Below are positions 1-64,000 of a stretch of DNA of 64,000 nt, piece after piece; positions within the stretch are counted from its first letter, which is position 1, and each line of letters starts with the position of its first letter. A program made the translations under genes and the position numbers. This stretch comes from Acidimicrobiaceae bacterium (lineage in GTDB: Bacteria > Actinomycetota > Acidimicrobiia > Acidimicrobiales > RAAP-2). The stretch spans positions 1 through 64,000 of the forward strand of contig DAIEHI010000128.1 in NCBI GenBank assembly GCA_027355725.1, read 5' to 3'. Below the pieces are notes generated by a model. That model was not told the DNA's origin. It searched no databases and was given only the letters and a program-made list of their open reading frames with translations.

Positions 1-1
1 C

Positions 2-373
2 AACAGCGTCGTGAGCGACTGCGTCTCCAACTCTGCGAACTGGAGCATCTGCCTCTGGGGTGCGGGCTGGATCTACGCCCCTGACTACTACCCATCGGGT
101 GAGTCGCTGTTCGTGCCTGGCGCGAGCTTCAACATCGGTGCATTCAGTAACGCCAAGTTGACAGCAGCCGTCAAGGCCTCGACGTTCGGTACGGCCTCGC
201 TGAAGGACTTCGCGAACATCGCCGCGAAGGTCTTGCCAGACCTGTACCAGCCGAACACCACGAACAACTTCGCAGGTAGCGGAATTGGTGAGGTCATCAA
301 GACCTTGAAGAGCAAGATCGGCTTCACGCCGAACTCGCTTGAGAACTTCATGCCGGAGTACTACTACTACTAG
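2..373 (+). CDS. ABC transporter substrate-binding protein, family 5 (partial, C-terminal end)
   Basis: The reading frame is open from base 2, so the start lies left of the window and only about 123 C-terminal residues are seen. The piece has the composition of the C-terminal lobe of a family 5 dipeptide/oligopeptide-binding protein: Trp- and Tyr-rich (WSICLWGAGW, then YAPDYYPSGESLF), as in extracytoplasmic binding proteins, and ending in a run of tyrosines. The assignment leans strongly on context, because two DppB/DppC-type permeases follow on the same strand and a fused DppD-DppF ATPase lies just beyond. The protein would deliver peptides, or another family 5 ligand, to the importer at the outer face of the membrane. 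Ligand specificity cannot be read from this fragment. Confidence 0.75.
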   Translation, partial: NSVVSDCVSNSANWSICLWGAGWIYAPDYYPSGESLFVPGASFNIGAFSNAKLTAAVKASTFGTASLKDFANIAAKVLPDLYQPNTTNNFAGSGIGEVIKTLKSKIGFTPNSLENFMPEYYYY

Positions 374-398
374 AAGCACTCCGCATTGCGTCGCACAC

Positions 399-437
399 AA
401 CAATCGGCCCCTGGAAACAGGGGCCGATTGTTGTTTC
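399..437 (+). terminator. Intrinsic terminator after the binding-protein gene
   Basis: A perfect 15-bp inverted repeat (399-413 and 418-432, arms starting AACAATCGG) with a GAAA tetraloop is followed by a short T-rich stretch (TTGTTTCT). It begins 26 bases after the binding-protein stop codon. Such attenuating hairpins between a binding protein and its permeases are a common way to make more binding protein than membrane components; that role is inferred here. Confidence 0.85.
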
Positions 438-525
438 TATGGCCCAATCTTCAGTCTCGGGTGAGAAGTGTCTCAGGCCCGCTCGGCACCCGGACTTCAG
501 GGTCTACATTGATAAACTTCCCTCC

Positions 526-1497
526 ATGCTGATCTACGTGCTTCGACGCCTCGTGCAGTCATTCATAGTGCTGCTCATCGTCATGCTCTTCATTTTCATG
601 CTTCCGTATTTCGAACCCAACGGCATCTTGGCCCCCGGTTACATCGTGCTCGGCACTCACGCAACACCTCAGACAATTCATGTCTGGGGTGTTGAGAACG
701 GAATGTTCCACCCCTTCTTCGTCCGCTTCTGGAACTACCTTCTCCAGGTCTTCGTACACTTCAATCTCGGTCATTCCTTCAAGCAGAACCTCTCCGTCTG
801 GTCAATCATCTCGCTCTACGTGCCGCGAACGATTTGGCTCGCATTGTCCTCGCTGCTACTCACGATCATCATCGCGCTGCCTCTTGGAGTTCTGCAGGCC
901 TCGCGTCGTAACTCGACGTTCGACTACACCGCAACCAGCGTGGCGTTCGTGCTGTACGGAGTCCCGTCCTTCCTCTTGGGCATCCTCGTCTTGCAGTTCT
1001 TCAGCTTCGGCTGGCCCCACTTGCCCGCCTCGCCACCCGGCGGTGTCTCACCGTGGGCGATGTTCACCGATCCGGCTGGCTTTATCCTCCCAATCCTCAC
1101 CTTGACGTTGCTCAGCATCGCGTTCCTCAGTCGCTTCATGCGAAGTGCCGTACTCGAGGTGTTAGTGCAGGACTACGTGCGAACGGCCAAAGCCAAGGGT
1201 TGTGGGCAGATGAGGGTCCTGTTTCGCCACGCTCTTCGAAACGCCTTGGGGCCAATCGTGATCATTCTTGGCCTGTACATCCCCCAGCTTCTGGGTGGCG
1301 CAGTCGTGATCGAAAGCGTCTTCAACTACAGCGGTCTCGGTATTCAGACAGTCAATGCGGCCTCGATACTCGACGTGCCAACGGTGCTTGGTATCACGCT
1401 GCTCGTGGCCATCCTCACCCTGTTCGGTAACTTCCTCGCCGACATCATGCTCGGTGTCGTCAACCCCCGGGTCCGGATTGAAAGATCAGGTCAATGA
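526..1497 (+). CDS. dppB: ABC transporter permease, DppB/OppB-like
   Basis: Inner-membrane permease subunit of a peptide-type ABC importer, 323 aa from the ATG at 526, which opens directly into MLIYVLRRLVQSF, the usual N-terminus and first membrane helix of DppB proteins. The frame also carries an ATG at 439 giving 29 more residues, but that stretch begins right after the terminator hairpin and looks non-coding. Several hydrophobic helices are visible, and the EAA-type loop that contacts the ATPase is near the C-terminal third (QDYVRTAKAKG, then FRHALRNALGPIV). The stop overlaps the next permease start (ATGA). Substrate, probably peptides, is inferred from family only. Confidence 0.9.
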   Translation: MLIYVLRRLVQSFIVLLIVMLFIFMLPYFEPNGILAPGYIVLGTHATPQTIHVWGVENGMFHPFFVRFWNYLLQVFVHFNLGHSFKQNLSVWSIISLYVPRTIWLALSSLLLTIIIALPLGVLQASRRNSTFDYTATSVAFVLYGVPSFLLGILVLQFFSFGWPHLPASPPGGVSPWAMFTDPAGFILPILTLTLLSIAFLSRFMRSAVLEVLVQDYVRTAKAKGCGQMRVLFRHALRNALGPIVIILGLYIPQLLGGAVVIESVFNYSGLGIQTVNAASILDVPTVLGITLLVAILTLFGNFLADIMLGVVNPRVRIERSGQ

Positions 1498-2429
1498 TGC
1501 TTCAAAGCAAGAGTCCTTCTGACGCTGCAGTCGCTGATAGCGCTGCCAACGAGACCAATCTCTCCGAGCAGATCGTGCCCATGTGGCGACAGCGACTGCG
1601 TATCTTCACCCACAACAAGTTGGCCATCATCTCAGTGGCCTTTCTCGTCGCGCTCGTACTGTTCTGCTACCTCGGACCGATTTTTTACCACACCAATCAG
1701 ACCAACCAAGCAGCCGCGCTCAACGTGGCGTGGAACGCGCCACCGTCAATGCACCATCTTCTCGGCACGGACAGTTCAGGCTTCGATGAACTGGGGCGAA
1801 TCATGTACGGTGGCGAGTACTCACTGAGCCTCGGCATCTTGGCCGGCATCATCACCATCATCGTCGGCACCATCTACGGCATGGTCGCGGGTTTCATTGG
1901 CGGAGTCGTCGACACGGTCTTGATGCGAATCCTCGACGCCTTCCTCTCAATTCCGCTCTTGTTCCTCCTCATCACCCTGATCGCCATCTTCCAGCGTTCT
2001 ACCGTCTTTCTCATCCTCATCATCGGAACTACTTTGTGGTTCGGGAACGCGAGGATCATCCGTGGTGACGCTCTACTGATCAAGAAACTCGAATACTCCC
2101 AAGCGGCCACCGCAATGGGGGCGAGCAAGTGGCACATCATCAAGCGCCACGTGTTCCCGAACTCGATGAGCAACATCGTGACCGTGGCGACGTTCTCAGT
2201 CGCTGACGCAATCCTCTTCCTCTCCACCTTGGGCTTCCTCGGGCTGGGCATACCTGCACCGCAGACCGACTGGGGAACGATGATGCAGAACGGTGCCGTT
2301 CAGCAACCCAATGGCTATTGGTGGGAGATCTATCCGACCGCAGTGGTCTTCGTGCTCCTGATCGTCGCCATCACCTACGTCGGCGAAGCACTTCGCGACG
2401 CTTTCGAAGTTCGACTCCTAGAGCGATAG
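1494..2429 (+). CDS. dppC: ABC transporter permease, DppC/OppC-like
   Basis: Second permease of the peptide importer, 311 aa. It starts at an ATG overlapping the dppB stop by 4 bases, implying translational coupling. The N-terminal region has the cytoplasmic lead typical of DppC (MWRQRLRIFTHNKLAIISVA) entering the first helix, then the HHLLGTDSSGFDELGRIMYG motif characteristic of DppC/OppC, and the ATPase-contact loop (EYSQAATAMGASKWHIIKRH) around residue 200. It forms the translocation pore with DppB. No ATPase gene follows on this strand; the ATPases are encoded convergently at 2922-4949. Confidence 0.92.
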   Translation: MMLQSKSPSDAAVADSAANETNLSEQIVPMWRQRLRIFTHNKLAIISVAFLVALVLFCYLGPIFYHTNQTNQAAALNVAWNAPPSMHHLLGTDSSGFDELGRIMYGGEYSLSLGILAGIITIIVGTIYGMVAGFIGGVVDTVLMRILDAFLSIPLLFLLITLIAIFQRSTVFLILIIGTTLWFGNARIIRGDALLIKKLEYSQAATAMGASKWHIIKRHVFPNSMSNIVTVATFSVADAILFLSTLGFLGLGIPAPQTDWGTMMQNGAVQQPNGYWWEIYPTAVVFVLLIVAITYVGEALRDAFEVRLLER

Positions 2430-2436
2430 GACCCAC

Positions 2437-2766
2437 GTGGCTCAAGCGAGCCGCGACGCTTCCTTCTCGTTCCGTGCAAGCGAGTGGTCCCATCAGTGCT
2501 GCAGGGTGGCCCTCGTCGCGCTCCCGCGAAGCGCACTGGGGAGCGCAGCCGCGGCCGTTGACTTGGCCGTACTCCATCGCGACGCCCTAGCCGCTCTGGC
2601 GCACGCACCTACCGCTCAACTCCGTGGCCAGTTATCGAGCTACGCCAGGGTGACTGGCGATGTCGCTCCCACCTCATTCCTGGACGGCGTAGCGCTCAGC
2701 AACTTCGACGGGTTTGCAAACACGCACCTGAGTGCCTGTGGAATCCGTCCCATCGGGCATCAGTAG
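2437..2766 (+). CDS. Hypothetical protein (doubtful)
   Basis: A 109-aa open frame starting with GTG seven bases after the dppC stop. I do not recognise it. It has an Ala/Leu-rich middle (around residues 35-65) that could form helices, and mostly G/C third positions, but no clear motif or ribosome-binding site. The position just behind dppC is the main reason to list it; it may equally be chance coding potential in a GC-rich intergenic region. Confidence 0.25.
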   Translation: MAQASRDASFSFRASEWSHQCCRVALVALPRSALGSAAAAVDLAVLHRDALAALAHAPTAQLRGQLSSYARVTGDVAPTSFLDGVALSNFDGFANTHLSACGIRPIGHQ

Positions 2767-2921
2767 CCACTCGGCGTCTACAAAAACAGCGAGTAGTGCT
2801 CGGGTTCATGCACCAGCCCCTAGCAGCCGAGGCACCTTCCCAGGGTCTCTGGCACGCTCAATCTCTGTTCTATTTGCGCGATCGTGAACCAACCCAATTA
2901 CATGGGGGCTCGTAGGACCAC
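2767..2921. other. Intergenic region between convergent genes, nothing recognised
   Basis: With the doubtful frame before it, the whole stretch 2430-2921 (about 490 bases) separates the importer permeases from the convergent ATPase gene. I see no tRNA, strong hairpin terminator, insertion sequence or repeat in it. Confidence 0.5.
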
Positions 2922-4949
2922 CTATGCGTGCTGTCCCAACGTCACTGGCGTCTTCATTGGGAAATGGCAAGCCGCGCGCTGGCTGGCACCGAAGTCCTGG
3001 AATGGTGGCTCCTCGTTCGCACAGATGTCTTGGGCCTTGGGACAACGGGTCCGGAATCGACATCCTGACGGCGGGTTCACCGGTGAGGGTAGTTCTCCCC
3101 TCACCTGGCTTCCACGACGCTCTCGGGCGCGGTCAGGATCGGGAACAGGTACTGCGTCCAAGAGGCCCTGGGTGTAGGGGTGTGCCGGCGATCTGAACAC
3201 CGACTCCGCGTCACCCAACTCAACTATCTTGCCGAGGTACATCACCGCAATCGTGTCGGCCATGTAATAGACAACCGCGAGGTCGTGGCTGACCATCACG
3301 TACGAGAGATTGTGCTCTCGCTGAAGGTCCTTCATGAGATTGAGGATCTGGGCTTGGATCGAGACGTCCAGGGCCGAGACGGGCTCGTCGGCCACGATAA
3401 GGCGGGGATTGAGGGCCAAGGCTCGAGCGAATCCAATGCGCTGTCGTTGGCCACCGGAGAACTCGTGGGGGTAGCGGTCCGCCGCCATTCGGTCGAGGCC
3501 GACAAAGTTGAGGAGCTCTTCCACCCGCGCGGCCTGCTGAGCTTTGCTGCCCTCGCGCTGGATCATGAGCGGTTCACCAATGATCTGACCCACCTTCATG
3601 CGCGGATCTAGAGAAGAGTAGGGGTCCTGGAACATCATTTGTCGATCACGACGGTCTGGTCTGGAGGGTTTGTGACCCTTAGCCGATACCAGGCGACCTT
3701 CGAAGTGGACGGTACCAGCGGTCACGGACTCCAGTCCGACCAACATGCGACCAATGGTTGTCTTGCCGCAACCCGATTCACCCACGAGTCCGAATGTCTC
3801 ACCCTCGGTGAGAGTGAAGGAGACATTTGACACGGCTTGGATCGCTCCGGTCTTGTGTCGGATCATGCCCCCTTTGATGGGGTACTCCTTCACCAATCCA
3901 TCGACGCGGATGAGTTCCTTGCCATGCTCTTTTGTGACCGTCGCGACTGCGGTGTCGTTCGAGCGAATGACCAGGGGCCGTGGGCCCGACGTTGGATGGA
4001 AGCACGCAAATGAGTGCCCTCCAAGCGTGGTCAGAGCGGGCTCTTCACTGCGGCACTCATCGGTCGCAAAGCCACAGCGAGGCGCGAATCGACAACCAAT
4101 GATCTCCTTAGAGAGATTCGGGGGCATACCCGCGATCGAGGACAGTTCGTGCTTGGTCGTGTTCTCGAGGTTGGGCATCGAGGCGAGCAGGGCCTGCGTA
4201 TAGGGATGGCGCATTGAGCTGAAGAGTTCGTTCGTGGGGGCCTCTTCCGCCTTCTTGCCGCCGTACATAACAACCACCCGGTCCGTGCGACCAGCGATGA
4301 CACCCATATCGTGGGTGATGAGCAGGACGGCCATATCGAGTTCCTTGCGCAAGTTGTCAAGAATGTCCAGGATTTGAGCCTGAATGGTGACGTCGAGCGC
4401 GGTCGTTGGCTCATCGGCGATCAACAGTCTGGGATTGCACACGAGACCCATGGCGATGATCACGCGCTGGCGAAGGCCACCCGACAACTCAAAGGGGTAC
4501 TGGTCTAGTCGCTCCGACGGTCGCGGCATCTCGACCATCTCGAGCACTTCGAGAGCACGCTTTCGGGCGTCGGCTTCGCTGGCCCCGGTGTGGATCCTCA
4601 GGCCTTCGCCGATCTGACGACCAATCTTGGTCGTGGGATTGAGCGAACTCATGGGGTCTTGAGGAATCAACGCAATGTTGCGCCCACGCTGGCTCTGCAT
4701 CTGTTTCTCGGTAAGGGAGGCCAGATCGACGCCGTCGAACATGACGCTTCCGGCGATGATCTTCCCGTTACCTGGCAGTAGACGCATGATCGAGAGGCCC
4801 GTGGTCGTCTTTCCACAACCGGACTCCCCGACCAAGCCCACACACTCACCCGAATTCACGATCAACGAAAAATCGTCAACCGCAGTCGCTGACTTGTCAC
4901 GAGATGAGAACTGAACCTTCAAATTGTCGATTGAGAGCAACGCTGACAT
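2922..4949 (-). CDS. Fused DppD-DppF dipeptide/oligopeptide ABC transporter ATPase
   Basis: One 675-aa protein holding both nucleotide-binding subunits usually made as DppD and DppF. The first ATPase has a Walker A motif GESGCGKTT near residues 41-49, a signature LSGGLRQR near 155 and Walker B LLIADEPT near 177; its oligopeptide-type tail GCRFAPRCG follows. The second starts near 345 with GESGCGKTT, FSGGQRQR and LIVADEPVSALD, and ends with another tail, GCRFRTRC. Both halves therefore look catalytically intact. It energises peptide import through the permeases at 526-2429. The gene is on the opposite strand, converging on them, so the importer is split over two transcription units. Such tandem fusions are known in this family. 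Confidence 0.93.
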   Translation of the reverse strand: MSALLSIDNLKVQFSSRDKSATAVDDFSLIVNSGECVGLVGESGCGKTTTGLSIMRLLPGNGKIIAGSVMFDGVDLASLTEKQMQSQRGRNIALIPQDPMSSLNPTTKIGRQIGEGLRIHTGASEADARKRALEVLEMVEMPRPSERLDQYPFELSGGLRQRVIIAMGLVCNPRLLIADEPTTALDVTIQAQILDILDNLRKELDMAVLLITHDMGVIAGRTDRVVVMYGGKKAEEAPTNELFSSMRHPYTQALLASMPNLENTTKHELSSIAGMPPNLSKEIIGCRFAPRCGFATDECRSEEPALTTLGGHSFACFHPTSGPRPLVIRSNDTAVATVTKEHGKELIRVDGLVKEYPIKGGMIRHKTGAIQAVSNVSFTLTEGETFGLVGESGCGKTTIGRMLVGLESVTAGTVHFEGRLVSAKGHKPSRPDRRDRQMMFQDPYSSLDPRMKVGQIIGEPLMIQREGSKAQQAARVEELLNFVGLDRMAADRYPHEFSGGQRQRIGFARALALNPRLIVADEPVSALDVSIQAQILNLMKDLQREHNLSYVMVSHDLAVVYYMADTIAVMYLGKIVELGDAESVFRSPAHPYTQGLLDAVPVPDPDRARERRGSQVRGELPSPVNPPSGCRFRTRCPKAQDICANEEPPFQDFGASQRAACHFPMKTPVTLGQHA

Positions 4950-5015
4950 AGTTAAACAATCCTACTCACGGCATCGGAATTGGTTGGTGCCGAGCCCGTA
5001 GGCCAGCCTACGTAC

Positions 5016-5699
5016 TCACGGCGCGTCGGGGCCTTGCATACTGGGCAAATTCCATGATTTTCGGTGTTCCGGGGTCGGCCCATGCCTTCGTAAAGCCGCC
5101 AAATGCGCCCCAGCACCGTATCCCTTATTTCGACCCCACTGATAGTCCGGGTAGGAATCACCAAGGTTGCTCATCCACCTATCTCGGCTCACCTTTGCCA
5201 ACACTGCGGCGCCCGCTATCGAAGCGCTTCGTTGGTCACCCTTCACGAGGGTCATGGCGGGCATGGAATGGTACGTCAACGCCGGCGGAGGCTCCACTCC
5301 CAACTTGAGGTCCCCTGGTGCGCTCAGGATGTTGAGCGGTCCGTCGAGTAATGCGTAACTCGGAACGAGTGGCAATCCGTCCAGCGCCCGCGTCGCAGCC
5401 ACGGCGAGCGCTACTCGCAAGCCCCACATATCAATTTCGCTCGCGCTCGCAGAGCCGAGGGACCAGGCCTCCGCCCACTGCGTCAATGGTTCGACCAGCG
5501 CCTCACGCTGCGTACGCGAGAGGAGTTTCGAATCGTTGAGCCCACGAGGCGGGGGTGAATCCGAAATGACGACGAGCGCCCCAACGGTGACAGGGCCAGC
5601 GAGCGCGCCACGCCCGACCTCGTCGACACCCACGACGACCTCGCCTCGAGCGACCAGTGGTCGTTCATACTGAAGAAGATCGACATTCGGTCCGTCCAT
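5016..5699 (-). CDS. rnhB: Ribonuclease HII
   Basis: Cytoplasmic endonuclease that removes RNA from RNA/DNA hybrids and cuts at single misincorporated ribonucleotides; 227 aa, usual size. The N-terminal active-site block GVDEVGRGALAGPV (about residues 24-37) supplies the first Asp-Glu pair, YALLDG near 115 the next Asp, and ASIAGAAVLAKVSRDRWM the C-terminal block. It starts at an ATG 42 bases from the divergently transcribed cofC. A type I RNase H (rnhA) is also present at 46251, so this genome has both classes. Confidence 0.95.
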   Translation of the reverse strand: MDGPNVDLLQYERPLVARGEVVVGVDEVGRGALAGPVTVGALVVISDSPPPRGLNDSKLLSRTQREALVEPLTQWAEAWSLGSASASEIDMWGLRVALAVAATRALDGLPLVPSYALLDGPLNILSAPGDLKLGVEPPPALTYHSMPAMTLVKGDQRSASIAGAAVLAKVSRDRWMSNLGDSYPDYQWGRNKGYGAGAHLAALRRHGPTPEHRKSWNLPSMQGPDAP

Positions 5700-5741
5700 T
5701 GACCAAGGGTATCCACCGCGCGACCTCTAGCATGATCGTGC

Positions 5742-6281
5742 ATGGAGCACATTGCCGTCCTCGTGCCGCTTAAACGCTTTGATCTCGCAAAGAATCGACT
5801 CCGACGAGGGGGCGAGTCGAATGTCACGGCGTTGGCCAACCAGCTCGCAACCGCGGTCATTGAACACCTCGCACCCCATCACGTGATCGTTGCCAGTGAA
5901 TCTCGCGAAGTCTCTGAATTCGCTCGCTCACTCGGCGTTGAGGTCTTTGAATCCCAAGCACGAGATCTGAACGACGCAGTCCAGAGCGCATACGCCGCAC
6001 TAGCGAATCGCTTCGAACAACTCATGGTCGTCCACGGCGACCTCAAACATCCGGCCGGACTCGGTGCGTTCCAGCCCGAAGACGCTGTCACCATCATCAC
6101 GGACCATCATCAACGTGGCACCAACATCCTCGCGTTACCCACTGGCGTCGACTTTCGGTTCTCATATGGCCCAGATTCTCGACGCCACCACGAGTTAGAG
6201 GCGAAGCGTCTGGGCCTCACCTGTATCGTCGTCACCGACAGCCCCTGGGCTTACGACGTTGACGACCCGCAAGACCTGTAA
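5742..6281 (+). CDS. cofC: Phosphoenolpyruvate/2-phospho-L-lactate guanylyltransferase (CofC/FbiD)
   Basis: Makes the GDP-activated phosphoester precursor for coenzyme F420; 179 aa, single nucleotidyltransferase fold. Visible family marks are the N-terminal [15 protein letters not shown] (nucleotide-binding start, Lys and Arg conserved), VVHGDLKHP (about residues 92-100, the metal-binding Asp region), [22 protein letters not shown] and the C-terminal DVDDPQDL. The presence of F420 synthesis fits an actinobacterium. It stands alone, without the other fbi genes, and ends just before a bidirectional hairpin. Confidence 0.9.
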
Positions 6282-6297
6282 TCCCTTACGTAATGCA

Positions 6298-6331
6298 TTC
6301 GAGGGGGCCCCGAAGGGCCCCCTCGAAACTT
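6298..6331. terminator. Bidirectional hairpin terminator between cofC and the H1-like gene
   Basis: Perfect 13-bp inverted repeat (6298-6310 and 6315-6327, arm TTCGAGGGGGCCC) with a CGAA loop, in the gap between two convergent genes. T-rich sequence follows on the + side (ACTTTC) but is short. It could terminate both transcripts. Confidence 0.7.
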
Positions 6332-6350
6332 TCGCCCACTGGGCTACGTA

Positions 6351-6575
6351 CTACTTGCGCTTAGCGACGCGCTTTACTGCCTTCTTGGCGGGAGCCTTCT
6401 TGGCTGGAGCCTTCTTCGCTACTGCCTTCTTCTTGGCGGGAGCCTTCTTCGCTGGAGCCTTCTTGGCTACTGCCTTCTTAGCTGGAGCCTTCTTCGCTAC
6501 TGCCTTCTTCTTGGCGGGAGCCTTCTTAGCTGGAGCCTTCTTGGCTACTGCCTTCTTCTTCGCGGCTGGTGCCAC
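6351..6575 (-). CDS. Histone H1-like Lys/Ala/Pro-rich DNA-binding protein
   Basis: A small, extremely basic protein built almost wholly of Lys, Ala, Pro and Val in repeats such as KKAPAKK and KKAVAKK, resembling the C-terminal tails of eukaryotic H1 and of actinobacterial HU (HupB), but with no folded domain. The frame is open to a GTG at 6626 (91 aa), but the GTG at 6575 is preceded by GGAGGG at ideal spacing, giving 74 aa; I prefer that start. It probably binds and compacts DNA or RNA. It converges with cofC over a hairpin and lies beside the DNA-transfer-like pair. A stand-alone tail with no globular HU domain is the odd part. Confidence 0.7.
6365..6565. repeat. Imperfect tandem repeats coding for KKAPAKKA units
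   Basis: The DNA is built from 12-15 base units of the type gagccttcttggctg and ctgccttcttcttgg, arranged in higher-order units of about 50-75 bases. They code for the Lys/Ala/Pro repeats of the overlapping H1-like gene. Copy-number slippage between strains is expected. Confidence 0.85.
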
Positions 6576-6620
6576 TTTCCCTCCTTGGGACTCAACGTTG
6601 CTCAACTTGGGACCTTGGCA

Positions 6621-6633
6621 CACCACCGTGGTG
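6621..6633. promoter_or_regulatory. Short palindrome beside the H1-like gene start
   Basis: CACCAC-C-GTGGTG, a 6-bp dyad around one central base, lies about 45 bases upstream of the preferred start of the H1-like gene and across its alternative start. It is an operator candidate only; short dyads in GC-rich DNA can arise by chance. Confidence 0.25.
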
Positions 6634-6740
6634 AGTCAATCTGGTGCCGCATTGAGAGACGTGAACTCGACCATGTGCGGCCCAGCCTCTCGGCTGTACC
6701 GCGACTGCTCGCAGTGCACGGTCCTTGCGAAAGAGCGTCA

Positions 6741-6770
6741 CTCGATGACATTGCATGCAACAACATCGTG
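6741..6770. promoter_or_regulatory. Composite 30-bp dyad upstream of the coupling-protein gene (operator or origin-like site)
   Basis: A perfect 10-bp palindrome TTGCATGCAA (6751-6760) is flanked at exactly matching distances by CGATG (6743-6747) and CATCG (6764-6768), with a further C/G pair at 6741/6770. All arms share one centre of symmetry. It lies in the 270-base gap between two divergent genes, about 80 bases upstream of the coupling ATPase, ahead of an AT-rich stretch (6797-6850). It could be a regulator-binding site, or a hairpin used by the relaxase encoded nearby. The symmetry is seen; the function is inferred. Confidence 0.45.
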
Positions 6771-6848
6771 AGACTTTTGCCTCCTCCGCAGAAGGACAAT
6801 TAAAAGTTCACTCGCTTTCAATACAAATGTCAAGCATTTCGAAAGTTT

Positions 6849-8189
6849 TTGCAACAGTTGTGTCGAGTGAATGATGACGATGGCATCTACCTTGGTCGAA
6901 CAAATCTTGGTGATGCATCGAGTGGTGCACAACGTTCGACGTTGGTACTCGGTCCAAGCAGAAGTGGCAAGACGTCTTCGCTCATCATTCCGAACTTGTT
7001 GTTGAGCTCGCGAAGTTGCGTCATCACTTCAACAAAGGATGACGTCGTGATGATGATGTCACGTGTCAATCGCGATGGTGCGACCCTGCTGTTTGATCCC
7101 TCGGGCACTGTGCCAACACCACCAGGAGTGCGCAGGATCGGATATTCACCACTGCGTCAAGCGCAAAGCTGGGATGGAGCAATCCTGGCCACACGAAGCC
7201 TGACTGACGTCGCTCGAAGGGGCCACGGCGAACGCAGCGATGATCATTGGACCGAGCGGGCGGGTGCACTCGTCGCTCCACTACTGCACGCATCCGCACT
7301 CAGACACGAGTCGCTCGGGCGACTCGCCTCACGCATTGACGAACGAGAGGGTGCCACGGCGCTCGAAGAATTGGGTGCACGTTACGGCCCGCACCATCAA
7401 GCGGTCAGCTTGCTTCGAGGAGTACTCGGCACCGAGGAACGTGAGCGTTCGGGAATATGGTCTACCGCATCGGGACTGTTCGCAGGAGTGCGCACTGACG
7501 CGGCGCGCGCTTCAGCCAGAGAGGCACCCCTTGACGTCAACGGGTTCCTCGCCGGTGCACATCATCTGCACATCGTGGCACCCAGTCGCCACCAGGCGGT
7601 CACCACTCCATTGGTCGTCGGGCTCATCGAAGAAATCGTGCACGCGACCTACGACCGTCACGCCGAGGGCGCTCGGCTGCTGCTTGCGCTCGACGAACTC
7701 GCGAACGTGGCTCCCCTGCCGCGGCTCGCCAGCATCGTCTCTGAGGGTGGTGGACAAGGTGTTCTCACCCTGGCGTGTCTTCAAGACTTGAGCCAGGCCC
7801 GATCGCGCTGGGGTACGTCCGGCGAGGGATTTCTCTCGCTCTTTCCAACCACCGTGGTCCTGCCTGGGATTGCGGATCGGCCCACCCTTGAACTCCTCCA
7901 GCATCTCGCCGGCCGTGACCTGGTACCGACGCCCACGATTCAACGCGGTCCGCGAGGCAGATCCAACGGCCATTCAACCAGTTGGGTCGAGCGCGACCGG
8001 GCAACACTTGCGAGCGTCGCCCAGGGGAGACCCGGGTTCGCACTCGGCTTGGACGCCTCCAAGCGCATGCGCTGGATTCAGCTCACCGCGGCCCATTCAG
8101 ATGGACGATTCAACCGCTACCTGGATCGCTCCGTGCGTGCGGAGCGATCGGAGCGATCGGAGCGATCAGAGCGGTCCAGAGGAGCGTGA
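6849..8189 (+). CDS. VirD4/TraG/TraD-like DNA-transfer coupling ATPase
   Basis: A 446-aa ATPase resembling type IV coupling proteins, which bring DNA-bound relaxase to a secretion channel. Walker A is GPSRSGKTS (residues 35-43) and Walker B LLLALDELANVAPLP (277-291), followed by the TraG-type segment leading to LACLQDLSQARSRWG. It lacks the N-terminal membrane helices of full VirD4 proteins, so it may be soluble or need a partner. Start is uncertain: TTG at 6849 or GTG at 6867; no ATG is available. The C-terminus is a low-complexity tail of Arg-Ser-Glu repeats whose DNA overlaps the convergent relaxase gene by 73 bp. No other secretion-system gene is in the window. Role in transfer is inferred from family. 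Confidence 0.8.
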   Translation: MQQLCRVNDDDGIYLGRTNLGDASSGAQRSTLVLGPSRSGKTSSLIIPNLLLSSRSCVITSTKDDVVMMMSRVNRDGATLLFDPSGTVPTPPGVRRIGYSPLRQAQSWDGAILATRSLTDVARRGHGERSDDHWTERAGALVAPLLHASALRHESLGRLASRIDEREGATALEELGARYGPHHQAVSLLRGVLGTEERERSGIWSTASGLFAGVRTDAARASAREAPLDVNGFLAGAHHLHIVAPSRHQAVTTPLVVGLIEEIVHATYDRHAEGARLLLALDELANVAPLPRLASIVSEGGGQGVLTLACLQDLSQARSRWGTSGEGFLSLFPTTVVLPGIADRPTLELLQHLAGRDLVPTPTIQRGPRGRSNGHSTSWVERDRATLASVAQGRPGFALGLDASKRMRWIQLTAAHSDGRFNRYLDRSVRAERSERSERSERSRGA

Positions 8190-9217
8190 CTCCATTGACG
8201 GAGTTCGCTTCGTTCGAGCGGCCGTGGGCCGGCCTCTCGCACGTGACGGGTCATTCTCGCGCGCTCAATGCTGAGCGACACCTCTCGAACGCCACGGGAG
8301 TGGCGTAGTTCTGGATAGAGATCGTCAATCGACCCGAGAATGCTGGCAGCATTCTGGCCGAATCGAGCAGCGTTCGCCCACGCGATCACGATGTGGCGCC
8401 GAGTGACTCCCGCGCTGCCCTCGAAAGCGCCAGCGAACGAGTGCTCATCAAAATCAGAAGCTCCGCGTTGCGGCACCACGAGTGCGCCAATCGACTGGAA
8501 GCGGGTTCTATCGCTCTGCCATAGAGCGACGATCTCGTCGCGACCACGCTGCGTCTTGACACCGCGCTCCGCGCTGTGTCCGGCCCACAGCGCTCTGTAC
8601 CCCTCATCGAGACCAGCAACGTGCTCGGTCCCTTCGAAAGAGCGCCACGCTGTCCACGGCGTTCGTTGGGCCAACTCGTGTCGCAGTGTCGAACGATAGA
8701 GCGCGTCTGCGCTACGGGCGTGAGCGAAGAGAGCTCGACTGTCAAGGACGCTTCGCGCATGCTCCGCTCGAGCGCCGACGAGAACATGGTCATGCAGGTG
8801 CGGTTCCGCGTGACGGTTGACGCCGTGGGTGAAACTCACGATCTCACTCCAACGCCCTCTCTCGTCTCGGTCCAACCCACCTCTCCTATCGCGCACGACC
8901 AGTGCACGGTCCTCAAGGTAGTCAACCGACGCCGCTACTGATGCGCGATGCGCATCGATCACCGCTCGAGCATGCTCGGGGGCAATGGCGACGAGGATCG
9001 AGATCGGACGAGGCGCAGCAAACACGAGGTCATAGCCCTTCACCGCCGATCGCTCTGTTCCCGTGAGGACGTGCGCGACATCACTCGCACTCACGCAGTC
9101 TCCACTGCCTCGCAACCACCATCCTGGTCCTCCGTCTCGCACACCGTCGAGTTCGAGAGCCCGATCGCCGGTGAAGTATGAGACATCCCTCGATCGTCGA
9201 GTGAAGATGCGAAGCAT
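8117..9217 (-). CDS. TrwC/MobF-like relaxase domain protein (no helicase domain)
   Basis: A 366-aa relaxase-domain protein. Evidence: an N-terminal Tyr in SYFTGDRALEL (Tyr14, the expected nicking residue), GYDLVFAAPRPISILVA (about 61-77), and the HUH metal site EPHLHDH (His142, His144) with a third His 11 residues earlier (His131), the spacing seen in TrwC-type relaxases. Known MobF relaxases are much longer because a RecD-like helicase follows; here only about 100 residues follow the core and they end in Asp-Arg-Ser repeats. It follows pafBC on the same strand with a 31-base gap that contains an inverted repeat touching the start codon. Nicking and transfer are inferred, not shown. Confidence 0.8.
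   Translation of the reverse strand: MLRIFTRRSRDVSYFTGDRALELDGVRDGGPGWWLRGSGDCVSASDVAHVLTGTERSAVKGYDLVFAAPRPISILVAIAPEHARAVIDAHRASVAASVDYLEDRALVVRDRRGGLDRDERGRWSEIVSFTHGVNRHAEPHLHDHVLVGARAEHARSVLDSRALFAHARSADALYRSTLRHELAQRTPWTAWRSFEGTEHVAGLDEGYRALWAGHSAERGVKTQRGRDEIVALWQSDRTRFQSIGALVVPQRGASDFDEHSFAGAFEGSAGVTRRHIVIAWANAARFGQNAASILGSIDDLYPELRHSRGVREVSLSIERARMTRHVREAGPRPLERSELRQWSHAPLDRSDRSDRSDRSARTERSR
8124..8176. repeat. Tandem 9-bp repeat with an inverted copy in the overlapping gene ends
   Basis: Three exact GGAGCGATC units (8141-8167) and a degenerate fourth (to 8176) lie in the region where coupling-protein and relaxase genes overlap tail-to-tail. The inverse of the unit is present at 8124-8132, making a perfect 9-bp hairpin with an 8-base loop. 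On one strand the repeat codes Arg-Ser-Glu, on the other Asp-Arg-Ser. It may work as a two-way transcription stop or a binding site. Confidence 0.85.
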
Positions 9218-9240
9218 TGAGTACCCCCAGGAGTACTCAA
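9217..9240. promoter_or_regulatory. Inverted repeat at the relaxase ribosome-binding site and start codon
   Basis: Arms TTGAGTAC (9217-9224) and GTACTCAA (9233-9240) are perfect 8-bp complements around an 8-base spacer. Read on the minus strand, the G-rich ribosome-binding sequence (TCCTGGGG) is the loop, and the last A of the right arm is the A of the relaxase ATG. It could be an RNA hairpin controlling translation, an autorepressor site, or a relaxase recognition repeat. It lies in the 31-base gap after pafBC. Confidence 0.55.
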
Positions 9241-9248
9241 CGGTCGCC

Positions 9249-11198
9249 TCAGAGTTGAGAAGCGATCCTTCTCGCCAGTTCGTGACCGGCTTTGGCGAAT
9301 TTCTTCGTAGCCACCACCGCCCCTGGACCCGCCAACAACATCAGGTGATCAAGGAATGACTCATCGGTGATTCTGAACTTGACCGCGTGGCAACCGTCCT
9401 CCAGAGCGAGCCACTGCGAGCTCGGAAGAGGCTCAAAGAGGTATCGCTGGCCCGGTTGAACGACCACCACAACCTCATCACCCTCGTCGCCCACCTGCGT
9501 CAGCCAGTTTCGCGCCGTGTCCTCGGGTCTCGGTTCGCTCGACGGGGACTTAGCCAGGATGGCGTTGATTCGATCGATTCGAAATGTGCGCCAGCCTTCT
9601 CGGGTGGTGCAGTACGCGCGAACGTAGGTATGTCCATTCAACACCTTGATCTCGCGAGGTTCAATCGATCGGGTAGTCGACTCCTCTGCGACGCCGGGCG
9701 TGTACTCAATCTTGATGATCTCGCCGTTCGTAACCGCCTCTTTGACTTGGTCCAGGAGCGAATCATTTGAAGACAACTCCACCTGCACAAAAGCACTCGC
9801 GACTCGTTCAATCTTGTTGATGGCGGAATTGATCGCTGGGCTGTCATAGACGAGGGAGGCTTGACGAAGTGCGATGTTCAACGCAAAAAGGTCTCGCCAC
9901 ATGAACGGCGAAGGCTCGTCTCGTTCATTGACGTAATCGGCACGATAGACCGAGTCGTCGGTGTCTTCGTTATCCCAATCGTCACAGTCTTTGATCACGC
10001 GTGCAGGAAATCTGCTCGAGCCGTCACTCGCCTCAGCGAGGGGTTCGAGCGACGACAACCGGTCCATGACGAGACGCACGTGCTCAGGCGACAGAGAGAA
10101 CCTCGCGGCGAGTTCACTGATTCGCAGGCCGTCCTCGGCCATATAGACAGCGTGTAAGAGTTGCAGCGTTTCACCCAGTACGTCGTTTGACGTCGGGCCG
10201 GAAAACTTGAAGTCCTCTGCAATTGGCTTCGCGCTCTTGTTCACCTCTTCGAGCCACTGCTCCAGTTCCTCCTTCAGTGCCTTTGGGCTCTGAAGGCGTA
10301 CGCGCTCCGCTGCCTCGAGAACGAAGCGAAGTGCCGCTCTCGAGTTCTCGAACGAGATCCCAACCTCTATCCGACCTTCCTTCTTCTGCGCCGCGAGCGC
10401 CCGCGGATACTGGCGTACCAGGAGGTCTGCGTAGTTCTGGTTGGTGGTGACGACCACATCAATTGGCGAAGGAGACTTCTGGAATTCCGCCCTCCACGCC
10501 TTAGCGATGCTGAGTGACTCCTCATCAACTTCGTACCCCTCGTTCAAGACGACTGGCATGGACGTGATCCGAGAAATCCGATAGCCCTTGATCTCAGCCG
10601 TGCCCTGTACGCGCGCCACGAGATACGACGCACCGTTGAAGACATCAATGATAAGAGGCTCAACAACGCGTAACTTGTTGGTCGACGACTGATAATGAAA
10701 TGACAATGCCCGGCGCAAGCGCAGCGCTCGCACCACCGGCGTGTAATACGCCGAGAATTCAAGTCCCCCGTCGCTCGCGGGTGCATCGTTAAAGACACTG
10801 AAGACGCCTGAGGACCCCACGCCACAGAACCGAAGCGCCAACTGCACGACCCGCTGCTCATCTTCATCGAAATGAATCACCGGCGCATAGCCGCTTGAGG
10901 GATCGATGCGGTACCCGACGGTGTCATCAGACAGCACCACGGTCTCGATGTCAAACCCGAGTTCTCGAATTCTCGCCTTGTCGCGCTCGAACTTCTGACG
11001 AACTGCCCCTTCGTTACCGTCATACGCGCGAATCTTCTTCGGACCCTTCGACGACACCGGATACTCGTCGATCTTGAGGTCGCGCACGATCTCTTCCTGG
11101 GTCAGGGGCTTCTGGTCAGTCCACGCGCGTTGCAGTAGGAGCACGAGCGCGATCAGGCGCTCACGGCTCTGTTCAACCCCTGCACGAATACTGCTCAT
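9249..11198 (-). CDS. pafBC: Fused PafB-PafC WYL-domain DNA-damage response activator
   Basis: A 649-aa transcription regulator made of two PafB/PafC-type halves. Each half has an N-terminal winged-helix region (about residues 10-60 and 330-395) and a WYL domain (about 150-230, LRLRRALSFHYQSS; about 500-570, ITNGEI-type strand leading to IKIEYTPG and FRIDRI). PafBC is the LexA/RecA-independent activator of DNA-repair genes in actinobacteria and naturally fused forms are known. The frame is open to 11387, but ATG 11198 is preceded by AGGAGA and begins MSSIRAGVEQSRERL, so I start there. It lies between moaC and the relaxase gene on the same strand. Confidence 0.85.
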   Translation of the reverse strand: MSSIRAGVEQSRERLIALVLLLQRAWTDQKPLTQEEIVRDLKIDEYPVSSKGPKKIRAYDGNEGAVRQKFERDKARIRELGFDIETVVLSDDTVGYRIDPSSGYAPVIHFDEDEQRVVQLALRFCGVGSSGVFSVFNDAPASDGGLEFSAYYTPVVRALRLRRALSFHYQSSTNKLRVVEPLIIDVFNGASYLVARVQGTAEIKGYRISRITSMPVVLNEGYEVDEESLSIAKAWRAEFQKSPSPIDVVVTTNQNYADLLVRQYPRALAAQKKEGRIEVGISFENSRAALRFVLEAAERVRLQSPKALKEELEQWLEEVNKSAKPIAEDFKFSGPTSNDVLGETLQLLHAVYMAEDGLRISELAARFSLSPEHVRLVMDRLSSLEPLAEASDGSSRFPARVIKDCDDWDNEDTDDSVYRADYVNERDEPSPFMWRDLFALNIALRQASLVYDSPAINSAINKIERVASAFVQVELSSNDSLLDQVKEAVTNGEIIKIEYTPGVAEESTTRSIEPREIKVLNGHTYVRAYCTTREGWRTFRIDRINAILAKSPSSEPRPEDTARNWLTQVGDEGDEVVVVVQPGQRYLFEPLPSSQWLALEDGCHAVKFRITDESFLDHLMLLAGPGAVVATKKFAKAGHELARRIASQL

Positions 11199-11254
11199 GA
11201 ATCTCCTGTCATCAACCCTCGAGGGTACTGGAGTCGGGTCACCGCAGCGTGCGA

Positions 11255-11773
11255 CTACTTCGTATCGTCGGGTCCGACCCCGGACACCCTCGATGTGTCG
11301 TCTCTTCGCCAGGTGCCCGAACGCCCTCCCGACTTCTCCCACAGGGCGACTTCTTCTATCGTCATAGTGCGATCGGACGACTTGCACATGTCATAAATGG
11401 TCAACGCCGCCACCGTGACGGCCATCATCGCCTCCATTTCAACACCCGTGCGGTCGAACGTGTCCACGCTCGCCTCCACATCGATGTGAGTATCGGCAAT
11501 CGTGAAGTTCACGTAGACGTTGCCCACCAGCACTGGGTGCGACATCGGCAACAGTGTCGAGGCCATCTTCGCAGCCTGAATTCCCGCCACTCTCGCGGTC
11601 GCGAGTACGTCACCCTTGTTCATCGCATTGGCCGCCACACTGGCGGTGGTCTCGGCCAACATATTGACGCGACATCGTGCGAGTGCTCTACGGGCGCTGA
11701 CCTCTGATGGGCCTAGGTCACGCGGGAAAGTCCCGTTTCGACCCGATCTTCGAAGTTGGTGGAAGTCGTCCAC
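11255..11773 (-). CDS. moaC: Cyclic pyranopterin monophosphate synthase MoaC
   Basis: Second step of molybdenum cofactor synthesis, converting the cyclic dihydro-GTP made by MoaA to cPMP. The 172-aa protein has the expected ASVAANAMNKGDVLATARVA block, the active-site segment LLPMSHP (about residue 75-81, usual form LIPLCHP; the conserved His is present while Cys is replaced by Ser), and the C-terminal VEMEAMMAVTVAALTIYDM and KSGGRSG motifs (catalytic Lys). It starts about 80 bases from the divergent fmdB-like gene and precedes pafBC by 56 bases. The tail after KSGGRSG is about 15 residues longer than typical. No other moa gene is near. Confidence 0.93.
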   Translation of the reverse strand: MDDFHQLRRSGRNGTFPRDLGPSEVSARRALARCRVNMLAETTASVAANAMNKGDVLATARVAGIQAAKMASTLLPMSHPVLVGNVYVNFTIADTHIDVEASVDTFDRTGVEMEAMMAVTVAALTIYDMCKSSDRTMTIEEVALWEKSGGRSGTWRRDDTSRVSGVGPDDTK

Positions 11774-11792
11774 CGGGCAATGCTACCGAGCA

Positions 11793-11824
11793 TTGACTGG
11801 AGTCGTGTCCAAAACCGGTACACT
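11793..11824 (+). promoter_or_regulatory. Possible promoter for the FmdB-like gene
   Basis: TTGACT (11793-11798) and TACACT (11819-11824) resemble -35 and -10 boxes, but the 20-base spacing is longer than ideal. The candidate -10 ends 32 bases before the ATG at 11857, which has a GGAG ribosome-binding site. Confidence 0.3.
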
Positions 11825-11856
11825 GCCCTCGTCGCTTTGCTGTACAGGAGTAGCCC

Positions 11857-12144
11857 ATGCCAACCTATGAATACGAATGCCAATCGTGCCACCAGCGGGT
11901 CGAGGCGGTCCAGAAGTTCTCAGACCCTGCGTTGACCACATGCGAAGCATGCGGTGGTGAGTTGAAGAAGGTCTTCTCGGCCGTTGGCATTGTCTTCAAG
12001 GGGAGCGGCTTCTACAAGAATGACAGCCGTGGTGCGAGCAGTTCAGCAACGCCTCCGGCGTCGTCGTCGAACGCCACCACGACACCGACACCCACACCGG
12101 CAGCTGCCCCGAGCGCTACGACGACATCGAGTTCCGCCGACTAG
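11857..12144 (+). CDS. FmdB-family zinc-ribbon regulatory protein
   Basis: Small cytoplasmic protein of 95 aa. The N-terminal 45 residues form the FmdB putative zinc ribbon: MPTYEYECQSCHQRVE gives the first Cys-x2-Cys pair, and TCEACGGELKK the second. The remaining half is a disordered Ser/Ala/Thr/Pro tail. FmdB proteins are widespread, often described as putative regulators; their real role is not settled. An ATG with an upstream GGAG sets the start. The stop codon is shared with the convergent tldE gene (CTAG). Confidence 0.88.
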   Translation: MPTYEYECQSCHQRVEAVQKFSDPALTTCEACGGELKKVFSAVGIVFKGSGFYKNDSRGASSSATPPASSSNATTTPTPTPAAAPSATTTSSSAD

Positions 12145-13496
12145 GAACCTGAGACCGCGACGCCCCCGATGGCGAGCGACTGGCCAGCGGCGCTTCCCGG
12201 CAACCATTCGACGTCACTACCCACGTAGAGCACGTCGAGGAGCATCCTTTGCAGGGTGGAGGCGACCGTAATCTCGCGCACCGGTTCGGCGAGTTGTCCG
12301 TCTCGGATCATGAGTCCCGTAATGCCCACTGAGAAATCACCTGAGATCGGGTTCACCCCCGAATGGACGCCCGTCAGCGATTCGACGAATATTCCGTTGC
12401 CTACACGACGAAATATCTCGGCCTGATCGAACTCGCCTGGCGCAAGTTGGAGCGCCCGACACCCCGCCGAGGGAGAGCCCGCGATGCCGCCCCTGACGGC
12501 ACTGCCGGTCGACACCGTACCCGCGCGCCGAGCTGACACGGTGTCATAGACGAATGCTTCGAGCCGACCTTGTTGGATCAGGACATTGCGCCGACACGCG
12601 AGTCCTTCTCCGTCGTACACACTGGCGGCGAAATGGCGCGGATCGGTCGGGTCATCAATCAGTGTGAAGAGCGGCGACGCGACATTCTCGCCAATTCGAT
12701 TCGCAAAGAAGGACCGGCCATAGACAACCGCCTCACCGCTCAAGGCTCCACCAATGATCGAAAGCAACGTGGCGGTGCTTCGAGGATCGAAGACTGCGGT
12801 GCCCTTCATCGACGCCGGCTTCACAGCTCCGAGCATCCTTGTCGCTCTCGATATCGCATCATGCGCCGCCTCTGAGAGGTCCAATTCGCGTGGTGAGCGG
12901 CCCGCTGAGAGCCCCCAACCGGTCTGATCGGTTGTGCCGTCAGTTGCGATGGCCTCCACCGAGACGAAGGCACCCGACCTTTCATACGACGCTCTGATGC
13001 CCTCACTCGAGACAATGGCGGCCTCGGCAACGTAGTCCGAGTAGTTGGCGGCATCGACCTGTCGAATTCGATGGTCACCGGTGCGAACCATCTTCTCCAA
13101 CTCAAGGGCCATTGCAATCTTCTCGTCCAGTGGCGTACTCAGGACCAGCGCATCCGACAACGCAAGTTGAGTTCCCGCCACACCATCGGGTTTCGCGAAG
13201 GCGACGAATTCGTCTTCCGTCGCGAAACGAGCATTGTCGCGCGCCTCGTTGAGCACTTCAATGAGTGCCGACTCATCGAGTGATCCCGCCCACGCGGAGC
13301 CCACTTGAGCGCCCGCCGAACTATCACGAAGGATGCGAACCCCTATGCCTGACGAAGACGCACTCGAGAGATTCTCCACCTCTCCTTGATACGCCTGTAT
13401 CTCGGTGTCCACGCCCTTTGACAGGTAGACCTCAATCTTCTCGTCACCCTTCGCGCCGTCAAGGATCCGCTCGGCACGCTGCATCAACTCACTCAT
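12141..13496 (-). CDS. tldE: TldE/PmbA-family metallopeptidase subunit
   Basis: Partner subunit of the TldD/TldE protease, which trims unfolded or modified peptides and some RiPP leaders. The 451-aa protein begins MSELMQRAERILDGA at the ATG that overlaps the tldD stop by 4 bases; the longer frame up to 13583 lies within tldD and is not used. It has the family's IQAYQGEVENLSSASSSGIGVRI start region, the RNVLIQQGRLEAFVYD segment and the GVNPISGDFSVGITG end block, and, as in TldE generally, no HExxxH zinc motif. Translational coupling supports a 1:1 complex. No peptide substrate gene is recognised nearby. Confidence 0.92.
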   Translation of the reverse strand: MSELMQRAERILDGAKGDEKIEVYLSKGVDTEIQAYQGEVENLSSASSSGIGVRILRDSSAGAQVGSAWAGSLDESALIEVLNEARDNARFATEDEFVAFAKPDGVAGTQLALSDALVLSTPLDEKIAMALELEKMVRTGDHRIRQVDAANYSDYVAEAAIVSSEGIRASYERSGAFVSVEAIATDGTTDQTGWGLSAGRSPRELDLSEAAHDAISRATRMLGAVKPASMKGTAVFDPRSTATLLSIIGGALSGEAVVYGRSFFANRIGENVASPLFTLIDDPTDPRHFAASVYDGEGLACRRNVLIQQGRLEAFVYDTVSARRAGTVSTGSAVRGGIAGSPSAGCRALQLAPGEFDQAEIFRRVGNGIFVESLTGVHSGVNPISGDFSVGITGLMIRDGQLAEPVREITVASTLQRMLLDVLYVGSDVEWLPGSAAGQSLAIGGVAVSGS

Positions 13497-14890
13497 GCCG
13501 CCGTTCCTCCAATGGTGACGCCGCTCAGGCGCATCGTCGCCTGTCCGGTGCCTACCGGCACTGATTGACCGTCTTTGCCGCATGTGCCCGGGGTCATCGA
13601 GAAATCTGTTGCCACAGCGTCGACGCGCTGGAGAATCTCTGGTCCATTGCCGATCAGATTGCAGTCTCGAAGCGGCGCGGTGATCTTGCCATCCTCAATC
13701 AAGAAGGCTGCAGTCATGCCAAAAACGAAGTCACCGGTAGCGGTGTTGACTTGGCCGCCCCCCAATTGCGCGACGTACACGCCTCGAGGCGTCTGAGCCA
13801 CGATCTCGTCGGCGTCGGAGTCACCTTCGAGCAAGTAGGTGTTCGTCATTCGAACCATTGGCAGGTGCTGATAACTCTGACGACGACCATTGCCAGATGA
13901 AGTGCGACTGGACTTTCTCGCTCGCAAGTGATCCCACATGTAATCCGTCAACACACCATTCTCGATGAGCACGTTGCGAGCGCCCGGTTGACCCTCGTCG
14001 TCGATAGCGAGATAACCCCATTCCCCGGTAACCGTCCCGTCATCTACCAGCGTCACGAGAGGGCTGGCGACCTGCTGGCCCACCTTGCCCGCATAGACCG
14101 AGGCATTCTTAAGGATTGCGTCTGCTTCAAGCCCGTGACCGCACGCCTCATGGAACAAGATGCCCCCAGAACCACCGGCGAGAACGACCGGCAGGTCTCC
14201 TGAGGGCGCCGGACGGGCATCCAGTTTCGTTATAGCCTGATGCGCAGCCCCCCGTGCAGCTTCCTCGATGGCCTCCATCGTCAGTAACTCGAAACCGCGG
14301 GTTCCAGCAACCGGTCGATATCCGGTCTGCATACCCGCATCACCACTCGCAACGCATGAGATGTTGAAGCGTGTTCGCACCTGGTGGTCTGAGGCGAAGA
14401 CCCCTTCAGAGTTGGCGACGAGGAAGCGACGAACGGAGTCTCCTAAGGCAACCTGTACTTGAGTGATCGACGAACCTTGGGAGCGAGCAATGTCGTCGGC
14501 GAATCGAAGAAGTTCAATCTTCTTTGCCTTGTCGACCTCGTGGGGCAGAATCTTTGCGTTAGAGGGATGCTCGCGCAAGGTTCCAAGTGCGACCTCTCGA
14601 ACGCCACCTCCGCCTTCACGGGCCACCGTTGCCGCAGCTCGAGCCGCACTCAAGAGGCCCGCCTCGGAGAGGTCAGCGGTATGGGCGAACCCGGTGGTCT
14701 CGCCCACCACTACGCGTATTCCCGCGCCGCGATCGCGACCCGAACTCAATTCCTCCACCCGTTGCTGATCGAGCATCGCCGAGCTCGTCGATCGATCCTC
14801 GACAAAGACCTCAGCAAATTCGCCACCGCGGCTCAGGGCCTCCCCGAGCGCGCGCTGGACAACGTCGTGGGCTAGCAAAGTGTCAGACAT
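13493..14890 (-). CDS. tldD: TldD-family metallopeptidase (catalytic subunit)
   Basis: Zinc-bearing subunit of the TldD/TldE peptidase, 465 aa from the ATG at 14890 (MSDTLLAHDVVQRAL). The zinc motif HEACGH (ILFHEACGHGLEAD) is near residue 250, and the C-terminal GGGQVNTATGDFVFGM block matches the family. The open frame to 15034 extends into the upstream gap without sequence typical of TldD and is not used. Gene order tldD-tldE with ATGA overlap indicates one operon. The known complex degrades unfolded peptides inside its chamber. Confidence 0.93.
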   Translation of the reverse strand: MSDTLLAHDVVQRALGEALSRGGEFAEVFVEDRSTSSAMLDQQRVEELSSGRDRGAGIRVVVGETTGFAHTADLSEAGLLSAARAAATVAREGGGGVREVALGTLREHPSNAKILPHEVDKAKKIELLRFADDIARSQGSSITQVQVALGDSVRRFLVANSEGVFASDHQVRTRFNISCVASGDAGMQTGYRPVAGTRGFELLTMEAIEEAARGAAHQAITKLDARPAPSGDLPVVLAGGSGGILFHEACGHGLEADAILKNASVYAGKVGQQVASPLVTLVDDGTVTGEWGYLAIDDEGQPGARNVLIENGVLTDYMWDHLRARKSSRTSSGNGRRQSYQHLPMVRMTNTYLLEGDSDADEIVAQTPRGVYVAQLGGGQVNTATGDFVFGMTAAFLIEDGKITAPLRDCNLIGNGPEILQRVDAVATDFSMTPGTCGKDGQSVPVGTGQATMRLSGVTIGGTAA

Positions 14891-15114
14891 GGAGTTCAGC
14901 GTATCGTTCGAACCCCCCATCGCTCGCGGCCCGCTCCCGCACCGCTCGCTTGACCCAGAAACGTCCGTCAGCGAAGACGCGGTGCCACACTTCGCTCCCC
15001 TAACCGTCTCATCACGTCTGAGCGGCCATCGCATGTGACAACAAGGTTACAAATCATCCTTGCGGGTGTCTCGCGGCATCTTGCAGATTACGATTCGCGG
15101 TAGGTGATGGAGGA

Positions 15115-15921
15115 ATGATGAGCGATACTGAGAACAACGTAGAACCATCCCCGACGTCGGGCGACACAGCGCACCCGCGTCATCCTCGAAGCGGACGTCG
15201 CGGTGCCATCGCAGCGTTGTTGATCCTCCTCGTCGCTTCAGTGCTCGTGAGTACCATCAGCATCGCGAGCGTGGCGCTCACCCGATCCAACTCTTCAAAG
15301 TCGGCCTCGACTATCACCGTCACCGGCTCCGGCACCGCCAAAGGGACCCCCGACACCGTCAACTTTCAAATCGGCGTCAGTACCGTCGCCCAGAGTGCCG
15401 TTGGGGCGTTGAGCGAAAATAGCGCCCGAGTCGCACGCCTCATTGCGAGCCTGCGCTCACGCGGCGTTGCCAAGAGTGACATGCAGACGTCGGATCTCAG
15501 CATCTATGCGAACTACGACAACAAAGGCAACATCACCGGCTTCACCGCATCCAACAACCTGAACGTAACGATGCACACCATCAAGAACGCCGGCTCCGCG
15601 ATTGACACGGCGGCGCGAGCCGCCGGCAACGGCGTGCAGCTCAATGGACTCTCGTTCTCGATTTCAAACGATTCCAGTTTGCTGAGAAAGGCCCGAGTCG
15701 CCGCGATGAAGAATGCCTATCTCGAGGCTTCACAGATCGCCACGGCAGGCGGCTCGCGCATCGGGGGCATCATTCGAATCACCGACCAAGAGAACGTCTC
15801 GTCGCCACCGGTCATCTTCAAGACCCTTGCGCCCACTGCGTCTGGCGTCGCCACAACTCCCCTCGAAGCGGGCAGTCAATCAGTCAACGTCCAGGTGACC
15901 GTGGTCTACTCGCTTAGATAG
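15115..15921 (+). CDS. SIMPL (DUF541) domain protein, membrane-anchored
   Basis: A 268-aa protein with a cytoplasmic basic lead, one membrane helix (about residues 28-55, GAIAALLILLVASVLVSTIS) and an extracytoplasmic SIMPL domain starting at ITVTGSGTAKGTPDTVNFQ. Later blocks ending in TASNNLNVTMH and a C-terminal VNVQVTVVYSL strand also match the family. SIMPL proteins are exported and have no fixed function; stress-related and signalling roles have been proposed. Two adjacent ATGs (15115 and 15118) follow a GGAGGA ribosome-binding site. It is divergent from tldD, separated by about 220 bases with no recognised site. Confidence 0.85.
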   Translation: MMSDTENNVEPSPTSGDTAHPRHPRSGRRGAIAALLILLVASVLVSTISIASVALTRSNSSKSASTITVTGSGTAKGTPDTVNFQIGVSTVAQSAVGALSENSARVARLIASLRSRGVAKSDMQTSDLSIYANYDNKGNITGFTASNNLNVTMHTIKNAGSAIDTAARAAGNGVQLNGLSFSISNDSSLLRKARVAAMKNAYLEASQIATAGGSRIGGIIRITDQENVSSPPVIFKTLAPTASGVATTPLEAGSQSVNVQVTVVYSLR

Positions 15922-16014
15922 GCCCTGAGAAACGCTCACCCGGCTGCTGTGCGCACGTCCCGAATCCCAACGGCCACTCGAAAGATTCACGTCGTGCAGA
16001 ACTAGGCTGGGACA

Positions 16015-17940
16015 GTGATTCTGCCGTCAATCGAAACACCCGCTGACCTCCAAGGGCTCTCCTATAAGGAACTCCACGAGCTCGGTGACGAAATTCGTGA
16101 ATTCATCATTTCCACCGTCAAGACCACGGGCGGCCACCTGGGTTCGAACCTAGGTGTGGTCGAATTGACTCTGGCGCTTCACCGGGTATTCGAATCGCCC
16201 AAGGACATCTTTCTCTGGGACACCGGGCACCAATCGTACGTTCATAAACTCCTCACTGGTCGCCGCTACGGCTTTAAGGGACTACGTCAACGCGGGGGGA
16301 TCTCCGGCTACCCCAATCGCTCCGAGAGCGAGCACGACTGGATTGAATCATCACACGCCTCGACGGCGCTCTCCTACGCACACGGACTCTCCGTAGCGCT
16401 CCAACAAAGAAAAGAACTCGTTGGCCACGGTGGGAACCGACACATTGTCGCCATTGTCGGCGACGGCTCACTCACCGGTGGCATGGCATACGAAGCGCTC
16501 AACAACCTTGGCGTATCGAATCAGCGTGTCGTCATTGTCCTCAACGACAACGGACGAAGCTACGCCCCCACCATCTCAAAACTCTCCGCGTCGCTGACCT
16601 CGCTACGTCTTAACAAGACGTACCTGACCTTGCGGGACCGCCTACGACGACTCGTGCCTCGACTGCCCAGGGTGGGCAAAGCGGCGTACCTCGGCATTGA
16701 CGGTTTCACCTCAGTGGTGCGAGAGATGGTGACACCTCATACGTTCTTTGAGAACCTCGGCGTTCGCTACATTGGCCCAATCGACGGCCACAATATCGAG
16801 TCGCTCGAGACGGTACTTACCAATGCCGCACAGTGGGATGGCCCAATAGTGGTCCACGTGCTCACCGAGAAGGGCCGCGGCTACGAGCCCGCGACCAAAG
16901 ACAATCTCAAAATGCACGACTACAAGCTTCCTCCACGCTTGAATGATGAAGAGGTACCCCAACAGTCCTTCACGCAGTCCTTTTCTGACGCATTGATCGC
17001 GCTCGCCAGTGCCGATGAGCGTATTGTCGCAATCACGGCCGCCATGGCCGGGCCGACGGGACTGCTCGGGTTCCAAGAGCGATTCCCGAAGCGGTTCTTT
17101 GATGTCGGCATTGCTGAACAACACGCAGTGACTGCCGCGGCCGGTATGGCAATGGGTGGGCTGAAGCCTGTGGTGGCGGTGTATTCGACCTTCTTCTCGC
17201 GCGCGTTCGATCAGGCGCACCTCGATGTGGGGTTGCTCAACCTGCCAGTGGTCTTTGTCTTCGATCGTGCCGGGATCACCGGAGACGATGGTCCGAGTCA
17301 CCACGGGACTCTGGACATTGCCCTGTGTCTGGCAATACCAAACATCACCATCTTCGCTCCGTCGAGTGGGGCCGAGGTCACCGAAATGCTCACGACCGCC
17401 CTGTCGATGTCCACCCCCACCGCAATACGCTTCCCAAAAACCCTGCCGCAACCTTTCGACGCCACGACGGGAGGCGGGCTGCTCGCGCGCAAAGTTGTCA
17501 ATGGTGACGGATCATTGTGCGTGTTAGCAGTGGGCAAGATGGCACCTACCGCCTACCAGTCGCTACGCCTGATGGGCGGCGACGGCGAGAAGGTGACGCT
17601 CTACGACGTGCGCGTCCTGCCCCCTGACCCGGCCATGATCGATGATGCCCTCACCCACCAACGAATAATCACCGTCGAAGATGGGACCCGCCACGGCGGC
17701 GCCGGGACGCTCATGGTGTCGGCGATACGCAGCCGGGCCCAGGAGTTGAACTTGCCGTTTCCAACCACCCGCATTCTCGGAGTACCACGGGCCTTCCTTG
17801 AACACCATCGCCCCGACGCACTTCTCGGTGAGATAGGACTGGACTCAGAGGGTCTGGCCGGGGCGTTCACCCGGCTCATGAACAACGAACCGGAGTTCCC
17901 TCGTCCTCTCCCCGAGGCCCCTCGACCCCACTACTTCTAG
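16015..17940 (+). CDS. dxs: 1-deoxy-D-xylulose-5-phosphate synthase
   Basis: Thiamine-diphosphate enzyme condensing pyruvate and glyceraldehyde 3-phosphate, first step of the MEP isoprenoid pathway. The 641-aa length is normal. Visible marks: TTGGHLGSNLGVVELTLALH (about 38-57), DTGHQSYVHKLLTGR, the ThDP motif GDGSLTGGMAYEALNN (about 156-171), DGHNIESL, and the second-domain AEQHAVTAAAGMAMGG. The catalytic Glu lies in GIAEQHA. The start is a GTG at 16015; no better ATG is near. The gene stands alone here. Confidence 0.97.
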   Translation: MILPSIETPADLQGLSYKELHELGDEIREFIISTVKTTGGHLGSNLGVVELTLALHRVFESPKDIFLWDTGHQSYVHKLLTGRRYGFKGLRQRGGISGYPNRSESEHDWIESSHASTALSYAHGLSVALQQRKELVGHGGNRHIVAIVGDGSLTGGMAYEALNNLGVSNQRVVIVLNDNGRSYAPTISKLSASLTSLRLNKTYLTLRDRLRRLVPRLPRVGKAAYLGIDGFTSVVREMVTPHTFFENLGVRYIGPIDGHNIESLETVLTNAAQWDGPIVVHVLTEKGRGYEPATKDNLKMHDYKLPPRLNDEEVPQQSFTQSFSDALIALASADERIVAITAAMAGPTGLLGFQERFPKRFFDVGIAEQHAVTAAAGMAMGGLKPVVAVYSTFFSRAFDQAHLDVGLLNLPVVFVFDRAGITGDDGPSHHGTLDIALCLAIPNITIFAPSSGAEVTEMLTTALSMSTPTAIRFPKTLPQPFDATTGGGLLARKVVNGDGSLCVLAVGKMAPTAYQSLRLMGGDGEKVTLYDVRVLPPDPAMIDDALTHQRIITVEDGTRHGGAGTLMVSAIRSRAQELNLPFPTTRILGVPRAFLEHHRPDALLGEIGLDSEGLAGAFTRLMNNEPEFPRPLPEAPRPHYF

Positions 17941-17978
17941 ACGGATCGTCGGCGCTCGACGTCCGGTACATTGACTAA

Positions 17979-18377
17979 ATGGCATTCGAGATCGAAAAGA
18001 CCGACGACGAGTGGCGCGCGACACTCGATCCAGAGCGCTTCGCGGTGCTGCGCCGAGCCGCGACCGAACCACCCTTCACGGGATCACTCTTGCACGTTGA
18101 TGAGCACGGGGTGTACCAGTGCGGGGGCTGCGGTCAGCGCCTCTTCACCAGTGCCCAGAAATTCGACTCGGGTTGCGGATGGCCAAGTTTTGATGCCTGT
18201 GAACCGGGCACGATCGTCGAACGAGTGGATCGTTCGCTCTTTCGCGAGCGAACTGAGATCCTGTGCTCGAAGTGTGGTGGGCACCTCGGTCACGTCTTCG
18301 ACGACGGTCCAACGGCCACGGGGCTCCGCTACTGCGTGAACTCACTCGCCATTGACTTCGAAGCCCCGAGGGATTAG
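17979..18377 (+). CDS. msrB: Peptide methionine-(R)-S-oxide reductase
   Basis: Repairs R-methionine sulfoxide in oxidised proteins. The 132-aa protein has two zinc Cys pairs (CGGC near 47 and CSKC near 98), GCGWPSFDAC and the C-terminal catalytic RYCVNSLAIDF. A resolving Cys may be the one in FDACEPG. It starts at ATG 17979, 38 bases after dxs, and its stop overlaps that of the convergent ftsX gene (TTAG). Confidence 0.96.
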   Translation: MAFEIEKTDDEWRATLDPERFAVLRRAATEPPFTGSLLHVDEHGVYQCGGCGQRLFTSAQKFDSGCGWPSFDACEPGTIVERVDRSLFRERTEILCSKCGGHLGHVFDDGPTATGLRYCVNSLAIDFEAPRD

Positions 18378-19228
18378 ACGTCGAGAAAACGTCGGATCGC
18401 GATGGCCGAGCCCACCGAACCGATCACCACTCCAACGATGAGGACAACGGCATTGGTCCCGATCAATGCGTTCGTGTCGAGTTGAAATTCATTGTGCAAC
18501 GGATACCACGTGTGTAACGCGGTCACCGCCAGTATGGCCACCACCGACCCGAGAAGGCCCTGGATGAACCCTTCAGTGATGTAAGGGATGCGTATGAACC
18601 AGTTGGTCGCGCCGACCAGTTTCATGACTGAGACCTCGCGTCGGCGCGAGAAGATAGCCATTCGAATGGTGTTCAGAATCAAGACCGTCGCCGAGAGCAG
18701 CAATACCCCCGCCAAAGCCAGGAACACAATCTGAATGATGCGAATGGCGTGATTCATCTCGCGAATCTGCTGTTCGGGTGCAGTCACGCTGTAAACACCC
18801 GGCTGGTTCTTGAATGTGGATTCGACGACGAACGCATTCGCCGGAACCGTGGGGACGCAACGAAACGACGACGGCATTTGAGCCACCGTGAGGACTGACC
18901 ACTCAGACTGGGGCAGCAATTGCTTTGCCTCGGCGTAGTCCTGAGCCTGGGTGTAGAAGGCGCAACTCTTCACGATTGGCATACTCGCGAGCTGTGTTTG
19001 CACGCTGGAGATTTCATTTTGCGAGGCCGTTGGTTCCATCCACACCGTGACCCGAGTGCCCTGTTGCCAACGAGCCGATGCCTGGGCCGCGCTCTGCTTC
19101 AAGAGCAGTGCCGATCCAACCAGTGAGAGCGACACGGCCACCGTCAAGACCGCAGCAATGGTCATCATGCGATTGCGCCAGAGGTTGCTGAGCGTTTCCT
19201 TTATCGCGTAGCGAAAATAGACTCGCAT
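18374..19228 (-). CDS. ftsX: Cell division protein FtsX
   Basis: Membrane subunit of the FtsEX complex, which couples the divisome to periplasmic or surface peptidoglycan hydrolases. The 284-aa protein has an N-terminal cytoplasmic start ([20 protein letters not shown]), a first helix (about 22-45), a large extracytoplasmic domain (about 45-165) and three more helices, with the RRREVSVMKLVGATNWFIR cytoplasmic loop typical of FtsX. Its ATG overlaps the ftsE stop by one base (TAATG), so the two are coupled. Confidence 0.95.
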   Translation of the reverse strand: MRVYFRYAIKETLSNLWRNRMMTIAAVLTVAVSLSLVGSALLLKQSAAQASARWQQGTRVTVWMEPTASQNEISSVQTQLASMPIVKSCAFYTQAQDYAEAKQLLPQSEWSVLTVAQMPSSFRCVPTVPANAFVVESTFKNQPGVYSVTAPEQQIREMNHAIRIIQIVFLALAGVLLLSATVLILNTIRMAIFSRRREVSVMKLVGATNWFIRIPYITEGFIQGLLGSVVAILAVTALHTWYPLHNEFQLDTNALIGTNAVVLIVGVVIGSVGSAIAIRRFLDV

Positions 19229-19926
19229 TACAGCATGGCCCCCTCGTCGACGCCGTAGACGCCGCGAACCTGGTCACGAATCATCTCGCCTCGATCGAGT
19301 TCAATGACGCGACGTCGCATCCTGTCGACGAGGGCCTTGTCGTGGGTGGCCATCACCACTGTCGTGCCCGTTCGGTTGATTCTCTCGAGCAGCGCCATGA
19401 TCGACTCAGAATTCGCCGGATCGAGGTTTCCCGTCGGCTCATCGGCGAGAAGGATTAACGGCCGATTGACGAATGCTCGTGCCACCGCTACGCGCTGTTG
19501 CTCGCCACCCGACAACTCCCCGGGCAGATTACGCGACTTGTCGGCGAGGCCCACGAGGTCGAGAATCTGAGGGACCTGACTCTCGACAGTCGAACGTGGA
19601 CGACCGATGACTTCTAGGGCGAAGGCGACATTGTCAAAGACGGTCTTATTGGGCAGCAAGCGAAAGTCCTGAAAGACGCAACCGATGTTGCGACGAAGAT
19701 ATGGGACGCGCCACTTCGGCAAATCACCAATGTCGCGACCCGCTTCCAAGATTCGGCCTTGGTCGGGCAACTCCTCTCGAAGCAACAGTCGAAGGAAGGT
19801 CGTCTTACCCGAGCCTGATGCGCCCACGAGGAAGACGAACTCCCCCTTTTCAATGTCGAGTGATATGTCCTTGAGCGCGGGCGTGCCGTTCTTGTACGTC
19901 TTGGAGACGTTCTCAAATCGAATCAC
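19228..19926 (-). CDS. ftsE: Cell division ATP-binding protein FtsE
   Basis: ATPase that drives FtsX during septal cell-wall hydrolysis; 232 aa. Walker [10 protein letters not shown] (about residues 36-44), Q-loop [10 protein letters not shown], signature [14 protein letters not shown] (about 138-151), Walker [14 protein letters not shown]. The N-terminus [20 protein letters not shown] is typical. It precedes ftsX by overlapping codons and follows prfB, the frequent actinobacterial order prfB-ftsE-ftsX. Confidence 0.97.
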
Positions 19927-20054
19927 GGCAACACCCCCTCGGGTTCACTTGTTTTAGTGCCACGGCACTCGAATCTACGTAGCAATTATTCTAGTTTGAC
20001 GCCGCTGCGGTCCAACGCCACGAAAATGCGTCAGATACAGGACTTCGCACTTTC

Positions 20055-21200
20055 TTATGAACGCGCGCGCTGACGACGCAGTTCCGCTTCCATGAATTCA
20101 TCGAGGTCACCGTCAAGCACCGCCTCGACGTTTCCTGTCTCGAAGTCGGTGCGGTGATCTTTCACCAACTGATAAGGGGCCTGGACGTAGCTTCGAATTT
20201 GCGATCCCCACGCGTTGTCGCCACGATTGCCACTGAGCGCGTCCATTTGCGCTTGGCGCTCAGCGCGGGCCCGCTCGGCGAGCTTGGCTTCGAGAATCTG
20301 CATCGCACGCGCGCGATTTTGATGTTGACTCCGCTCGTTCTGACAACTGACCACGATGCCCGAGGGAATGTGTGTGATGCGGATCGCCGAATCAGTCTTG
20401 TTCACGTGTTGACCGCCCGCACCCGACGAGCGATAGGTATCCACGCGCAGGTCCTTCTCGTCGATCTCGACTTCTCCTGCGTCGTCGTCCAACAGCGGTG
20501 TGATCTCCATGCTCGCGAAGCTCGTCTGGCGCCGAGCTTGAGAATCGAACGGACTGATCCGAACCAGTCTGTGCACGCCTCGCTCCGAGGAGAGCCAACC
20601 GTAGGCGAATCGACCTTTCACGATGAACGTCGCTGAGAGCAGACCCGCCTCGCCGCCTTCTGTGGCCTCGTCGACCTCAACGGCGAACCCCCTTCGTTCA
20701 GCCCAACGCGAGTACATCCGCATCAGCATCTCGGTCCAGTCCTGAGCGTCGGTGCCGCCGGCTCCGGCGTGCAATTCGACAATCGCGTCATTCTCGTCGT
20801 AGGGACCGCTGAAGAGGCTCTGGGTCTCGAGCGCAGCGATCTTGTGCTCGAGTTCGGCCACGCTGGACGAGAGTTCGTTGAGCAGTGACCAGTCCGCCTC
20901 ACCTGCGCCGAGCGACTCCCGTGAGAATTCGCTGAGTACGTGCGCATCATCAATCGCGCGTCGAAGCCCATCGAACATCTCAAGATCATTGGTCAAACGT
21001 CCAAGTTCAGTCGTTACCTCGCGCGCATGATCCTGGTCATTCCACAGCAGAGGGTTCGCCGCCTCCTCGCTCAACTCCTCGTGGCGTGCGCGACTGTTAT
21101 CGATCTTCAGGTAGTCGCGAGCCGCGCCCCATCGTGTTTCGAGTTCCTCGAGCGCATTTGTCGCATCGCGCAGCGCGTTCTCCGCTTTAGGGTCGGCCAT
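20055..21200 (-). CDS. prfB: Peptide chain release factor 2
   Basis: Recognises UGA and UAA stop codons and releases the peptide. From ATG 21200 it is 381 aa. The stop-codon reading motif SPF (RISPFDSQ) and the catalytic GGQ loop (SSGAGGQHVNKTDSA) are both present. The frame is continuous through the N-terminal region, so the UGA programmed frameshift used for autoregulation in many other bacteria is absent. The start lies 14 bases inside the end of secA, indicating a shared transcript; the longer frame to 21332 is inside secA. Confidence 0.96.
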   Translation of the reverse strand: MADPKAENALRDATNALEELETRWGAARDYLKIDNSRARHEELSEEAANPLLWNDQDHAREVTTELGRLTNDLEMFDGLRRAIDDAHVLSEFSRESLGAGEADWSLLNELSSSVAELEHKIAALETQSLFSGPYDENDAIVELHAGAGGTDAQDWTEMLMRMYSRWAERRGFAVEVDEATEGGEAGLLSATFIVKGRFAYGWLSSERGVHRLVRISPFDSQARRQTSFASMEITPLLDDDAGEVEIDEKDLRVDTYRSSGAGGQHVNKTDSAIRITHIPSGIVVSCQNERSQHQNRARAMQILEAKLAERARAERQAQMDALSGNRGDNAWGSQIRSYVQAPYQLVKDHRTDFETGNVEAVLDGDLDEFMEAELRRQRARS

Positions 21201-23853
21201 GGCACTGCTTGAACTTACGACCGGAACCACACCAGCACGGCTCGTTACGTCCGATCTTGTCGCCCTCTTTGGGCACCGGCTTCGACGTCGTGTTGTGCAC
21301 GGGCAACTCGGTTGCACCAGGGGCAATCTCATTCACGTTGGTGAGCGCATTCTCGAGGCCCTCATCCGCGTCACTCTCCACCGGTTGGGTCTCAACGTGG
21401 GTGATGTAGCGGACGTAGTCGTTATCAACCGCCACGAGCAGGTGCTCGAACATCACGTAGCCCTCTTTTTGCCACGCCGTCAGCGGGTCTTGTTGGGCGA
21501 CTTGGCGAAGGTGGATACCGTCGCGTAGGTAGTCCATGTCCGACAGGTGGTCTCGCCAACGCTGGTCGAGGATCTGGAGCATCACGTCGCGTTCGATCTC
21601 CTTAGCGGTCTCGAGGCCACCGGGGAAGTTCTCGCACTTCTTCTCATACTGGCCAACTGCCTCGTCCACGATCACCGCAATGATGTCTTCGCGATCCTCG
21701 TACTGGTTCAGTTGTTCAGCATTGAGCGTTGTCGGATAGTAGATCTGAAGCTCGTTGACGAGGAACTGCAGGTCCCACTCTTCGGCGAACTCTCCGGCGA
21801 GTTGGTTCTCGACGAACGTCGTGAGCGTCTCTTCGATGAGCGCAATCGTGGCGTCGTGAATGTCTTCGCCCTCGATGACTTGCTGTCGACGACCGTAGAT
21901 GACCTTGCGCTGCTCGTTCATGACCTCGTCGTACTTGAGGACATCCTTTCGGATTTCAGCGTTTCGACCTTCGACAGTGTTCTGGGCGCGCTCGATGGCG
22001 CGCGAGACCATCTTTGCCTCGATCGCCTCATCGTCGGGCATCGTTCGGTCCATGACCCACGAAACCGCACCCGTCGCGAAGAGCCGCAACAGTTCGTCTT
22101 CGAGCGATAAGAAGAAGCGGCTCTCGCCCGGATCCCCTTGACGTCCGGAGCGTCCGCGAAGCTGATTGTCGATGCGGCGAGAATCATGGCGTTCGGTTCC
22201 AAGCACGTACAGCCCGCCGAGGGCGCGCACTTCTTCCCCTTCGGCCTCGCAGATCGGCGCGAAGGTGGCTAGCGCTGCCTGATAGGCGGCGTCGTACTCC
22301 TCGCTCCCCGGCTGCAGACCGCGACCTTGGGCCTCACGCGCTGCGAGACCTTCGGCGTTGCCACCCAAGATCACGTCCACACCACGTCCGGCCATGTTCG
22401 TCGCCACCGTGACCGCGAACTTGCGTCCAGCCTGGGCTACGATCTCGGCTTCTCGAAAGTGCTGCTTGGCGTTCAAGACCTCGTGCACCACGCCAGCCTT
22501 GGAGAGTTCTCGTGAGAGCAACTCGGACTTCTCGACTGAAGCGGTACCGAGCAAGATGGGCTGGCCCTTCTCGTTGCGCTCACGCACCTCTTCGACGATC
22601 GCCTTGAACTTGGTGGCCTCGGTCTTGTAGATCAGGTCCGGCTGGTCAATGCGCTTCAGTGGCCGATGGGTTGGAATCGGCACGACCGAGAGGGCGTAGG
22701 TATTGCCGAACTCCCCCGCCTCGGTCTCGGCGGTACCGGTCATACCGGCCAACTTCTCATAGAGCCGGAAGTAGTTCTGCAGGGTGACCGTGGCCCAAGT
22801 GTGATTCTCCTCTTGGATGCGCACGCGCTCCTTGGCCTCGACGGCCTGATGGAGGCCGTCGGACCAGCGACGTCCATCGAGGGTCCTGCCGGTGAATTCG
22901 TCGACGATCTTCACAACGCCCGCGTCAACGAGGTAATCCTTGTCGCGGTGGAAGAGTTCCTTCGCTCGAAGGGCTTGACCGAGCTGATGCACGTAGTTCG
23001 TCGCAACAGCGTCGTAGAGGTTGGTGACTCCGAGGAGCTTTTCGACCTTTTCGATGCCCGCTTCAGTCGGTACGACCGTCTTCTTCTCCTCGTCGACCTC
23101 ATAGTCCGCGTCGCGCGTCAACGAGCGCACGATCGAGGCGAACTGATAGTAAAGCTTGGTCACGTCTGAGGCCGGACCAGAGATGATGAGAGGCGTTCGC
23201 GCCTCGTCGATCAAGATTGAGTCGACCTCGTCGACGATTGCGTAGTGATGCCCGCGTTGGACCATGTGCTCACTACGTCGTGCCATGTTGTCGCGCAGGT
23301 AGTCAAAGCCGAATTCAGTGTTGGTGCCATAGGTGATGTCAGCCTGGTACGCAGCGCGCTTGTCTTCGAAATCGGGCAGGTCCGGCCCGACCCGACCCAC
23401 GGTGAGCCCAAGGAATCGATGCAACTGACCCATCCAGTTCGCGTCACGAGTCGCCAGGTAGTCGTTCACCGTGACTATGTGCACCCCCTCGCCCGCCAGC
23501 GCGTTCAGATACACCGGTAGCGTTGAGACCAGCGTCTTACCCTCACCAGTCTTCATTTCAGCGATCCACCCGAAGTGCAGGGCCATCCCACCCATTAACT
23601 GCTCGTCGTAGTGACGTTGGCCAAGTACGCGGGTGGAAGCCTCGCGAACCACCGCGAACGCTTCTATCAGCAGGTCATCGAGGGTTTCGCCTTCGGCGAT
23701 ACGCTCGCGGAAGACGTCGGTCTTGGCGCGCAACTCGGCGTCGGTGAGCCCCGCCATCTCGCCCGAGAGTTCGTTTATAGGTCCGACGAGTTCCGCGAGC
23801 TGACGAACTCGCTTTCCCTCACCCGCCTTCAAGATCTTCTGAAAGACACTCAT
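21187..23853 (-). CDS. secA: Preprotein translocase ATPase SecA
   Basis: Motor that pushes unfolded preproteins through SecYEG. The 888-aa protein starts MSVFQKILKAGEGKRVR at ATG 23853; the open frame to 23958 is not typical SecA sequence. Walker A is MKTGEGKTLVS near residue 100, DEVDSILIDEARTPLIISG near 205-223, and helicase motifs such as NMAGRGVDVILGG and QLRGRSGRQGDPG follow. The C-terminus carries the zinc/SecB-type motif CWCGSGRKFKQCHG, and the segment before it is acidic and variable. Downstream prfB overlaps its end. About 390 bases upstream have no gene. Confidence 0.97.
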   Translation of the reverse strand: MSVFQKILKAGEGKRVRQLAELVGPINELSGEMAGLTDAELRAKTDVFRERIAEGETLDDLLIEAFAVVREASTRVLGQRHYDEQLMGGMALHFGWIAEMKTGEGKTLVSTLPVYLNALAGEGVHIVTVNDYLATRDANWMGQLHRFLGLTVGRVGPDLPDFEDKRAAYQADITYGTNTEFGFDYLRDNMARRSEHMVQRGHHYAIVDEVDSILIDEARTPLIISGPASDVTKLYYQFASIVRSLTRDADYEVDEEKKTVVPTEAGIEKVEKLLGVTNLYDAVATNYVHQLGQALRAKELFHRDKDYLVDAGVVKIVDEFTGRTLDGRRWSDGLHQAVEAKERVRIQEENHTWATVTLQNYFRLYEKLAGMTGTAETEAGEFGNTYALSVVPIPTHRPLKRIDQPDLIYKTEATKFKAIVEEVRERNEKGQPILLGTASVEKSELLSRELSKAGVVHEVLNAKQHFREAEIVAQAGRKFAVTVATNMAGRGVDVILGGNAEGLAAREAQGRGLQPGSEEYDAAYQAALATFAPICEAEGEEVRALGGLYVLGTERHDSRRIDNQLRGRSGRQGDPGESRFFLSLEDELLRLFATGAVSWVMDRTMPDDEAIEAKMVSRAIERAQNTVEGRNAEIRKDVLKYDEVMNEQRKVIYGRRQQVIEGEDIHDATIALIEETLTTFVENQLAGEFAEEWDLQFLVNELQIYYPTTLNAEQLNQYEDREDIIAVIVDEAVGQYEKKCENFPGGLETAKEIERDVMLQILDQRWRDHLSDMDYLRDGIHLRQVAQQDPLTAWQKEGYVMFEHLLVAVDNDYVRYITHVETQPVESDADEGLENALTNVNEIAPGATELPVHNTTSKPVPKEGDKIGRNEPCWCGSGRKFKQCHGRP

Positions 23854-24246
23854 ATCGTGTTCAACCCTACCGGTCGTGCTCATACTGCAAAAGGGGCTGC
23901 GAGTGCTGACCTGGTCTTTGACCCCACACTTGCCTGCGGCGGTGTCCGTACGCGCCACCGGCAGTAACTAGCTCTCCGGCGACGGACTCGCACACTTCAC
24001 CGGCTCTCAAGACCACCCCTTTGGTGCCCTTAAGGCAGGACTTACTTCTAAACCGCGCCATGCTCAGCCTCAATAAGACGCCTTACGTGGGTCGTTTCGC
24101 CCGCGGCTGGCATCGACTTACAACCACAGAACCACCCGCAGCCCTGATGACATCCTAATAGGCTGGAAACTCGCGTTTTTGTGGTTAATGCGGCGAGTCG
24201 CCAAAGTGCCGGTTTTCGGGGCGAGCCCTGCGCTCGATCCGTCGAG
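23854..24246. other. 393-bp region upstream of secA, nothing recognised
   Basis: Between secA and a glycosyltransferase on the same strand. Short open frames exist on both strands but none has a good start or familiar sequence. I looked for tRNA, SRP RNA, riboswitch and terminator patterns and saw none I can defend. It most likely holds the secA promoter and a long leader. Confidence 0.5.
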
Positions 24247-25086
24247 TTATGAGCTCGAACGAACGAAAAGGACCACAATTAGGCGCAGTCCCAGCACGAG
24301 CGTCGCCACGGGCGCCAAGAGTCTCCTCAGACCGCTCGCTGTCTGCCATTCAAAGCGCATCGCACTTCGGTGGTGCGCAATCAGCATGGCGCGAGACGCG
24401 CGCTGACGAGAAAGTCCTTCGATGTGGGTCACGACCGCGTCGGGGACCGTTCCCACTTTGTATCCGTGTTCTCGAATCTGCCAGCAGAGTGCCATGTCCT
24501 CAGCGAACATGAAGTAGCGCTCATCAAAGCCCCCCACCTCTTCAAAGACTGAGCGACGGATGAGAAAGCACGCTCCCGACACCCAGTCGACCCCCCCGTC
24601 GGCGCGAGGAGCCCGGTAGCGGCGCGTCGCGGGATTAGCGGGCCAGAGGGGTTCAAGCAATGCGTGAAGCCCCGCGAGCCAGAAATTGGGGAACACACGC
24701 TGGGAGGGATAGACGCTGGCGTCGGGGCGCAGGATCTGGGGACCGACGATCGCGACATCTGGGTGTTGGTCGAGACTGCTCAGCATTGCAGCGACTGCGT
24801 CGCGATGGACAATCACGTCAGGATTGGAGACCAGGAGAAATTCGGCCGGTCCTGTGGAGGCTGCGCCACGGTTGACCCCTCGTCCGTATCCGAGATTCAT
24901 TTGTGGCTCGACCAGGGTGACCCGGTGGTGCCCGAGCGACGGCGTCGTCGAACCTTCGCTCCCGTTCTCTACGACAACGATGTTGGTGACCCCGTTGTCG
25001 TACAGCGAGTCAATGCACGCTGCGAGCGCTTCACCGGCGTGGTAGTCAACCACGATCGCGGCGACCCGGGCGGAAATCTCGCTCAT
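24247..25086 (-). CDS. Family 2 glycosyltransferase, WbbL-like rhamnosyltransferase
   Basis: A 279-aa GT-A fold transferase. N-terminal ARVAAIVVDYHAGEALAACI, the nucleotide-sugar motif LVSNPDVIV (about residue 85, the DxD-like position), and the acceptor-side block VDWVSGACFLIRRSVFEEVGGFDERYFMFAEDMALC match actinobacterial WbbL-type rhamnosyltransferases, which add L-rhamnose from dTDP-rhamnose to a lipid-linked cell-wall acceptor. A hydrophobic C-terminal helix suggests membrane association. The start is the ATG overlapping the rmlD stop (ATGA), tying it to dTDP-rhamnose supply. Exact acceptor is not known. Confidence 0.85.
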   Translation of the reverse strand: MSEISARVAAIVVDYHAGEALAACIDSLYDNGVTNIVVVENGSEGSTTPSLGHHRVTLVEPQMNLGYGRGVNRGAASTGPAEFLLVSNPDVIVHRDAVAAMLSSLDQHPDVAIVGPQILRPDASVYPSQRVFPNFWLAGLHALLEPLWPANPATRRYRAPRADGGVDWVSGACFLIRRSVFEEVGGFDERYFMFAEDMALCWQIREHGYKVGTVPDAVVTHIEGLSRQRASRAMLIAHHRSAMRFEWQTASGLRRLLAPVATLVLGLRLIVVLFVRSSS

Positions 25087-26003
25087 CGCGTGCTCACGCG
25101 ATCTCGTAGCAGTCGCGCCACGCCATCTCGCCAATCCGGCAATGCGTCGAATCCGGCGTCGACCCACTTCTCGGTCGAAAGGTCACTTCGAACAGGTCGC
25201 GTCGCAAGCGGCGCGGGTGACAAGTCACTGGTGGCGATCGGCGTCGCGAAGTCGTCACTGCGACCGAGCAACGAACCGGCGTATGCCGCGATGTCAAACC
25301 ACGTGGTGGTACCAGAATTCGCGATGTGCCAGATGCCCGAAGGTCGCTGGCGCGCCATGGTGACCAACACTCGCGCGAGGTCGCTCGCGAAGGTTGCGGT
25401 ACCGGTCTGGTCGTTGACGAAACGGACCGTTGCCCCCGAGGTCGCGCGATCGCCAATGACGTGCAGTACGTTCTTACCGCGTACTCCCATGACCCACGAC
25501 GTTCGCACGATGGTGTCATCACTCGCACACGCCAACTCGCCCGCCCGCTTCGATGCGCCATAGACATTCAATGGATTGGTCTCGTCGTCTTCAATGTACG
25601 CAGCACCTTTGGTGCCATCAAAGACATAATCAGTCGAAATGGCGATGAAGTGGGCGTCGACATCGTGCGCCGCCAGTGACAAGGATTCGGTGGCCGACGC
25701 GTTGACGGCGTAACAAGCGTCACGGTCCACCTCGGCCCGATCGACCTGGGTGTAGGCAGCCAAATGAATGATCACATCTGGCCTCACCGAGCGCACCGCA
25801 TGAATGGTGTGATCGCGTTCCGTGATGTCCAGATCGTGACGGGTGAGTCCGAGGACTTCGAACTCGTCTTCCCTCACCAACTTCTGATCCGGTTGGAAGA
25901 GGGCGTCGCCGCCCAATGGGGTCGTCCCTCGCAGAGCGTCGAGCACATCAACGCCCACCTGTCCCCCTGCACCGGTCACGAGGATGCGAACTGGTCTCGT
26001 CAT
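25083..26003 (-). CDS. rmlD: dTDP-4-dehydrorhamnose reductase
   Basis: Last step of dTDP-L-rhamnose synthesis, an NAD(P)H-dependent short-chain reductase of 306 aa. The nucleotide-binding motif GAGGQVG (about residues 11-17), HLAAYTQVDRAEVD, the catalytic region STDYVFDG and YGASKRAGE (Tyr-x3-Lys) are all present. About 20 additional residues lie between the first strand and the second compared with short homologues. It overlaps birA upstream and the rhamnosyltransferase downstream by 4 bases each, forming a three-gene operon. Confidence 0.93.
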   Translation of the reverse strand: MTRPVRILVTGAGGQVGVDVLDALRGTTPLGGDALFQPDQKLVREDEFEVLGLTRHDLDITERDHTIHAVRSVRPDVIIHLAAYTQVDRAEVDRDACYAVNASATESLSLAAHDVDAHFIAISTDYVFDGTKGAAYIEDDETNPLNVYGASKRAGELACASDDTIVRTSWVMGVRGKNVLHVIGDRATSGATVRFVNDQTGTATFASDLARVLVTMARQRPSGIWHIANSGTTTWFDIAAYAGSLLGRSDDFATPIATSDLSPAPLATRPVRSDLSTEKWVDAGFDALPDWRDGVARLLRDRVSTR

Positions 26004-26737
26004 GAAAGCTCACCAGGTCGCACATGTACAACATCACCCGCATTGAACACGATCATCGCTCCATCAACCTCAACTTCGAGCTGGCCCGACGAATCAATTC
26101 CGCGAGCGACTCCCGACTCGACGCGGTTGGCGAGTTCGATGTTCACGAAGCTGCCCAGCGTCGACAATGCCCCTTCGTACTCGAGACGGAGCGTCTCTCG
26201 ACCCTCAGCGCTGTCAAGCAACGCTCTTCGAACTTCGAGTTCCTCGAGGAGAATGTCGAGGAGCGCCCTTGGAGTGATCGTGACGCCAGTCACATCGAGC
26301 ACACTCGTCGCGCGAACGTTCTTGGGGCCGGCATTCATCAAGTTGATGCCAATGCCCACGACGACCGAGAGGTCGTCGTCACCCACGACAACCTCTCCTA
26401 GTAACCCCGCAATCTTCTGATCGCCCACGAGTAAGTCGTTAGGCCACTTCAACGACGGGCGAACGCCGCTCAGTCGCACCAGTGCGGCGCGAGCCGACAG
26501 CGCAACAGCCGCCACGGCAAGATAGAGTTCGCGCGCTTCGAGAGGAGGGCGCAGGAGAATCGAACACAGGAGCGAAGTGCCGGGTGGCGCCACCCAGCTT
26601 CTGTCCAGTCGGCCCCGACCCGCTGACTGATAGTCCGCGTACGCCACACGCCCCTCTGGCGCACCACCCTTCGCCTCTCGAGCGAGCCAGGAGTTGGTTG
26701 AATCGACCTCTTTGAAGTGTTCAACGCGCCAAATCAT
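26000..26737 (-). CDS. birA: Biotin--[acetyl-CoA-carboxylase] ligase
   Basis: Activates biotin and attaches it to the carrier lysine of biotin enzymes. The 245-aa protein is the short, monofunctional form without the N-terminal repressor HTH. Visible: FKEVDSTNSWL, the biotinyl-AMP loop YQSAGRGRLDRSW, LKWPNDLLVGDQKIAGLL and VGIGINL. Start choices are TTG 26752, GTG 26746 or ATG 26737; I use the ATG, as homologues start close to this point. It is divergent from the biotin carboxylase gene, its likely substrate, about 70 bases away. Confidence 0.95.
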   Translation of the reverse strand: MIWRVEHFKEVDSTNSWLAREAKGGAPEGRVAYADYQSAGRGRLDRSWVAPPGTSLLCSILLRPPLEARELYLAVAAVALSARAALVRLSGVRPSLKWPNDLLVGDQKIAGLLGEVVVGDDDLSVVVGIGINLMNAGPKNVRATSVLDVTGVTITPRALLDILLEELEVRRALLDSAEGRETLRLEYEGALSTLGSFVNIELANRVESGVARGIDSSGQLEVEVDGAMIVFNAGDVVHVRPGELS

Positions 26738-26809
26738 CGGGTTCACACTCAAACATTAGGGTTTGTGAGACGAGTGGTAGAAAATAACAGTCCCTGTACG
26801 GAGGTTCGC

Positions 26810-28564
26810 GTGTTAAAGAAAGTCCTCATCGCCAATCGCGGCGAGATTGCGGTGCGGGTGATCCGCACGTGTCGAGAGATGGGCATCACCACCGTTGCGG
26901 TCTACTCCGAACTCGATCGCGATGCCCTACACGTACGGCTCGCCGACGAAGCGTACGCGCTCGGTGGCCAAAGTGCCGCAGAAAGCTATCTGAATACCGA
27001 AGCAATACTCGACGTCATCAAACGTTGCGGTGCCGACGCAGTACATCCGGGCTACGGATTCTTCTCAGAGAACACCGACTTCGCGCGTGCAATCACGTCG
27101 CTCGGCGTCACCTTCATCGGCCCGCCACCCGAGGCGATCGAAGTGATGGGCGACAAGATCTCGTCACGCCTCGCCGCAGAGAAGGCGGGCGTCAATGGCG
27201 TGCCCGGGCGCAACGAGACACTCACCAGCGCTGAGGAAGTCATCAGTTTCGGTGACGAAGCCGGGTGGCCCATCGCCATCAAGGCCGCCTACGGCGGCGG
27301 CGGGCGGGGCATGAAGGTTGTGAACGGCCCCGACGAAGCGCAAGCCGCGCTCGAAAGCGCGACGCGCGAGGCCCAAAGCTATTTCGGACGACCCGAGTGT
27401 TACGTCGAGCGGTACCTGACGTGGCCTCGACACATAGAGATGCAAGTGCTCGCCGACGCCCATGGCAACACGTTGTGGCTCGGTGAGCGCGACTGCTCGG
27501 CCCAGCGCCGCCACCAGAAACTGATCGAGGAATCCCCTGCCGCGAACTTTCCAGATGACGTAAGGCTCGCGATGGGCGAGGCGGCGGTCAAGGTATCGCG
27601 CGCGTGCGGCTACGTCAACGCCGGCACTGTCGAGTTCCTCTACCAAGACGGTGAGTTCTTCTTCTTGGAGATGAACACTCGACTCCAGGTGGAACACCCG
27701 GTCACGGAACTGGTCACGGGACTCGACCTCGTTGAGTGGCAGCTGCGGATCGCCTCAGGTGAAGCCCTCGACTTCACTCAAGATGAGATCCGAAGCAACG
27801 GCCATGCGATTGAAGTGCGAATCAACGCAGAAGACCCGAGCGGGGGTCGCTTCTCGCCTTCGCCTGGCACCATTACGCGATTCGACCAACCATCGGGTCC
27901 GGGCGTACGTCTAGACGCCGGCTACACCTCGGGTGACACCGTGTCGCAGTATTACGACAACCTCATCGCCAAACTCATCGTATGGGGTAGCGACCGCGAG
28001 AAAGCTCGCCGGCGCATGTTGCGCGCCATTGAAGAGACCGCGATCGAGGGCGTCGCGACCACGATGCCCGCCGACGTGATTATCCTTTCCGAGCCTGACT
28101 TCGTCAATGGAACGCACTCAACAAAATGGGTGGAGACGAACCTGGACTTCAATTCGCTCGCCACACCCGCACCGTCTGGAATCACGGTCGGCGATGGACA
28201 GGTGAGAAAGGATGTCACCGCCGAAGTCAATGGCCGTAGGGTGAACGTCTCGCTCTGGATGCCGTCGTCTGATGACGATGACCTGCCGCGCGCGCACAGC
28301 ACCGCAAAGAAGCCACGCCGCCAACACCACGCCGGCGTGCTCGGCAGCGGATCGGGCAACGTCACGGTCCCAATGCAAGGCACCATTGTCAAAGTGGCAG
28401 TCGAAGTCGGACAGGTCGTCGACGCGGGAGACACCGTGGTCATCCTCGAAGCCATGAAGATGGAGAACACCGTCAACGCCGAGACGGGCGGCACCGTGAA
28501 GCTCCTTAAGGTGAGTGCCGGTGACTCCGTGAGTGCCGGTGACATCGTGGCGGTCATTGAGTGA
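26810..28564 (+). CDS. Acyl-CoA carboxylase alpha subunit: biotin carboxylase fused to biotin carrier
   Basis: Carboxylates a protein-bound biotin for transfer to acetyl- or propionyl-CoA by a separate beta subunit. From GTG 26810 (preceded by GGAGG) it is 584 aa, starting VLKKVLIANRGEIAVRVIR. The ATP-grasp core carries AAYGGGGRGMKVV (about 160-172), the EMNTRLQVEHPVTE block and a biotin-carboxylase C-terminal domain; residues 515-584 are a biotinyl domain with the carrier Lys in EAMKMEN. This is the AccA3-type layout of actinobacteria. The beta subunit is not in the window. The end overlaps the M20 hydrolase start. Confidence 0.95.
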   Translation: MLKKVLIANRGEIAVRVIRTCREMGITTVAVYSELDRDALHVRLADEAYALGGQSAAESYLNTEAILDVIKRCGADAVHPGYGFFSENTDFARAITSLGVTFIGPPPEAIEVMGDKISSRLAAEKAGVNGVPGRNETLTSAEEVISFGDEAGWPIAIKAAYGGGGRGMKVVNGPDEAQAALESATREAQSYFGRPECYVERYLTWPRHIEMQVLADAHGNTLWLGERDCSAQRRHQKLIEESPAANFPDDVRLAMGEAAVKVSRACGYVNAGTVEFLYQDGEFFFLEMNTRLQVEHPVTELVTGLDLVEWQLRIASGEALDFTQDEIRSNGHAIEVRINAEDPSGGRFSPSPGTITRFDQPSGPGVRLDAGYTSGDTVSQYYDNLIAKLIVWGSDREKARRRMLRAIEETAIEGVATTMPADVIILSEPDFVNGTHSTKWVETNLDFNSLATPAPSGITVGDGQVRKDVTAEVNGRRVNVSLWMPSSDDDDLPRAHSTAKKPRRQHHAGVLGSGSGNVTVPMQGTIVKVAVEVGQVVDAGDTVVILEAMKMENTVNAETGGTVKLLKVSAGDSVSAGDIVAVIE

Positions 28565-29715
28565 GCGCCCAGGACCGCGCTACCAAGGCCATCGAAGCCT
28601 CGCGTGACGATCTAATTTCCCTGAGTCACTTCATTCACGCCAACCCAGAGATGGGCTACGAGGAATTCAAGAGCGCTGAAGCGGTTGCCGCGGCGTGTGA
28701 GCGCACTGGCTTCAGCGTGGAACGCGGTATAGCGTCGCTGCCCACCGCATTTCGCGCAGTGGCGGGTCACGGTGATCTACACGTGGTCATTTGCGCCGAG
28801 TACGACGCATTACCCGACGTCGGTCATGCCTGCGGCCATAACATCATCGCCGCTTCCTCAACCGGTGCAGCCATTGGCTTGGCAGCGGTGGCTGATGAGC
28901 TGAATCTTCGCGTCACGCTCCTCGGCACACCCTCCGAAGAAGGTGGCGGCGGCAAGATCGACCTCATCAACGCCGGTGAATTCAGAGATGCGCACTTCGC
29001 CATGATGATCCACCCGTGGCCCGAGGAACGACTCGAGGCGACGTGTCTCGCGGTCGATCACTTCGACGTGACTTTCGAGGGCAAGGAGGCCCACGCTTCG
29101 GCCGCGCCGTGGCAGGGTATCAACGCTCTCGACGCGCTCACGATTGCTCAAGTGGCTCTCGGACTACTTCGTCAACAGCTCGTCCCGGGTGATCAATTCC
29201 ACGGCATCGTGGCTGAAGGCGGGGCGGCTGCCAATATCATTCCGAGCCGCGTCGTCGGTCGCTTCATGGCGCGTTCGCTGACGAGCGAGCGCCTCGCCGT
29301 GCTTCGAAGTCGCATGAATGCGTGCTTCGAAGCCGGCGCGCTGGCGAGTGGTGCCACGATGAGCGTCAAGGAGCTTGGCAGCGCGTTCTCGCACATGGAG
29401 TCGGACCACGAAATTCTCAGCCACTACCGGCGAGCGGCCGAGTCACTTGGGCGACGTTTTGACCTCGATGACGCCGGGGTCGCCAAGCCCACCATCTCGA
29501 CCGATATGGCCAACGTCTCGCTCGTCGTGCCGTCGATACATCCGTTACTCGCCATCCCCACCAACGGCGCGGTGAACCACCAACCTGAGTTCACCGCAGC
29601 GTGCATCACGAGCGAGGCGGACCAAGCGGTGATCGACGGCGCTCTCGCACTTGCCCTTACCGCGATCAGCGTCGCTTCCGACCCGTCCCTACGAAACAGA
29701 TTGCAGAGCACATGA
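28561..29715 (+). CDS. M20-family amidohydrolase (M20D, aminoacyl-/aminobenzoyl-glutamate hydrolase-like)
   Basis: A 384-aa metallohydrolase cleaving amide bonds, cytoplasmic. Metal ligands appear in GHACGHN (about residues 87-93) and TPSEEGGGGK (catalytic Glu near 124), with a further His in MMIHPWP. The dimerisation domain follows (HFDVTFEGKEAHASAAPWQG). The family includes hydrolases of N-acyl amino acids and p-aminobenzoyl-glutamate; the true substrate cannot be read here. It begins at a GTG overlapping the carboxylase stop and its own stop overlaps the next gene, so the three genes are co-transcribed. Confidence 0.88.
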   Translation: MSAQDRATKAIEASRDDLISLSHFIHANPEMGYEEFKSAEAVAAACERTGFSVERGIASLPTAFRAVAGHGDLHVVICAEYDALPDVGHACGHNIIAASSTGAAIGLAAVADELNLRVTLLGTPSEEGGGGKIDLINAGEFRDAHFAMMIHPWPEERLEATCLAVDHFDVTFEGKEAHASAAPWQGINALDALTIAQVALGLLRQQLVPGDQFHGIVAEGGAAANIIPSRVVGRFMARSLTSERLAVLRSRMNACFEAGALASGATMSVKELGSAFSHMESDHEILSHYRRAAESLGRRFDLDDAGVAKPTISTDMANVSLVVPSIHPLLAIPTNGAVNHQPEFTAACITSEADQAVIDGALALALTAISVASDPSLRNRLQST

Positions 29716-30008
29716 TGATCCTCGAACACGCACTCCTACAAGTGACACCCGGCCGCGAGCAAGAGTACGAAGAATCGGTGCGCCAAGCGCTTCCGATCAT
29801 CAGCGCTGCCCCAAACTGCTTTGGTGCTGAGATTCGCCGTCAAGAAGAAAATCCCTCGACGTACCTCTTGCTCATCCGGTGGTCGTCGATTGATGCACAC
29901 ATGGCATTTCGTGAGACTGAACTCTTCACCAAGTGGCGCGAACTCACGCACCACTTCTACGTCGAGGCTCCCAGGGTGACCCACTTCCACGAGCCGGTCG
30001 GCAACTAG
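29712..30008 (+). CDS. ABM-domain (antibiotic biosynthesis monooxygenase-like) protein
   Basis: A 98-aa dimeric ferredoxin-like fold protein. [20 protein letters not shown], then [19 protein letters not shown] and the C-terminal [13 protein letters not shown] match ABM domain proteins, a family covering haem-degrading enzymes, quinol monooxygenases and unassigned members. Two ATGs, 29712 and 29715, overlap the M20 stop (ATGA); the frame open from 29601 is inside the M20 gene. Its stop TAG is shared with the convergent mutase gene (CTAG). Enzymatic activity is not established. Confidence 0.8.
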
Positions 30009-31585
30009 TGCGGCTGGTACACGCCGAACTCACCCCGTAAGACGTCGGCGACCTCTCCCAGTGTCGCCAAGCGCGACAGTGCGACCTTCATTGGGTACAA
30101 GACGTTGGACGTTCCGCGTGCGGCGCTCGCGAGGTCTTCGAGAGCCGCTCGCACACCTTCGTCGTCTCGGCGCTTCTTGAGCGCGGCGACTCGGGCCACC
30201 TGCGCTTGCTGCTGGGCGACGTCAACGGGGAAGACATCAGCCTTCGTTGCGTCGCTCTCGTCGAAACGATTGACCCCAACCACGACCTTGTCACCGCGAT
30301 CGACGCTTCGAGCGAATTCGTAGGCCGCGGACTCGATCTCATTTTGCATGTAGTTCGATTCAATCGCCACGACCGCACCGCCCATCGCATCGATGGCTTC
30401 AATGTATTCTCGTGCTCGCTGCTCGACTTCATTGGTCAGGGACTCAACGAAGTACGAGCCCGCCAGTGGATCGACCGTGTCGGTGGCACCGGATTCAAAG
30501 CCGACGATCTGCTGGGTGCGAAGCGCCAACTTCGCGGCGCGTTCAGTGGGCAGACCGAGCGCCTCGTCAAAGCCATTGGTGTGCAGACTCTGGGTGCCGC
30601 CGAGTACAGCTGCGAGCGCCTGGAGGGTCACGCGAACGATGTTGTTCTCCGGCTGTTGTGCGGTGAGCGTCGAACCACCAGTCTGGGTGTGAAAGCGCAG
30701 CATCATCGACTTAGGATTCTGTGCGCCAAAGCGGTCACGCATGATGGTCGCCCACAATCTACGTGCGGCGCGGTATTTCGCAATCTCTTCAAAGAGATTA
30801 TTGTGCGCATTGAAGAAAAAACTCAGTCGGGGCGCGAATTCGTCGAGCACGAGGCCCGCGGCGAGTGCCGCTTCCACATACGCAACACCGTTGGCCAACG
30901 TGAAGGCGATCTCCTGGACCGCGGTCGAACCCGCTTCGCGGATGTGGTAACCAGAAATGGAGATGGTGTTCCAGTTGGGCAACTCTTTGGCGCAGTACGC
31001 GAACGTGTCGACAATGAGCCGCATCGACGGACGCGGTGGATAGATATACGTACCGCGCGCCACGTACTCCTTCAAGATGTCGTTTTGAATGGTCCCGCGC
31101 AGTTGATCACCACGAACGCCCTGCTCTTCGGCTACGAGCTGGTAGAGCAACAGAAGTGTCGAGGCCGTTGAGTTGATGGTCATCGACGTCGTCACCTCAT
31201 CGAGCGGAAGACCCGCGAGCAAGAGACGCATGTCCTCAAGCGATGAGATGGCTACTCCGACCTTTCCAACCTCACCCTCGGAACGCACGTGATCAGCGTC
31301 GTATCCCATCTGGGTCGGTAGGTCGAATGCGCACGATAGTCCCGTCTGACCTGCGCCCAAGAGGAACTTGAATCGCTGATTAGTGGCCTCGGCGGTACCA
31401 AAGCCCGCGTACTGGCGCATGGTCCAAAGCCGACCTCGATACATGCTCGGCTGCACGCCACGCGTGTAGGGAAATTCACCGGGCTCACCCAACTGCTCGG
31501 CCTCGTTGAAATCAAGAAGATTGCGCTCGTTATAGACAGCGTTCACCACGATGCCCGAATCGGTCTTGCGTTCGCTCGAGGTCAT
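30005..31585 (-). CDS. Methylmalonyl-CoA mutase large (catalytic) subunit
   Basis: Adenosylcobalamin-dependent isomerase interconverting methylmalonyl-CoA and succinyl-CoA. The 526-aa chain has the N-terminal substrate-barrel marks [20 protein letters not shown] and [13 protein letters not shown], with [19 protein letters not shown] later. It ends before any B12-binding domain (no DxHxxG motif), so a separate small subunit is needed and is not in the window. The sequence around the substrate pocket favours methylmalonyl-CoA; isobutyryl- or 2-hydroxyisobutyryl-CoA mutase large subunits have the same architecture. ATG 31585 is used; the frame to 31837 reads into the neighbour. A cobalamin adenosyltransferase lies 5 kb away. 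Confidence 0.88.
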
Positions 31586-31670
31586 AGTCGTAAGGTTAGG
31601 CGCTGTTCTAGAACGTGTGAAAGCAGCGATTATCTTGGCAAAACTGCAAAGTGCCGCCGATGCAGTGCGC

Positions 31671-32219
31671 ATGGAGCAGACTGGTGGGATGTACTGTCCC
31701 CACTGCGGCACCCAAGTCCAGACCAATCGCTGCAGCGTCTGTGGGACCCTGGTCGCGATGACGAGCGAAGGGATTGACAGCGCGCCCATGCTGTCAGGCT
31801 GGTGGCGACGCGTCGGTGCAACCCTCGTTGATGACATACTGCTCTTCGTGCCGACCTACGTCGTCATTGTGGCCGTGACCGCTGCCCTTGGCCTGGTCAC
31901 AGGAACTATTGCCGGACTGATCGTGCAAGGTATCTACATGGTCAAACTTCTGGCCCGCCCGGCAGGTCAGACCGTGGGTAATCGCATGGTCGACACCTAC
32001 GTCCGTGATGCGACAACCGGCCAGGCACTCACGAACCAGCAGGTCCTCAGGCGATGGGGCTTCGTAGCGGTCTACAGCTTGTTCGGTGTCACTGGCTCAG
32101 TGCTGGGCACGAGCATCGTTGGGATCATCGGACTCGTGGACTGTCTCTACCCGCTCTTCAATGCTCGAAAGCAGACCCTGCATGACCGCTTCGCCGGCAC
32201 CATTGTGCTGCGTAAGTGA
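31671..32219 (+). CDS. Zinc-ribbon RDD-family membrane protein
   Basis: About 182 aa. A short N-terminal zinc ribbon ([10 protein letters not shown] and RCSVCGT) precedes an RDD domain: [17 protein letters not shown], membrane helices near residues 60-90, and [13 protein letters not shown] at the end. RDD proteins are multi-helix membrane proteins of mostly unknown function, some linked to ion transport. The start is uncertain: ATG 31671 or ATG 31689; longer frames overlap the mutase promoter region. The next gene is a paralogue without the zinc ribbon. Confidence 0.75.
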
Positions 32220-32287
32220 GGCCACCTCGACTCGCAGACAGTCCGTGAAGAACTCATTAATTCTTGCGTGAATCGCTACAAAGAGTG

Positions 32288-32315
32288 ACACTACGAATCG
32301 ACGCCTACGTAGTGT
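32288..32315. promoter_or_regulatory. Inverted repeat between the two RDD genes
   Basis: Perfect 8-bp arms ACACTACG (32288-32295) and CGTAGTGT (32308-32315) around a 12-base spacer. It sits in a 162-base gap upstream of the second RDD gene. No T-run follows, so an operator is more likely than a terminator. Confidence 0.35.
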
Positions 32316-32381
32316 TGGAACCATGACTCTTCAGTACCTCATCAGCCACCGGGCGGCTCACTCACGTAAGGCACGCACGCT

Positions 32382-32855
32382 ATGACGATCGACATTGGTA
32401 CTGACAAGGTCACCGGCAAGCCCCTAGCCAACTGGGGTCAACGAGTGGGCGCCACATTGATTGACTTTCTCATCATGCTCATTCCAGAGGTGGTGCTGCG
32501 CGATGTGCTGGGCGACGCGATTGGCTCAAGCATCTACCTCGTCGTGTTCGGCATCTATCTCGTGACGCAGTGGAACCTCTTCGATGGACGCACCATCGGC
32601 AACCGCGTAGCCAAGACTCAGGTCCTCGACGCTACGAGCGGTGCCTCAATAACCAACAAGCAGGCCTTCAATCGGTACCTCTACCTCGAGCTCTACGCAA
32701 TTGTCGATCTGTACGGTGCGGTTGAGGGTGTGCGATTGGTGGTGTTATTTGCGGGCGTCTACGGTGTCGTGAACGTCCTACTCCCCTTGTTCGATCAGCG
32801 GCGCCAGACCCTGCACGACAAGTTCGCGCGCACAATCGTGGTTGTCAAAAACTGA
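32382..32855 (+). CDS. RDD-family membrane protein
   Basis: A 157-aa paralogue of the preceding gene. It has the RDD start NWGQRVGATLIDFLIML, a central GRTIGNRVAKTQVLDATSG (compare [19 protein letters not shown] in its neighbour) and the same ending, RRQTLHDKFARTIVVV. Three membrane segments are apparent. No Cys pair is present. The function of RDD proteins is not known in detail. It converges with the rhodanese-MoeB gene, with 27 bases between stops. Confidence 0.8.
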   Translation: MTIDIGTDKVTGKPLANWGQRVGATLIDFLIMLIPEVVLRDVLGDAIGSSIYLVVFGIYLVTQWNLFDGRTIGNRVAKTQVLDATSGASITNKQAFNRYLYLELYAIVDLYGAVEGVRLVVLFAGVYGVVNVLLPLFDQRRQTLHDKFARTIVVVKN

Positions 32856-32882
32856 TGTGAGAGAACGTCGGTTGCGAAGTTC

Positions 32883-34046
32883 CTAGACGCCGACCGGGTG
32901 CGGCATGCACAAGTCGTCGTACTCTGCGATCACGATAGGAGGAGCATCTTCTCCGCACGCTGGGCAGGTTGGGTCCCTTCGAACCTTGAACGTTCGAAAA
33001 CTCTGGTCAAGGGCGTCATAGGTGAGCAGCCGTCCCACCAACGGATCACCGAGTTCGAGGATCAACTTGATCGTTTCGATGGCTTGGATGGATCCAACAA
33101 TGCCCGGCAAGACACCGAGCACTCCCGCCTCGGCGCAACTTGGCGCGAGTTCAGCGGGCGGTGGCTCGGGGATCATGCAGCGGTAGCAGGGTCCGACGTA
33201 GGGGTTGAAGACCGTGATCTGGCCTTCGAATCGGAAGATCGAACCGTGCACCACGGGAATGTTCTTCAAGAGCGCTGCATCATTGACGAGGTAGCGAGTA
33301 GGGAAGTTGTCCGTACCGTCAACGATCACGTCGTAGCCATCGATGATGTCAAGGATGTTGTCCGCACCTAGTCGCGTGTCGTAAGTGACCACTTTGAGGT
33401 CGGGGTTCATCGCCTCAAGCGTCAATCGAGCGCTGTCGACCTTTCGCATGCCCACGCGATCGAGGTTGTGCAGGATCTGACGCTGCAGGTTCGAGGAGTC
33501 CACGACGTCCATGTCGATGATCCCGATGGTTCCCACTCCGGCAGCAGCGAGGTACAGCGCGGCGGGTGAGCCCAGTCCGCCCGCGCCGAGCAGCAGCACC
33601 TTCGAGTCAAGCAACTTCATCTGACCACTCTCACCAACTTCAGGCAAGAGGAGATGGCGGTGGTAGCGAATTCGCTGGTCCTGGGTCATGGTTCGAGGTG
33701 TGTCCCAGGTGAGACCCTCGTCCTTCCACTTGTTGAATCCACCGATGATCGACACGACGTCGGTGTAGCCAAGGTCTTGAAGCGTCTTGGTCGCGAATGC
33801 CGAACGCACGCCACCCGCGCAGTACACCGCGATCGGCGCGTTCTTATCGGGTAGGCGCCCTTCGATCGAGAACTCGAGGTTCCCGCGAGCGACGTGCACG
33901 GCCCCCGGCACGGCGCCCTGTTCATGCTCGTCGGGCTCTCGCACGTCGAGCAACGTGTAGTAGTCGAGCCGAGCGGCAACTTCGTGAGGGTCGATTTCGC
34001 GAATCTCGGACTTGGCAGCGTTCAGTAGATCTCGAGGTGTGGACAA
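32883..34046 (-). CDS. Rhodanese-MoeB fusion (adenylyl- and sulfurtransferase, MoeZ-like with reversed domains)
   Basis: A 387-aa protein that would adenylate and thiolate the C-terminus of ubiquitin-like sulfur carriers (MoaD, CysO or ThiS). Residues 1-115 are a rhodanese domain with the persulfide loop CAGGVRSAFA; residues about 120-387 are the E1-like ThiF/MoeB domain with nucleotide loop GAGGLGSPAALYLAAAGVG, QRQILHN, SCAEAGVLGVLPG, and two zinc Cys pairs (CYRC and CPAC). In MoeZ and Uba4 the order is the reverse, E1-like domain first. A minus-strand ribosome-binding site (AAGGAGCG) precedes the ATG. No sulfur-carrier gene is near. Confidence 0.9.
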   Translation of the reverse strand: MSTPRDLLNAAKSEIREIDPHEVAARLDYYTLLDVREPDEHEQGAVPGAVHVARGNLEFSIEGRLPDKNAPIAVYCAGGVRSAFATKTLQDLGYTDVVSIIGGFNKWKDEGLTWDTPRTMTQDQRIRYHRHLLLPEVGESGQMKLLDSKVLLLGAGGLGSPAALYLAAAGVGTIGIIDMDVVDSSNLQRQILHNLDRVGMRKVDSARLTLEAMNPDLKVVTYDTRLGADNILDIIDGYDVIVDGTDNFPTRYLVNDAALLKNIPVVHGSIFRFEGQITVFNPYVGPCYRCMIPEPPPAELAPSCAEAGVLGVLPGIVGSIQAIETIKLILELGDPLVGRLLTYDALDQSFRTFKVRRDPTCPACGEDAPPIVIAEYDDLCMPHPVGV

Positions 34047-34070
34047 CGGTCGCTCCTTCTTTGTCTAGAA

Positions 34071-34114
34071 ATCTTACCTGCTAGGTCAACTTTCAATGAC
34101 ATCACACCTGCTAG
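34071..34114. promoter_or_regulatory. Divergent promoter region with two ACCTGCTAG repeats 30 bp apart
   Basis: ACCTGCTAG occurs at 34076-34084 and 34106-34114, a spacing of 30 bases, about three helical turns. The first copy is part of a dyad ACCT-gct-AGGT (34076-34086). A minus-strand TAAGAT (complement of 34071-34076), a good -10 box for the rhodanese-MoeB gene, abuts it. The second copy ends 11 bases from the nitroreductase start. This arrangement suggests a shared operator. Confidence 0.4.
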
Positions 34115-34124
34115 ACCTCATCAC

Positions 34125-34730
34125 GTGGAACTTGCCTCGCTTCTCGCGCAACGCCGGATGGTCAGATCCTTTGATGGTACGCCTGTGGACCTTGAATGGT
34201 TGGACGGACTCTGCGCCACAGCCTTGTGGGCGCCAAGTGCCGGCAACAGTGCTGGCGTACGGATGCACACCATAGGCCATGAATTATTACCGCGGTACTT
34301 CGACGTCGCCACGGACGAGCACTGGCGTAGTGGGGCTCGACGAGCGGACGGGTTGCAGCGAGCCGGAGGGGTTGTGCTCGTGACCACTCGCCCTCAGGAC
34401 TATCTCGCCCGCTACACAGAACCCGACAAGTTGAGTTCCGGACTCGGCGATGAGCAAGCCTGGCCCCTGCCGTACTGGCACACAGACGCAGCCATGGCAA
34501 CCATGGCACTGCTCTTGCTCATCGAGGAAGACGGGTGGCAAGCCACCCTTTGGGGGAATTTTCGACACGGTGCAGACATACTCAGCTGGGCCGGCATTGA
34601 AGATGAGGCGCTCTTTGGTGCCATCCTCGTAGGACGAGGGGATGGCAACGACCCACGCTCTGGTTCATTGCAGCGCCCCGTGCCGGCGCGCGCCGAGCGG
34701 GTTCGTCGCGTCGCGCCTAAGCCTTCGTGA
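34125..34730 (+). CDS. Nitroreductase-family protein
   Basis: A 201-aa FMN-dependent reductase fold protein. The N-terminal RRMVRSFDGTPVDLEWLDGL and APSAGNSAG match the family's FMN-binding start, and GWQATLWGNFRHGADIL the C-terminal part. Nitroreductases reduce nitroaromatics, quinones and other acceptors with NAD(P)H; the substrate is unknown, and an F420-linked role cannot be excluded. It starts at GTG 34125 and overlaps the convergent pepA end by 14 bases. Confidence 0.82.
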   Translation: MELASLLAQRRMVRSFDGTPVDLEWLDGLCATALWAPSAGNSAGVRMHTIGHELLPRYFDVATDEHWRSGARRADGLQRAGGVVLVTTRPQDYLARYTEPDKLSSGLGDEQAWPLPYWHTDAAMATMALLLLIEEDGWQATLWGNFRHGADILSWAGIEDEALFGAILVGRGDGNDPRSGSLQRPVPARAERVRRVAPKPS

Positions 34731-36222
34731 CCTTCGACACTGCTGATAAGAACTCCACGATCGTTCGAGCGCTGAAAGCGGTGGCACCTTTGGTTGTGTA
34801 CCCCCGGTCCGCATCCGCTCGTCCGGGCCCGGCGATATCAAGATGCACCCACGGTCGCCCGTCGGTGAAACGCTGCAGCAGGAGCGCCGCACTGATCGCC
34901 CCGGCGCGACCCGGCTTACCGATGTTCTTCATGTCAGCGACATCTGACTCGATATGTGACTCGTAGCTCGCCACCAACGGCATCCGCCACAACTGCTCGC
35001 CGCTCACTTCGGCGGCGTCATGGAAGTACTGCGCCAATTCATCTGTTGACGCAAAATATGCCCCGACCTCGTCACCCAATGCCACGGCTTGCGCTCCGGT
35101 CAAGGTCGCGACGTCCACAATCGCATCGGGATTCGCCTCCACGGCCAAACTCAAGCCATCGGCCAGGATCAGTCGCCCTTCCGCGTCTGTATTGAGCACC
35201 TCTATGGTCATGCCATTTCTCACCTTGAGCACATCGCCGGGCTTGATGGCCTTATCGCCACTGAGATTCTCAGTCATTGGTGCGATGGCGGTGACCCGGA
35301 CCGGAATCTTCAAGCGACTAGCAATAGAGAGCACCGCCATCACAACCGCAGCACCGGTCATATCGGTCTTCATGGTCATCATGCCGTCTCCAGATTTGAT
35401 CGACAAGCCTCCCGAGTCGAACGTGACCCCCTTTCCCACGAGGGCGACGTGCGGGAGTGCCTCGCCTGGCTGGGGGTCGTAGGTCGCATAGACGAGTCGC
35501 GTGGGTTGGGCCGACCCTTGTCCAACGCCGAGGAGGCCGCCGAGCCCTTCAGCTTTGATCTTTGTCTCGTTCCACGCCTCAACCTTCACATGGCTGTCAG
35601 CGTCGAGGCGGAGCATCACGTTCCTCGCGAGATCGCGCGGCGTCATATCGGCGGCCGGGGTGTCTATGAGTCGCTTGGCCCAATTGACCCCTTCGCCCAC
35701 CGCGACGCCGTCGGCGACCCCGTCGGTGACGAGGTTGTGAGTTTCAACGGTCGGTAGTGGGATGCCAAGGGGGATGACATCGAACGTGGTGTGCGTAGAT
35801 CGCTCCTTGAAGGTGTAAGAGGCCAGCAACGCACCCTCGACGAGCGCTCTGGCGGCACCGCGAGGGTCCTCAATGCCGTTGGTCGGCAGAAAAAAAGCCA
35901 CGGAATTCTTCGTTGCCTGACGCACAGCGGCGGCACCGCAGAGTCGATAGCTCTCGAGCCGGTTGTAGCTCGCACCGAGACTCACGAGCAGCACGCTCGA
36001 ACTGGAAAACGAAGCAACGAGCACCGAACTCCCCGGCTCCTCCTTGAGCCCCTGTTGAGCGCACCATTCCTTGGAGAACGATCGGGGGAACTTCTGACCC
36101 GCGAGGGTGAGAGGAACCGACTCGGCCACCACCGCTGAACCCGCGTCAAAGATGACCGGCACCGCGAGAATGGCCTGTTTGGCACCTTCTACCGGTGTCG
36201 AAATCCTGGCGCTTCGTGACAT
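34717..36222 (-). CDS. pepA: Leucyl aminopeptidase (M17)
   Basis: Cytosolic hexameric metallo-aminopeptidase that removes N-terminal residues from peptides. From ATG 36222 (AAGGGG ribosome-binding site) it is 501 aa. The catalytic domain shows VALVGKGVTFDSGGLSIKSG (about 258-277, metal-binding Lys and Asp), MKTDMTGAAVVMAV and the signature NTDAEGRLILADGL (about 338-351). The N-terminal domain is variable, as usual. It overlaps the nitroreductase end and begins 14 bases from the end of the adenosyltransferase gene on the same strand. Confidence 0.95.
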   Translation of the reverse strand: MSRSARISTPVEGAKQAILAVPVIFDAGSAVVAESVPLTLAGQKFPRSFSKEWCAQQGLKEEPGSSVLVASFSSSSVLLVSLGASYNRLESYRLCGAAAVRQATKNSVAFFLPTNGIEDPRGAARALVEGALLASYTFKERSTHTTFDVIPLGIPLPTVETHNLVTDGVADGVAVGEGVNWAKRLIDTPAADMTPRDLARNVMLRLDADSHVKVEAWNETKIKAEGLGGLLGVGQGSAQPTRLVYATYDPQPGEALPHVALVGKGVTFDSGGLSIKSGDGMMTMKTDMTGAAVVMAVLSIASRLKIPVRVTAIAPMTENLSGDKAIKPGDVLKVRNGMTIEVLNTDAEGRLILADGLSLAVEANPDAIVDVATLTGAQAVALGDEVGAYFASTDELAQYFHDAAEVSGEQLWRMPLVASYESHIESDVADMKNIGKPGRAGAISAALLLQRFTDGRPWVHLDIAGPGRADADRGYTTKGATAFSARTIVEFLSAVSKVTKA

Positions 36223-36236
36223 GTGATTCCCCTTTT

Positions 36237-36776
36237 TCAGTGCACTCGAGTTGTACGGTGATTCGGACCCTCGGCCCAGCGAGCCATTGTCCACGCGAGG
36301 TCGCTCAAGCGATTGAGATAACCGACCACGAACGATCCCTCAAGGGGGTATCCCACCGCAATCCGCTCGGCGCGACGAATGACGGTGCGAGCAACGTCCA
36401 GAGCCGCCGACAGTTGATTCTCACCAGGGACCACGAACTCATTGGGCATCTCAATCTCCTCAGAGAGTGCGTCAATCTCGCGCTCGAGCCGAGCGATCAT
36501 CTCAGCGGTGACGAGGGTCTTGTCCTGGGTGAGTTTGTGGCGATTGGCGGGCAAGGTCGCGACCTCGGCCATGAGCACCCAGAGGTCGCGCTCGAGCGTG
36601 ATGAGCAACTCGTTCAATCTCGATTGAGGTTCGCACAACGAGCGCGCCCATCCGAGCATCGCTTGGGCTTCATCGACGGCGCCGTTCACCTCAATCGGGT
36701 CCGAACTCTTTTCGACGCGACCGCCAAAGTAGAGTCCCGTCGTTCCGTCGTCGCCGCCTCGCGTATAAATCTTCAC
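36237..36776 (-). CDS. Cob(I)alamin adenosyltransferase, PduO type
   Basis: Makes adenosylcobalamin from cob(I)alamin and ATP, needed by the mutase at 30005. The 179-aa protein starts VKIYTRGGDDGTTGLYFGGR at GTG 36776, the ATP-binding N-terminus of the family, and has SDPIEVNGAVDEAQAMLGWA, the ATP/cobalamin block DVARTVIRRAERIAV (about residues 136-150) and VVGYLNRLSDLAW. The longer frame to 36932 overlaps metH and is rejected. It is divergent from metH with 49 bases between, both using cobalamin. Confidence 0.94.
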   Translation of the reverse strand: MKIYTRGGDDGTTGLYFGGRVEKSSDPIEVNGAVDEAQAMLGWARSLCEPQSRLNELLITLERDLWVLMAEVATLPANRHKLTQDKTLVTAEMIARLEREIDALSEEIEMPNEFVVPGENQLSAALDVARTVIRRAERIAVGYPLEGSFVVGYLNRLSDLAWTMARWAEGPNHRTTRVH

Positions 36777-36825
36777 ATGGTCAGCGTACTGACATTGACT
36801 TGATCGCGGGTAGCCTGAGAAGCCA

Positions 36826-39800
36826 ATGGTTTCCTCACCCCTCGCACCTTTCTCTCGGCCGCGTGCCGATGATCCATATCTCTCGGCCGTTCGAGAGGGC
36901 GTCGTGGTCTTTGACGGTGCGACGGGCACCAATCTTCAGATCCAGGACCTCAGCGCGCACGATTTCGGTGGCTCGGCGTTCGAAGGGTGCAATGAAATAC
37001 TGACTGTCACCCGGCCCGACGCTGTTGAGCGGCTGCATCGTTCCTTTCTCGACGTGGGTGTCGACGCTATTGAAACCAACTCCTTTGGATCATTCTCAGT
37101 CGTACTGAACGAGTACGGGATACCCGAACGTGCCCACGAGCTCGCGTACGCCTCGGCAACCATTGCTCGACGTGTGGCCGATAGCTACGCAAGTCCCGGA
37201 TCGCCCCGCTTCGTCGCTGGATCCATGGGACCTGGCACCAAATTCCCCACCCTCGGCCAAATCAGTTACGACGAACTCTCCGCCAGTTACGAGGAGTTGG
37301 CCTACGGGCTCCTCGAGGGTGGCGTTGACCTCCTTCTCGTGGAGACCATGTTCGATCTGTTGTCGGGCAAGGCCGCCATCGCGGCTTGTCATCGCGCAAT
37401 GGCGCGCCACGGTCGAGTCGTACCGATTCAGGCCCAGGTCACCATTGAACTGACCGGACGCATGCTTCCCGGCACCGAGATCGGTGCGGCGATCACCGCC
37501 CTGAGCCCCCTGGGCATCGACCTGATGGGCCTCAACTGCGCCACCGGGCCAGTCGAGATGTACGAACCACTGCGCACCTTGAGTGAATCAGCCCCCATGC
37601 CGCTGTCGTGTCTACCCAACGCGGGACTCCCGAGCGTCGTCGACGGCGCTATGCACTACGACCTCACACCAGACGCCCTCGCTCAGCACCTGTCTAAGTT
37701 CGTGACCGAATACGGGGTTGGGGTCATTGGTGGGTGCTGCGGCTGCACACCAGAACATTTGGCGCGGGTGATTGAGTCGGTTCGCCCCTTAGAGCGCGCC
37801 ACGCGCACACCAGTCATCGAGCCAGCGGTGTCTTCGATCTACGCCTCAACCCCCTACGACCAAGATCGCTCGGTCTTGCTCGTCGGCGAGCGCACCAACG
37901 CAAACGGTTCCAAGAAGTTCCGAGACGCCATGCTCCAGGGTGATTGGGACACGTGTGTCGCCATCGGCCGCGATCAGATCAAAGAGGGCGCGCACATCTT
38001 GGACGTCTGCGTTGACTACACCGGCGCCGACGGCGTTAGCGACATGAATGAAGTGATGAGTCGACTCGTCACGCAATCTTCGGTCCCCATCATGGTGGAC
38101 ACCACCGAGATCAAGGTCGCCCGCCAGGCGCTCACCTGGCTCGGCGGCAAGGCCATTCTCAACTCGGTGAACCTCGAAGAAGGAGACGGCCCGGGGACCA
38201 GGCTCGACGGATTCCTCTCTCTCGCCAGCGAGTTCGGCGCCGCCGTCGTCGCGACCTGCATCGATGAGGAGGGCCAAGCCCGCACGGCCGACTGGAAAGT
38301 CCGAGCCGCGTCCGCCATCGTAGAACTCGCGGTGGATAGGTACGGACTGAGCGCCCGCGATATCTTCATCGATCCGCTCGCGCTGCCTCTCTCGACGGGC
38401 ATGATCGAGTCACGCCGCGACGGCATCGAAACCATCGAGGCCATCCGTCGTATCAAGTCAGAACTCCCTGAGGTTCGCACAATTCTGGGCCTCTCCAATA
38501 TTTCCTTTGGACTCAACCCTGCCGCACGTCAAGCATTGAACAGCGTATTCCTGCACGAAGCTGCCGACGCCGGACTCGATGCCGCGATCGTCCACGCCTC
38601 CAAGATCCTCCCCCTCAATCGCATCAACGACGAAGTGCGTCAGGTGTGCCTCGATCTCATCTATGACCGGCGCAGCGAGGATTACGATCCGCTCTCTGAA
38701 CTGCTACGACTCTTCGAAGGCGTTTCGACGTCTGCGTCAAATGCATCATCGCTGGATGATCTGGCCCTCAATGACCGACTGCGGCGGCGCATCATCGATG
38801 GCGCTCGCCCGGGACTCGAACAGGACCTCGACGACGCGATGTCCGAGGGCGCGTCACCACTCGAGATCGTGAACGACATACTGCTCGACGGGATGCGCGA
38901 GGTCGGCGAGCTCTTCGCTTCGGGCGAGATGCAGCTTCCGTTCGTCCTCCAGAGCGCCGAGACGATGAAGACGGCCGTCTCATACCTCGAGCCCCACATG
39001 GAAAAGAGCGATCAGGGTGGCCGAGGTCGCATCGTGCTCGCCACCGTCAAGGGCGACGTCCACGACATTGGCAAGAACCTGGTCGACATCATTCTCACCA
39101 ACAATGGGTACGAGGTCGTGAATCTGGGCATCAAAGTTGGGATCAACGAGATGTTGAGCGCGGTCCAAGAACACCACGCGGACGCTCTGGGCATGAGCGG
39201 GCTGTTGGTGAAATCCACCCTCATCATGCGCGAGAACCTCGAACTGATGAACGAGCGCGGCATGTCGGACCTACCTGTCCTGCTCGGCGGCGCCGCATTG
39301 ACACGCACCTTCGTGGAGCGTGACCTGCGAGAGGTCTATGAGGGCAGACTCTTCTACGGTAAAGACGCCTTCGAGGGACTGCGCGTACTTGACCGACTCG
39401 GAGAGATTCGAAAGACCGGTGACGAAGACCCCGACTTCGGCCGCGAGATCTCCGAACGCAAGGTGTACCGCCGTATACGGGGTGACGAGTCAATGTCGAG
39501 TGAAGGACTCCCCGCACGCAGCCCCGAAGTAGAGAGCGATAATCCAATCTTCACCCCACCATTCCTCGGCAGTCGTGTGGCCAAGGGCATGTCAGTCGAT
39601 GAGATCAGCGAATTCCTGAACCTCACGGCGATCTTTCGAAATCAGTGGGGCTTTCGACCAGAGAACGGCGAGGACGATCCCGCATTCAAAGAGCGGGTGA
39701 GCGCGACATTGCGTGAACAACTCGCCTTAGCCAAGCAGGAGGACCTGCTCATCCCCCAGGTGGTCTGGGGCCACTTCCCCGTTGCGGCCGACGGCAACGA

Positions 39801-40332
39801 CCTCATAGTCTTCACCGACGACGACAGGACCGAGGAACGTGTGCGCTTCACCTTCCCGCGTCAACACCAAGAACCGTACCTGTGCATCGCGGATTTCTTT
39901 CGGCCGATTGACAGCCCCGAGCACGACTATGCGAGTTTCATGCTCGTCACCATGGGCTCTCGCGTCTCAGAGCGCTGTCAGGAGTTGTTCGCTGAGAATC
40001 GCTACACGGACTACTTGTTGCTCCACGGACTCGGTGTAGAGATGGCCGAAGCACTCGCCGAGATGTGGCACAAACGCATACGCGAAGAACTCGGCTACGT
40101 CGAACAGGACGGCCCCACCCTCACCGGCCTTTTTCGCCAGCAATACCGTGGCGGGCGCTACTCATGGGGTTACCCGGCGTGTCCCGACCTCAGCGACAAC
40201 GCCAAGGTCGCTCAACTGCTCGAAGCCGAGCGTATCGGCGTCAGCGTCTCAGAAGGCTTCCAGCTCCATCCCGAGCAGACCACTGACGCGATCATCTGCC
40301 ATCACCCGAGAGCCAAATACTTCATCGCATAG
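36826..40332 (+). CDS. metH: Cobalamin-dependent methionine synthase
   Basis: Transfers a methyl group from methyltetrahydrofolate to homocysteine through cob(I)alamin. The 1168-aa protein has all four modules: homocysteine S-methyltransferase (residues 1-320, GATGTNLQ near 36 and zinc Cys residues in NCATGP and GGCCGC), pterin-binding (about 345-600, LLVGERTNANGSKKFRDAML), B12-binding (about 650-880, GDVHDIGKNLVDIIL with the cobalt-ligand His) and the reactivation domain (about 910-1168, with RYSWGYPACPD). The length is usual. The 49-base upstream gap leaves no room for a cobalamin riboswitch. Confidence 0.97.
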   Translation: MVSSPLAPFSRPRADDPYLSAVREGVVVFDGATGTNLQIQDLSAHDFGGSAFEGCNEILTVTRPDAVERLHRSFLDVGVDAIETNSFGSFSVVLNEYGIPERAHELAYASATIARRVADSYASPGSPRFVAGSMGPGTKFPTLGQISYDELSASYEELAYGLLEGGVDLLLVETMFDLLSGKAAIAACHRAMARHGRVVPIQAQVTIELTGRMLPGTEIGAAITALSPLGIDLMGLNCATGPVEMYEPLRTLSESAPMPLSCLPNAGLPSVVDGAMHYDLTPDALAQHLSKFVTEYGVGVIGGCCGCTPEHLARVIESVRPLERATRTPVIEPAVSSIYASTPYDQDRSVLLVGERTNANGSKKFRDAMLQGDWDTCVAIGRDQIKEGAHILDVCVDYTGADGVSDMNEVMSRLVTQSSVPIMVDTTEIKVARQALTWLGGKAILNSVNLEEGDGPGTRLDGFLSLASEFGAAVVATCIDEEGQARTADWKVRAASAIVELAVDRYGLSARDIFIDPLALPLSTGMIESRRDGIETIEAIRRIKSELPEVRTILGLSNISFGLNPAARQALNSVFLHEAADAGLDAAIVHASKILPLNRINDEVRQVCLDLIYDRRSEDYDPLSELLRLFEGVSTSASNASSLDDLALNDRLRRRIIDGARPGLEQDLDDAMSEGASPLEIVNDILLDGMREVGELFASGEMQLPFVLQSAETMKTAVSYLEPHMEKSDQGGRGRIVLATVKGDVHDIGKNLVDIILTNNGYEVVNLGIKVGINEMLSAVQEHHADALGMSGLLVKSTLIMRENLELMNERGMSDLPVLLGGAALTRTFVERDLREVYEGRLFYGKDAFEGLRVLDRLGEIRKTGDEDPDFGREISERKVYRRIRGDESMSSEGLPARSPEVESDNPIFTPPFLGSRVAKGMSVDEISEFLNLTAIFRNQWGFRPENGEDDPAFKERVSATLREQLALAKQEDLLIPQVVWGHFPVAADGNDLIVFTDDDRTEERVRFTFPRQHQEPYLCIADFFRPIDSPEHDYASFMLVTMGSRVSERCQELFAENRYTDYLLLHGLGVEMAEALAEMWHKRIREELGYVEQDGPTLTGLFRQQYRGGRYSWGYPACPDLSDNAKVAQLLEAERIGVSVSEGFQLHPEQTTDAIICHHPRAKYFIA

Positions 40333-40380
40333 CAATTCATTCTTATTGGAGCCTTACCTGGATTCAATATCTTGTGTCGT

Positions 40381-41928
40381 GTGAACGCACGCCCATCACG
40401 ACGCGCCATCATCCAAGGGGCTGGCGCAATGCTCGCGGGTGCCCTCCTCGCGAGTGATGCGGGAGCGTCACGCGTGAAACAGCGCCCCCACTTCAATGCG
40501 GCCATGCCGATGACCAGCGCGTGGCTCAATGAAGAGAATGCACGTATCGGCGACGGCACCTGGTTGAGTGGTCCCGCTGCGCCCGCGGGCGCGATCGAGG
40601 GCTACACGAACGTGACGAGCGTGAACAAGGGCCGCAGCATCACCGTATTCGTGAGCAGCGCCTCTGATTCCTATGACGCCAAGATCTATCGGATCGGCTA
40701 TTACCGCGGCTTGGGGGCGCGCCTCGTGGAGAAGCGATCAGGACTCAAGGGGCGACTCCAGGTGATACCCGCGCCCGACCAGTACGGCACCGTCGACTGT
40801 CACTGGCCCGCATCTTTCACTATCGACACCGATCACCGCTATGTTCCCGGCCAGTACCTCATCCGCCTCGAACTCCCTAACGGCCAGTACTCCTTCGTGC
40901 CCTTCATGGTGCGAGACGACTCGTCGAGAGCGACCTACGCCTACATGAGTGCCGTCACCACTTGGCAGGCCTATAACACCTGGGGAGGCTTCAGCCTCTA
41001 CCGCGGCGCCAGCCAGCTGGGGGTGTCAGGCTTCAACAACGCACAACGCGCTGTACGCGTTTCCTTCAACCGCCCCTACGATCGCAACTTCGCCAACGGG
41101 GCCGCAGATTTCATCGGTAACGAGTTCCCCCTGCTCTTCCTCGCTGAACGGCATTCTCTCGACCTGACCTACCTCACCGACGTTGACCTCGATCTCAGAG
41201 GCGATCTGCTTTTGGGCCATCGCGCATTGTTGTCGCTCGGTCACGATGAGTACTATTCGCCCTCAATGCGAACCGCGGTGACCAACGCCATAAGTGCGGG
41301 TGTCAACGTCGCGTTCTTCGGCGCCAACTTCTGCTATCGAAAGATCCGTTTCGAAGAAGGTGTGAACGGCCCTGACCGTCTCATGGTGAACTACCGCTCG
41401 ACCGCTGACCCGATCTACCTCGTCAACCCTTCGCTCGCGACCGTCAACTGGTCCAATTGGCCGTCGGACCTTCCAGAGAGCACCTTTAGTGGCTCACGCT
41501 ACGCCGGAGTCGACGGCATCGGCTCACTCGTTGTCGAGGACTCGTCGTCGTGGCTTTGGGATGGCACCGGTCTCGCCAACGGTGATGTCCTTGCGGGCGC
41601 GCTCGGTGGCGAGTTCAATCACTACGATCCCGCGAGTGTGAATCCAGCGAACGTGCAGATCTTCGCGCACTCACCAGTGGGTGGAGGAGTAAGTGACACC
41701 ACCTACGTGGCCAGTCCGGGCCAGGGTGGGGTCTTCAGCAGCGGAACGGGACAGTGGATCTACCACCTGTCCAACGCCCCACTCCTTGGCACCTCGTGGG
41801 TGCCCGGTCCAATAGCGAGCACCACGGCCGCACTGAGCAAGGCGACCGAGAACGTCTTGGCCCTCTTTGGACAAGGACCCGCAGGCACGACGTCACCTTC
41901 AGTGAGCAACATCACTGATTTCTACTAG
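40381..41928 (+). CDS. Tat-exported protein with an N,N-dimethylformamidase large-subunit-like domain
   Basis: About 515 aa. The N-terminus has a twin-arginine signal (RPSRRAIIQGAGAMLAGALL) with a likely cleavage after ASDAGA, so it is exported folded. The mature part shows VFVSSASDSYDAKIYRIGYY, a run from AYMSAVTTWQAYNTWGG and LLSLGHDEYYSPSMR, matching the C-terminal domain of the dimethylformamidase large subunit found in many secreted actinobacterial proteins of unknown role. Starts at TTG 40372 or GTG 40381; the second keeps a normal signal length. It follows metH by about 50 bases on the same strand. Substrate unknown. Confidence 0.8.
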   Translation: MNARPSRRAIIQGAGAMLAGALLASDAGASRVKQRPHFNAAMPMTSAWLNEENARIGDGTWLSGPAAPAGAIEGYTNVTSVNKGRSITVFVSSASDSYDAKIYRIGYYRGLGARLVEKRSGLKGRLQVIPAPDQYGTVDCHWPASFTIDTDHRYVPGQYLIRLELPNGQYSFVPFMVRDDSSRATYAYMSAVTTWQAYNTWGGFSLYRGASQLGVSGFNNAQRAVRVSFNRPYDRNFANGAADFIGNEFPLLFLAERHSLDLTYLTDVDLDLRGDLLLGHRALLSLGHDEYYSPSMRTAVTNAISAGVNVAFFGANFCYRKIRFEEGVNGPDRLMVNYRSTADPIYLVNPSLATVNWSNWPSDLPESTFSGSRYAGVDGIGSLVVEDSSSWLWDGTGLANGDVLAGALGGEFNHYDPASVNPANVQIFAHSPVGGGVSDTTYVASPGQGGVFSSGTGQWIYHLSNAPLLGTSWVPGPIASTTAALSKATENVLALFGQGPAGTTSPSVSNITDFY

Positions 41929-41958
41929 CGCCAGCGACCCTCTCGGTGTCGCGCCGCT

Positions 41959-43584
41959 TCAGCGCCTAGTCGGTGCGGCAACCGGCGTCGCGTCGCTGAG
42001 CGCCTCACGTGCGTGGTAACTGGACCTCGTCAAGGGAGAGGACTGCACGTGTTGAAGCCCGAGGCGCTCGCCGCGAACGGCGAGTTCGTCAAACTCCGAG
42101 GGTTCCCACCAGCGAGCAACGGGAAGGTGTCGCTCGGTCGGTCGAAGATACTGACCAATGGTGGCGATTGACACGCCCACCGCAGCCAAATCGGCGAGCG
42201 TTTGCTCCACTTCCTCGAACGTCTCGCCGAGTCCCACCATCATGCCCGACTTGGTCGTGAAACCCGCAGCCCTGCTGCGCGCCAGTACCGTGAGCGAGCG
42301 CAGGTAGCCAGCGCTCGGTCTCGCCGCACGCTGCAGTCTCGCCACAGTCTCGATGTTGTGGTTGATGACGTCGGGTGCTGACTCGAAAATAAGGGCGAGC
42401 GATGCCTCGTCGCCCTTCAAGTCGCTGATCAGTACCTCTATGTCGGTCTGGGGTGAACGCTCGCGAATGGCCCGTACCGTTTCGGCGATGGCACCAGCCC
42501 CACCGTCTTCCAAGTCGTCACGAGCAACACAGGTGATCACCGCGTGCTTGAGCTGCAATCGCACCACAGCCTCGGCGACTCGCTGCGGTTCAGTGGGGTC
42601 AAGCGCCAGTGGTTTGCGCGTGTCGATCAGACAGAACCCGCAGGCCCTCGTGCAGCGCTCGCCGTTGACCATGAAAGTCGCCGTGCCGTCGGCCCAGCAT
42701 TCATAGATATTGGGGCAGCCAGCTTCTTCACAGACCGTCACCAATCGCAGATCCTCGGTGAGTGTGCGAAGTGATTGGTATTGGGTGCCCATGTTGGCCT
42801 CAATCCTCAGCCACTCGGGTTTCCTCGATCGCAGTGAGATGCCAGCATCGGGATCCACGCCCGCCTTCCTCAGCCGTCGAAGAAGTGGTCGCTCACTCGT
42901 TGTCGTCGACACACTACGGTCGACACTGGCCACGTCCTCGTGTCCGCCAAGGCGAGCGCCCAGCTCTTCTCCGAGACGGTCCTGGACTTCGTCGAACGTG
43001 ACGTCGAGTCCGAGTGAGGACATTGACGCCACGGGCTTGTCGGGGATGCCGCAGGGCACGATCGCGTTGAAGCCGGCCAGATCGATATCGACGTTCAGCG
43101 CCACTCCGTGCAGCGTTCGTCGAGCGCCCCGCTCGTTTCGTTGCGTTCGCACACCAACCGCCGCGATCTTGGAAGGCCGACCTTCTAGGTGAGCCCACAC
43201 TCCTGGGTACCCCTCGAGACGTCCGACGTCACCGAGAAGTTGGTGCTCATCGAACGAGCGAACCGTCGCAATCACTGCGTCTTCCAGACGAGCAACATGG
43301 ATCTTGCCCGCCGATGGATCGTCGTTGACCGTGACGACGGCCCAAGCCACGACTTGACCGGGTGCGTGGAAGGTGACGTCCCCACCGCGGTCCGCGTCGA
43401 TCACAACCGCATCGAGTTGCGATGGCGGAATGAGAAAATGCTCGTCGAGCGTACGAATACCCTTCGTATAGGTCGGAGGGTGCTCGAACAACAAGATGTA
43501 GTCGTCAGTCGACTCCATCACTGCACGCTGGAAATCATTGGCCTCGGCGAAGGACACGCGACCAAGATGGCGACGTCGCAACAT
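41959..43584 (-). CDS. LipB-LipA fusion: octanoyltransferase joined to lipoyl synthase
   Basis: One 541-aa protein covering both steps of de novo lipoylation. Residues 1 to about 225 are LipB: GGDVTFHAPGQVVAW, the catalytic Lys in GRPSKIAAVGVR and catalytic Cys in IVPCGIPDKPVASM. Residues about 245-541 are LipA, a radical SAM enzyme: auxiliary-cluster motif CEEAGCPNIYEC, radical SAM motif CTRACGFC, and the C-terminal RSSYHA. All expected catalytic residues are present on both sides. The gene follows the E2 gene with no gap (TAA then ATG), placing the modifying enzyme with its likely target. Usually lipB and lipA are separate genes. Confidence 0.93.
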   Translation of the reverse strand: MLRRRHLGRVSFAEANDFQRAVMESTDDYILLFEHPPTYTKGIRTLDEHFLIPPSQLDAVVIDADRGGDVTFHAPGQVVAWAVVTVNDDPSAGKIHVARLEDAVIATVRSFDEHQLLGDVGRLEGYPGVWAHLEGRPSKIAAVGVRTQRNERGARRTLHGVALNVDIDLAGFNAIVPCGIPDKPVASMSSLGLDVTFDEVQDRLGEELGARLGGHEDVASVDRSVSTTTSERPLLRRLRKAGVDPDAGISLRSRKPEWLRIEANMGTQYQSLRTLTEDLRLVTVCEEAGCPNIYECWADGTATFMVNGERCTRACGFCLIDTRKPLALDPTEPQRVAEAVVRLQLKHAVITCVARDDLEDGGAGAIAETVRAIRERSPQTDIEVLISDLKGDEASLALIFESAPDVINHNIETVARLQRAARPSAGYLRSLTVLARSRAAGFTTKSGMMVGLGETFEEVEQTLADLAAVGVSIATIGQYLRPTERHLPVARWWEPSEFDELAVRGERLGLQHVQSSPLTRSSYHAREALSDATPVAAPTRR

Positions 43585-44763
43585 TTAGTGTTCGCTCTCC
43601 AGATCCATACCCGCCAACAATTCAGCGACCCGCTCCAAGTACTCAACGGCCGCCACTGAGTCACAGACGCGGTGGTCGAACGAGAGTCCCAGGACCAGAC
43701 GTCGCCCGATCTCAACCTTCGACACACCGTCGTTGGTGACGACAACCGGCACCAATCGAACCGCGCCAACGCTCAGCACCGCGACTTCGGGCTGAATGAT
43801 GATGGGTTTGATCCACAGCGTGTGCTCGCTCGGCGCACCCACCATCGTGAACGTTCCACCCATGAGATCATCTGCCGTGAGTTGACGAGACGTCAAACGA
43901 TCACCCAAGTCGCTCACTCGTCGAGCCAATGCGCGAAGTGTGAGCCCCGCCGCGGCGTGCACGACCGGCACCAACATGCCGTCGTCGGCCACGTGACGCA
44001 TGAACCCGAGATTCACCGTTCGATGGACTATCAACTCGTCGCCCACATACGTGGCATTCAAGAATTCGAATTCGCCGAGTGCGCGCACTGCCGCAAGACC
44101 AACAACCATTTCATCGCTGATCGAGACGCCGTCTCGCGTAACGCGACCGAGACGCTCTAGTTCTTCAAAGACAGCCCCATCAGCCTCAATGGCGACAAAG
44201 CCGTGCGGCGTGCTCAGAGCCGAGACCGAAAGGTGTTGACCCATCCTTCGTCGCCCGTTGGACATCGCCATGACGACTTCCTCGGTCGGTCCGCTCGCCA
44301 CGGCGCGTTCCGCGTCGCGTCGCGTGATGGCGCCGCCGGGACCCGATCCTCGCACTGTGGACGCCTCTACACCGCCGTCACTGAGAATCCTGCGCACCAC
44401 TGGCGAGAGCACAACGCCGTTCGGTCCTTCGCCCACGGCACTCGCGCTCGGTATCGGGGCCGCTGCTGGCGCGGTGGTTGGTTCTGGCGTCGAACTCACG
44501 CTCGCCGGTTGCTCGCCACCCGCGACCGCGTTCTCGTCAATGACGGCGACCCTCGCACCAGTCTCTACGGTGTCGCCCTCCTCTGCCAAGATCTGAACCA
44601 AGACCCCCGCCGCCGGGGACGGCATCTCGGAGTCGACCTTGTCCGTTGAAACCTCGAACAACGGCTCGTCACGCGCGACCGCGTCGCCAACCTTCTTGAA
44701 CCATTGCGTGATGATTCCTTCGGTGACGGACTCACCAAGCGACGGAAGTGTGACGTCAACCAA
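43585..44763 (-). CDS. 2-oxoacid dehydrogenase E2 (dihydrolipoamide acyltransferase)
   Basis: Core of a 2-oxoacid dehydrogenase complex, 392 aa. One N-terminal lipoyl domain (VTLPSLGESVTEG; lipoyl Lys in STDKVDSEM near residue 42), a Pro/Ala linker, a peripheral-subunit-binding domain (LSPVVRRILSDGGVEAS, about 117-150) and the acyltransferase domain. The catalytic end reads LGLSFDHRVCDSVAAVEYL: His and Asp are kept, but the usual Gly after Asp is Ser. It overlaps lpd by 8 bases. The E1 gene is absent, so the acid used (pyruvate, oxoglutarate or branched-chain) is unclear. Confidence 0.9.
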   Translation of the reverse strand: MVDVTLPSLGESVTEGIITQWFKKVGDAVARDEPLFEVSTDKVDSEMPSPAAGVLVQILAEEGDTVETGARVAVIDENAVAGGEQPASVSSTPEPTTAPAAAPIPSASAVGEGPNGVVLSPVVRRILSDGGVEASTVRGSGPGGAITRRDAERAVASGPTEEVVMAMSNGRRRMGQHLSVSALSTPHGFVAIEADGAVFEELERLGRVTRDGVSISDEMVVGLAAVRALGEFEFLNATYVGDELIVHRTVNLGFMRHVADDGMLVPVVHAAAGLTLRALARRVSDLGDRLTSRQLTADDLMGGTFTMVGAPSEHTLWIKPIIIQPEVAVLSVGAVRLVPVVVTNDGVSKVEIGRRLVLGLSFDHRVCDSVAAVEYLERVAELLAGMDLESEH

Positions 44764-46171
44764 CGTGAAGCCCTCGACCCGCTAGCGCAAGCAGCGTCTC
44801 GCCGAATGTCTCTGACAGCGAAGGGTGCGGCTGGATGAGCGCCGCCGCCTCCTCAGCAGTGGCCTCCCAGTTGACTGCGAAGTACCCCGCCCCCAGTTGC
44901 TCGGTGACCCAGGGGCCAGCCATGTGCACGCCAAGGATCTGACCCGCCGTCCCGTCCGCTCGCTTCTCAGCGATGATCTTCACGACGCCGTCGGTGTCAC
45001 CGATGATCTGGGCTCGACTATTGCCACCGAACGGGTCCTTCTTCACGACGACCTCGTACCCCTTCTCCTTCGCACCCGCCTCGGTCAGTCCGCAGAACGC
45101 GACTTCAGGGTTCGAGTAGATTGCCCACGGCACACGGTCGTAGTCGACCGGCACGACCGGCTCTCCGAGGATTGTCTTGATGGCGACGATCGCTTCGGCG
45201 AAACCGACGTGTGCCAATTGGGGCGTACCGGCGACCACGTCACCCACCGCAAAGACGTTCGCATTGGCGGTGCGCTGATAGCTGTCGGCGACCACGAAAC
45301 CTCGCTCATCGAGCTCAACGCCAGTTCCCTCGCCCAATAATCCCTCGCTTCGCGGGCGACGGCCGACCGAAACGACGACCATGTCGACGCTGACGTCGTC
45401 ACTGCCCTCAATTTGAATCGCAGTACCACTCTTCTTGGGCGAATGGCCGGTGATCTTCACGCCGACCTGAATCTCAATGCCGCGCTTTTTAAACGCACGT
45501 TGCACGACGTTGGCGACTTCTGTGTCACATCCTGCGAGGATTGACGGGAGTCCTTCGAGAATGGTGACTTTCGTTCCCATGTCACTCAGCATTGATGCGA
45601 ATTCACAACCAATCGCACCGCCGCCAATCACCGCCGCCGTCGCTGGCAGCGCCTCGAGCGCCAAGAATTCATCAGACGTCACCACGATCTTGCCGTCCAC
45701 CTCAAAGCCAGGCAGGGTGCGAGGTACTGAGCCCGCAGCCAGGATGACGTTCTTGCCCTGCGCCACAACGCCCGCATCGGCACCGTCGAGCACGGTGACG
45801 GTCTGATTGGCATCGAGTCGAGCGGTGCCTTCAAAGATCGTGACCTTTCGTCCCTTTATGAGACCTGACAAGCCTTTGTGAAGTCGATCGACGATCTCGT
45901 TCTTGCGCGACTGACTCACCGAAAAGTCGACTGCGACATCACTGGTCGTTATGCCAAAGGCACCAGCGTGTTCGAGAGTGCGGCGAACGTGTGCAGTCTC
46001 CAGGAATTCCTTTGCGGGCACACAACCACGGTGCAGGCACGTACCGCCAACCTTGTCACGCTCGATGAGCGCCACGTTCATACCAGCGGCGGCCCCGTAG
46101 AGGGCTGCAGCGTACCCACCAGGTCCTCCTCCGATTATTACAACATCGAACTGCTGGACCTCGTTAGCCAC
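44756..46171 (-). CDS. lpdA: Dihydrolipoamide dehydrogenase (E3)
   Basis: FAD-disulfide oxidoreductase that reoxidises dihydrolipoyl groups with NAD+; 471 aa. FAD motif GGGPGGYAAALYGAAAG (about 14-30), redox disulfide GGTCLHRGCVPAK (about 42-54), NAD-binding GGGAIGCEFASMLSDMG (about 183-199), second FAD block VFAVGDVVAGTPQLAHVG and the C-terminal His-Glu pair in HPHPSLSETF. It heads an operon with E2 and the LipB-LipA fusion. Confidence 0.95.
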   Translation of the reverse strand: MANEVQQFDVVIIGGGPGGYAAALYGAAAGMNVALIERDKVGGTCLHRGCVPAKEFLETAHVRRTLEHAGAFGITTSDVAVDFSVSQSRKNEIVDRLHKGLSGLIKGRKVTIFEGTARLDANQTVTVLDGADAGVVAQGKNVILAAGSVPRTLPGFEVDGKIVVTSDEFLALEALPATAAVIGGGAIGCEFASMLSDMGTKVTILEGLPSILAGCDTEVANVVQRAFKKRGIEIQVGVKITGHSPKKSGTAIQIEGSDDVSVDMVVVSVGRRPRSEGLLGEGTGVELDERGFVVADSYQRTANANVFAVGDVVAGTPQLAHVGFAEAIVAIKTILGEPVVPVDYDRVPWAIYSNPEVAFCGLTEAGAKEKGYEVVVKKDPFGGNSRAQIIGDTDGVVKIIAEKRADGTAGQILGVHMAGPWVTEQLGAGYFAVNWEATAEEAAALIQPHPSLSETFGETLLALAGRGLHVG

Positions 46172-46250
46172 GGCCTATCCCTTCAAAGTGCGTCCATTGA
46201 ATACCTAGGGAATCCTAATGTTTCCCAAACCACCTCGGCGCAGATCCGCT

Positions 46251-46688
46251 CTAGGAGTGTCGGGCGCGCCGACTGTCGGCGGCAACCGTCGCGAGCGCAT
46301 CCACGAAGTCGTTCATCACGTCACCCGAGTGACCCTTTACCCACGAGAAAGTGATGCTCCTGGACGAATTCAACACCAGTTCGAAGAGAGGTTCCCAGAG
46401 GTCACGATTCGCCACTGGCTGTCCTTGAGAGTTCTTCCAACCCCGACGCAACCAGCCAACGTGCCACTTGTCGTTAAAACATTTCACTACGTATGTCGAA
46501 TCACTCACGATCTCAACGGGTCCTTCGCTGTTCTCACGCAACGCCTCGAGCACCGCCGTGAGCTCCATTCGCTGATTAGTGGTCGGCGACTCCCAGCCAC
46601 TCGCAAAGGTATCTGGGCCACTCGCCCACGCCCATCCACCGGGTCCCGGATTCCCGCGGCACGCGCCGTCGGTATGTATACGCATCAT
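46251..46688 (-). CDS. rnhA: Ribonuclease HI
   Basis: Degrades the RNA of RNA-DNA hybrids; 145 aa, usual length. Catalytic residues are seen in HTDGACRGNPGPGGWA (Asp), QRMELTAVLEAL (Glu), VSDSTYV (Asp), and WVKGHSGD followed by a C-terminal DALATVAA (Asp region). ATG 46688 overlaps the stop of the Rrf2-type regulator (ATGA). This, with rnhB at 5016, gives the organism both RNase H types. Confidence 0.93.
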   Translation of the reverse strand: MMRIHTDGACRGNPGPGGWAWASGPDTFASGWESPTTNQRMELTAVLEALRENSEGPVEIVSDSTYVVKCFNDKWHVGWLRRGWKNSQGQPVANRDLWEPLFELVLNSSRSITFSWVKGHSGDVMNDFVDALATVAADSRRARHS

Positions 46689-47143
46689 ACGGTTCGAGTG
46701 ATCCACGAATCTGGGTTAGAGGTGAATCGCGTCACCGACTCTGGAAGCTCGCCGCGCAAGACCTGTCCCAGCGTCACGTGCTCGAGTACTTCACGAAGCG
46801 TTCCTCGCACTGCCACCCACACGTCACGCAGATGAGTAGCTTCGCCTTCGTAGGTCAGAGTCTCGGGTCTCATGCCCCGAACCCCCGCGAGCGGCCCGCT
46901 CACGACGCGAAGTATGTCCGCAATCATGATCGTGTCGGGATCACGAGCCAACTTAAAGCCACCTTCAGGGCCGCGCTGACTCGTCACCAACCCACCACGG
47001 CGCAGGTCTGAGAGAATCGCTCCGAGAAATTTCGCGGGCAGTTCCTGTTCCTTCGCGAGATGCTCTGCACTCACCGAGGAGTCGCTCGCGGCCAGGGTCA
47101 GTAGGGCCCTGATCGCGTACTCAGCCTTCGCGGGAATCTGCAT
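46685..47143 (-). CDS. Rrf2-family transcriptional regulator lacking cysteines
   Basis: A 152-aa winged-helix regulator starting MQIPAKAEYAIRALLTLAAS. The HTH is followed by FLGAILSDLRRGGLVTSQRGPEGGFKLARDP, the family signature (about 45-75). Rrf2 regulators such as IscR and NsrR bind an iron-sulfur cluster through three Cys; here none of the 152 residues is Cys, so it cannot do so in that way. Some Rrf2 proteins sense other ligands. Start ATG 47143 is preceded by a G-run. It is coupled to rnhA and divergent from thiE, which starts 62 bases away. The target genes are unknown. Confidence 0.85.
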   Translation of the reverse strand: MQIPAKAEYAIRALLTLAASDSSVSAEHLAKEQELPAKFLGAILSDLRRGGLVTSQRGPEGGFKLARDPDTIMIADILRVVSGPLAGVRGMRPETLTYEGEATHLRDVWVAVRGTLREVLEHVTLGQVLRGELPESVTRFTSNPDSWITRTV

Positions 47144-47204
47144 CCCCCCATTCTGCCCCACCTGAGCCTCGAAGGTGGTTTGTGCAACTTCTAAGGTAAT
47201 GAGT

Positions 47205-47846
47205 ATGTTCGATCTCTCTTCTCGCAACCTCTACCTGTGCGTCGCGCATCGCCACGACATGGCCCAATTTCTGCCCGAAGTCCTGCGTGGGGGCGTTGAT
47301 GTGGTCCAACTTCGAGAGAAAGAGCTCCCCGACGAGGTCCGAATCGCCACGGCGAAGATCATGGTGCCGATCTGTCGAGACTTTGGAGTCCCGTTCGTCA
47401 TGAATGATTCACCCAAACTTGGTGAACTCGTTGGCGCCGATGGGGTGCACGTTGGCCAAGACGACCTCAGCGTCGAGGAGTGTCGCAGAATTCTCGGCGC
47501 CGAGGCAATTGTGGGTTTGTCGACCCACTCGACTACTGAATTCGACGCTGCGCTCACCCAAGACACAACGTATTTCAGCGCTGGACCGATCGTACCCACG
47601 CCCACCAAACTCGGTCGCCCCGGCACGGGTGCGTCGTACGCGGTTGAATGCCAAGCCCGCAGCGAGCGGCCCGTCTTCGTTACCGGCGGCGTGAACAGTA
47701 CGAACATCGGCGACCTCGTACGCCTCGGGCTGCGTCACTTCGTGGTCGTACGTTTCCTCACTGAATCAACTCGGCCATTCGAGGACGCGCGTTCTCTTCG
47801 TGGCGCGCTCGACGAAGCTCTCTCAATGACGATCGAGCCAACCTAA
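47205..47846 (+). CDS. thiE: Thiamine-phosphate synthase
   Basis: Joins the pyrimidine and thiazole phosphates to form thiamine monophosphate. About 213 aa TIM barrel with VDVVQLREKELPD, MNDSPKLGELVGADGVHVGQDDL split over residues 75-98, GLSTHS and the phosphate-binding YFSAGPIVPTPTKLGRPGTG. The start could be ATG 47199 or 47205; the second has AAGG at better spacing. No TPP riboswitch fits in the 61-base gap to the divergent regulator. It overlaps a convergent hydrolase by 24 bases. Confidence 0.93.
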   Translation: MFDLSSRNLYLCVAHRHDMAQFLPEVLRGGVDVVQLREKELPDEVRIATAKIMVPICRDFGVPFVMNDSPKLGELVGADGVHVGQDDLSVEECRRILGAEAIVGLSTHSTTEFDAALTQDTTYFSAGPIVPTPTKLGRPGTGASYAVECQARSERPVFVTGGVNSTNIGDLVRLGLRHFVVVRFLTESTRPFEDARSLRGALDEALSMTIEPT

Positions 47847-48566
47847 CAAGGTCGCCACCATTCGTGGGTCCGCTCGCAGTTGGTGACCCGCGCCTTGAAT
47901 AATCCGCAGTTCAGCCCGCCCTTCAGCGCTTGAAAGCAGATCACGGGCGTCGCCCACGGGTACTTCTATGTCGTCCGCCCCGTGTCCGATGAGGAGCCGT
48001 CGTGGCGGGATCTTTGCGATGGCTCCCATTGGATCGATTGCCAGAACGTCCTCTCGAAGTGCGTTGGCGTCAAGCAGCTCACTCTCGTCACCGACCACAC
48101 CCGCTATTTGCACCGCACGACGAAACTCCTCGGCACTCGAGCACCATGCGTCGAGGTGCGCGGGTGCTGCGAATGTCGCGACGCCGCGAACACGCTCGTC
48201 GTGTGCGGCGACCGCCAGCGCCAAGGAGCCACCGAAACCGAATCCCGCCAGTGAGATGCGTCGCTCGCCCTCTTCGATTCGATTGAGTATCTGGGTGAGA
48301 TCATGTCGCCACTGGGTGCCCGAGAACGTCCCGGTACTACCGCCCACGCCCGAGAGCGTTCCGGTTGCGACAATCCAACCCGATTCATTGGCGAGATGTT
48401 CGGCCAACTCAGGAAGTAGCCCCGCCGCTTGACGACCCATACCCATTGCGCGCGGCAATCCGTGCACGAGCACCAAGATGTGCTCAGCCGAAGGTCGGGT
48501 GCCCGAGGTTGCGATGCGCAGGTCGAGCAGCGAAGTGCCGCTACTTAGTTGTTCGTGGTCGAGCAC
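47823..48566 (-). CDS. Alpha/beta-hydrolase fold protein without the nucleophile serine
   Basis: A 247-aa protein of the alpha/beta-hydrolase superfamily, similar to dienelactone hydrolase-like members. The nucleophile elbow reads LAGFGFGGSLAL (about residue 108), where the usual pattern Gly-x-Ser-x-Gly has Gly in place of Ser. The acid (LLIGHGADDIEVPV) and His (IIQGAGHQL) positions are kept. The next Ser, two residues after the motif, might not reach the active position. It could be an inactive or binding protein, or use another mechanism. It follows an acyl-CoA dehydrogenase by 6 bases, so the two form an operon. Confidence 0.78.
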   Translation of the reverse strand: MLDHEQLSSGTSLLDLRIATSGTRPSAEHILVLVHGLPRAMGMGRQAAGLLPELAEHLANESGWIVATGTLSGVGGSTGTFSGTQWRHDLTQILNRIEEGERRISLAGFGFGGSLALAVAAHDERVRGVATFAAPAHLDAWCSSAEEFRRAVQIAGVVGDESELLDANALREDVLAIDPMGAIAKIPPRRLLIGHGADDIEVPVGDARDLLSSAEGRAELRIIQGAGHQLRADPRMVATLLGWLDRH

Positions 48567-48572
48567 TGGAGA

Positions 48573-49688
48573 CTAGATACCCAGACGTTGCGCCAGCAGT
48601 TCGCGATGGTACGAGGGGTCACCGAGGAACAACTCTGAACTCTTGGCCCGCTTGAAGTAGAGGTGTGCGTGGTGCTCCCACGTGAAGCCGATGCCACCAT
48701 GGATCTGGATGTTCTCAGCTGCGCAGTGGAAGTATGCCTCGGAGCAGAACGACTTGGCCAGACTCGCCGCGATTGGCAGTTCGTCGTTCAATTCCTGGGC
48801 CGCCCAGGCCGCGTAGTACGCCGCGGACTTCGCTGATTCCACGTCGAGCAGCATGTCCGCGCACTTGTGCTTGATGGCCTGGAAAGAGCCGATCGGACGG
48901 CCGAACTGCACGCGATCCTTCGCGTACGCCACGGCATTGTTGAGCACGCGCTGTGCACCGCCCACCTGCTCAGCGGCCAGCGCTGCGGCTGCGATCGACA
49001 GCGTGGTCTCCAGCCCGACCAACGCCCCTCCGTCACTGCCGACCAACACCGCGGGCGCATCGCTCAACACGATGCGGCTCTGCTTTCGAGTCTGGTCCAT
49101 TGTCGCCAGCGCCTCGCGAGTGACGCCCGCTGCATCCCCATCGACCGCGAAGAGTGAGAGACCCTTGTCGGTCATTGCCGGCACCAAAATGAGCGAAGCG
49201 ACGTTTCCATCGGTCACGTAACTACGCACGCCATTGAGGACGTACCCATCGCCAACCGCGCTCGCCCGCGTCGAGGTGGCGCTCAAGTTCCATTGACCCG
49301 CGTCGTCGGTCAAGGCCACGGTTGCAATGGTCTGTCCCGAGGCGATGCCTGGAAGGTAGCTCGCCTTGTCGGCCTCACTGCCCACCATGAGAATTGCGTT
49401 GGCCGCGAGGGCAACGGTCGAAAAGTATGGCGAGCAGAGCAATGCGGCGCCCATCTCTTCAAAGACAACGTACAACTCCACTGGTCCAAATCCCTGACCG
49501 CCGTACTGCTCGGGGATACCAAGACCCTGCAACGCCAACTCATTGGCCATCTGCTCCCAAACGGCCGGATCGTAGCCTTCGGCGGTGGCCATCAATCGAC
49601 GCACCTCGGCCTCAGGCGACTTCTCCTCCAAGAAGCGCTTGACCATCTTTCGCAGTTCTTCTTGCTCTTCACTGAATCCAAAGTTCAT
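48573..49688 (-). CDS. Acyl-CoA dehydrogenase
   Basis: FAD-linked enzyme oxidising acyl-CoA to enoyl-CoA, 371 aa. MNFGFSEEQEELRKMVKRFL is the usual N-terminus; LGIPEQYGGQGFGPVELYVV, the FAD-binding VALTDDAGQ stretch, YAKDRVQFGRPIGSFQAIKHK (about residues 250-270) and IHGGIGFTWEHHAHLYFKRA follow. The family holds fatty-acid, branched-chain and steroid members and the substrate is not clear. It is the first gene of a two-gene operon with the hydrolase-fold protein. Confidence 0.9.
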   Translation of the reverse strand: MNFGFSEEQEELRKMVKRFLEEKSPEAEVRRLMATAEGYDPAVWEQMANELALQGLGIPEQYGGQGFGPVELYVVFEEMGAALLCSPYFSTVALAANAILMVGSEADKASYLPGIASGQTIATVALTDDAGQWNLSATSTRASAVGDGYVLNGVRSYVTDGNVASLILVPAMTDKGLSLFAVDGDAAGVTREALATMDQTRKQSRIVLSDAPAVLVGSDGGALVGLETTLSIAAAALAAEQVGGAQRVLNNAVAYAKDRVQFGRPIGSFQAIKHKCADMLLDVESAKSAAYYAAWAAQELNDELPIAASLAKSFCSEAYFHCAAENIQIHGGIGFTWEHHAHLYFKRAKSSELFLGDPSYHRELLAQRLGI

Positions 49689-49796
49689 CGCAGCCCTCTT
49701 CTATCCCTACTGGACAGTAATGCTCTTGACAGCGACATTAGCGAAAGTTGGACCCCGGGCCCGACGTGGCATTGTTGTGCTGTGGACAACGTGGAA

Positions 49797-50399
49797 ATGG
49801 TCTGGTCAGACGCGAGTGCCGAGATACACCGATTCGTCGTGGGACCCGTTGCTAACAATGTCTACGTGGTGCGTTGTCGGCGAAGCGGCGAAGCGGCCCT
49901 CATTGACGCGGCCAATGAGCACGACCGACTGCTTCGCGTGGCACGAAGCCTCGGCGTTACCTCAGTACTCGAGACTCACGGCCACTGGGACCACATCGGG
50001 GCGGTCGAACAGGTTCGAGACGCGGGCATAGACGTCTGGGTACGTGGCGAGGATGCGGGCCTCCTCCCCAGTTACGACCACCTCCTCGAGGATGACGATG
50101 TCCATCAGGTCGGCGAACTGCGCCTTCGCACCGTGCACACCCCGGGCCACACGCCAGGTTCGATCTGTTTCGCGCTTGAGAACACTCCCCTCCTGTTCAC
50201 CGGCGACACCCTCTTTCCTGGCGGCCCGGGCAATACAACCTTCGAGGGCGGTGACTTTGCGACGATCATTGCCTCGATAGACCAGAGAATCTTCTCCGCG
50301 TACCGTGATGACACGCTCATCTGGCCGGGACACGGAGCGAACACCACTCTGGGCGTCGAGCGTCCCAACCTCGATAATTGGATTGAGCGCGGCTGGTGA
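49797..50399 (+). CDS. Metallo-beta-lactamase fold hydrolase (glyoxalase II-like)
   Basis: A 200-aa zinc hydrolase with the HxHxDH motif in THGHWDHIGA (about residue 60), PGHTPGSICF (third His), GDTLFPGGPGNTTF (metal-bridging Asp) and PGHG near the end. The closest pattern is the glyoxalase II-like thioesterase group. The start is uncertain: ATG 49797, GTG 49791 or GTG 49782; the longer frame upstream is antisense to the acyl-CoA dehydrogenase. It is followed by sufC after 39 bases, but a link to SUF is only positional. Confidence 0.85.
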   Translation: MVWSDASAEIHRFVVGPVANNVYVVRCRRSGEAALIDAANEHDRLLRVARSLGVTSVLETHGHWDHIGAVEQVRDAGIDVWVRGEDAGLLPSYDHLLEDDDVHQVGELRLRTVHTPGHTPGSICFALENTPLLFTGDTLFPGGPGNTTFEGGDFATIIASIDQRIFSAYRDDTLIWPGHGANTTLGVERPNLDNWIERGW

Positions 50400-50438
50400 G
50401 AGTTCGAGCGCACGAGGCTCACCAGTAGGCTTTGCAGC

Positions 50439-51197
50439 GTGTCTGAACCCCTTCTAGAACTACGAAACCTTCACGTCGAAGCCGACGGCGCCTCGATCCT
50501 TCGCGGCGTTGACCTCATCGTGCATGAGGGCGAGGTGCACGCACTCATGGGGCCAAACGGTGCCGGAAAGTCGACCCTCGCCAACGTCATCATGGGCCAC
50601 CCCGGTTACGTCGTCACCGAGGGGGACATTCTGCTCAAGGGCGAGAACATCGCGTCGTGGACTCCCGACCAGCGCGCTCGCGCGGGGATTTTTCTCGCGT
50701 TCCAGTACCCCGAGGCCATCAGTGGTGTCTCGGTCGTCCAATTCCTTCGCCAAGCAATCGCCGCGCGCAAGGGCCTGAGCGAGTTGAGCGTCCTTGAGGT
50801 GCGACTGGACCTCATTGAATGGATGGACCGTTTGGGAATGGACCCCGCGTTCGCTGAGCGGCACCTCAATGATGGCTTCTCGGGTGGCGAGCGCAAGCGC
50901 AATGAAGTCCTTCAGATGGCGCTGCTCGAGCCAGCCCTGGCACTGCTCGATGAGACCGACTCGGGCCTTGACATCGATGCACTTCGAGTCGTTGCGCGCG
51001 GAGTGCGCACCGTACGAGATGAGAATCCCGCCATGGGAGTGGTCGTGGTCACCCACTACGTGAAGCTGCTCGAAGAGATTGAGCCAGATCAGGTCCACAT
51101 ACTCGTCGATGGAAAGATCGTGCACTCAGGTGGCGCCGAACTCGCCCAACTCATTGAACACGAAGGCTACGACGCGTGGCGTCCGGTGAGCTTGTGA
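50439..51197 (+). CDS. sufC: SUF system ATPase SufC (copy 1, canonical)
   Basis: ATPase of the Fe-S assembly scaffold SufBCD. The 252-aa protein starts at GTG 50439. Walker A GPNGAGKST (about residues 38-46), FLAFQYPEAISGV, signature FSGGERKRNEVLQMALL and Walker B LALLDETDSGLDIDAL are the standard SufC forms. Its stop overlaps sufS (GTGA), and sufU follows. A second, more diverged sufC lies at 54297 with sufD, so this genome has two copies at one locus. Confidence 0.95.
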   Translation: MSEPLLELRNLHVEADGASILRGVDLIVHEGEVHALMGPNGAGKSTLANVIMGHPGYVVTEGDILLKGENIASWTPDQRARAGIFLAFQYPEAISGVSVVQFLRQAIAARKGLSELSVLEVRLDLIEWMDRLGMDPAFAERHLNDGFSGGERKRNEVLQMALLEPALALLDETDSGLDIDALRVVARGVRTVRDENPAMGVVVVTHYVKLLEEIEPDQVHILVDGKIVHSGGAELAQLIEHEGYDAWRPVSL

Positions 51198-52429
51198 GCA
51201 GCTTTGACCCTCGTCGGGTTCGAGCCGACACTCCACTGCTTCGTCGAGTGATCAACGAGCGATCGATCACCTATTTAGACTCCGCCTCCTCTTCGCTGCC
51301 TCCGCGCGCAGTTATTGAGGCAATGGGCCGGTACTACGAGATGCGACACGCCAATGTGCACCGCGGTGTCTACCAGACCGCCAACGAAGCGACGGCCGTG
51401 TACGAGGGCGCTCGAGAATCCGTGGCATCGTTCATCAACGCCCCGGGCGGTGCGAACGAGATCGTCTTCACAAAGAACGCCACCGAAGCGTTCAATCTGC
51501 TCGCGAAATCATGGGGGGCCAAGAACCTAAAGGCCGGTGACGTGGTGCTCGTCTCAGAGATGGAACACCACGCCAACATCGTCCCCTGGTTCCAGCTGCG
51601 AGAGCTCAACGGGATAGAGGTTCGCTTCATTCCCGTGAACGATGACTACCGGTTGGACCTCACCAACATTGAATCACTCATGGAAAACGTCAAGTTGGTG
51701 TCACTCACCTCCATGTCGAATGTGCTCGGCACGATCAACCCCATCAAGGACCTGGCGGCCCTCGCTCATCGGCACGGCGCACTATTCGCCGTCGACGCCG
51801 CACAGTCCATTGCGCATTCACCGACCGACGTCACTGAGCTCGACGTCGATTTCTTCATCTTCTCCGCGCACAAGATGCTCGGCCCCACGGGCATCGGGGT
51901 CTTTTGGACCCGTGAGGCGATTCTTGATGCGATGCCTCCGTTCCTCGGTGGCGGAGGCATGATCAGCGACGTCCGCACCAGCGGTTACACGCCAGCGACG
52001 GGACCGAGCAAGTTCGAAGCCGGAACCCCGCCCATCGGCGAAGCGGCGGGACTTGGCGCGGCAGTGCTCTATCTCGAGGGTCTTGGCATGACCAACATCG
52101 TCGAGCATGAACGACACCTCACCTATGACGCCCTGACGCGCCTCGCGAGTGAATTCGATGGTCGCGTGCGCGTCATAGGTCCAAGTGACACGCACAATCG
52201 CGGTGGCGTCATCAGTCTTGACATCGCGGGCGTTCACCCTCACGACGTGGCCCAAGTGCTCGATCAGTTCGGCGTGTGCGTTCGACCAGGTCACCACTGC
52301 GCCAAGCCACTCATGCGCCGTTTCGGCCTCGCGGCGACAGCTCGCGCATCGTTCGGACCTTATTCGCTCACCCGTGACACCGACGTGCTGATTGAAGCCC
52401 TGCACCATGCCGTGACGATGTTCGGATAA
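51194..52429 (+). CDS. sufS: Cysteine desulfurase SufS
   Basis: PLP enzyme that takes sulfur from cysteine as a persulfide for Fe-S cluster assembly; 411 aa from GTG 51194, overlapping sufC. Group II features: THR-like N-terminal block TYLDSASSSLPPRAVIEAM, SEMEHHANIVPW, the PLP lysine in FFIFSAHKMLGPTGIG (about residue 225), and the active-site Cys in VRPGHHCAKPLM near 362. SufU, encoded directly after, is the usual zinc-dependent sulfur acceptor for this enzyme in Gram-positive bacteria. Confidence 0.96.
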   Translation: MSSFDPRRVRADTPLLRRVINERSITYLDSASSSLPPRAVIEAMGRYYEMRHANVHRGVYQTANEATAVYEGARESVASFINAPGGANEIVFTKNATEAFNLLAKSWGAKNLKAGDVVLVSEMEHHANIVPWFQLRELNGIEVRFIPVNDDYRLDLTNIESLMENVKLVSLTSMSNVLGTINPIKDLAALAHRHGALFAVDAAQSIAHSPTDVTELDVDFFIFSAHKMLGPTGIGVFWTREAILDAMPPFLGGGGMISDVRTSGYTPATGPSKFEAGTPPIGEAAGLGAAVLYLEGLGMTNIVEHERHLTYDALTRLASEFDGRVRVIGPSDTHNRGGVISLDIAGVHPHDVAQVLDQFGVCVRPGHHCAKPLMRRFGLAATARASFGPYSLTRDTDVLIEALHHAVTMFG

Positions 52430-52434
52430 TTGAT

Positions 52435-52896
52435 ATGTCAAGTCTCGAAGACCTCTACCGCGAAGTGATCCTTGACCACTACCGCTCCCCTCGCAATCGG
52501 GGGGAGTTGGCCTCACCGCCCGCACTTCGAGTGGAAGGTTTCAATCCATTGTGCGGCGACGAGATCGTTGTCTATCTCGAAGTGCGCGACGGTGTACTCG
52601 TCGACATCAAACTCACGGGCCACGGCTGTTCGATCTCGCAATCGTCGTCTTCACTCATGAGTGCCGCAGTCAAGGGAAAGCCAGTGAGCGAAGTTCGTGG
52701 GATCATTGCGAACTTCAAGCAACTCATGACGGGAGTCGAGGCGACCTTGAGTGACGAAAAGCCGGCGGCGCCAGTTGATCTCCGCGCCATGGGCGAACTG
52801 GCCGCGCTGCAAGGAGTGGTGAAGTTCCCAGTGCGTATCAAGTGTGCGACCCTGGCGTGGAACACCCTGACTCAGGGTCTAGACGAACTGGACTAA
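52435..52896 (+). CDS. sufU: Sulfur-transfer protein SufU
   Basis: Zinc-bound sulfur acceptor for SufS, 153 aa, resembling IscU. The three Cys are in GFNPLCGDEI (about residue 42), GHGCSISQSSSSLM (about 67) and RIKCATLAWNTL (about 134), and Asp in CGDE is the other ligand. The sequence insertion between the second and third Cys is the usual mark of SufU compared with IscU. It starts five bases after sufS and ends 4 bases before the convergent LCP gene. Confidence 0.94.
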   Translation: MSSLEDLYREVILDHYRSPRNRGELASPPALRVEGFNPLCGDEIVVYLEVRDGVLVDIKLTGHGCSISQSSSSLMSAAVKGKPVSEVRGIIANFKQLMTGVEATLSDEKPAAPVDLRAMGELAALQGVVKFPVRIKCATLAWNTLTQGLDELD

Positions 52897-52900
52897 CGAC

Positions 52901-54259
52901 TCAAGGTGTGCACGGCACCGGGTCAAAGTACTGCTGGCCCGGGGTAGCGACCGTCGTAGTGGTCGTTGGACTGCTCGTCGTTGTCCCAGCGACCGATTTG
53001 GCTGTCGTCGAGGTCGCCTTGTGTGTCGTCGTGGTCGCCGGCACCGTCGTTGTGGTCGTGACCACTGGTGGGAGCGGTGTCTGTAATGCCGAGTTGGGTG
53101 GTGGATTAGTCGGCGTGATGAGTTCGCTGCCGAAGATGTTCACCAACATCTGCTGGGCGGCTGGCTCGTCGGTATAAAGAACGTCACCCAAGGTCGGATT
53201 CACGCCACTGACGGTAGGAAGTGTGTACGCGGTCATGTTGGCGGGATTGAAACTGTGGAATTTGACCGCGAGGGCTATCAGGTCGTTCAAAGTGAAGTTG
53301 CTGTCCAGGGTGATTCCTTGGGGCAACTTGGACAAGAACGAATTGATCGTCAGTGGATTGTAGAGATGCTTCGCGCGCTCAATCATCGCGCGCATGAAGG
53401 CGTTCTGACGGTCGATGCGTCCGAAGTCGCTCGTCACGTCGTAATTCCATACGCCATTCTGGAACCATTCGTAGTGACGGCTCCGCGCAACGGCGAGGGC
53501 TTGAAAACCATCGACCAATTGGCAACCAGTGTGGGGGATGTTGAGTCCGGAGTAGGCATCCTTGGCCGGATAAGGGAAGTCCAGGTACACCCCGCCAAGC
53601 GCAACGGCGGCGTTGATGAGTCCACCAAAACTCACAACGATCGTGTGGGTGATGGGGATACCGAAATTGGCGGTGATGGTCTGGGCAAGCAACGATGGCC
53701 CGCTACCGAAGTTCACATTGATGCGATTGAACTTTCCGTACAGGGACTGGTTGGCGAGCAGCGTGGTCATCGTGTCGCGTGGTATCGACAGCACAGAAAT
53801 CGTGCCGAGTGCCGGGTCGACGTGCATGATCTTGACCACGTCGCTGCGCTGACCCGCGGCCTGGCCCGTTGAGGCTCCGGTTTGAGCGGCAACCGCACCC
53901 GTGAGTCCGGCGCGCGAATCCGATCCAATCTCCAAGATGTTGAAGGGCTTGCCCGAAAGTTGAGGCAGTTCACCCGAAACGGTGATCTTCTTGATCTGAC
54001 TGAAGCGCCACTGTGCGTACAAGTACCCGCCGCCCACCACGCCGAGGAGTAGCGCAATCACGACAATTCCCGCGATGATCACGTTTCGCCGCGTGCGGTG
54101 AGGTCGGTGAACCTTGGGCTTGCGTGGACTCACTCCAGAATTACGGTCTACAGCTTCACCAAGTGCGACCAAACGATGCTCGTTGGCGAGCGCCTGTTTT
54201 TTCTCCCGCCGAGATTGGTGAGGGCGGTCCTGGGTTCCGTCATCACGCCCGTTAGCCAT
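52901..54259 (-). CDS. LytR-CpsA-Psr (LCP) family cell-wall glycopolymer ligase
   Basis: Transfers lipid-linked glycopolymers to peptidoglycan at the outer membrane face. The 452-aa protein has a basic cytoplasmic head (1-58), one membrane helix (about 59-82) and the LCP domain (about 100-330): EIGSDSRAG, VLSIPRDTMTTL, LDFPYPAKD and AVARSRHYEW hold the conserved Asp and Arg residues. The last 65 residues are a Thr-rich, likely disordered linker. Its placement inside the SUF locus looks like an insertion or rearrangement. The rhamnose genes near 25 kb could serve a polymer it attaches, but this is conjecture. Confidence 0.93.
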   Translation of the reverse strand: MANGRDDGTQDRPHQSRREKKQALANEHRLVALGEAVDRNSGVSPRKPKVHRPHRTRRNVIIAGIVVIALLLGVVGGGYLYAQWRFSQIKKITVSGELPQLSGKPFNILEIGSDSRAGLTGAVAAQTGASTGQAAGQRSDVVKIMHVDPALGTISVLSIPRDTMTTLLANQSLYGKFNRINVNFGSGPSLLAQTITANFGIPITHTIVVSFGGLINAAVALGGVYLDFPYPAKDAYSGLNIPHTGCQLVDGFQALAVARSRHYEWFQNGVWNYDVTSDFGRIDRQNAFMRAMIERAKHLYNPLTINSFLSKLPQGITLDSNFTLNDLIALAVKFHSFNPANMTAYTLPTVSGVNPTLGDVLYTDEPAAQQMLVNIFGSELITPTNPPPNSALQTPLPPVVTTTTTVPATTTTHKATSTTAKSVAGTTTSSPTTTTTVATPGQQYFDPVPCTP

Positions 54260-54296
54260 TATTCGACTTTACCAAAGTGCCGGTCATTCGATTCAC

Positions 54297-55022
54297 TCAG
54301 GAATTTGCTGGGCGAAATGGCTCATAGCCGTCGCGTTCGAGGTCGTCGGCCAATTCAGGTCCGCCGGTCGCAACGACACGACCCTCGGTGACGACGTGAA
54401 TCTTGGTTGGGGTGAGCTCTTGAAGAAGCCGTCGAAAGTGGGTGATGGCGAGCACACCACAGTTCCACTCGCTCGTCGCACGGCTCAGTCGTCGCGCCAC
54501 CGCACCGAGCGCGTCGACGTCCAAACCCGAGTCGATCTCATCGAGCATGGCGAACTTCGGGCGCAAGATGGCCAGTTGCACGACTTCGGCACGTTTGCGT
54601 TCCCCACCAGACAGGTCGACGTTGACGAATCGGTCCAACACATCTGAGCGCAATTCCACGCTCTGTGCTTCGAGCGTCATGCGTTCACGAAGCTCATGCG
54701 CATCAGCGCCCGCGGCGACCAACATGTCAACGGGTCGAACTCCAGGCACCTCCATTGGATGCTGCATCGCAAGAAAGAGCCCGTGGCGTGCCCGCTCAGT
54801 CGGCGAGAGCCCGAGAATCTCTTCATCATCGATCTTCACAGATCCTTCGAGCACCTTGTAGCCCGGGCGGCCGCTGAGAGCGTGCGCGAGTGTGGACTTT
54901 CCCGAGCCGTTCGGACCCATGATCACATGTACTTCGCCCGACTGCATCGAGAGATCAAAGCCCTTCAAGACCTCTTTGCCGGCGACTTCGACACGCAATC
55001 CTTCAATTGTCAGCGTTGACAC
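54297..55022 (-). CDS. SUF system ATPase SufC (copy 2, diverged)
   Basis: A 241-aa ATPase of SufC type, starting at GTG 55022. Walker A GPNGSGKST (about residues 36-44), AMQHPMEVPGVRPVD, signature LSGGERKRAEVVQLAIL, Walker B FAMLDEIDSGLDVDAL. The middle region is shorter and less alike than in copy 1, and ITHFRRLL replaces the usual THYxRLL. Its start overlaps the Rieske stop by one base, in the operon sufD-Rieske-sufC2. In SufBC2D each of SufB and SufD binds one SufC; two different SufC proteins could serve separately, which is speculative. Confidence 0.9.
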   Translation of the reverse strand: MSTLTIEGLRVEVAGKEVLKGFDLSMQSGEVHVIMGPNGSGKSTLAHALSGRPGYKVLEGSVKIDDEEILGLSPTERARHGLFLAMQHPMEVPGVRPVDMLVAAGADAHELRERMTLEAQSVELRSDVLDRFVNVDLSGGERKRAEVVQLAILRPKFAMLDEIDSGLDVDALGAVARRLSRATSEWNCGVLAITHFRRLLQELTPTKIHVVTEGRVVATGGPELADDLERDGYEPFRPANS

Positions 55023-55336
55023 TATGGCACCATCACTTTGAGTCGTCCATCCTTCACTTCAACTTCGTAATGCTGCACTGCACGCGTCGCGGGCAGCGAA
55101 AGTGGCTCGCCGTCTTTCAAAGAGAACATCGCGCCGTGACGCGCGCACTCGATCTCGCACGTCTCGACGTCGACCTCGCCTTCGGCGAGGCTGAAGTCCT
55201 CGTGGCTGCAGCGATCGTCGAGCACGTAGACCGAGTCGTCAATACGCACAATGACGAGTACTCTCTGGCCCACACGTACTTGACGAGCTTCTGCGTGTAC
55301 GTAGTCATCGAGCACACCTATATCGAACAGCGTCAT
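55022..55336 (-). CDS. Rieske-type [2Fe-2S] ferredoxin
   Basis: A 104-aa soluble Rieske domain. The cluster ligands are Cys-x-His in CSHEDFSLAEG (about residue 43) and Cys-x2-His in CARHGAMFSL (about 64), a normal bacterial oxygenase-ferredoxin type layout. The C-terminus PATRAVQHYEVEVKDGRL is typical. In actinobacteria such a ferredoxin often lies between sufD and sufC, probably giving electrons for Fe-S assembly, although this is not well proven. It overlaps sufD by 4 bases and sufC2 by 1. Confidence 0.92.
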   Translation of the reverse strand: MTLFDIGVLDDYVHAEARQVRVGQRVLVIVRIDDSVYVLDDRCSHEDFSLAEGEVDVETCEIECARHGAMFSLKDGEPLSLPATRAVQHYEVEVKDGRLKVMVP

Positions 55337-56571
55337 TGATCAACTTTCATCAGCTCGAGTGTCGAGGTCACATCGCCCTCGACCAAGTGCGCCAAATCAT
55401 GGGGCAACGTCGCGAGCATCTCGTAGAAGAAGCCTTGGATGATCAGTCGTTGAGCATCGCGTCGAGATACCCCGCGCGATTCGAGGTACCACAATTGCAG
55501 CTCATCGAGCGGCCCGACGCTCGAAGCGTGGGCGCACATGACGTCGTTCTCTCGAATGTCAAGATTGGGAACACTGTCGGCGTGGGCGTGGGGCGAAAGC
55601 AAGAGATTGTGATTCGTTTGACGCGCGTCGGTGCGCTTCGCGCCTTTCTCAATCTCGATGAGTCCTGTGTAAACGCAGCGAGATTCGCCCGCCACTGCAC
55701 CCTTGGACAGAAGCGTCGATTGGGTGCGAGGGGCTTTGTGGAACTGGTGGGTTCTAAAATCGTGCACCTGCGCGCCAGAGCCCATGAATGTTGTGCGAAG
55801 TTCATTGTGCGAACCCGCACCGAGCAGTTCCGCGTCGTTACGTGATCGGTTGTAGTGTGCGCCCATTCCAATGACTGCTTGGTGCAATCGAGCGTCGCGC
55901 TGAAGGAAACCGGTCGTTCGCGCGACGTGCCAGGCACTCGAATCAAGGCGCTGATACGTCACGAGCCGCAACGAGGCGTTCTCGCCGACCTCATATTCAC
56001 TCAAGGGAACGACCAGCGCATTGTGGCCACCCTCAAAGTATTCGACGATTGTCGCACTCGCGCCGCGCCCGAGGACGATCTGCGTGCGTGAAAACGAAGC
56101 AACGCCTGAAGTGGTGTTAAGAACCACGATGGGTCGCTCCACGTGCACGTCGTTGGCCACGCGCAGGATCGTCGTCGCGGGTGTCAGTGCATCATTGAGT
56201 ATGGCGAACGTGTCGCTCTCGTATCGTGCAAGGATCGAATCGCCGCTCAAGGAACTCACGCGCTCGGCCGTCTCGACGGTGACACCATCGGGCAGCGAGT
56301 CACTGCCTTCGTAGTAACCGTCAACGACGCGAACGACCAGTCCAGCCTGATCACGCAATTGGCTGGCGAATTGCGAGTCCGCAGACTTCGTAGAGGTGGG
56401 CGCGACCAGAAATCTATCGAGGTCCAGTTCGCCAAGGGGTGCGTAGCGCCATACCTCGTCGCTCGTCGTGGGCAAACCCAGGGTCTCAAATATTGACCAT
56501 GCGCGTGAACGCTCCGTAGCGTCGGGACGCTCGGAGATGAATGAGAGGGCTGAATCAGCGAAGATTTTCAT
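55333..56571 (-). CDS. sufD: Fe-S cluster scaffold protein SufD
   Basis: Partner of SufB in the SufBC2D scaffold, 412 aa. The beta-helical core and C-terminal helices are recognised by GAGSHNELRTTFMGSGAQ, GAKRTDARQTNHNLLLS and GPLDELQLWYLESRGVS, with a conserved His in the CAHASSVG turn. It heads an operon with the Rieske ferredoxin and sufC2. Unusually, sufB is not adjacent: a crotonase on the other strand and a small gene separate them. Confidence 0.93.
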   Translation of the reverse strand: MKIFADSALSFISERPDATERSRAWSIFETLGLPTTSDEVWRYAPLGELDLDRFLVAPTSTKSADSQFASQLRDQAGLVVRVVDGYYEGSDSLPDGVTVETAERVSSLSGDSILARYESDTFAILNDALTPATTILRVANDVHVERPIVVLNTTSGVASFSRTQIVLGRGASATIVEYFEGGHNALVVPLSEYEVGENASLRLVTYQRLDSSAWHVARTTGFLQRDARLHQAVIGMGAHYNRSRNDAELLGAGSHNELRTTFMGSGAQVHDFRTHQFHKAPRTQSTLLSKGAVAGESRCVYTGLIEIEKGAKRTDARQTNHNLLLSPHAHADSVPNLDIRENDVMCAHASSVGPLDELQLWYLESRGVSRRDAQRLIIQGFFYEMLATLPHDLAHLVEGDVTSTLELMKVDQ

Positions 56572-56644
56572 AGATATCTCGAACAGTGAAGTGTAACGGG
56601 ACCGAGCGGAATCCCCGCATGTCGCCGACCTAGGCTACGTCGAT

Positions 56645-57496
56645 ATGGGACAGGGAGTTGACGTGGATTTCGTATCTGATGTGCTCACCTTGGAAGTGAC
56701 TGACCACATTGCGACGTTGTGGCTTGATCGCCCCGAGGCGAGAAACGCCATGGGGAGCGCACTCTGGCGGGACTTACCGAGGGCGGCGCAGGCCGTTGAG
56801 GCCACTCCGAGCGTGCGAGTACTGATCATCGCGGCACGCGGACCCCACTTCACGGTTGGACTGGACCTTAAGGAGTTGGGTGCGAGTCTCCTCAGCGGCG
56901 GCGCCGGCGAAGCGACCTCTCGAGCGAGCGCCAATGCCCGCTCGTACCAAGCCGTACGCTCCATGCAGGACTCAATCACCTCAATCGCCAAGCTCTCCGT
57001 CCCCGTGATTGCCGCGGTACACGGCTACTGCATTGGCGGTGGGGTCGACCTGGTCAGCGCCTGCGACATCAGGCTCTGCGCCAGTGACGCCACCTTCTCG
57101 GTACGCGAAGCAAAGGTTGCGATCGTCGCGGACTTGGGCACCCTGCAACGGCTGCCCAGGATCGTGAGCGCGGGACACGTTGCAGAGCTCGCCTACACCG
57201 GCAAGGACATCGATGCCGCTCGTGCACTTTCGATTGGTCTCGTAAATTCGATCCACGGTGAGAGCGCTGATGATGTGCTCCAAGGGGCGCTGACCCTGGC
57301 ACGAGAAATTGCAGCCAACTCGCCGCTCGCAGTGCAGGGCACCAAAGCCGTCCTCGCCGCCAATGATGCCCACAGCGTCTCAGAGGGACTCGAGTTCGTC
57401 GCGCGTTGGAACACCATGTACTTGCAGAGCAATGACCTGAAAGAGGCGATGACCGCGTTCATGGAGAAGCGCTCGCCCAACTTCACGGGAGACTGA
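56645..57496 (+). CDS. Enoyl-CoA hydratase/isomerase family protein (dienoyl-CoA isomerase-like)
   Basis: A 283-aa crotonase-fold enzyme on CoA thioesters. DHIATLWLDRPEARNAM, the oxyanion block FTVGLDLKELG, HGYCIGGGVDLVSACDIRLC (about residues 123-142) and the acidic residues in AIVADLGTLQRLPRIV resemble delta3,5-delta2,4-dienoyl-CoA isomerase rather than plain hydratase. It lies on the opposite strand between sufD and sufB and converges with the small Cys gene (3-base gap), so it appears inserted into the SUF locus. Confidence 0.88.
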   Translation: MGQGVDVDFVSDVLTLEVTDHIATLWLDRPEARNAMGSALWRDLPRAAQAVEATPSVRVLIIAARGPHFTVGLDLKELGASLLSGGAGEATSRASANARSYQAVRSMQDSITSIAKLSVPVIAAVHGYCIGGGVDLVSACDIRLCASDATFSVREAKVAIVADLGTLQRLPRIVSAGHVAELAYTGKDIDAARALSIGLVNSIHGESADDVLQGALTLAREIAANSPLAVQGTKAVLAANDAHSVSEGLEFVARWNTMYLQSNDLKEAMTAFMEKRSPNFTGD

Positions 57497-57499
57497 CCC

Positions 57500-57853
57500 T
57501 TAGCGACGCCAGAATTTCCAGGAGCGCCGAGACTTCTTCTCCATGTCATCGAGTTGGCGCCGACGTTCTTCGATCATCTCCGGAGCCACCGCGTTCACGA
57601 TCTCACTGGCCATGTTGAGGATTTCGCGACGATCATCGAGCGGCACGTCAGTCGAAGGAGCGCTTTCAACCGGCTGATCGACCAGAGAACCGTGAGACCA
57701 ACCAACGTCAGCGAACCGTCGCTCGTAGGTCACGCAATCTTCGGGACACGACCAAGGTTGATCAGGCGCGTTACCGAGGACACAGAACCTCGCCACTTCA
57801 CCGGACTTGTAGGTTCGGCTCTGAAAGTGCTTGCATTCCTCGCGCATCGCCAT
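57500..57853 (-). CDS. Conserved small Cys-containing protein of unknown function
   Basis: A 117-aa protein I do not recognise. It has four Cys in the first 40 residues (Cys7, Cys24, Cys36 and Cys40; ECKHFQ, RFCVLG, SCPEDC), which could hold a metal or cluster, then an acidic, Pro-rich linker and a charged C-terminal helix (about 75-117, many Arg, Glu and Asp) ending KKSRRSWKFWRR. It follows sufB on the same strand after 97 bases. A role in Fe-S delivery or zinc binding is only suggested by position. Confidence 0.6.
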   Translation of the reverse strand: MAMREECKHFQSRTYKSGEVARFCVLGNAPDQPWSCPEDCVTYERRFADVGWSHGSLVDQPVESAPSTDVPLDDRREILNMASEIVNAVAPEMIEERRRQLDDMEKKSRRSWKFWRR

Positions 57854-57950
57854 CGCTCAATTCTCGCACGAATCGCCTCCGTGTGCGAACTCGCGAGAAA
57901 TATCGAAACAGCACTCATCTCACCGAGCGATAACTCCCGCAGCCCAGAGC

Positions 57951-59351
57951 TCAACCAATGGAGCCTTCCATCTGAAGTTCGATCAAGCGTGACCACTCGA
58001 CCGCGTACTCCATGGGCAAGGTACGCGTGACCGGCTCGATGAATCCATTGACGATCATCCCCATTGCCTGGCTCTCACTGAGGCCACGACTCATCAAGTA
58101 AAACAACTGGTCGTCGCCAATCTTGGAGACGGTTGCTTCGTGACCAATTGACGCATCTTGTTCTCCGACCTCCATGTAAGGCTTGGTCTCAGAGGTCGAC
58201 ATCTCGTCCAACAAGAGCGCGTCGCAGCGAACGAAGCTCTTGGCCCCCGTCGCACCTTCTTCGACTTTGACAAGACCTCGATACGCCGTCAGGCCACCGT
58301 CCTTCGAGATGGATTTGGAGACGATCGTCGACGTGGTCTCTGGAGCGCAGTGCACCATCTTCGCCCCGGCGTCTTGGGTCTGACCCGGTCCCGCGTACGC
58401 AACCGAAAGGACCTCGCCCGATGCCTTCGGGCCCATGAGGTACACCGAGGGGTACTTCATAGTGAGTCGTGAACCAATGTTCCCGTCAATCCACTCGACG
58501 TGCGCTTCGGCCTCGGCGCGGGCTCGCTTGGTCACCAAGTTGTACACGTTGTTCGACCAATTCTGGATGGTCGTGTACGTGATCCTCGATCCCGGCAACG
58601 CCACCAGTTCAACGACTGCTGAGTGCAACGAATCCGTCGAATACACCGGGGCAGAACAACCTTCGACGTAGTGAACCTGACTGCCTTCGTCGGCGATGAT
58701 CAGCGTCCGTTCGAACTGACCCATGTTCTCGGTATTGATCCGAAAGTACGCCTGGAGGGGCTGGTCGACGATGACCCCTGGCGGGACATAGATGAAGGAA
58801 CCACCGCTCCACACCGCTGAATTCAGCGCCGCGAATTTGTTGTCGTTGGGCGGGATGACGGTGCCGAAGTACTTTCGAACCAGATCGGGATACTCGCGAA
58901 CGGCAGTGTCCATATCGCAGAACAGCACGCCTAGACGTTCGAGGTCCTCTCGATTGCGATGAAAGACCACTTCAGATTCGTATTGGGCGGTGACTCCCGC
59001 AAGGTACTTGCGCTCCGCCTCGGGGATGCCCAGTCGTTCGTACGTATTCTTGATCGCGTCGGGAAGGTCCTCCCACCGCTCGACTCGATTCTCTGTGGGC
59101 TTGATGTAGTAGTAGATGTCGTCGAAATCGAGGTCGGGCATTCGAGTCGCAAACCAAGGCAACATCGGCTTCTTCTCAAAGCGCTTCAGAGCACTGAGAC
59201 GGAAGTCAAGCATCCACTTCTCTTCGTTCTTGATGCCCGACATCTCACGTACGATTGCTTCGTTGATGCCCTTCTTCGGCTTGAAGACGGGGATCTGCTC
59301 ATCGGACCAGCCGAGCTGGTACCGACTGAAGTCCAGATTGTCTATAGCCAT
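57951..59351 (-). CDS. sufB: Fe-S cluster scaffold protein SufB
   Basis: Main scaffold of the SUF assembly complex, 466 aa. [70 protein letters not shown], then [18 protein letters not shown] and [21 protein letters not shown] with conserved Cys and acid residues, all match the family. A ribosome-binding AAGGAGCG precedes the ATG. It is separated from sufD by 1.4 kb with a crotonase on the opposite strand, though SufB and SufD proteins act together. No SufR-type regulator is next to it in this window. Confidence 0.95.
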
Positions 59352-59526
59352 CGCGCTCCTTATGAATTAACCCTACGCCCATAGTAGTAACTGATTACGC
59401 GGTGACTACCGCAAACTCACAAAAGTTAGCCGGTTCCGTTGTGGCGTCGTAGATTCGCCGTGATCAGCCCCACTCCAAGTTCGACCTGGTGGCGCTGCGG
59501 GGTCGGCCTTCTGGCAGAGTGGTGGG
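59352..59526. promoter_or_regulatory. Divergent region between sufB and oligopeptidase B with a small dyad
   Basis: The 175-base gap holds the 14-bp inverted repeat GCGGT-GACT-ACCGC (59399-59412), about 50 bases upstream of the sufB ATG, with a minus-strand TACTAT (complement near 59380) as a possible -10. It might be the binding site of the sufB regulator. I do not see the typical SufR or IscR consensus. Confidence 0.3.
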
Positions 59527-61695
59527 GTGCTTACACCCCCCACCGCGCCCAAGCGACCTCACTCGATCATCCGACACAATGACGAACGTATCGATCCCTA
59601 CTACTGGCTGATGCAGCGAGACGATCCTGAGGTGATTGCCCACCTGCGCGCGGAGAACGCGTACCAACAAGAGTCTTTTGAACCGCTCAAGGCGCTTGAA
59701 AACGAGCTCTACGACGAAATAAAGAACCGCATTGAAGAGACGGACATATCAGTGCCCGTTCGTCGCGGTAAATGGTGGTTCTTTGAGCGAACTCGTGAAG
59801 GGCTCGACTATCCAATCAGTTGCCGGGTGCCGTCGAATGCGAATGATGAAACCCCACCCACCATCGACCCTCTCTCAACGCTAGAGGGCGAGCAGGTGGT
59901 TTTCGATGAGAACCTAGAGGCTGAAGGACACGACTTCTTGTCCATAGGCGTCCTCAGCGTCAGTCCCGATGACCAATGGGTCGCGGTCGGCACTGACTTC
60001 GAGGGCAACGAGCGACACACTGTCACCATTCGCGCGCTCGCTGGCCAAGTGGCCGTCCCCGACGAATTGAGCGATGTCTACTACGGCTTTGCGTGGGCGA
60101 ACGATAGCCGACACTTCTTCTACACGCGCGTCGACGAAGCCATGCGACCGTGGCAACTCTGGCGGCACGAATTGGGCACCGCGGGCGAACACGACGTGCT
60201 CGTCTATCAAGAGGATGATGAGCAATTCACGGTCTCGGTTGGTAAGAGTCGTGATGACGCGAAGGTGGTGCTCCTGATTGGTTCCTCAACCACCACCGAG
60301 GTCCGATTTCTCAGCGCAGATGAACCAACGTCGTCACTCACGTTGCTGGAACCGCGCCGACAGGGCATCGAATACGGCGTCGAGCACTTCAGGGACTCCA
60401 AGCAGCGAGGTTGGTGGCTCAAGATCACCAACGAGGATGCAACTGATTTTCGGCTCCTGGCGCGCTTGGAGGAGTCGAGCGAATGGCGCGAACTCATCGG
60501 ACACCGACCCGGCCATCGTCTCGATGGGGTTGACGCATTCAAGGACTTCCTTGCGATCAGCGAACGTCGCGACGGCTGTGCGACGGTGCGAGTGGTGGGC
60601 GTGTTAGACGGTGACGATCCGTTCGGCGCAGACCTGCTCGACCGCTCGCGAATGATCGACGCTGATACCAGTCCGAGCACCGTGTCCTTGTCGGCCAATG
60701 TGAGCTACGAGACTTCGCTGCTTCGCGTTGACATCACATCACTGGTCACGCCGCACCTCATAGCGGACGTCGTCGCCGCAACTGGCGAGACGATTGTCAG
60801 AAAGCAGCAACAGATCCGTGGCGGATACGACGCATCCAAGTACGTCACCGGTCGACTGTGGGTCGAGGCGAGCGATGGCGTACAGATACCGGTCTCCTAC
60901 GTCGCTCGACGAGACCTGATGGTCGAGTCGGGTGACGGTGTCACGCGCGCCGCCGCTCCTGGCCCACTTATGTTGTACGGCTACGGGAGTTATGAGATAT
61001 CCATCGACCCGGCCTTCTCGTCACTTCGACTCTCCCTGCTTGATCGAGGCATCATTTTCGCCATTGCTCACGTCCGTGGTGGTGGCGAGATGGGTAGGTC
61101 GTGGTATGAGATGGGCAAGCTCGCTCAAAAGCCGACCACCTTCAGCGACTTTTGTACGGTGGCCCGTCAGCTCATTGACGACCAGTGGACCACCCCAGCG
61201 ACATTGGCCATTCGCGGTGGTTCCGCCGGGGGACTCTTGATGGGTGCGGCGATGAACTTGGCACCCGAGCTCTTTCGCTGTGTCGTGGCGGAGGTGCCCT
61301 TCGTTGACGCACTCACGACAATGCTTGATGCGTCGTTACCGTTGACTGTTGGAGAATGGGAAGAGTGGGGCAACCCCGACGAAAGTGCCACGGCCTATCG
61401 CACGATGAAGGCCTATTCGCCCTACGACAATGTCCGCGCCACCAACGACGATGGATCACCTCGTATTTATCCACATCTCTTCGCCGCGGGTGGGCTCAAT
61501 GACTCTCGGGTCGGTTTCTGGGAACCGGCCAAATGGGTCTTGAGACTCCGCGATGCCAATAGCTCCAATAGGGCATATTTGAAAACCGAGATGGGCGCCG
61601 GTCACGGCGGGCCGTCGGGACGCTACGAAGCCTGGCGAGATGAGGCCCAGGTACTGGCGTTCATAGTGAACGAAATCACGTCGAGCGAGGAGTAG
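59527..61695 (+). CDS. ptrB: Oligopeptidase B-like S9A serine peptidase
   Basis: Cytosolic peptidase cutting short peptides after basic residues, 722 aa. N-terminal YYWLMQRDDPEVIAHL and a seven-blade beta-propeller (about 75-400) precede the catalytic domain (from about 420): Ser in GGSAGGLLMGA, Asp in GGLNDSRVGF, and His in GAGHGGPSG. YGYGSYEISIDPAFS is typical of oligopeptidase B. It starts with GTG 59527. The last 73 bases overlap the convergent membrane-protein gene. Confidence 0.92.
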   Translation: MLTPPTAPKRPHSIIRHNDERIDPYYWLMQRDDPEVIAHLRAENAYQQESFEPLKALENELYDEIKNRIEETDISVPVRRGKWWFFERTREGLDYPISCRVPSNANDETPPTIDPLSTLEGEQVVFDENLEAEGHDFLSIGVLSVSPDDQWVAVGTDFEGNERHTVTIRALAGQVAVPDELSDVYYGFAWANDSRHFFYTRVDEAMRPWQLWRHELGTAGEHDVLVYQEDDEQFTVSVGKSRDDAKVVLLIGSSTTTEVRFLSADEPTSSLTLLEPRRQGIEYGVEHFRDSKQRGWWLKITNEDATDFRLLARLEESSEWRELIGHRPGHRLDGVDAFKDFLAISERRDGCATVRVVGVLDGDDPFGADLLDRSRMIDADTSPSTVSLSANVSYETSLLRVDITSLVTPHLIADVVAATGETIVRKQQQIRGGYDASKYVTGRLWVEASDGVQIPVSYVARRDLMVESGDGVTRAAAPGPLMLYGYGSYEISIDPAFSSLRLSLLDRGIIFAIAHVRGGGEMGRSWYEMGKLAQKPTTFSDFCTVARQLIDDQWTTPATLAIRGGSAGGLLMGAAMNLAPELFRCVVAEVPFVDALTTMLDASLPLTVGEWEEWGNPDESATAYRTMKAYSPYDNVRATNDDGSPRIYPHLFAAGGLNDSRVGFWEPAKWVLRLRDANSSNRAYLKTEMGAGHGGPSGRYEAWRDEAQVLAFIVNEITSSEE

Positions 61696-62231
61696 GGCCG
61701 CGCCGTCGTAATGGGTGGCGCCATACCCGTTCGCGTCGTCGTTGAAGTAGAGGTCGAGTTGCCTCCCCCATTGGGCCCACTCTTTGCAAGATGCAAGAAG
61801 TAGAAAGCACCGACGGCGAGTGCGAGCAACACCACGACGACGACAACGACCTTGCGCACGAAGGTGGGCGTGAACTTCGCGCGCCGCGCTGATCGTGACA
61901 GTGCCCACTTCTCGTCGTGTCGCAGATGGGCCAGTGCCTCAACGTCATAGGCGGGCGTTTGGGATTCACCGAAGACGTACTCGTGCGTTGGCTCCAAGCG
62001 AGGTCGAGCGGGGGTTGAAAGTTTGTCAGCGCCGGTTGTCTCACTTGCCTGATCGACGAGTCGAAATCCTTTCGACGTGGCGTACGGCGATGGTGGAGGC
62101 GAGACCAGACGAGTGGGTTTCACCGCCTCGGCGCGTAGGTGGTCATGGTGCACCTTTCGATATCGAAGGACGCCGACAGCAAGAATCAGAACTACGACGA
62201 GTGCAATGATCACTTCGATCGCTAGCGTCAC
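61623..62231 (-). CDS. Hypothetical two-helix membrane protein
   Basis: A 202-aa protein that I do not recognise. A membrane helix at residues 5-24 (EVIIALVVVLILAVGVL), a cytoplasmic-like region of about 100 residues with Pro and acidic patches, a second helix (about 127-147, KVVVVVVVLLALAVGAFYFL) and a Ser/Thr-rich end. Its last 24 codons overlap the end of ptrB on the other strand. The composition and start (ATG 62231) suggest a real gene, but the function is unknown. Confidence 0.6.
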   Translation of the reverse strand: MTLAIEVIIALVVVLILAVGVLRYRKVHHDHLRAEAVKPTRLVSPPPSPYATSKGFRLVDQASETTGADKLSTPARPRLEPTHEYVFGESQTPAYDVEALAHLRHDEKWALSRSARRAKFTPTFVRKVVVVVVVLLALAVGAFYFLHLAKSGPNGGGNSTSTSTTTRTGMAPPITTARPYSSLDVISFTMNASTWASSRQAS

Positions 62232-62299
62232 GCGACCTCACTCGCTCGCTCGCTCGACTCGACAATCATCGCCATACGACGAAGCGTAGTAAACGCCGC

Positions 62300-62773
62300 C
62301 TATACGAGTTCAGCAAATCCGCCGCGGTAGTAGACCAAAGGTGCGCCGGGGTGCGCCGAGACGTAGTCAATGGCCGCCACCACGATGTCGTGATCCCCCT
62401 CTGGCATCCGATGCAACATCCGACCCTCGAGATGCGCAATGGCGCCGTCCAGCAACGGTGCGCCGCTGGGCCCGGCGCTCCAGCCCACGCCGCTGAACTT
62501 GTCCACGCCGGTCGTGGCAAAGACCCGAGCCACTGCTTCTTGCTCAGACGACAAGATATTGACGCCAATGACCTCGGCGTCGCGGACTTTCGACCAGGAG
62601 TGGCCGGTGCTCCTGGCGGCGAATGACACCAAGATCGGTTCCAGTGACAGGGATCCGAAGGTTTGACAGGTAAACCCAGCGAGTCCTTGCGGCGTCGAGG
62701 CGGTGATCACGACCACGCCCGTCACGTAGTGCCCGACGACTTCCTTGTAGTGCGCAATTTCGAGTGAACTCAC
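62300..62773 (-). CDS. Flavin reductase-like FMN-binding protein
   Basis: A 157-aa protein of the HpaC/flavin reductase domain type: HYVTGVVVITASTPQGLAGF (flavin-binding N-terminus), SFAARSTGHSWSKV, VNILSSEQEAVARVF and a HLEGR strand near the end. It would reduce free flavin with NAD(P)H for a monooxygenase, but no partner is seen. Two starts fit: GTG 62824, directly behind mutY, or GTG 62773, preceded by AAGGTG; I prefer the second. It lies in the same transcription unit as mutY. Confidence 0.85.
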   Translation of the reverse strand: MSSLEIAHYKEVVGHYVTGVVVITASTPQGLAGFTCQTFGSLSLEPILVSFAARSTGHSWSKVRDAEVIGVNILSSEQEAVARVFATTGVDKFSGVGWSAGPSGAPLLDGAIAHLEGRMLHRMPEGDHDIVVAAIDYVSAHPGAPLVYYRGGFAELV

Positions 62774-62824
62774 GCGTGGCACCTTACTGGTCGTGCCGGG
62801 CGCTGTCTCACATCGCTCGAGCAC

Positions 62825-63703
62825 TCATCGAGCCAGTTGGAAGCCACGCCTGGTCCGTTGCACGAGACCGTCGCTGATGAGTCCCTCGATGATGGGTTCT
62901 CGTCGATCCGGATCCACGTCCTCCAGGGCCTGGGCAAGTGCCATTCGCGTCGCTGGGCCGAGACGCAACACCGCGAGCACACGACCTCGAATCTGTCGGT
63001 TCGATCCAACATACTTTGACTGCGGCCGAGAGACGCCCGCACTCATCGGTGCGGGATCAGCGCCTCCCTCGCGCCTCCAGGCGCAACTTCGTTGAACTGG
63101 ACACTCCTGACAGAGCGGCGATGACTTGCAGTACTGCGCACCAAGGTCGAGTAACGCCTGGTTGAAGGAGGCCACATCCCTTCGCGGCAGCAGCGCCTCG
63201 GCGGTCGCTCGGGCTTCGCGCGAATTGAGTGATCGGTTGGCCAGTGCACGCGCCACGACCCGACCCACGTTCGTATCGAGCACCGCTACCCTTTGATCGA
63301 AGGCAAACGAGGCGACCGCGTTGGCCGTGTACTCGCCCACCCCCGCGAGGCTTCGAAGCGACCGCACATCGCTCGGCACCGAACCTCCAAAATCGTCTCG
63401 AATCATCCTGGCCGCTTCGTGCAAGGCCTTGGCTCGACGCGGAAAGCCAAGTCCACCCCACAACGTCAAGACGCTCGACAGTGGCGCGTCGGCACACGCC
63501 TCGGGTGTTGGAAAGCGCTCGAGGAAGCGACCCCAGGGTTCAATCACCCGAGAGGTCTGGGTTTGCTGGAGCATCACCTCGCTGACGAGGATCGCCCACG
63601 GGTCGGCGTGTCGTATCCACGGTAGGGGGCGTTGCAGCGAAGGGGCGGCACGACGAAGCGCACGTCGAAACGTGGCGTAGTCGCTACTGCCAGACGTCGT
63701 CAC
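62825..63703 (-). CDS. mutY: Adenine DNA glycosylase MutY
   Basis: Removes adenine mispaired with 8-oxoguanine. The 292-aa protein shows the catalytic Glu in SEVMLQQTQTSRV (about residue 42), the HhH-GPD helix-hairpin-helix LRSLAGVGEYTANAVASFAF, catalytic Asp in VLDTNVGRVVAR, and the cluster Cys in CKSSPLCQECPVQRSC. The first Cys gap is five residues where six is usual. The C-terminal domain is short, as in other actinobacterial MutY. It overlaps the upstream MaoC-like gene by 20 bases. Confidence 0.93.
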   Translation of the reverse strand: MTTSGSSDYATFRRALRRAAPSLQRPLPWIRHADPWAILVSEVMLQQTQTSRVIEPWGRFLERFPTPEACADAPLSSVLTLWGGLGFPRRAKALHEAARMIRDDFGGSVPSDVRSLRSLAGVGEYTANAVASFAFDQRVAVLDTNVGRVVARALANRSLNSREARATAEALLPRRDVASFNQALLDLGAQYCKSSPLCQECPVQRSCAWRREGGADPAPMSAGVSRPQSKYVGSNRQIRGRVLAVLRLGPATRMALAQALEDVDPDRREPIIEGLISDGLVQRTRRGFQLAR

Positions 63704-64000
63704 CGTAGGGGCGACGCCGTACCGGGGCGAAGTCCTTCTTCCAGACCATCACTTTTCGCCGGAAGTAACAGACCTCCATGCCTTCTTGGTTGAAGCCCTT
63801 GGTCTCTACGACTACCACGCCCCGATCGTTCTTCGACGTGGACGGGGTCTTGTCGATGACGCGGGTCTCTGCATAGATGGTGTCACCGTGAAACGTTGGA
63901 AAGCGATGGATCAGACTCTCAACTTCCAGATTGGCAATGGCTGAACCCGAGACGTCCGGAACGCTCATACCCAAGACGAGTGAGTACACGAGGTTGCCAA
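63684..64000 (-). CDS. MaoC-like dehydratase (partial, N-terminus outside window)
   Basis: The last 104 or so residues of a hotdog-fold protein, open to the window edge. Visible sequence SGSAIANLEVESLIHRFPTF, HGDTIYAETRVIDKTPS (hydratase-2 type segment) and VETKGFNQEGMEVCYFRRKV fit the MaoC dehydratase family, which hydrates enoyl-CoA or related thioesters. The N-terminal catalytic part is not in view. It is upstream of mutY on the same strand, overlapping it. Confidence 0.75.
   Translation of the reverse strand, partial: GNLVYSLVLGMSVPDVSGSAIANLEVESLIHRFPTFHGDTIYAETRVIDKTPSTSKNDRGVVVVETKGFNQEGMEVCYFRRKVMVWKKDFAPVRRRPYGDDVWQ

Follow-up and report, generated by a model that had tools for sequence, protein, structure and literature searches.

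A conserved chromosomal relaxase and TraG-type ATPase in Acidimicrobiales: possible half of a domesticated conjugation apparatus

Conjugation machinery normally belongs to plasmids and other mobile elements. Chromosomal T4SSs for DNA uptake or release are present in Helicobacter (ComB) and Neisseria (the GGI), but their gene sets differ from that described here, and the GGI is a variable island, whereas the present system is a core feature across families. The closest functional parallel is archaeal Ced/Ted, a case of conjugation genes turned into a cellular means of DNA transfer (PMC9905601); DNA damage induces Ced, which brings chromosomal DNA into the cell (PMC9905601, PMC11868833). Among Patescibacteria it is widespread to have a T4SS on the chromosome that is related to the conjugation machinery of monoderms and has VirB2-like pilins (PMC12102498). 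Full-text searches of open-access papers gave none that describes the pair of loci considered below.

The first locus lies in a window of 64,000 nucleotides, the whole stretch of DNA that was analysed, where genes for a TraG/VirD4-type ATPase (6867..8189, + strand, 440 aa) and a TrwC-type relaxase (8117..9217, - strand, 366 aa) converge. The sequence-only reading of this stretch had named a VirD4/TraG-like ATPase and a TrwC/MobF-like relaxase facing each other, and Pfam matches, structure models and coordinates bear this out; both ORFs stand, except that comparison with homologues places the TraG start at the GTG at 6867 and not at the TTG at 6849. A search of both proteins against the two families, which the reading had suggested as a check, gave scores well over the curated cut-offs: ORF 6849-8189 (+) matches PF02534 at 3.7e-17 and TraG-D_C at 1.7e-12, and ORF 8117-9217 (-) matches TrwC PF08751 at 1.6e-24 (87.5 bits, cut-off 25). 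Against the NCBIfam MobF equivalog the relaxase scores 82.4 bits, below the cut-off of 100. The two genes overlap tail to tail by 73 bp (8117..8189), with both strands encoding Arg-Ser-rich ends. Such an overlap is common to 35/35 parsable loci of the genus (37-204 nt, mostly 43-67 nt; the value for locus L036 is a parsing artefact), and Arg-Ser-rich tails end most of their TraG and relaxase proteins.

AlphaFold models of both proteins were built from genus alignments. The ATPase carries a T4SS-DNA_transf domain with Walker A and Walker B, and its model (pLDDT 81) has a TrwB-like fold that aligns with TrwBdeltaN70 (1e9s; Z 26.8, rmsd 3.2, 371 residues). Since the alignment spans TrwB residues 105-498, the cytoplasmic core is kept and only the membrane part is absent. 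In agreement with the earlier claim that the membrane helices are missing, a 19-residue window scan found no hydrophobic window in TraG, and the N-terminal membrane helices of VirD4 were not found. The relaxase model (pLDDT 92) aligns with TrwC (1zm5; Z 21.3, rmsd 3.0, 238 residues). Tyr14, His131 and the His142-x-His144 pair are found as claimed for the catalytic tyrosine and the HUH motif with its third histidine, Asp63 is the expected acid residue, and nicking chemistry is expected from these catalytic residues. The relaxase domain is followed by ~120 mostly helical residues, where the protein ends; a C-terminal RecD-like helicase domain, reported as missing by the reading, was likewise not detected in Pfam/NCBIfam domain searches. 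The pair thus resembles TrwC/TrwB of R388 (a MobF relaxase and its coupling protein) in relaxase fold, catalytic residues and ATPase core, but differs in having no helicase, membrane anchor, plasmid or known oriT. A second MobF relaxase, partial, helicase-bearing and >1000 aa long, is present on contig C27 (L069) of the same assembly.

Conservation of the pair was followed in 60 relatives, 36 of them genomes of the same genus; the genomes surveyed are mostly metagenome assemblies. Among named records, the closest are metagenome bins that go under Acidimicrobiaceae, Acidimicrobiales, Actinomycetes or a like label, and several of them have isolate names of peatland type (such as bog and palsa). 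The relaxase is present in 36/36 other genus genomes at 36-77% identity, always without a helicase, and the gene order rnhB(-) cofC(+) TraG(+) relaxase(-) PafBC(-) is kept in 36/36, within contig reach. The same arrangement is seen in 10 further genus genomes and in 4 genomes from three other genera of the family. Retention of the pair by all 36 other genus genomes rules out chance. TraG identity across the genus loci is 53-86%, and TraG changes more slowly than its neighbours (mean distance 0.30, against 0.50 for rnhB and 0.61 for cofC). Tyr14, His131, His142 and His144 are invariant in 37/37 genus relaxases, Asp63 is present in 35/37, and TraG shows no change in Walker A or Walker B wherever the alignment covers them. 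With the overlapping gene ends excluded, TraG has a dN/dS of 0.05-0.18 in close pairs and the relaxase one of 0.06-0.32; PafBC values >1 or negative stem from broken alignments and were set aside.

The reading had offered two origins for the pair: the remains of an integrative element or a domesticated system. A remnant of an integrative or mobilizable element would suit the homology to conjugation proteins and the lack of any integrase seen. However, a remnant should not be present and syntenic throughout the genus and in other genera, with catalytic residues intact and low dN/dS, and this origin is contradicted by the survey to the point of being extremely improbable. A decaying element is rejected on the same grounds, and the synteny survey that had been put forward to decide between the two origins comes down on the side of domestication, which universal presence, fixed synteny, invariant catalytic residues and purifying selection strongly support. 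The genome comparison shows firmly that the pair is a chromosomal locus of long standing that is actively maintained.

Upstream of the relaxase, on the same strand, is a PafBC-like regulator with two WYL domains (9249..11387, - strand), the sole WYL gene found in this genome. Like members of the PafBC family it has PafB and PafC parts with two WYL stretches, and its best PDB match (6sj9, 1.3e-12) is the naturally fused PafBC of Arthrobacter (PMC6789036). In mycobacteria, ssDNA activates PafBC, which drives the response to DNA damage (PMC11804915). As only 31 bp separate the regulator from the relaxase on the same strand, co-transcription is probable, and the two genes probably form one operon. 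One version of the mycobacterial PafBC promoter motif had no match in the window or at the T4SS operon described below. On the other side of the pair, most genus loci have a histone H1-like gene as a conserved neighbour (6351..6626, - strand; HC2-like, below cut-off) with Lys/Ala/Pro repeats; in other families an HU-type gene with a similar tail stands in its place. A conserved long stem-loop (6660..6721, - strand) precedes the H1-like gene on the strand of that gene; it shows covariation across 33 genomes, with compensatory changes in 13/30 predicted consensus pairs of 6640-6866, and has no Rfam match. As a candidate oriT, the conserved intergenic region 6640-6866 was weighed and rejected: the frequent minus-strand G-U pairs and the 13 compensatory pairs indicate a leader RNA rather than an oriT. 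The stem-loop is probably a structured leader RNA of the H1-like gene, and probably a neighbour of the pair rather than part of it. No oriT was found for the relaxase.

The larger ORFs examined elsewhere in the window are housekeeping genes, for oligopeptide transport, RNase HII, CofC, TldD-type peptidases, Dxs, FtsEX, a release factor, SecA, MetH, lipoate synthesis and SUF, in agreement with the description of the region as otherwise housekeeping and free of integrase and mating-pair genes. No integrase or T4SS gene was seen among these larger ORFs, and no tRNA or attachment site was seen near the pair in the window. A raiA RNA (RF03072, 151 bits) lies beside secA at 23897-24141 (-).

To place the relaxase within the order, 397 genomes were searched with a profile and ~80 loci were then retrieved. 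The relaxase is directly downstream of a PafBC-like gene in about a dozen other families (f31, f45, f39, f43, f33, f38, f28, f48, f9 and others). A convergent TraG gene also occurs in f31, f48 and f60, while f45, f39 and f43 have the PafBC-linked relaxase without it. In a tree of relaxase domains, 22 mobile MobF relaxases without the PafBC neighbourhood form one clade (support 97/99), and the PafBC-linked relaxases lie outside it, largely grouping by family; the labels PafBC-linked and mobile hinge on a distance cut-off, the seven rows labelled mobile outside the clade include contig-edge and gapped cases, and the deep branching is unresolved. The helicase-bearing relaxase on C27 falls in the mobile clade. 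By Pfam, a RecD-like helicase is present in 4/4 mobile-clade relaxases scanned, whereas among those outside the clade AAA_30 is recognisable in 2/15 (f28, 1e-23; f49, 2e-8) and no helicase domain was found in the other 13/15. The missing helicase is therefore a trait of most of this chromosomal relaxase lineage and not of this genome alone. Tyr14, His131, His142 and His144 are present in 62/62 sequences labelled PafBC-linked. The distribution suggests that the relaxase first became chromosomal and then lost its helicase, with the nicking centre retained.

The absence of secretion machinery, as stated by the reading, holds within the window but not for the genome, which carries an unlinked, conserved five-gene T4SS core on contig C202 (19171-23968), with gene ends that overlap or abut. 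The first gene encodes a VirB2-like pilin (94 aa; DUF6112 4e-7, T4SS_pilin 8e-4) and the second a VirB6-like pore (370 aa; SCO6881 family 1e-4, TrbL 7e-3), both assigned from weak domain matches plus gene order. They are followed by a SCO6880-like protein (VirB3/VirB4 N-part, 2e-9), a VirB4-like ATPase (2e-13) and a second VirD4-like ATPase (PF02534 6e-25). None of the VirB6-, SCO6880- and VirB4-like genes reaches the curated cut-off of its matching NCBIfam family. Counterparts in other families have two hydrophobic segments in the VirB2-like protein and about six in the VirB6-like protein. The VirD4-like ATPase of the operon (L070:10788-11966) begins near Walker A, seemingly without an N-terminal membrane segment, and most of its counterparts in other families have hydrophobic stretches upstream. 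The VirB4 N-domain PF03135 had no match in 61 genus genomes; absence of a T4SS, which this blank had suggested, was rejected when a broader search with PF19044 and inspection of contig C202 gave the divergent VirB4-like gene.

The T4SS core has fixed flanks of its own. The VirB6-like gene is present in 34/37 genus genomes, regX/senX is upstream of the operon in 20/20 genus loci retrieved, and a ROK gene is downstream in nearly all genus loci in which the contig continues. Of 20 loci of other genera and families, nearly all have regX-senX upstream and an operon of unchanged order, and most also have serS upstream. Outside the order, the arrangement B2-B6-SCO6880-VirB4-VirD4 recurs in SCO6880/SCO6881-type actinobacterial conjugation modules. 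These have no serS-regX-senX setting, in contrast to the core chromosomal locus with fixed flanks seen here, and the flank-less copies are as expected if the module originated from actinobacterial conjugative elements. The genome thus has chromosomal, vertically inherited homologues of VirB2, VirB4 and VirB6, the set expected of a Ced-like domesticated T4SS. On these comparisons it is a firm result that a T4SS core of equal standing to the pair is present elsewhere in the genome. Because this core is equally conserved in the genome and its relatives, the idea that the pair does a job without a transfer channel becomes doubtful.

The two loci are unlinked, but they co-occur. A VirB6-like gene was found in 45/51 genomes with a PafBC-linked relaxase versus 10/23 with other relaxases (Fisher p=1e-4), and outside the family in 31/37 of the PafBC-linked genomes (p=0.002), both values being uncorrected for relatedness; several of the 6/51 relaxase-locus genomes without a VirB6 match are incomplete drafts. 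Across 14 genomes, TraG, relaxase and PafBC diverge in step with the T4SS proteins (correlation of pairwise protein distances, r 0.93-0.97), and partial r is 0.62-0.86 (permutation p=0.0005 each) after removal of a housekeeping background of four genes, some of them short. For senX alone, the correlation with TraG is r 0.89, and with the most divergent genomes left out the PafBC signal is no stronger than that with senX. Distance correlations and co-occurrence do not fully remove shared ancestry, and the link between the loci is suggestive, short of proof. Related motifs (GCRACMRTTGKG) lie just upstream of TraG (window 6851-6862, +) and just upstream of the T4SS operon (C202:19132-19143, L359). 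The motif has 15 matches in the genome versus 5 for a reversed control, some of them inside or near unrelated genes, and GCGAC..TTG upstream of the operon is kept in most genus loci; a common regulatory site of both loci is possible, and at present only a lead.

The main rival explanation is an intracellular domestication, with chromosomal ssDNA as the substrate of relaxase and ATPase during repair, replication restart or segregation, controlled by PafBC, and with the C202 channel unused. Such a role would agree with the separation of the loci, with the lack of transfer-tied membrane and helicase parts in the pair, with the PafBC-like neighbour and with the three families whose PafBC-linked relaxase has no convergent TraG gene beside it; the equal conservation and co-occurrence of the T4SS core, and a T4SS divergence that tracks TraG and relaxase, argue against it, and it is judged unlikely, though a serious contender. 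The same co-occurrence and correlated divergence, together with two VirD4-like ATPases of DNA-transfer type, make it quite improbable that the T4SS operon serves protein secretion and has no relation to a relaxase locus with its own function, even though some T4SSs export proteins and the chromosomal T4SS of Patescibacteria is mostly without a relaxase (PMC12102498).

On balance we lean towards the pair being half of a conjugation apparatus, long domesticated on the chromosome and split over two unlinked loci, that moves chromosomal ssDNA. Two core loci with fixed synteny are observed, which co-occur, and the first, under purifying selection, has retained its catalytic residues; one domesticated conjugation machine in two parts is the most economical explanation. 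That the loci act together, that DNA is transferred and in a given direction, and that PafBC is in control, we infer. In the first locus, the relaxase would nick DNA through Tyr14 and the His cluster, and the membrane-free ATPase, presumably a hexamer by analogy with TrwB, would receive the relaxase with its ssDNA; the regulator that precedes the relaxase, probably in the same operon, is PafBC-like, and its mycobacterial relative senses ssDNA. In the second, the VirB2-, VirB6-, SCO6880-, VirB4- and second VirD4-like proteins of C202 would form the channel. Acting together, the loci would carry chromosomal ssDNA from cell to cell, or into or out of cells, possibly in response to DNA damage as in archaeal Ced. 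Several results count against this explanation: no oriT was found, the loci are unlinked, the PafBC motif had no match, three of the T4SS genes score under the NCBIfam cut-offs, some genomes with the relaxase locus have no VirB6 match, and a relaxase without a helicase would need another protein to unwind the DNA. An apparatus on the recipient side, in which ATPase and relaxase would handle ssDNA as it enters and so aid competence-like uptake (compare Helicobacter ComB and archaeal Ced import), appears improbable: the VirB2-, VirB4- and VirB6-like set matches that of Ced, which imports DNA (PMC9905601, PMC11868833), but a catalytically conserved relaxase suggests a cut on the donor side, Ced has no known relaxase (PMC9905601), and the sequence does not reveal direction.

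The proposed two-locus machine shares with archaeal Ced/Ted its chromosomal, conjugation-type VirB2, VirB4 and VirB6 homologues. It differs in being bacterial, in two loci and equipped with VirD4-type ATPases, and in keeping a TrwC-type relaxase with intact catalytic residues, of which no archaeal counterpart is known. With the Patescibacteria system it shares a chromosomal T4SS and VirB2-like pilins, but that system is mostly without a relaxase, whereas here a conserved relaxase locus stands alongside. Tentatively, and with somewhat less than even confidence, the two loci may represent an ancestral, order-wide means of chromosomal DNA exchange. This would be a conjugation machine that was domesticated together with a relaxase of its own, under control of the DNA-damage regulator PafBC, and a bacterial counterpart of Ced/Ted that has retained its relaxase. 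A permanent relaxase locus and a permanent channel suggest a DNA-exchange machine owned by the cell in these uncultured actinobacteria. Relaxase and coupling-protein genes in metagenome bins are thus not always markers of mobile elements. A vertically inherited relaxase and T4SS core across many families of one order would amount to cell-owned DNA exchange and, if true, would tie gene exchange to the sensing of DNA damage by PafBC in a way open to testing.
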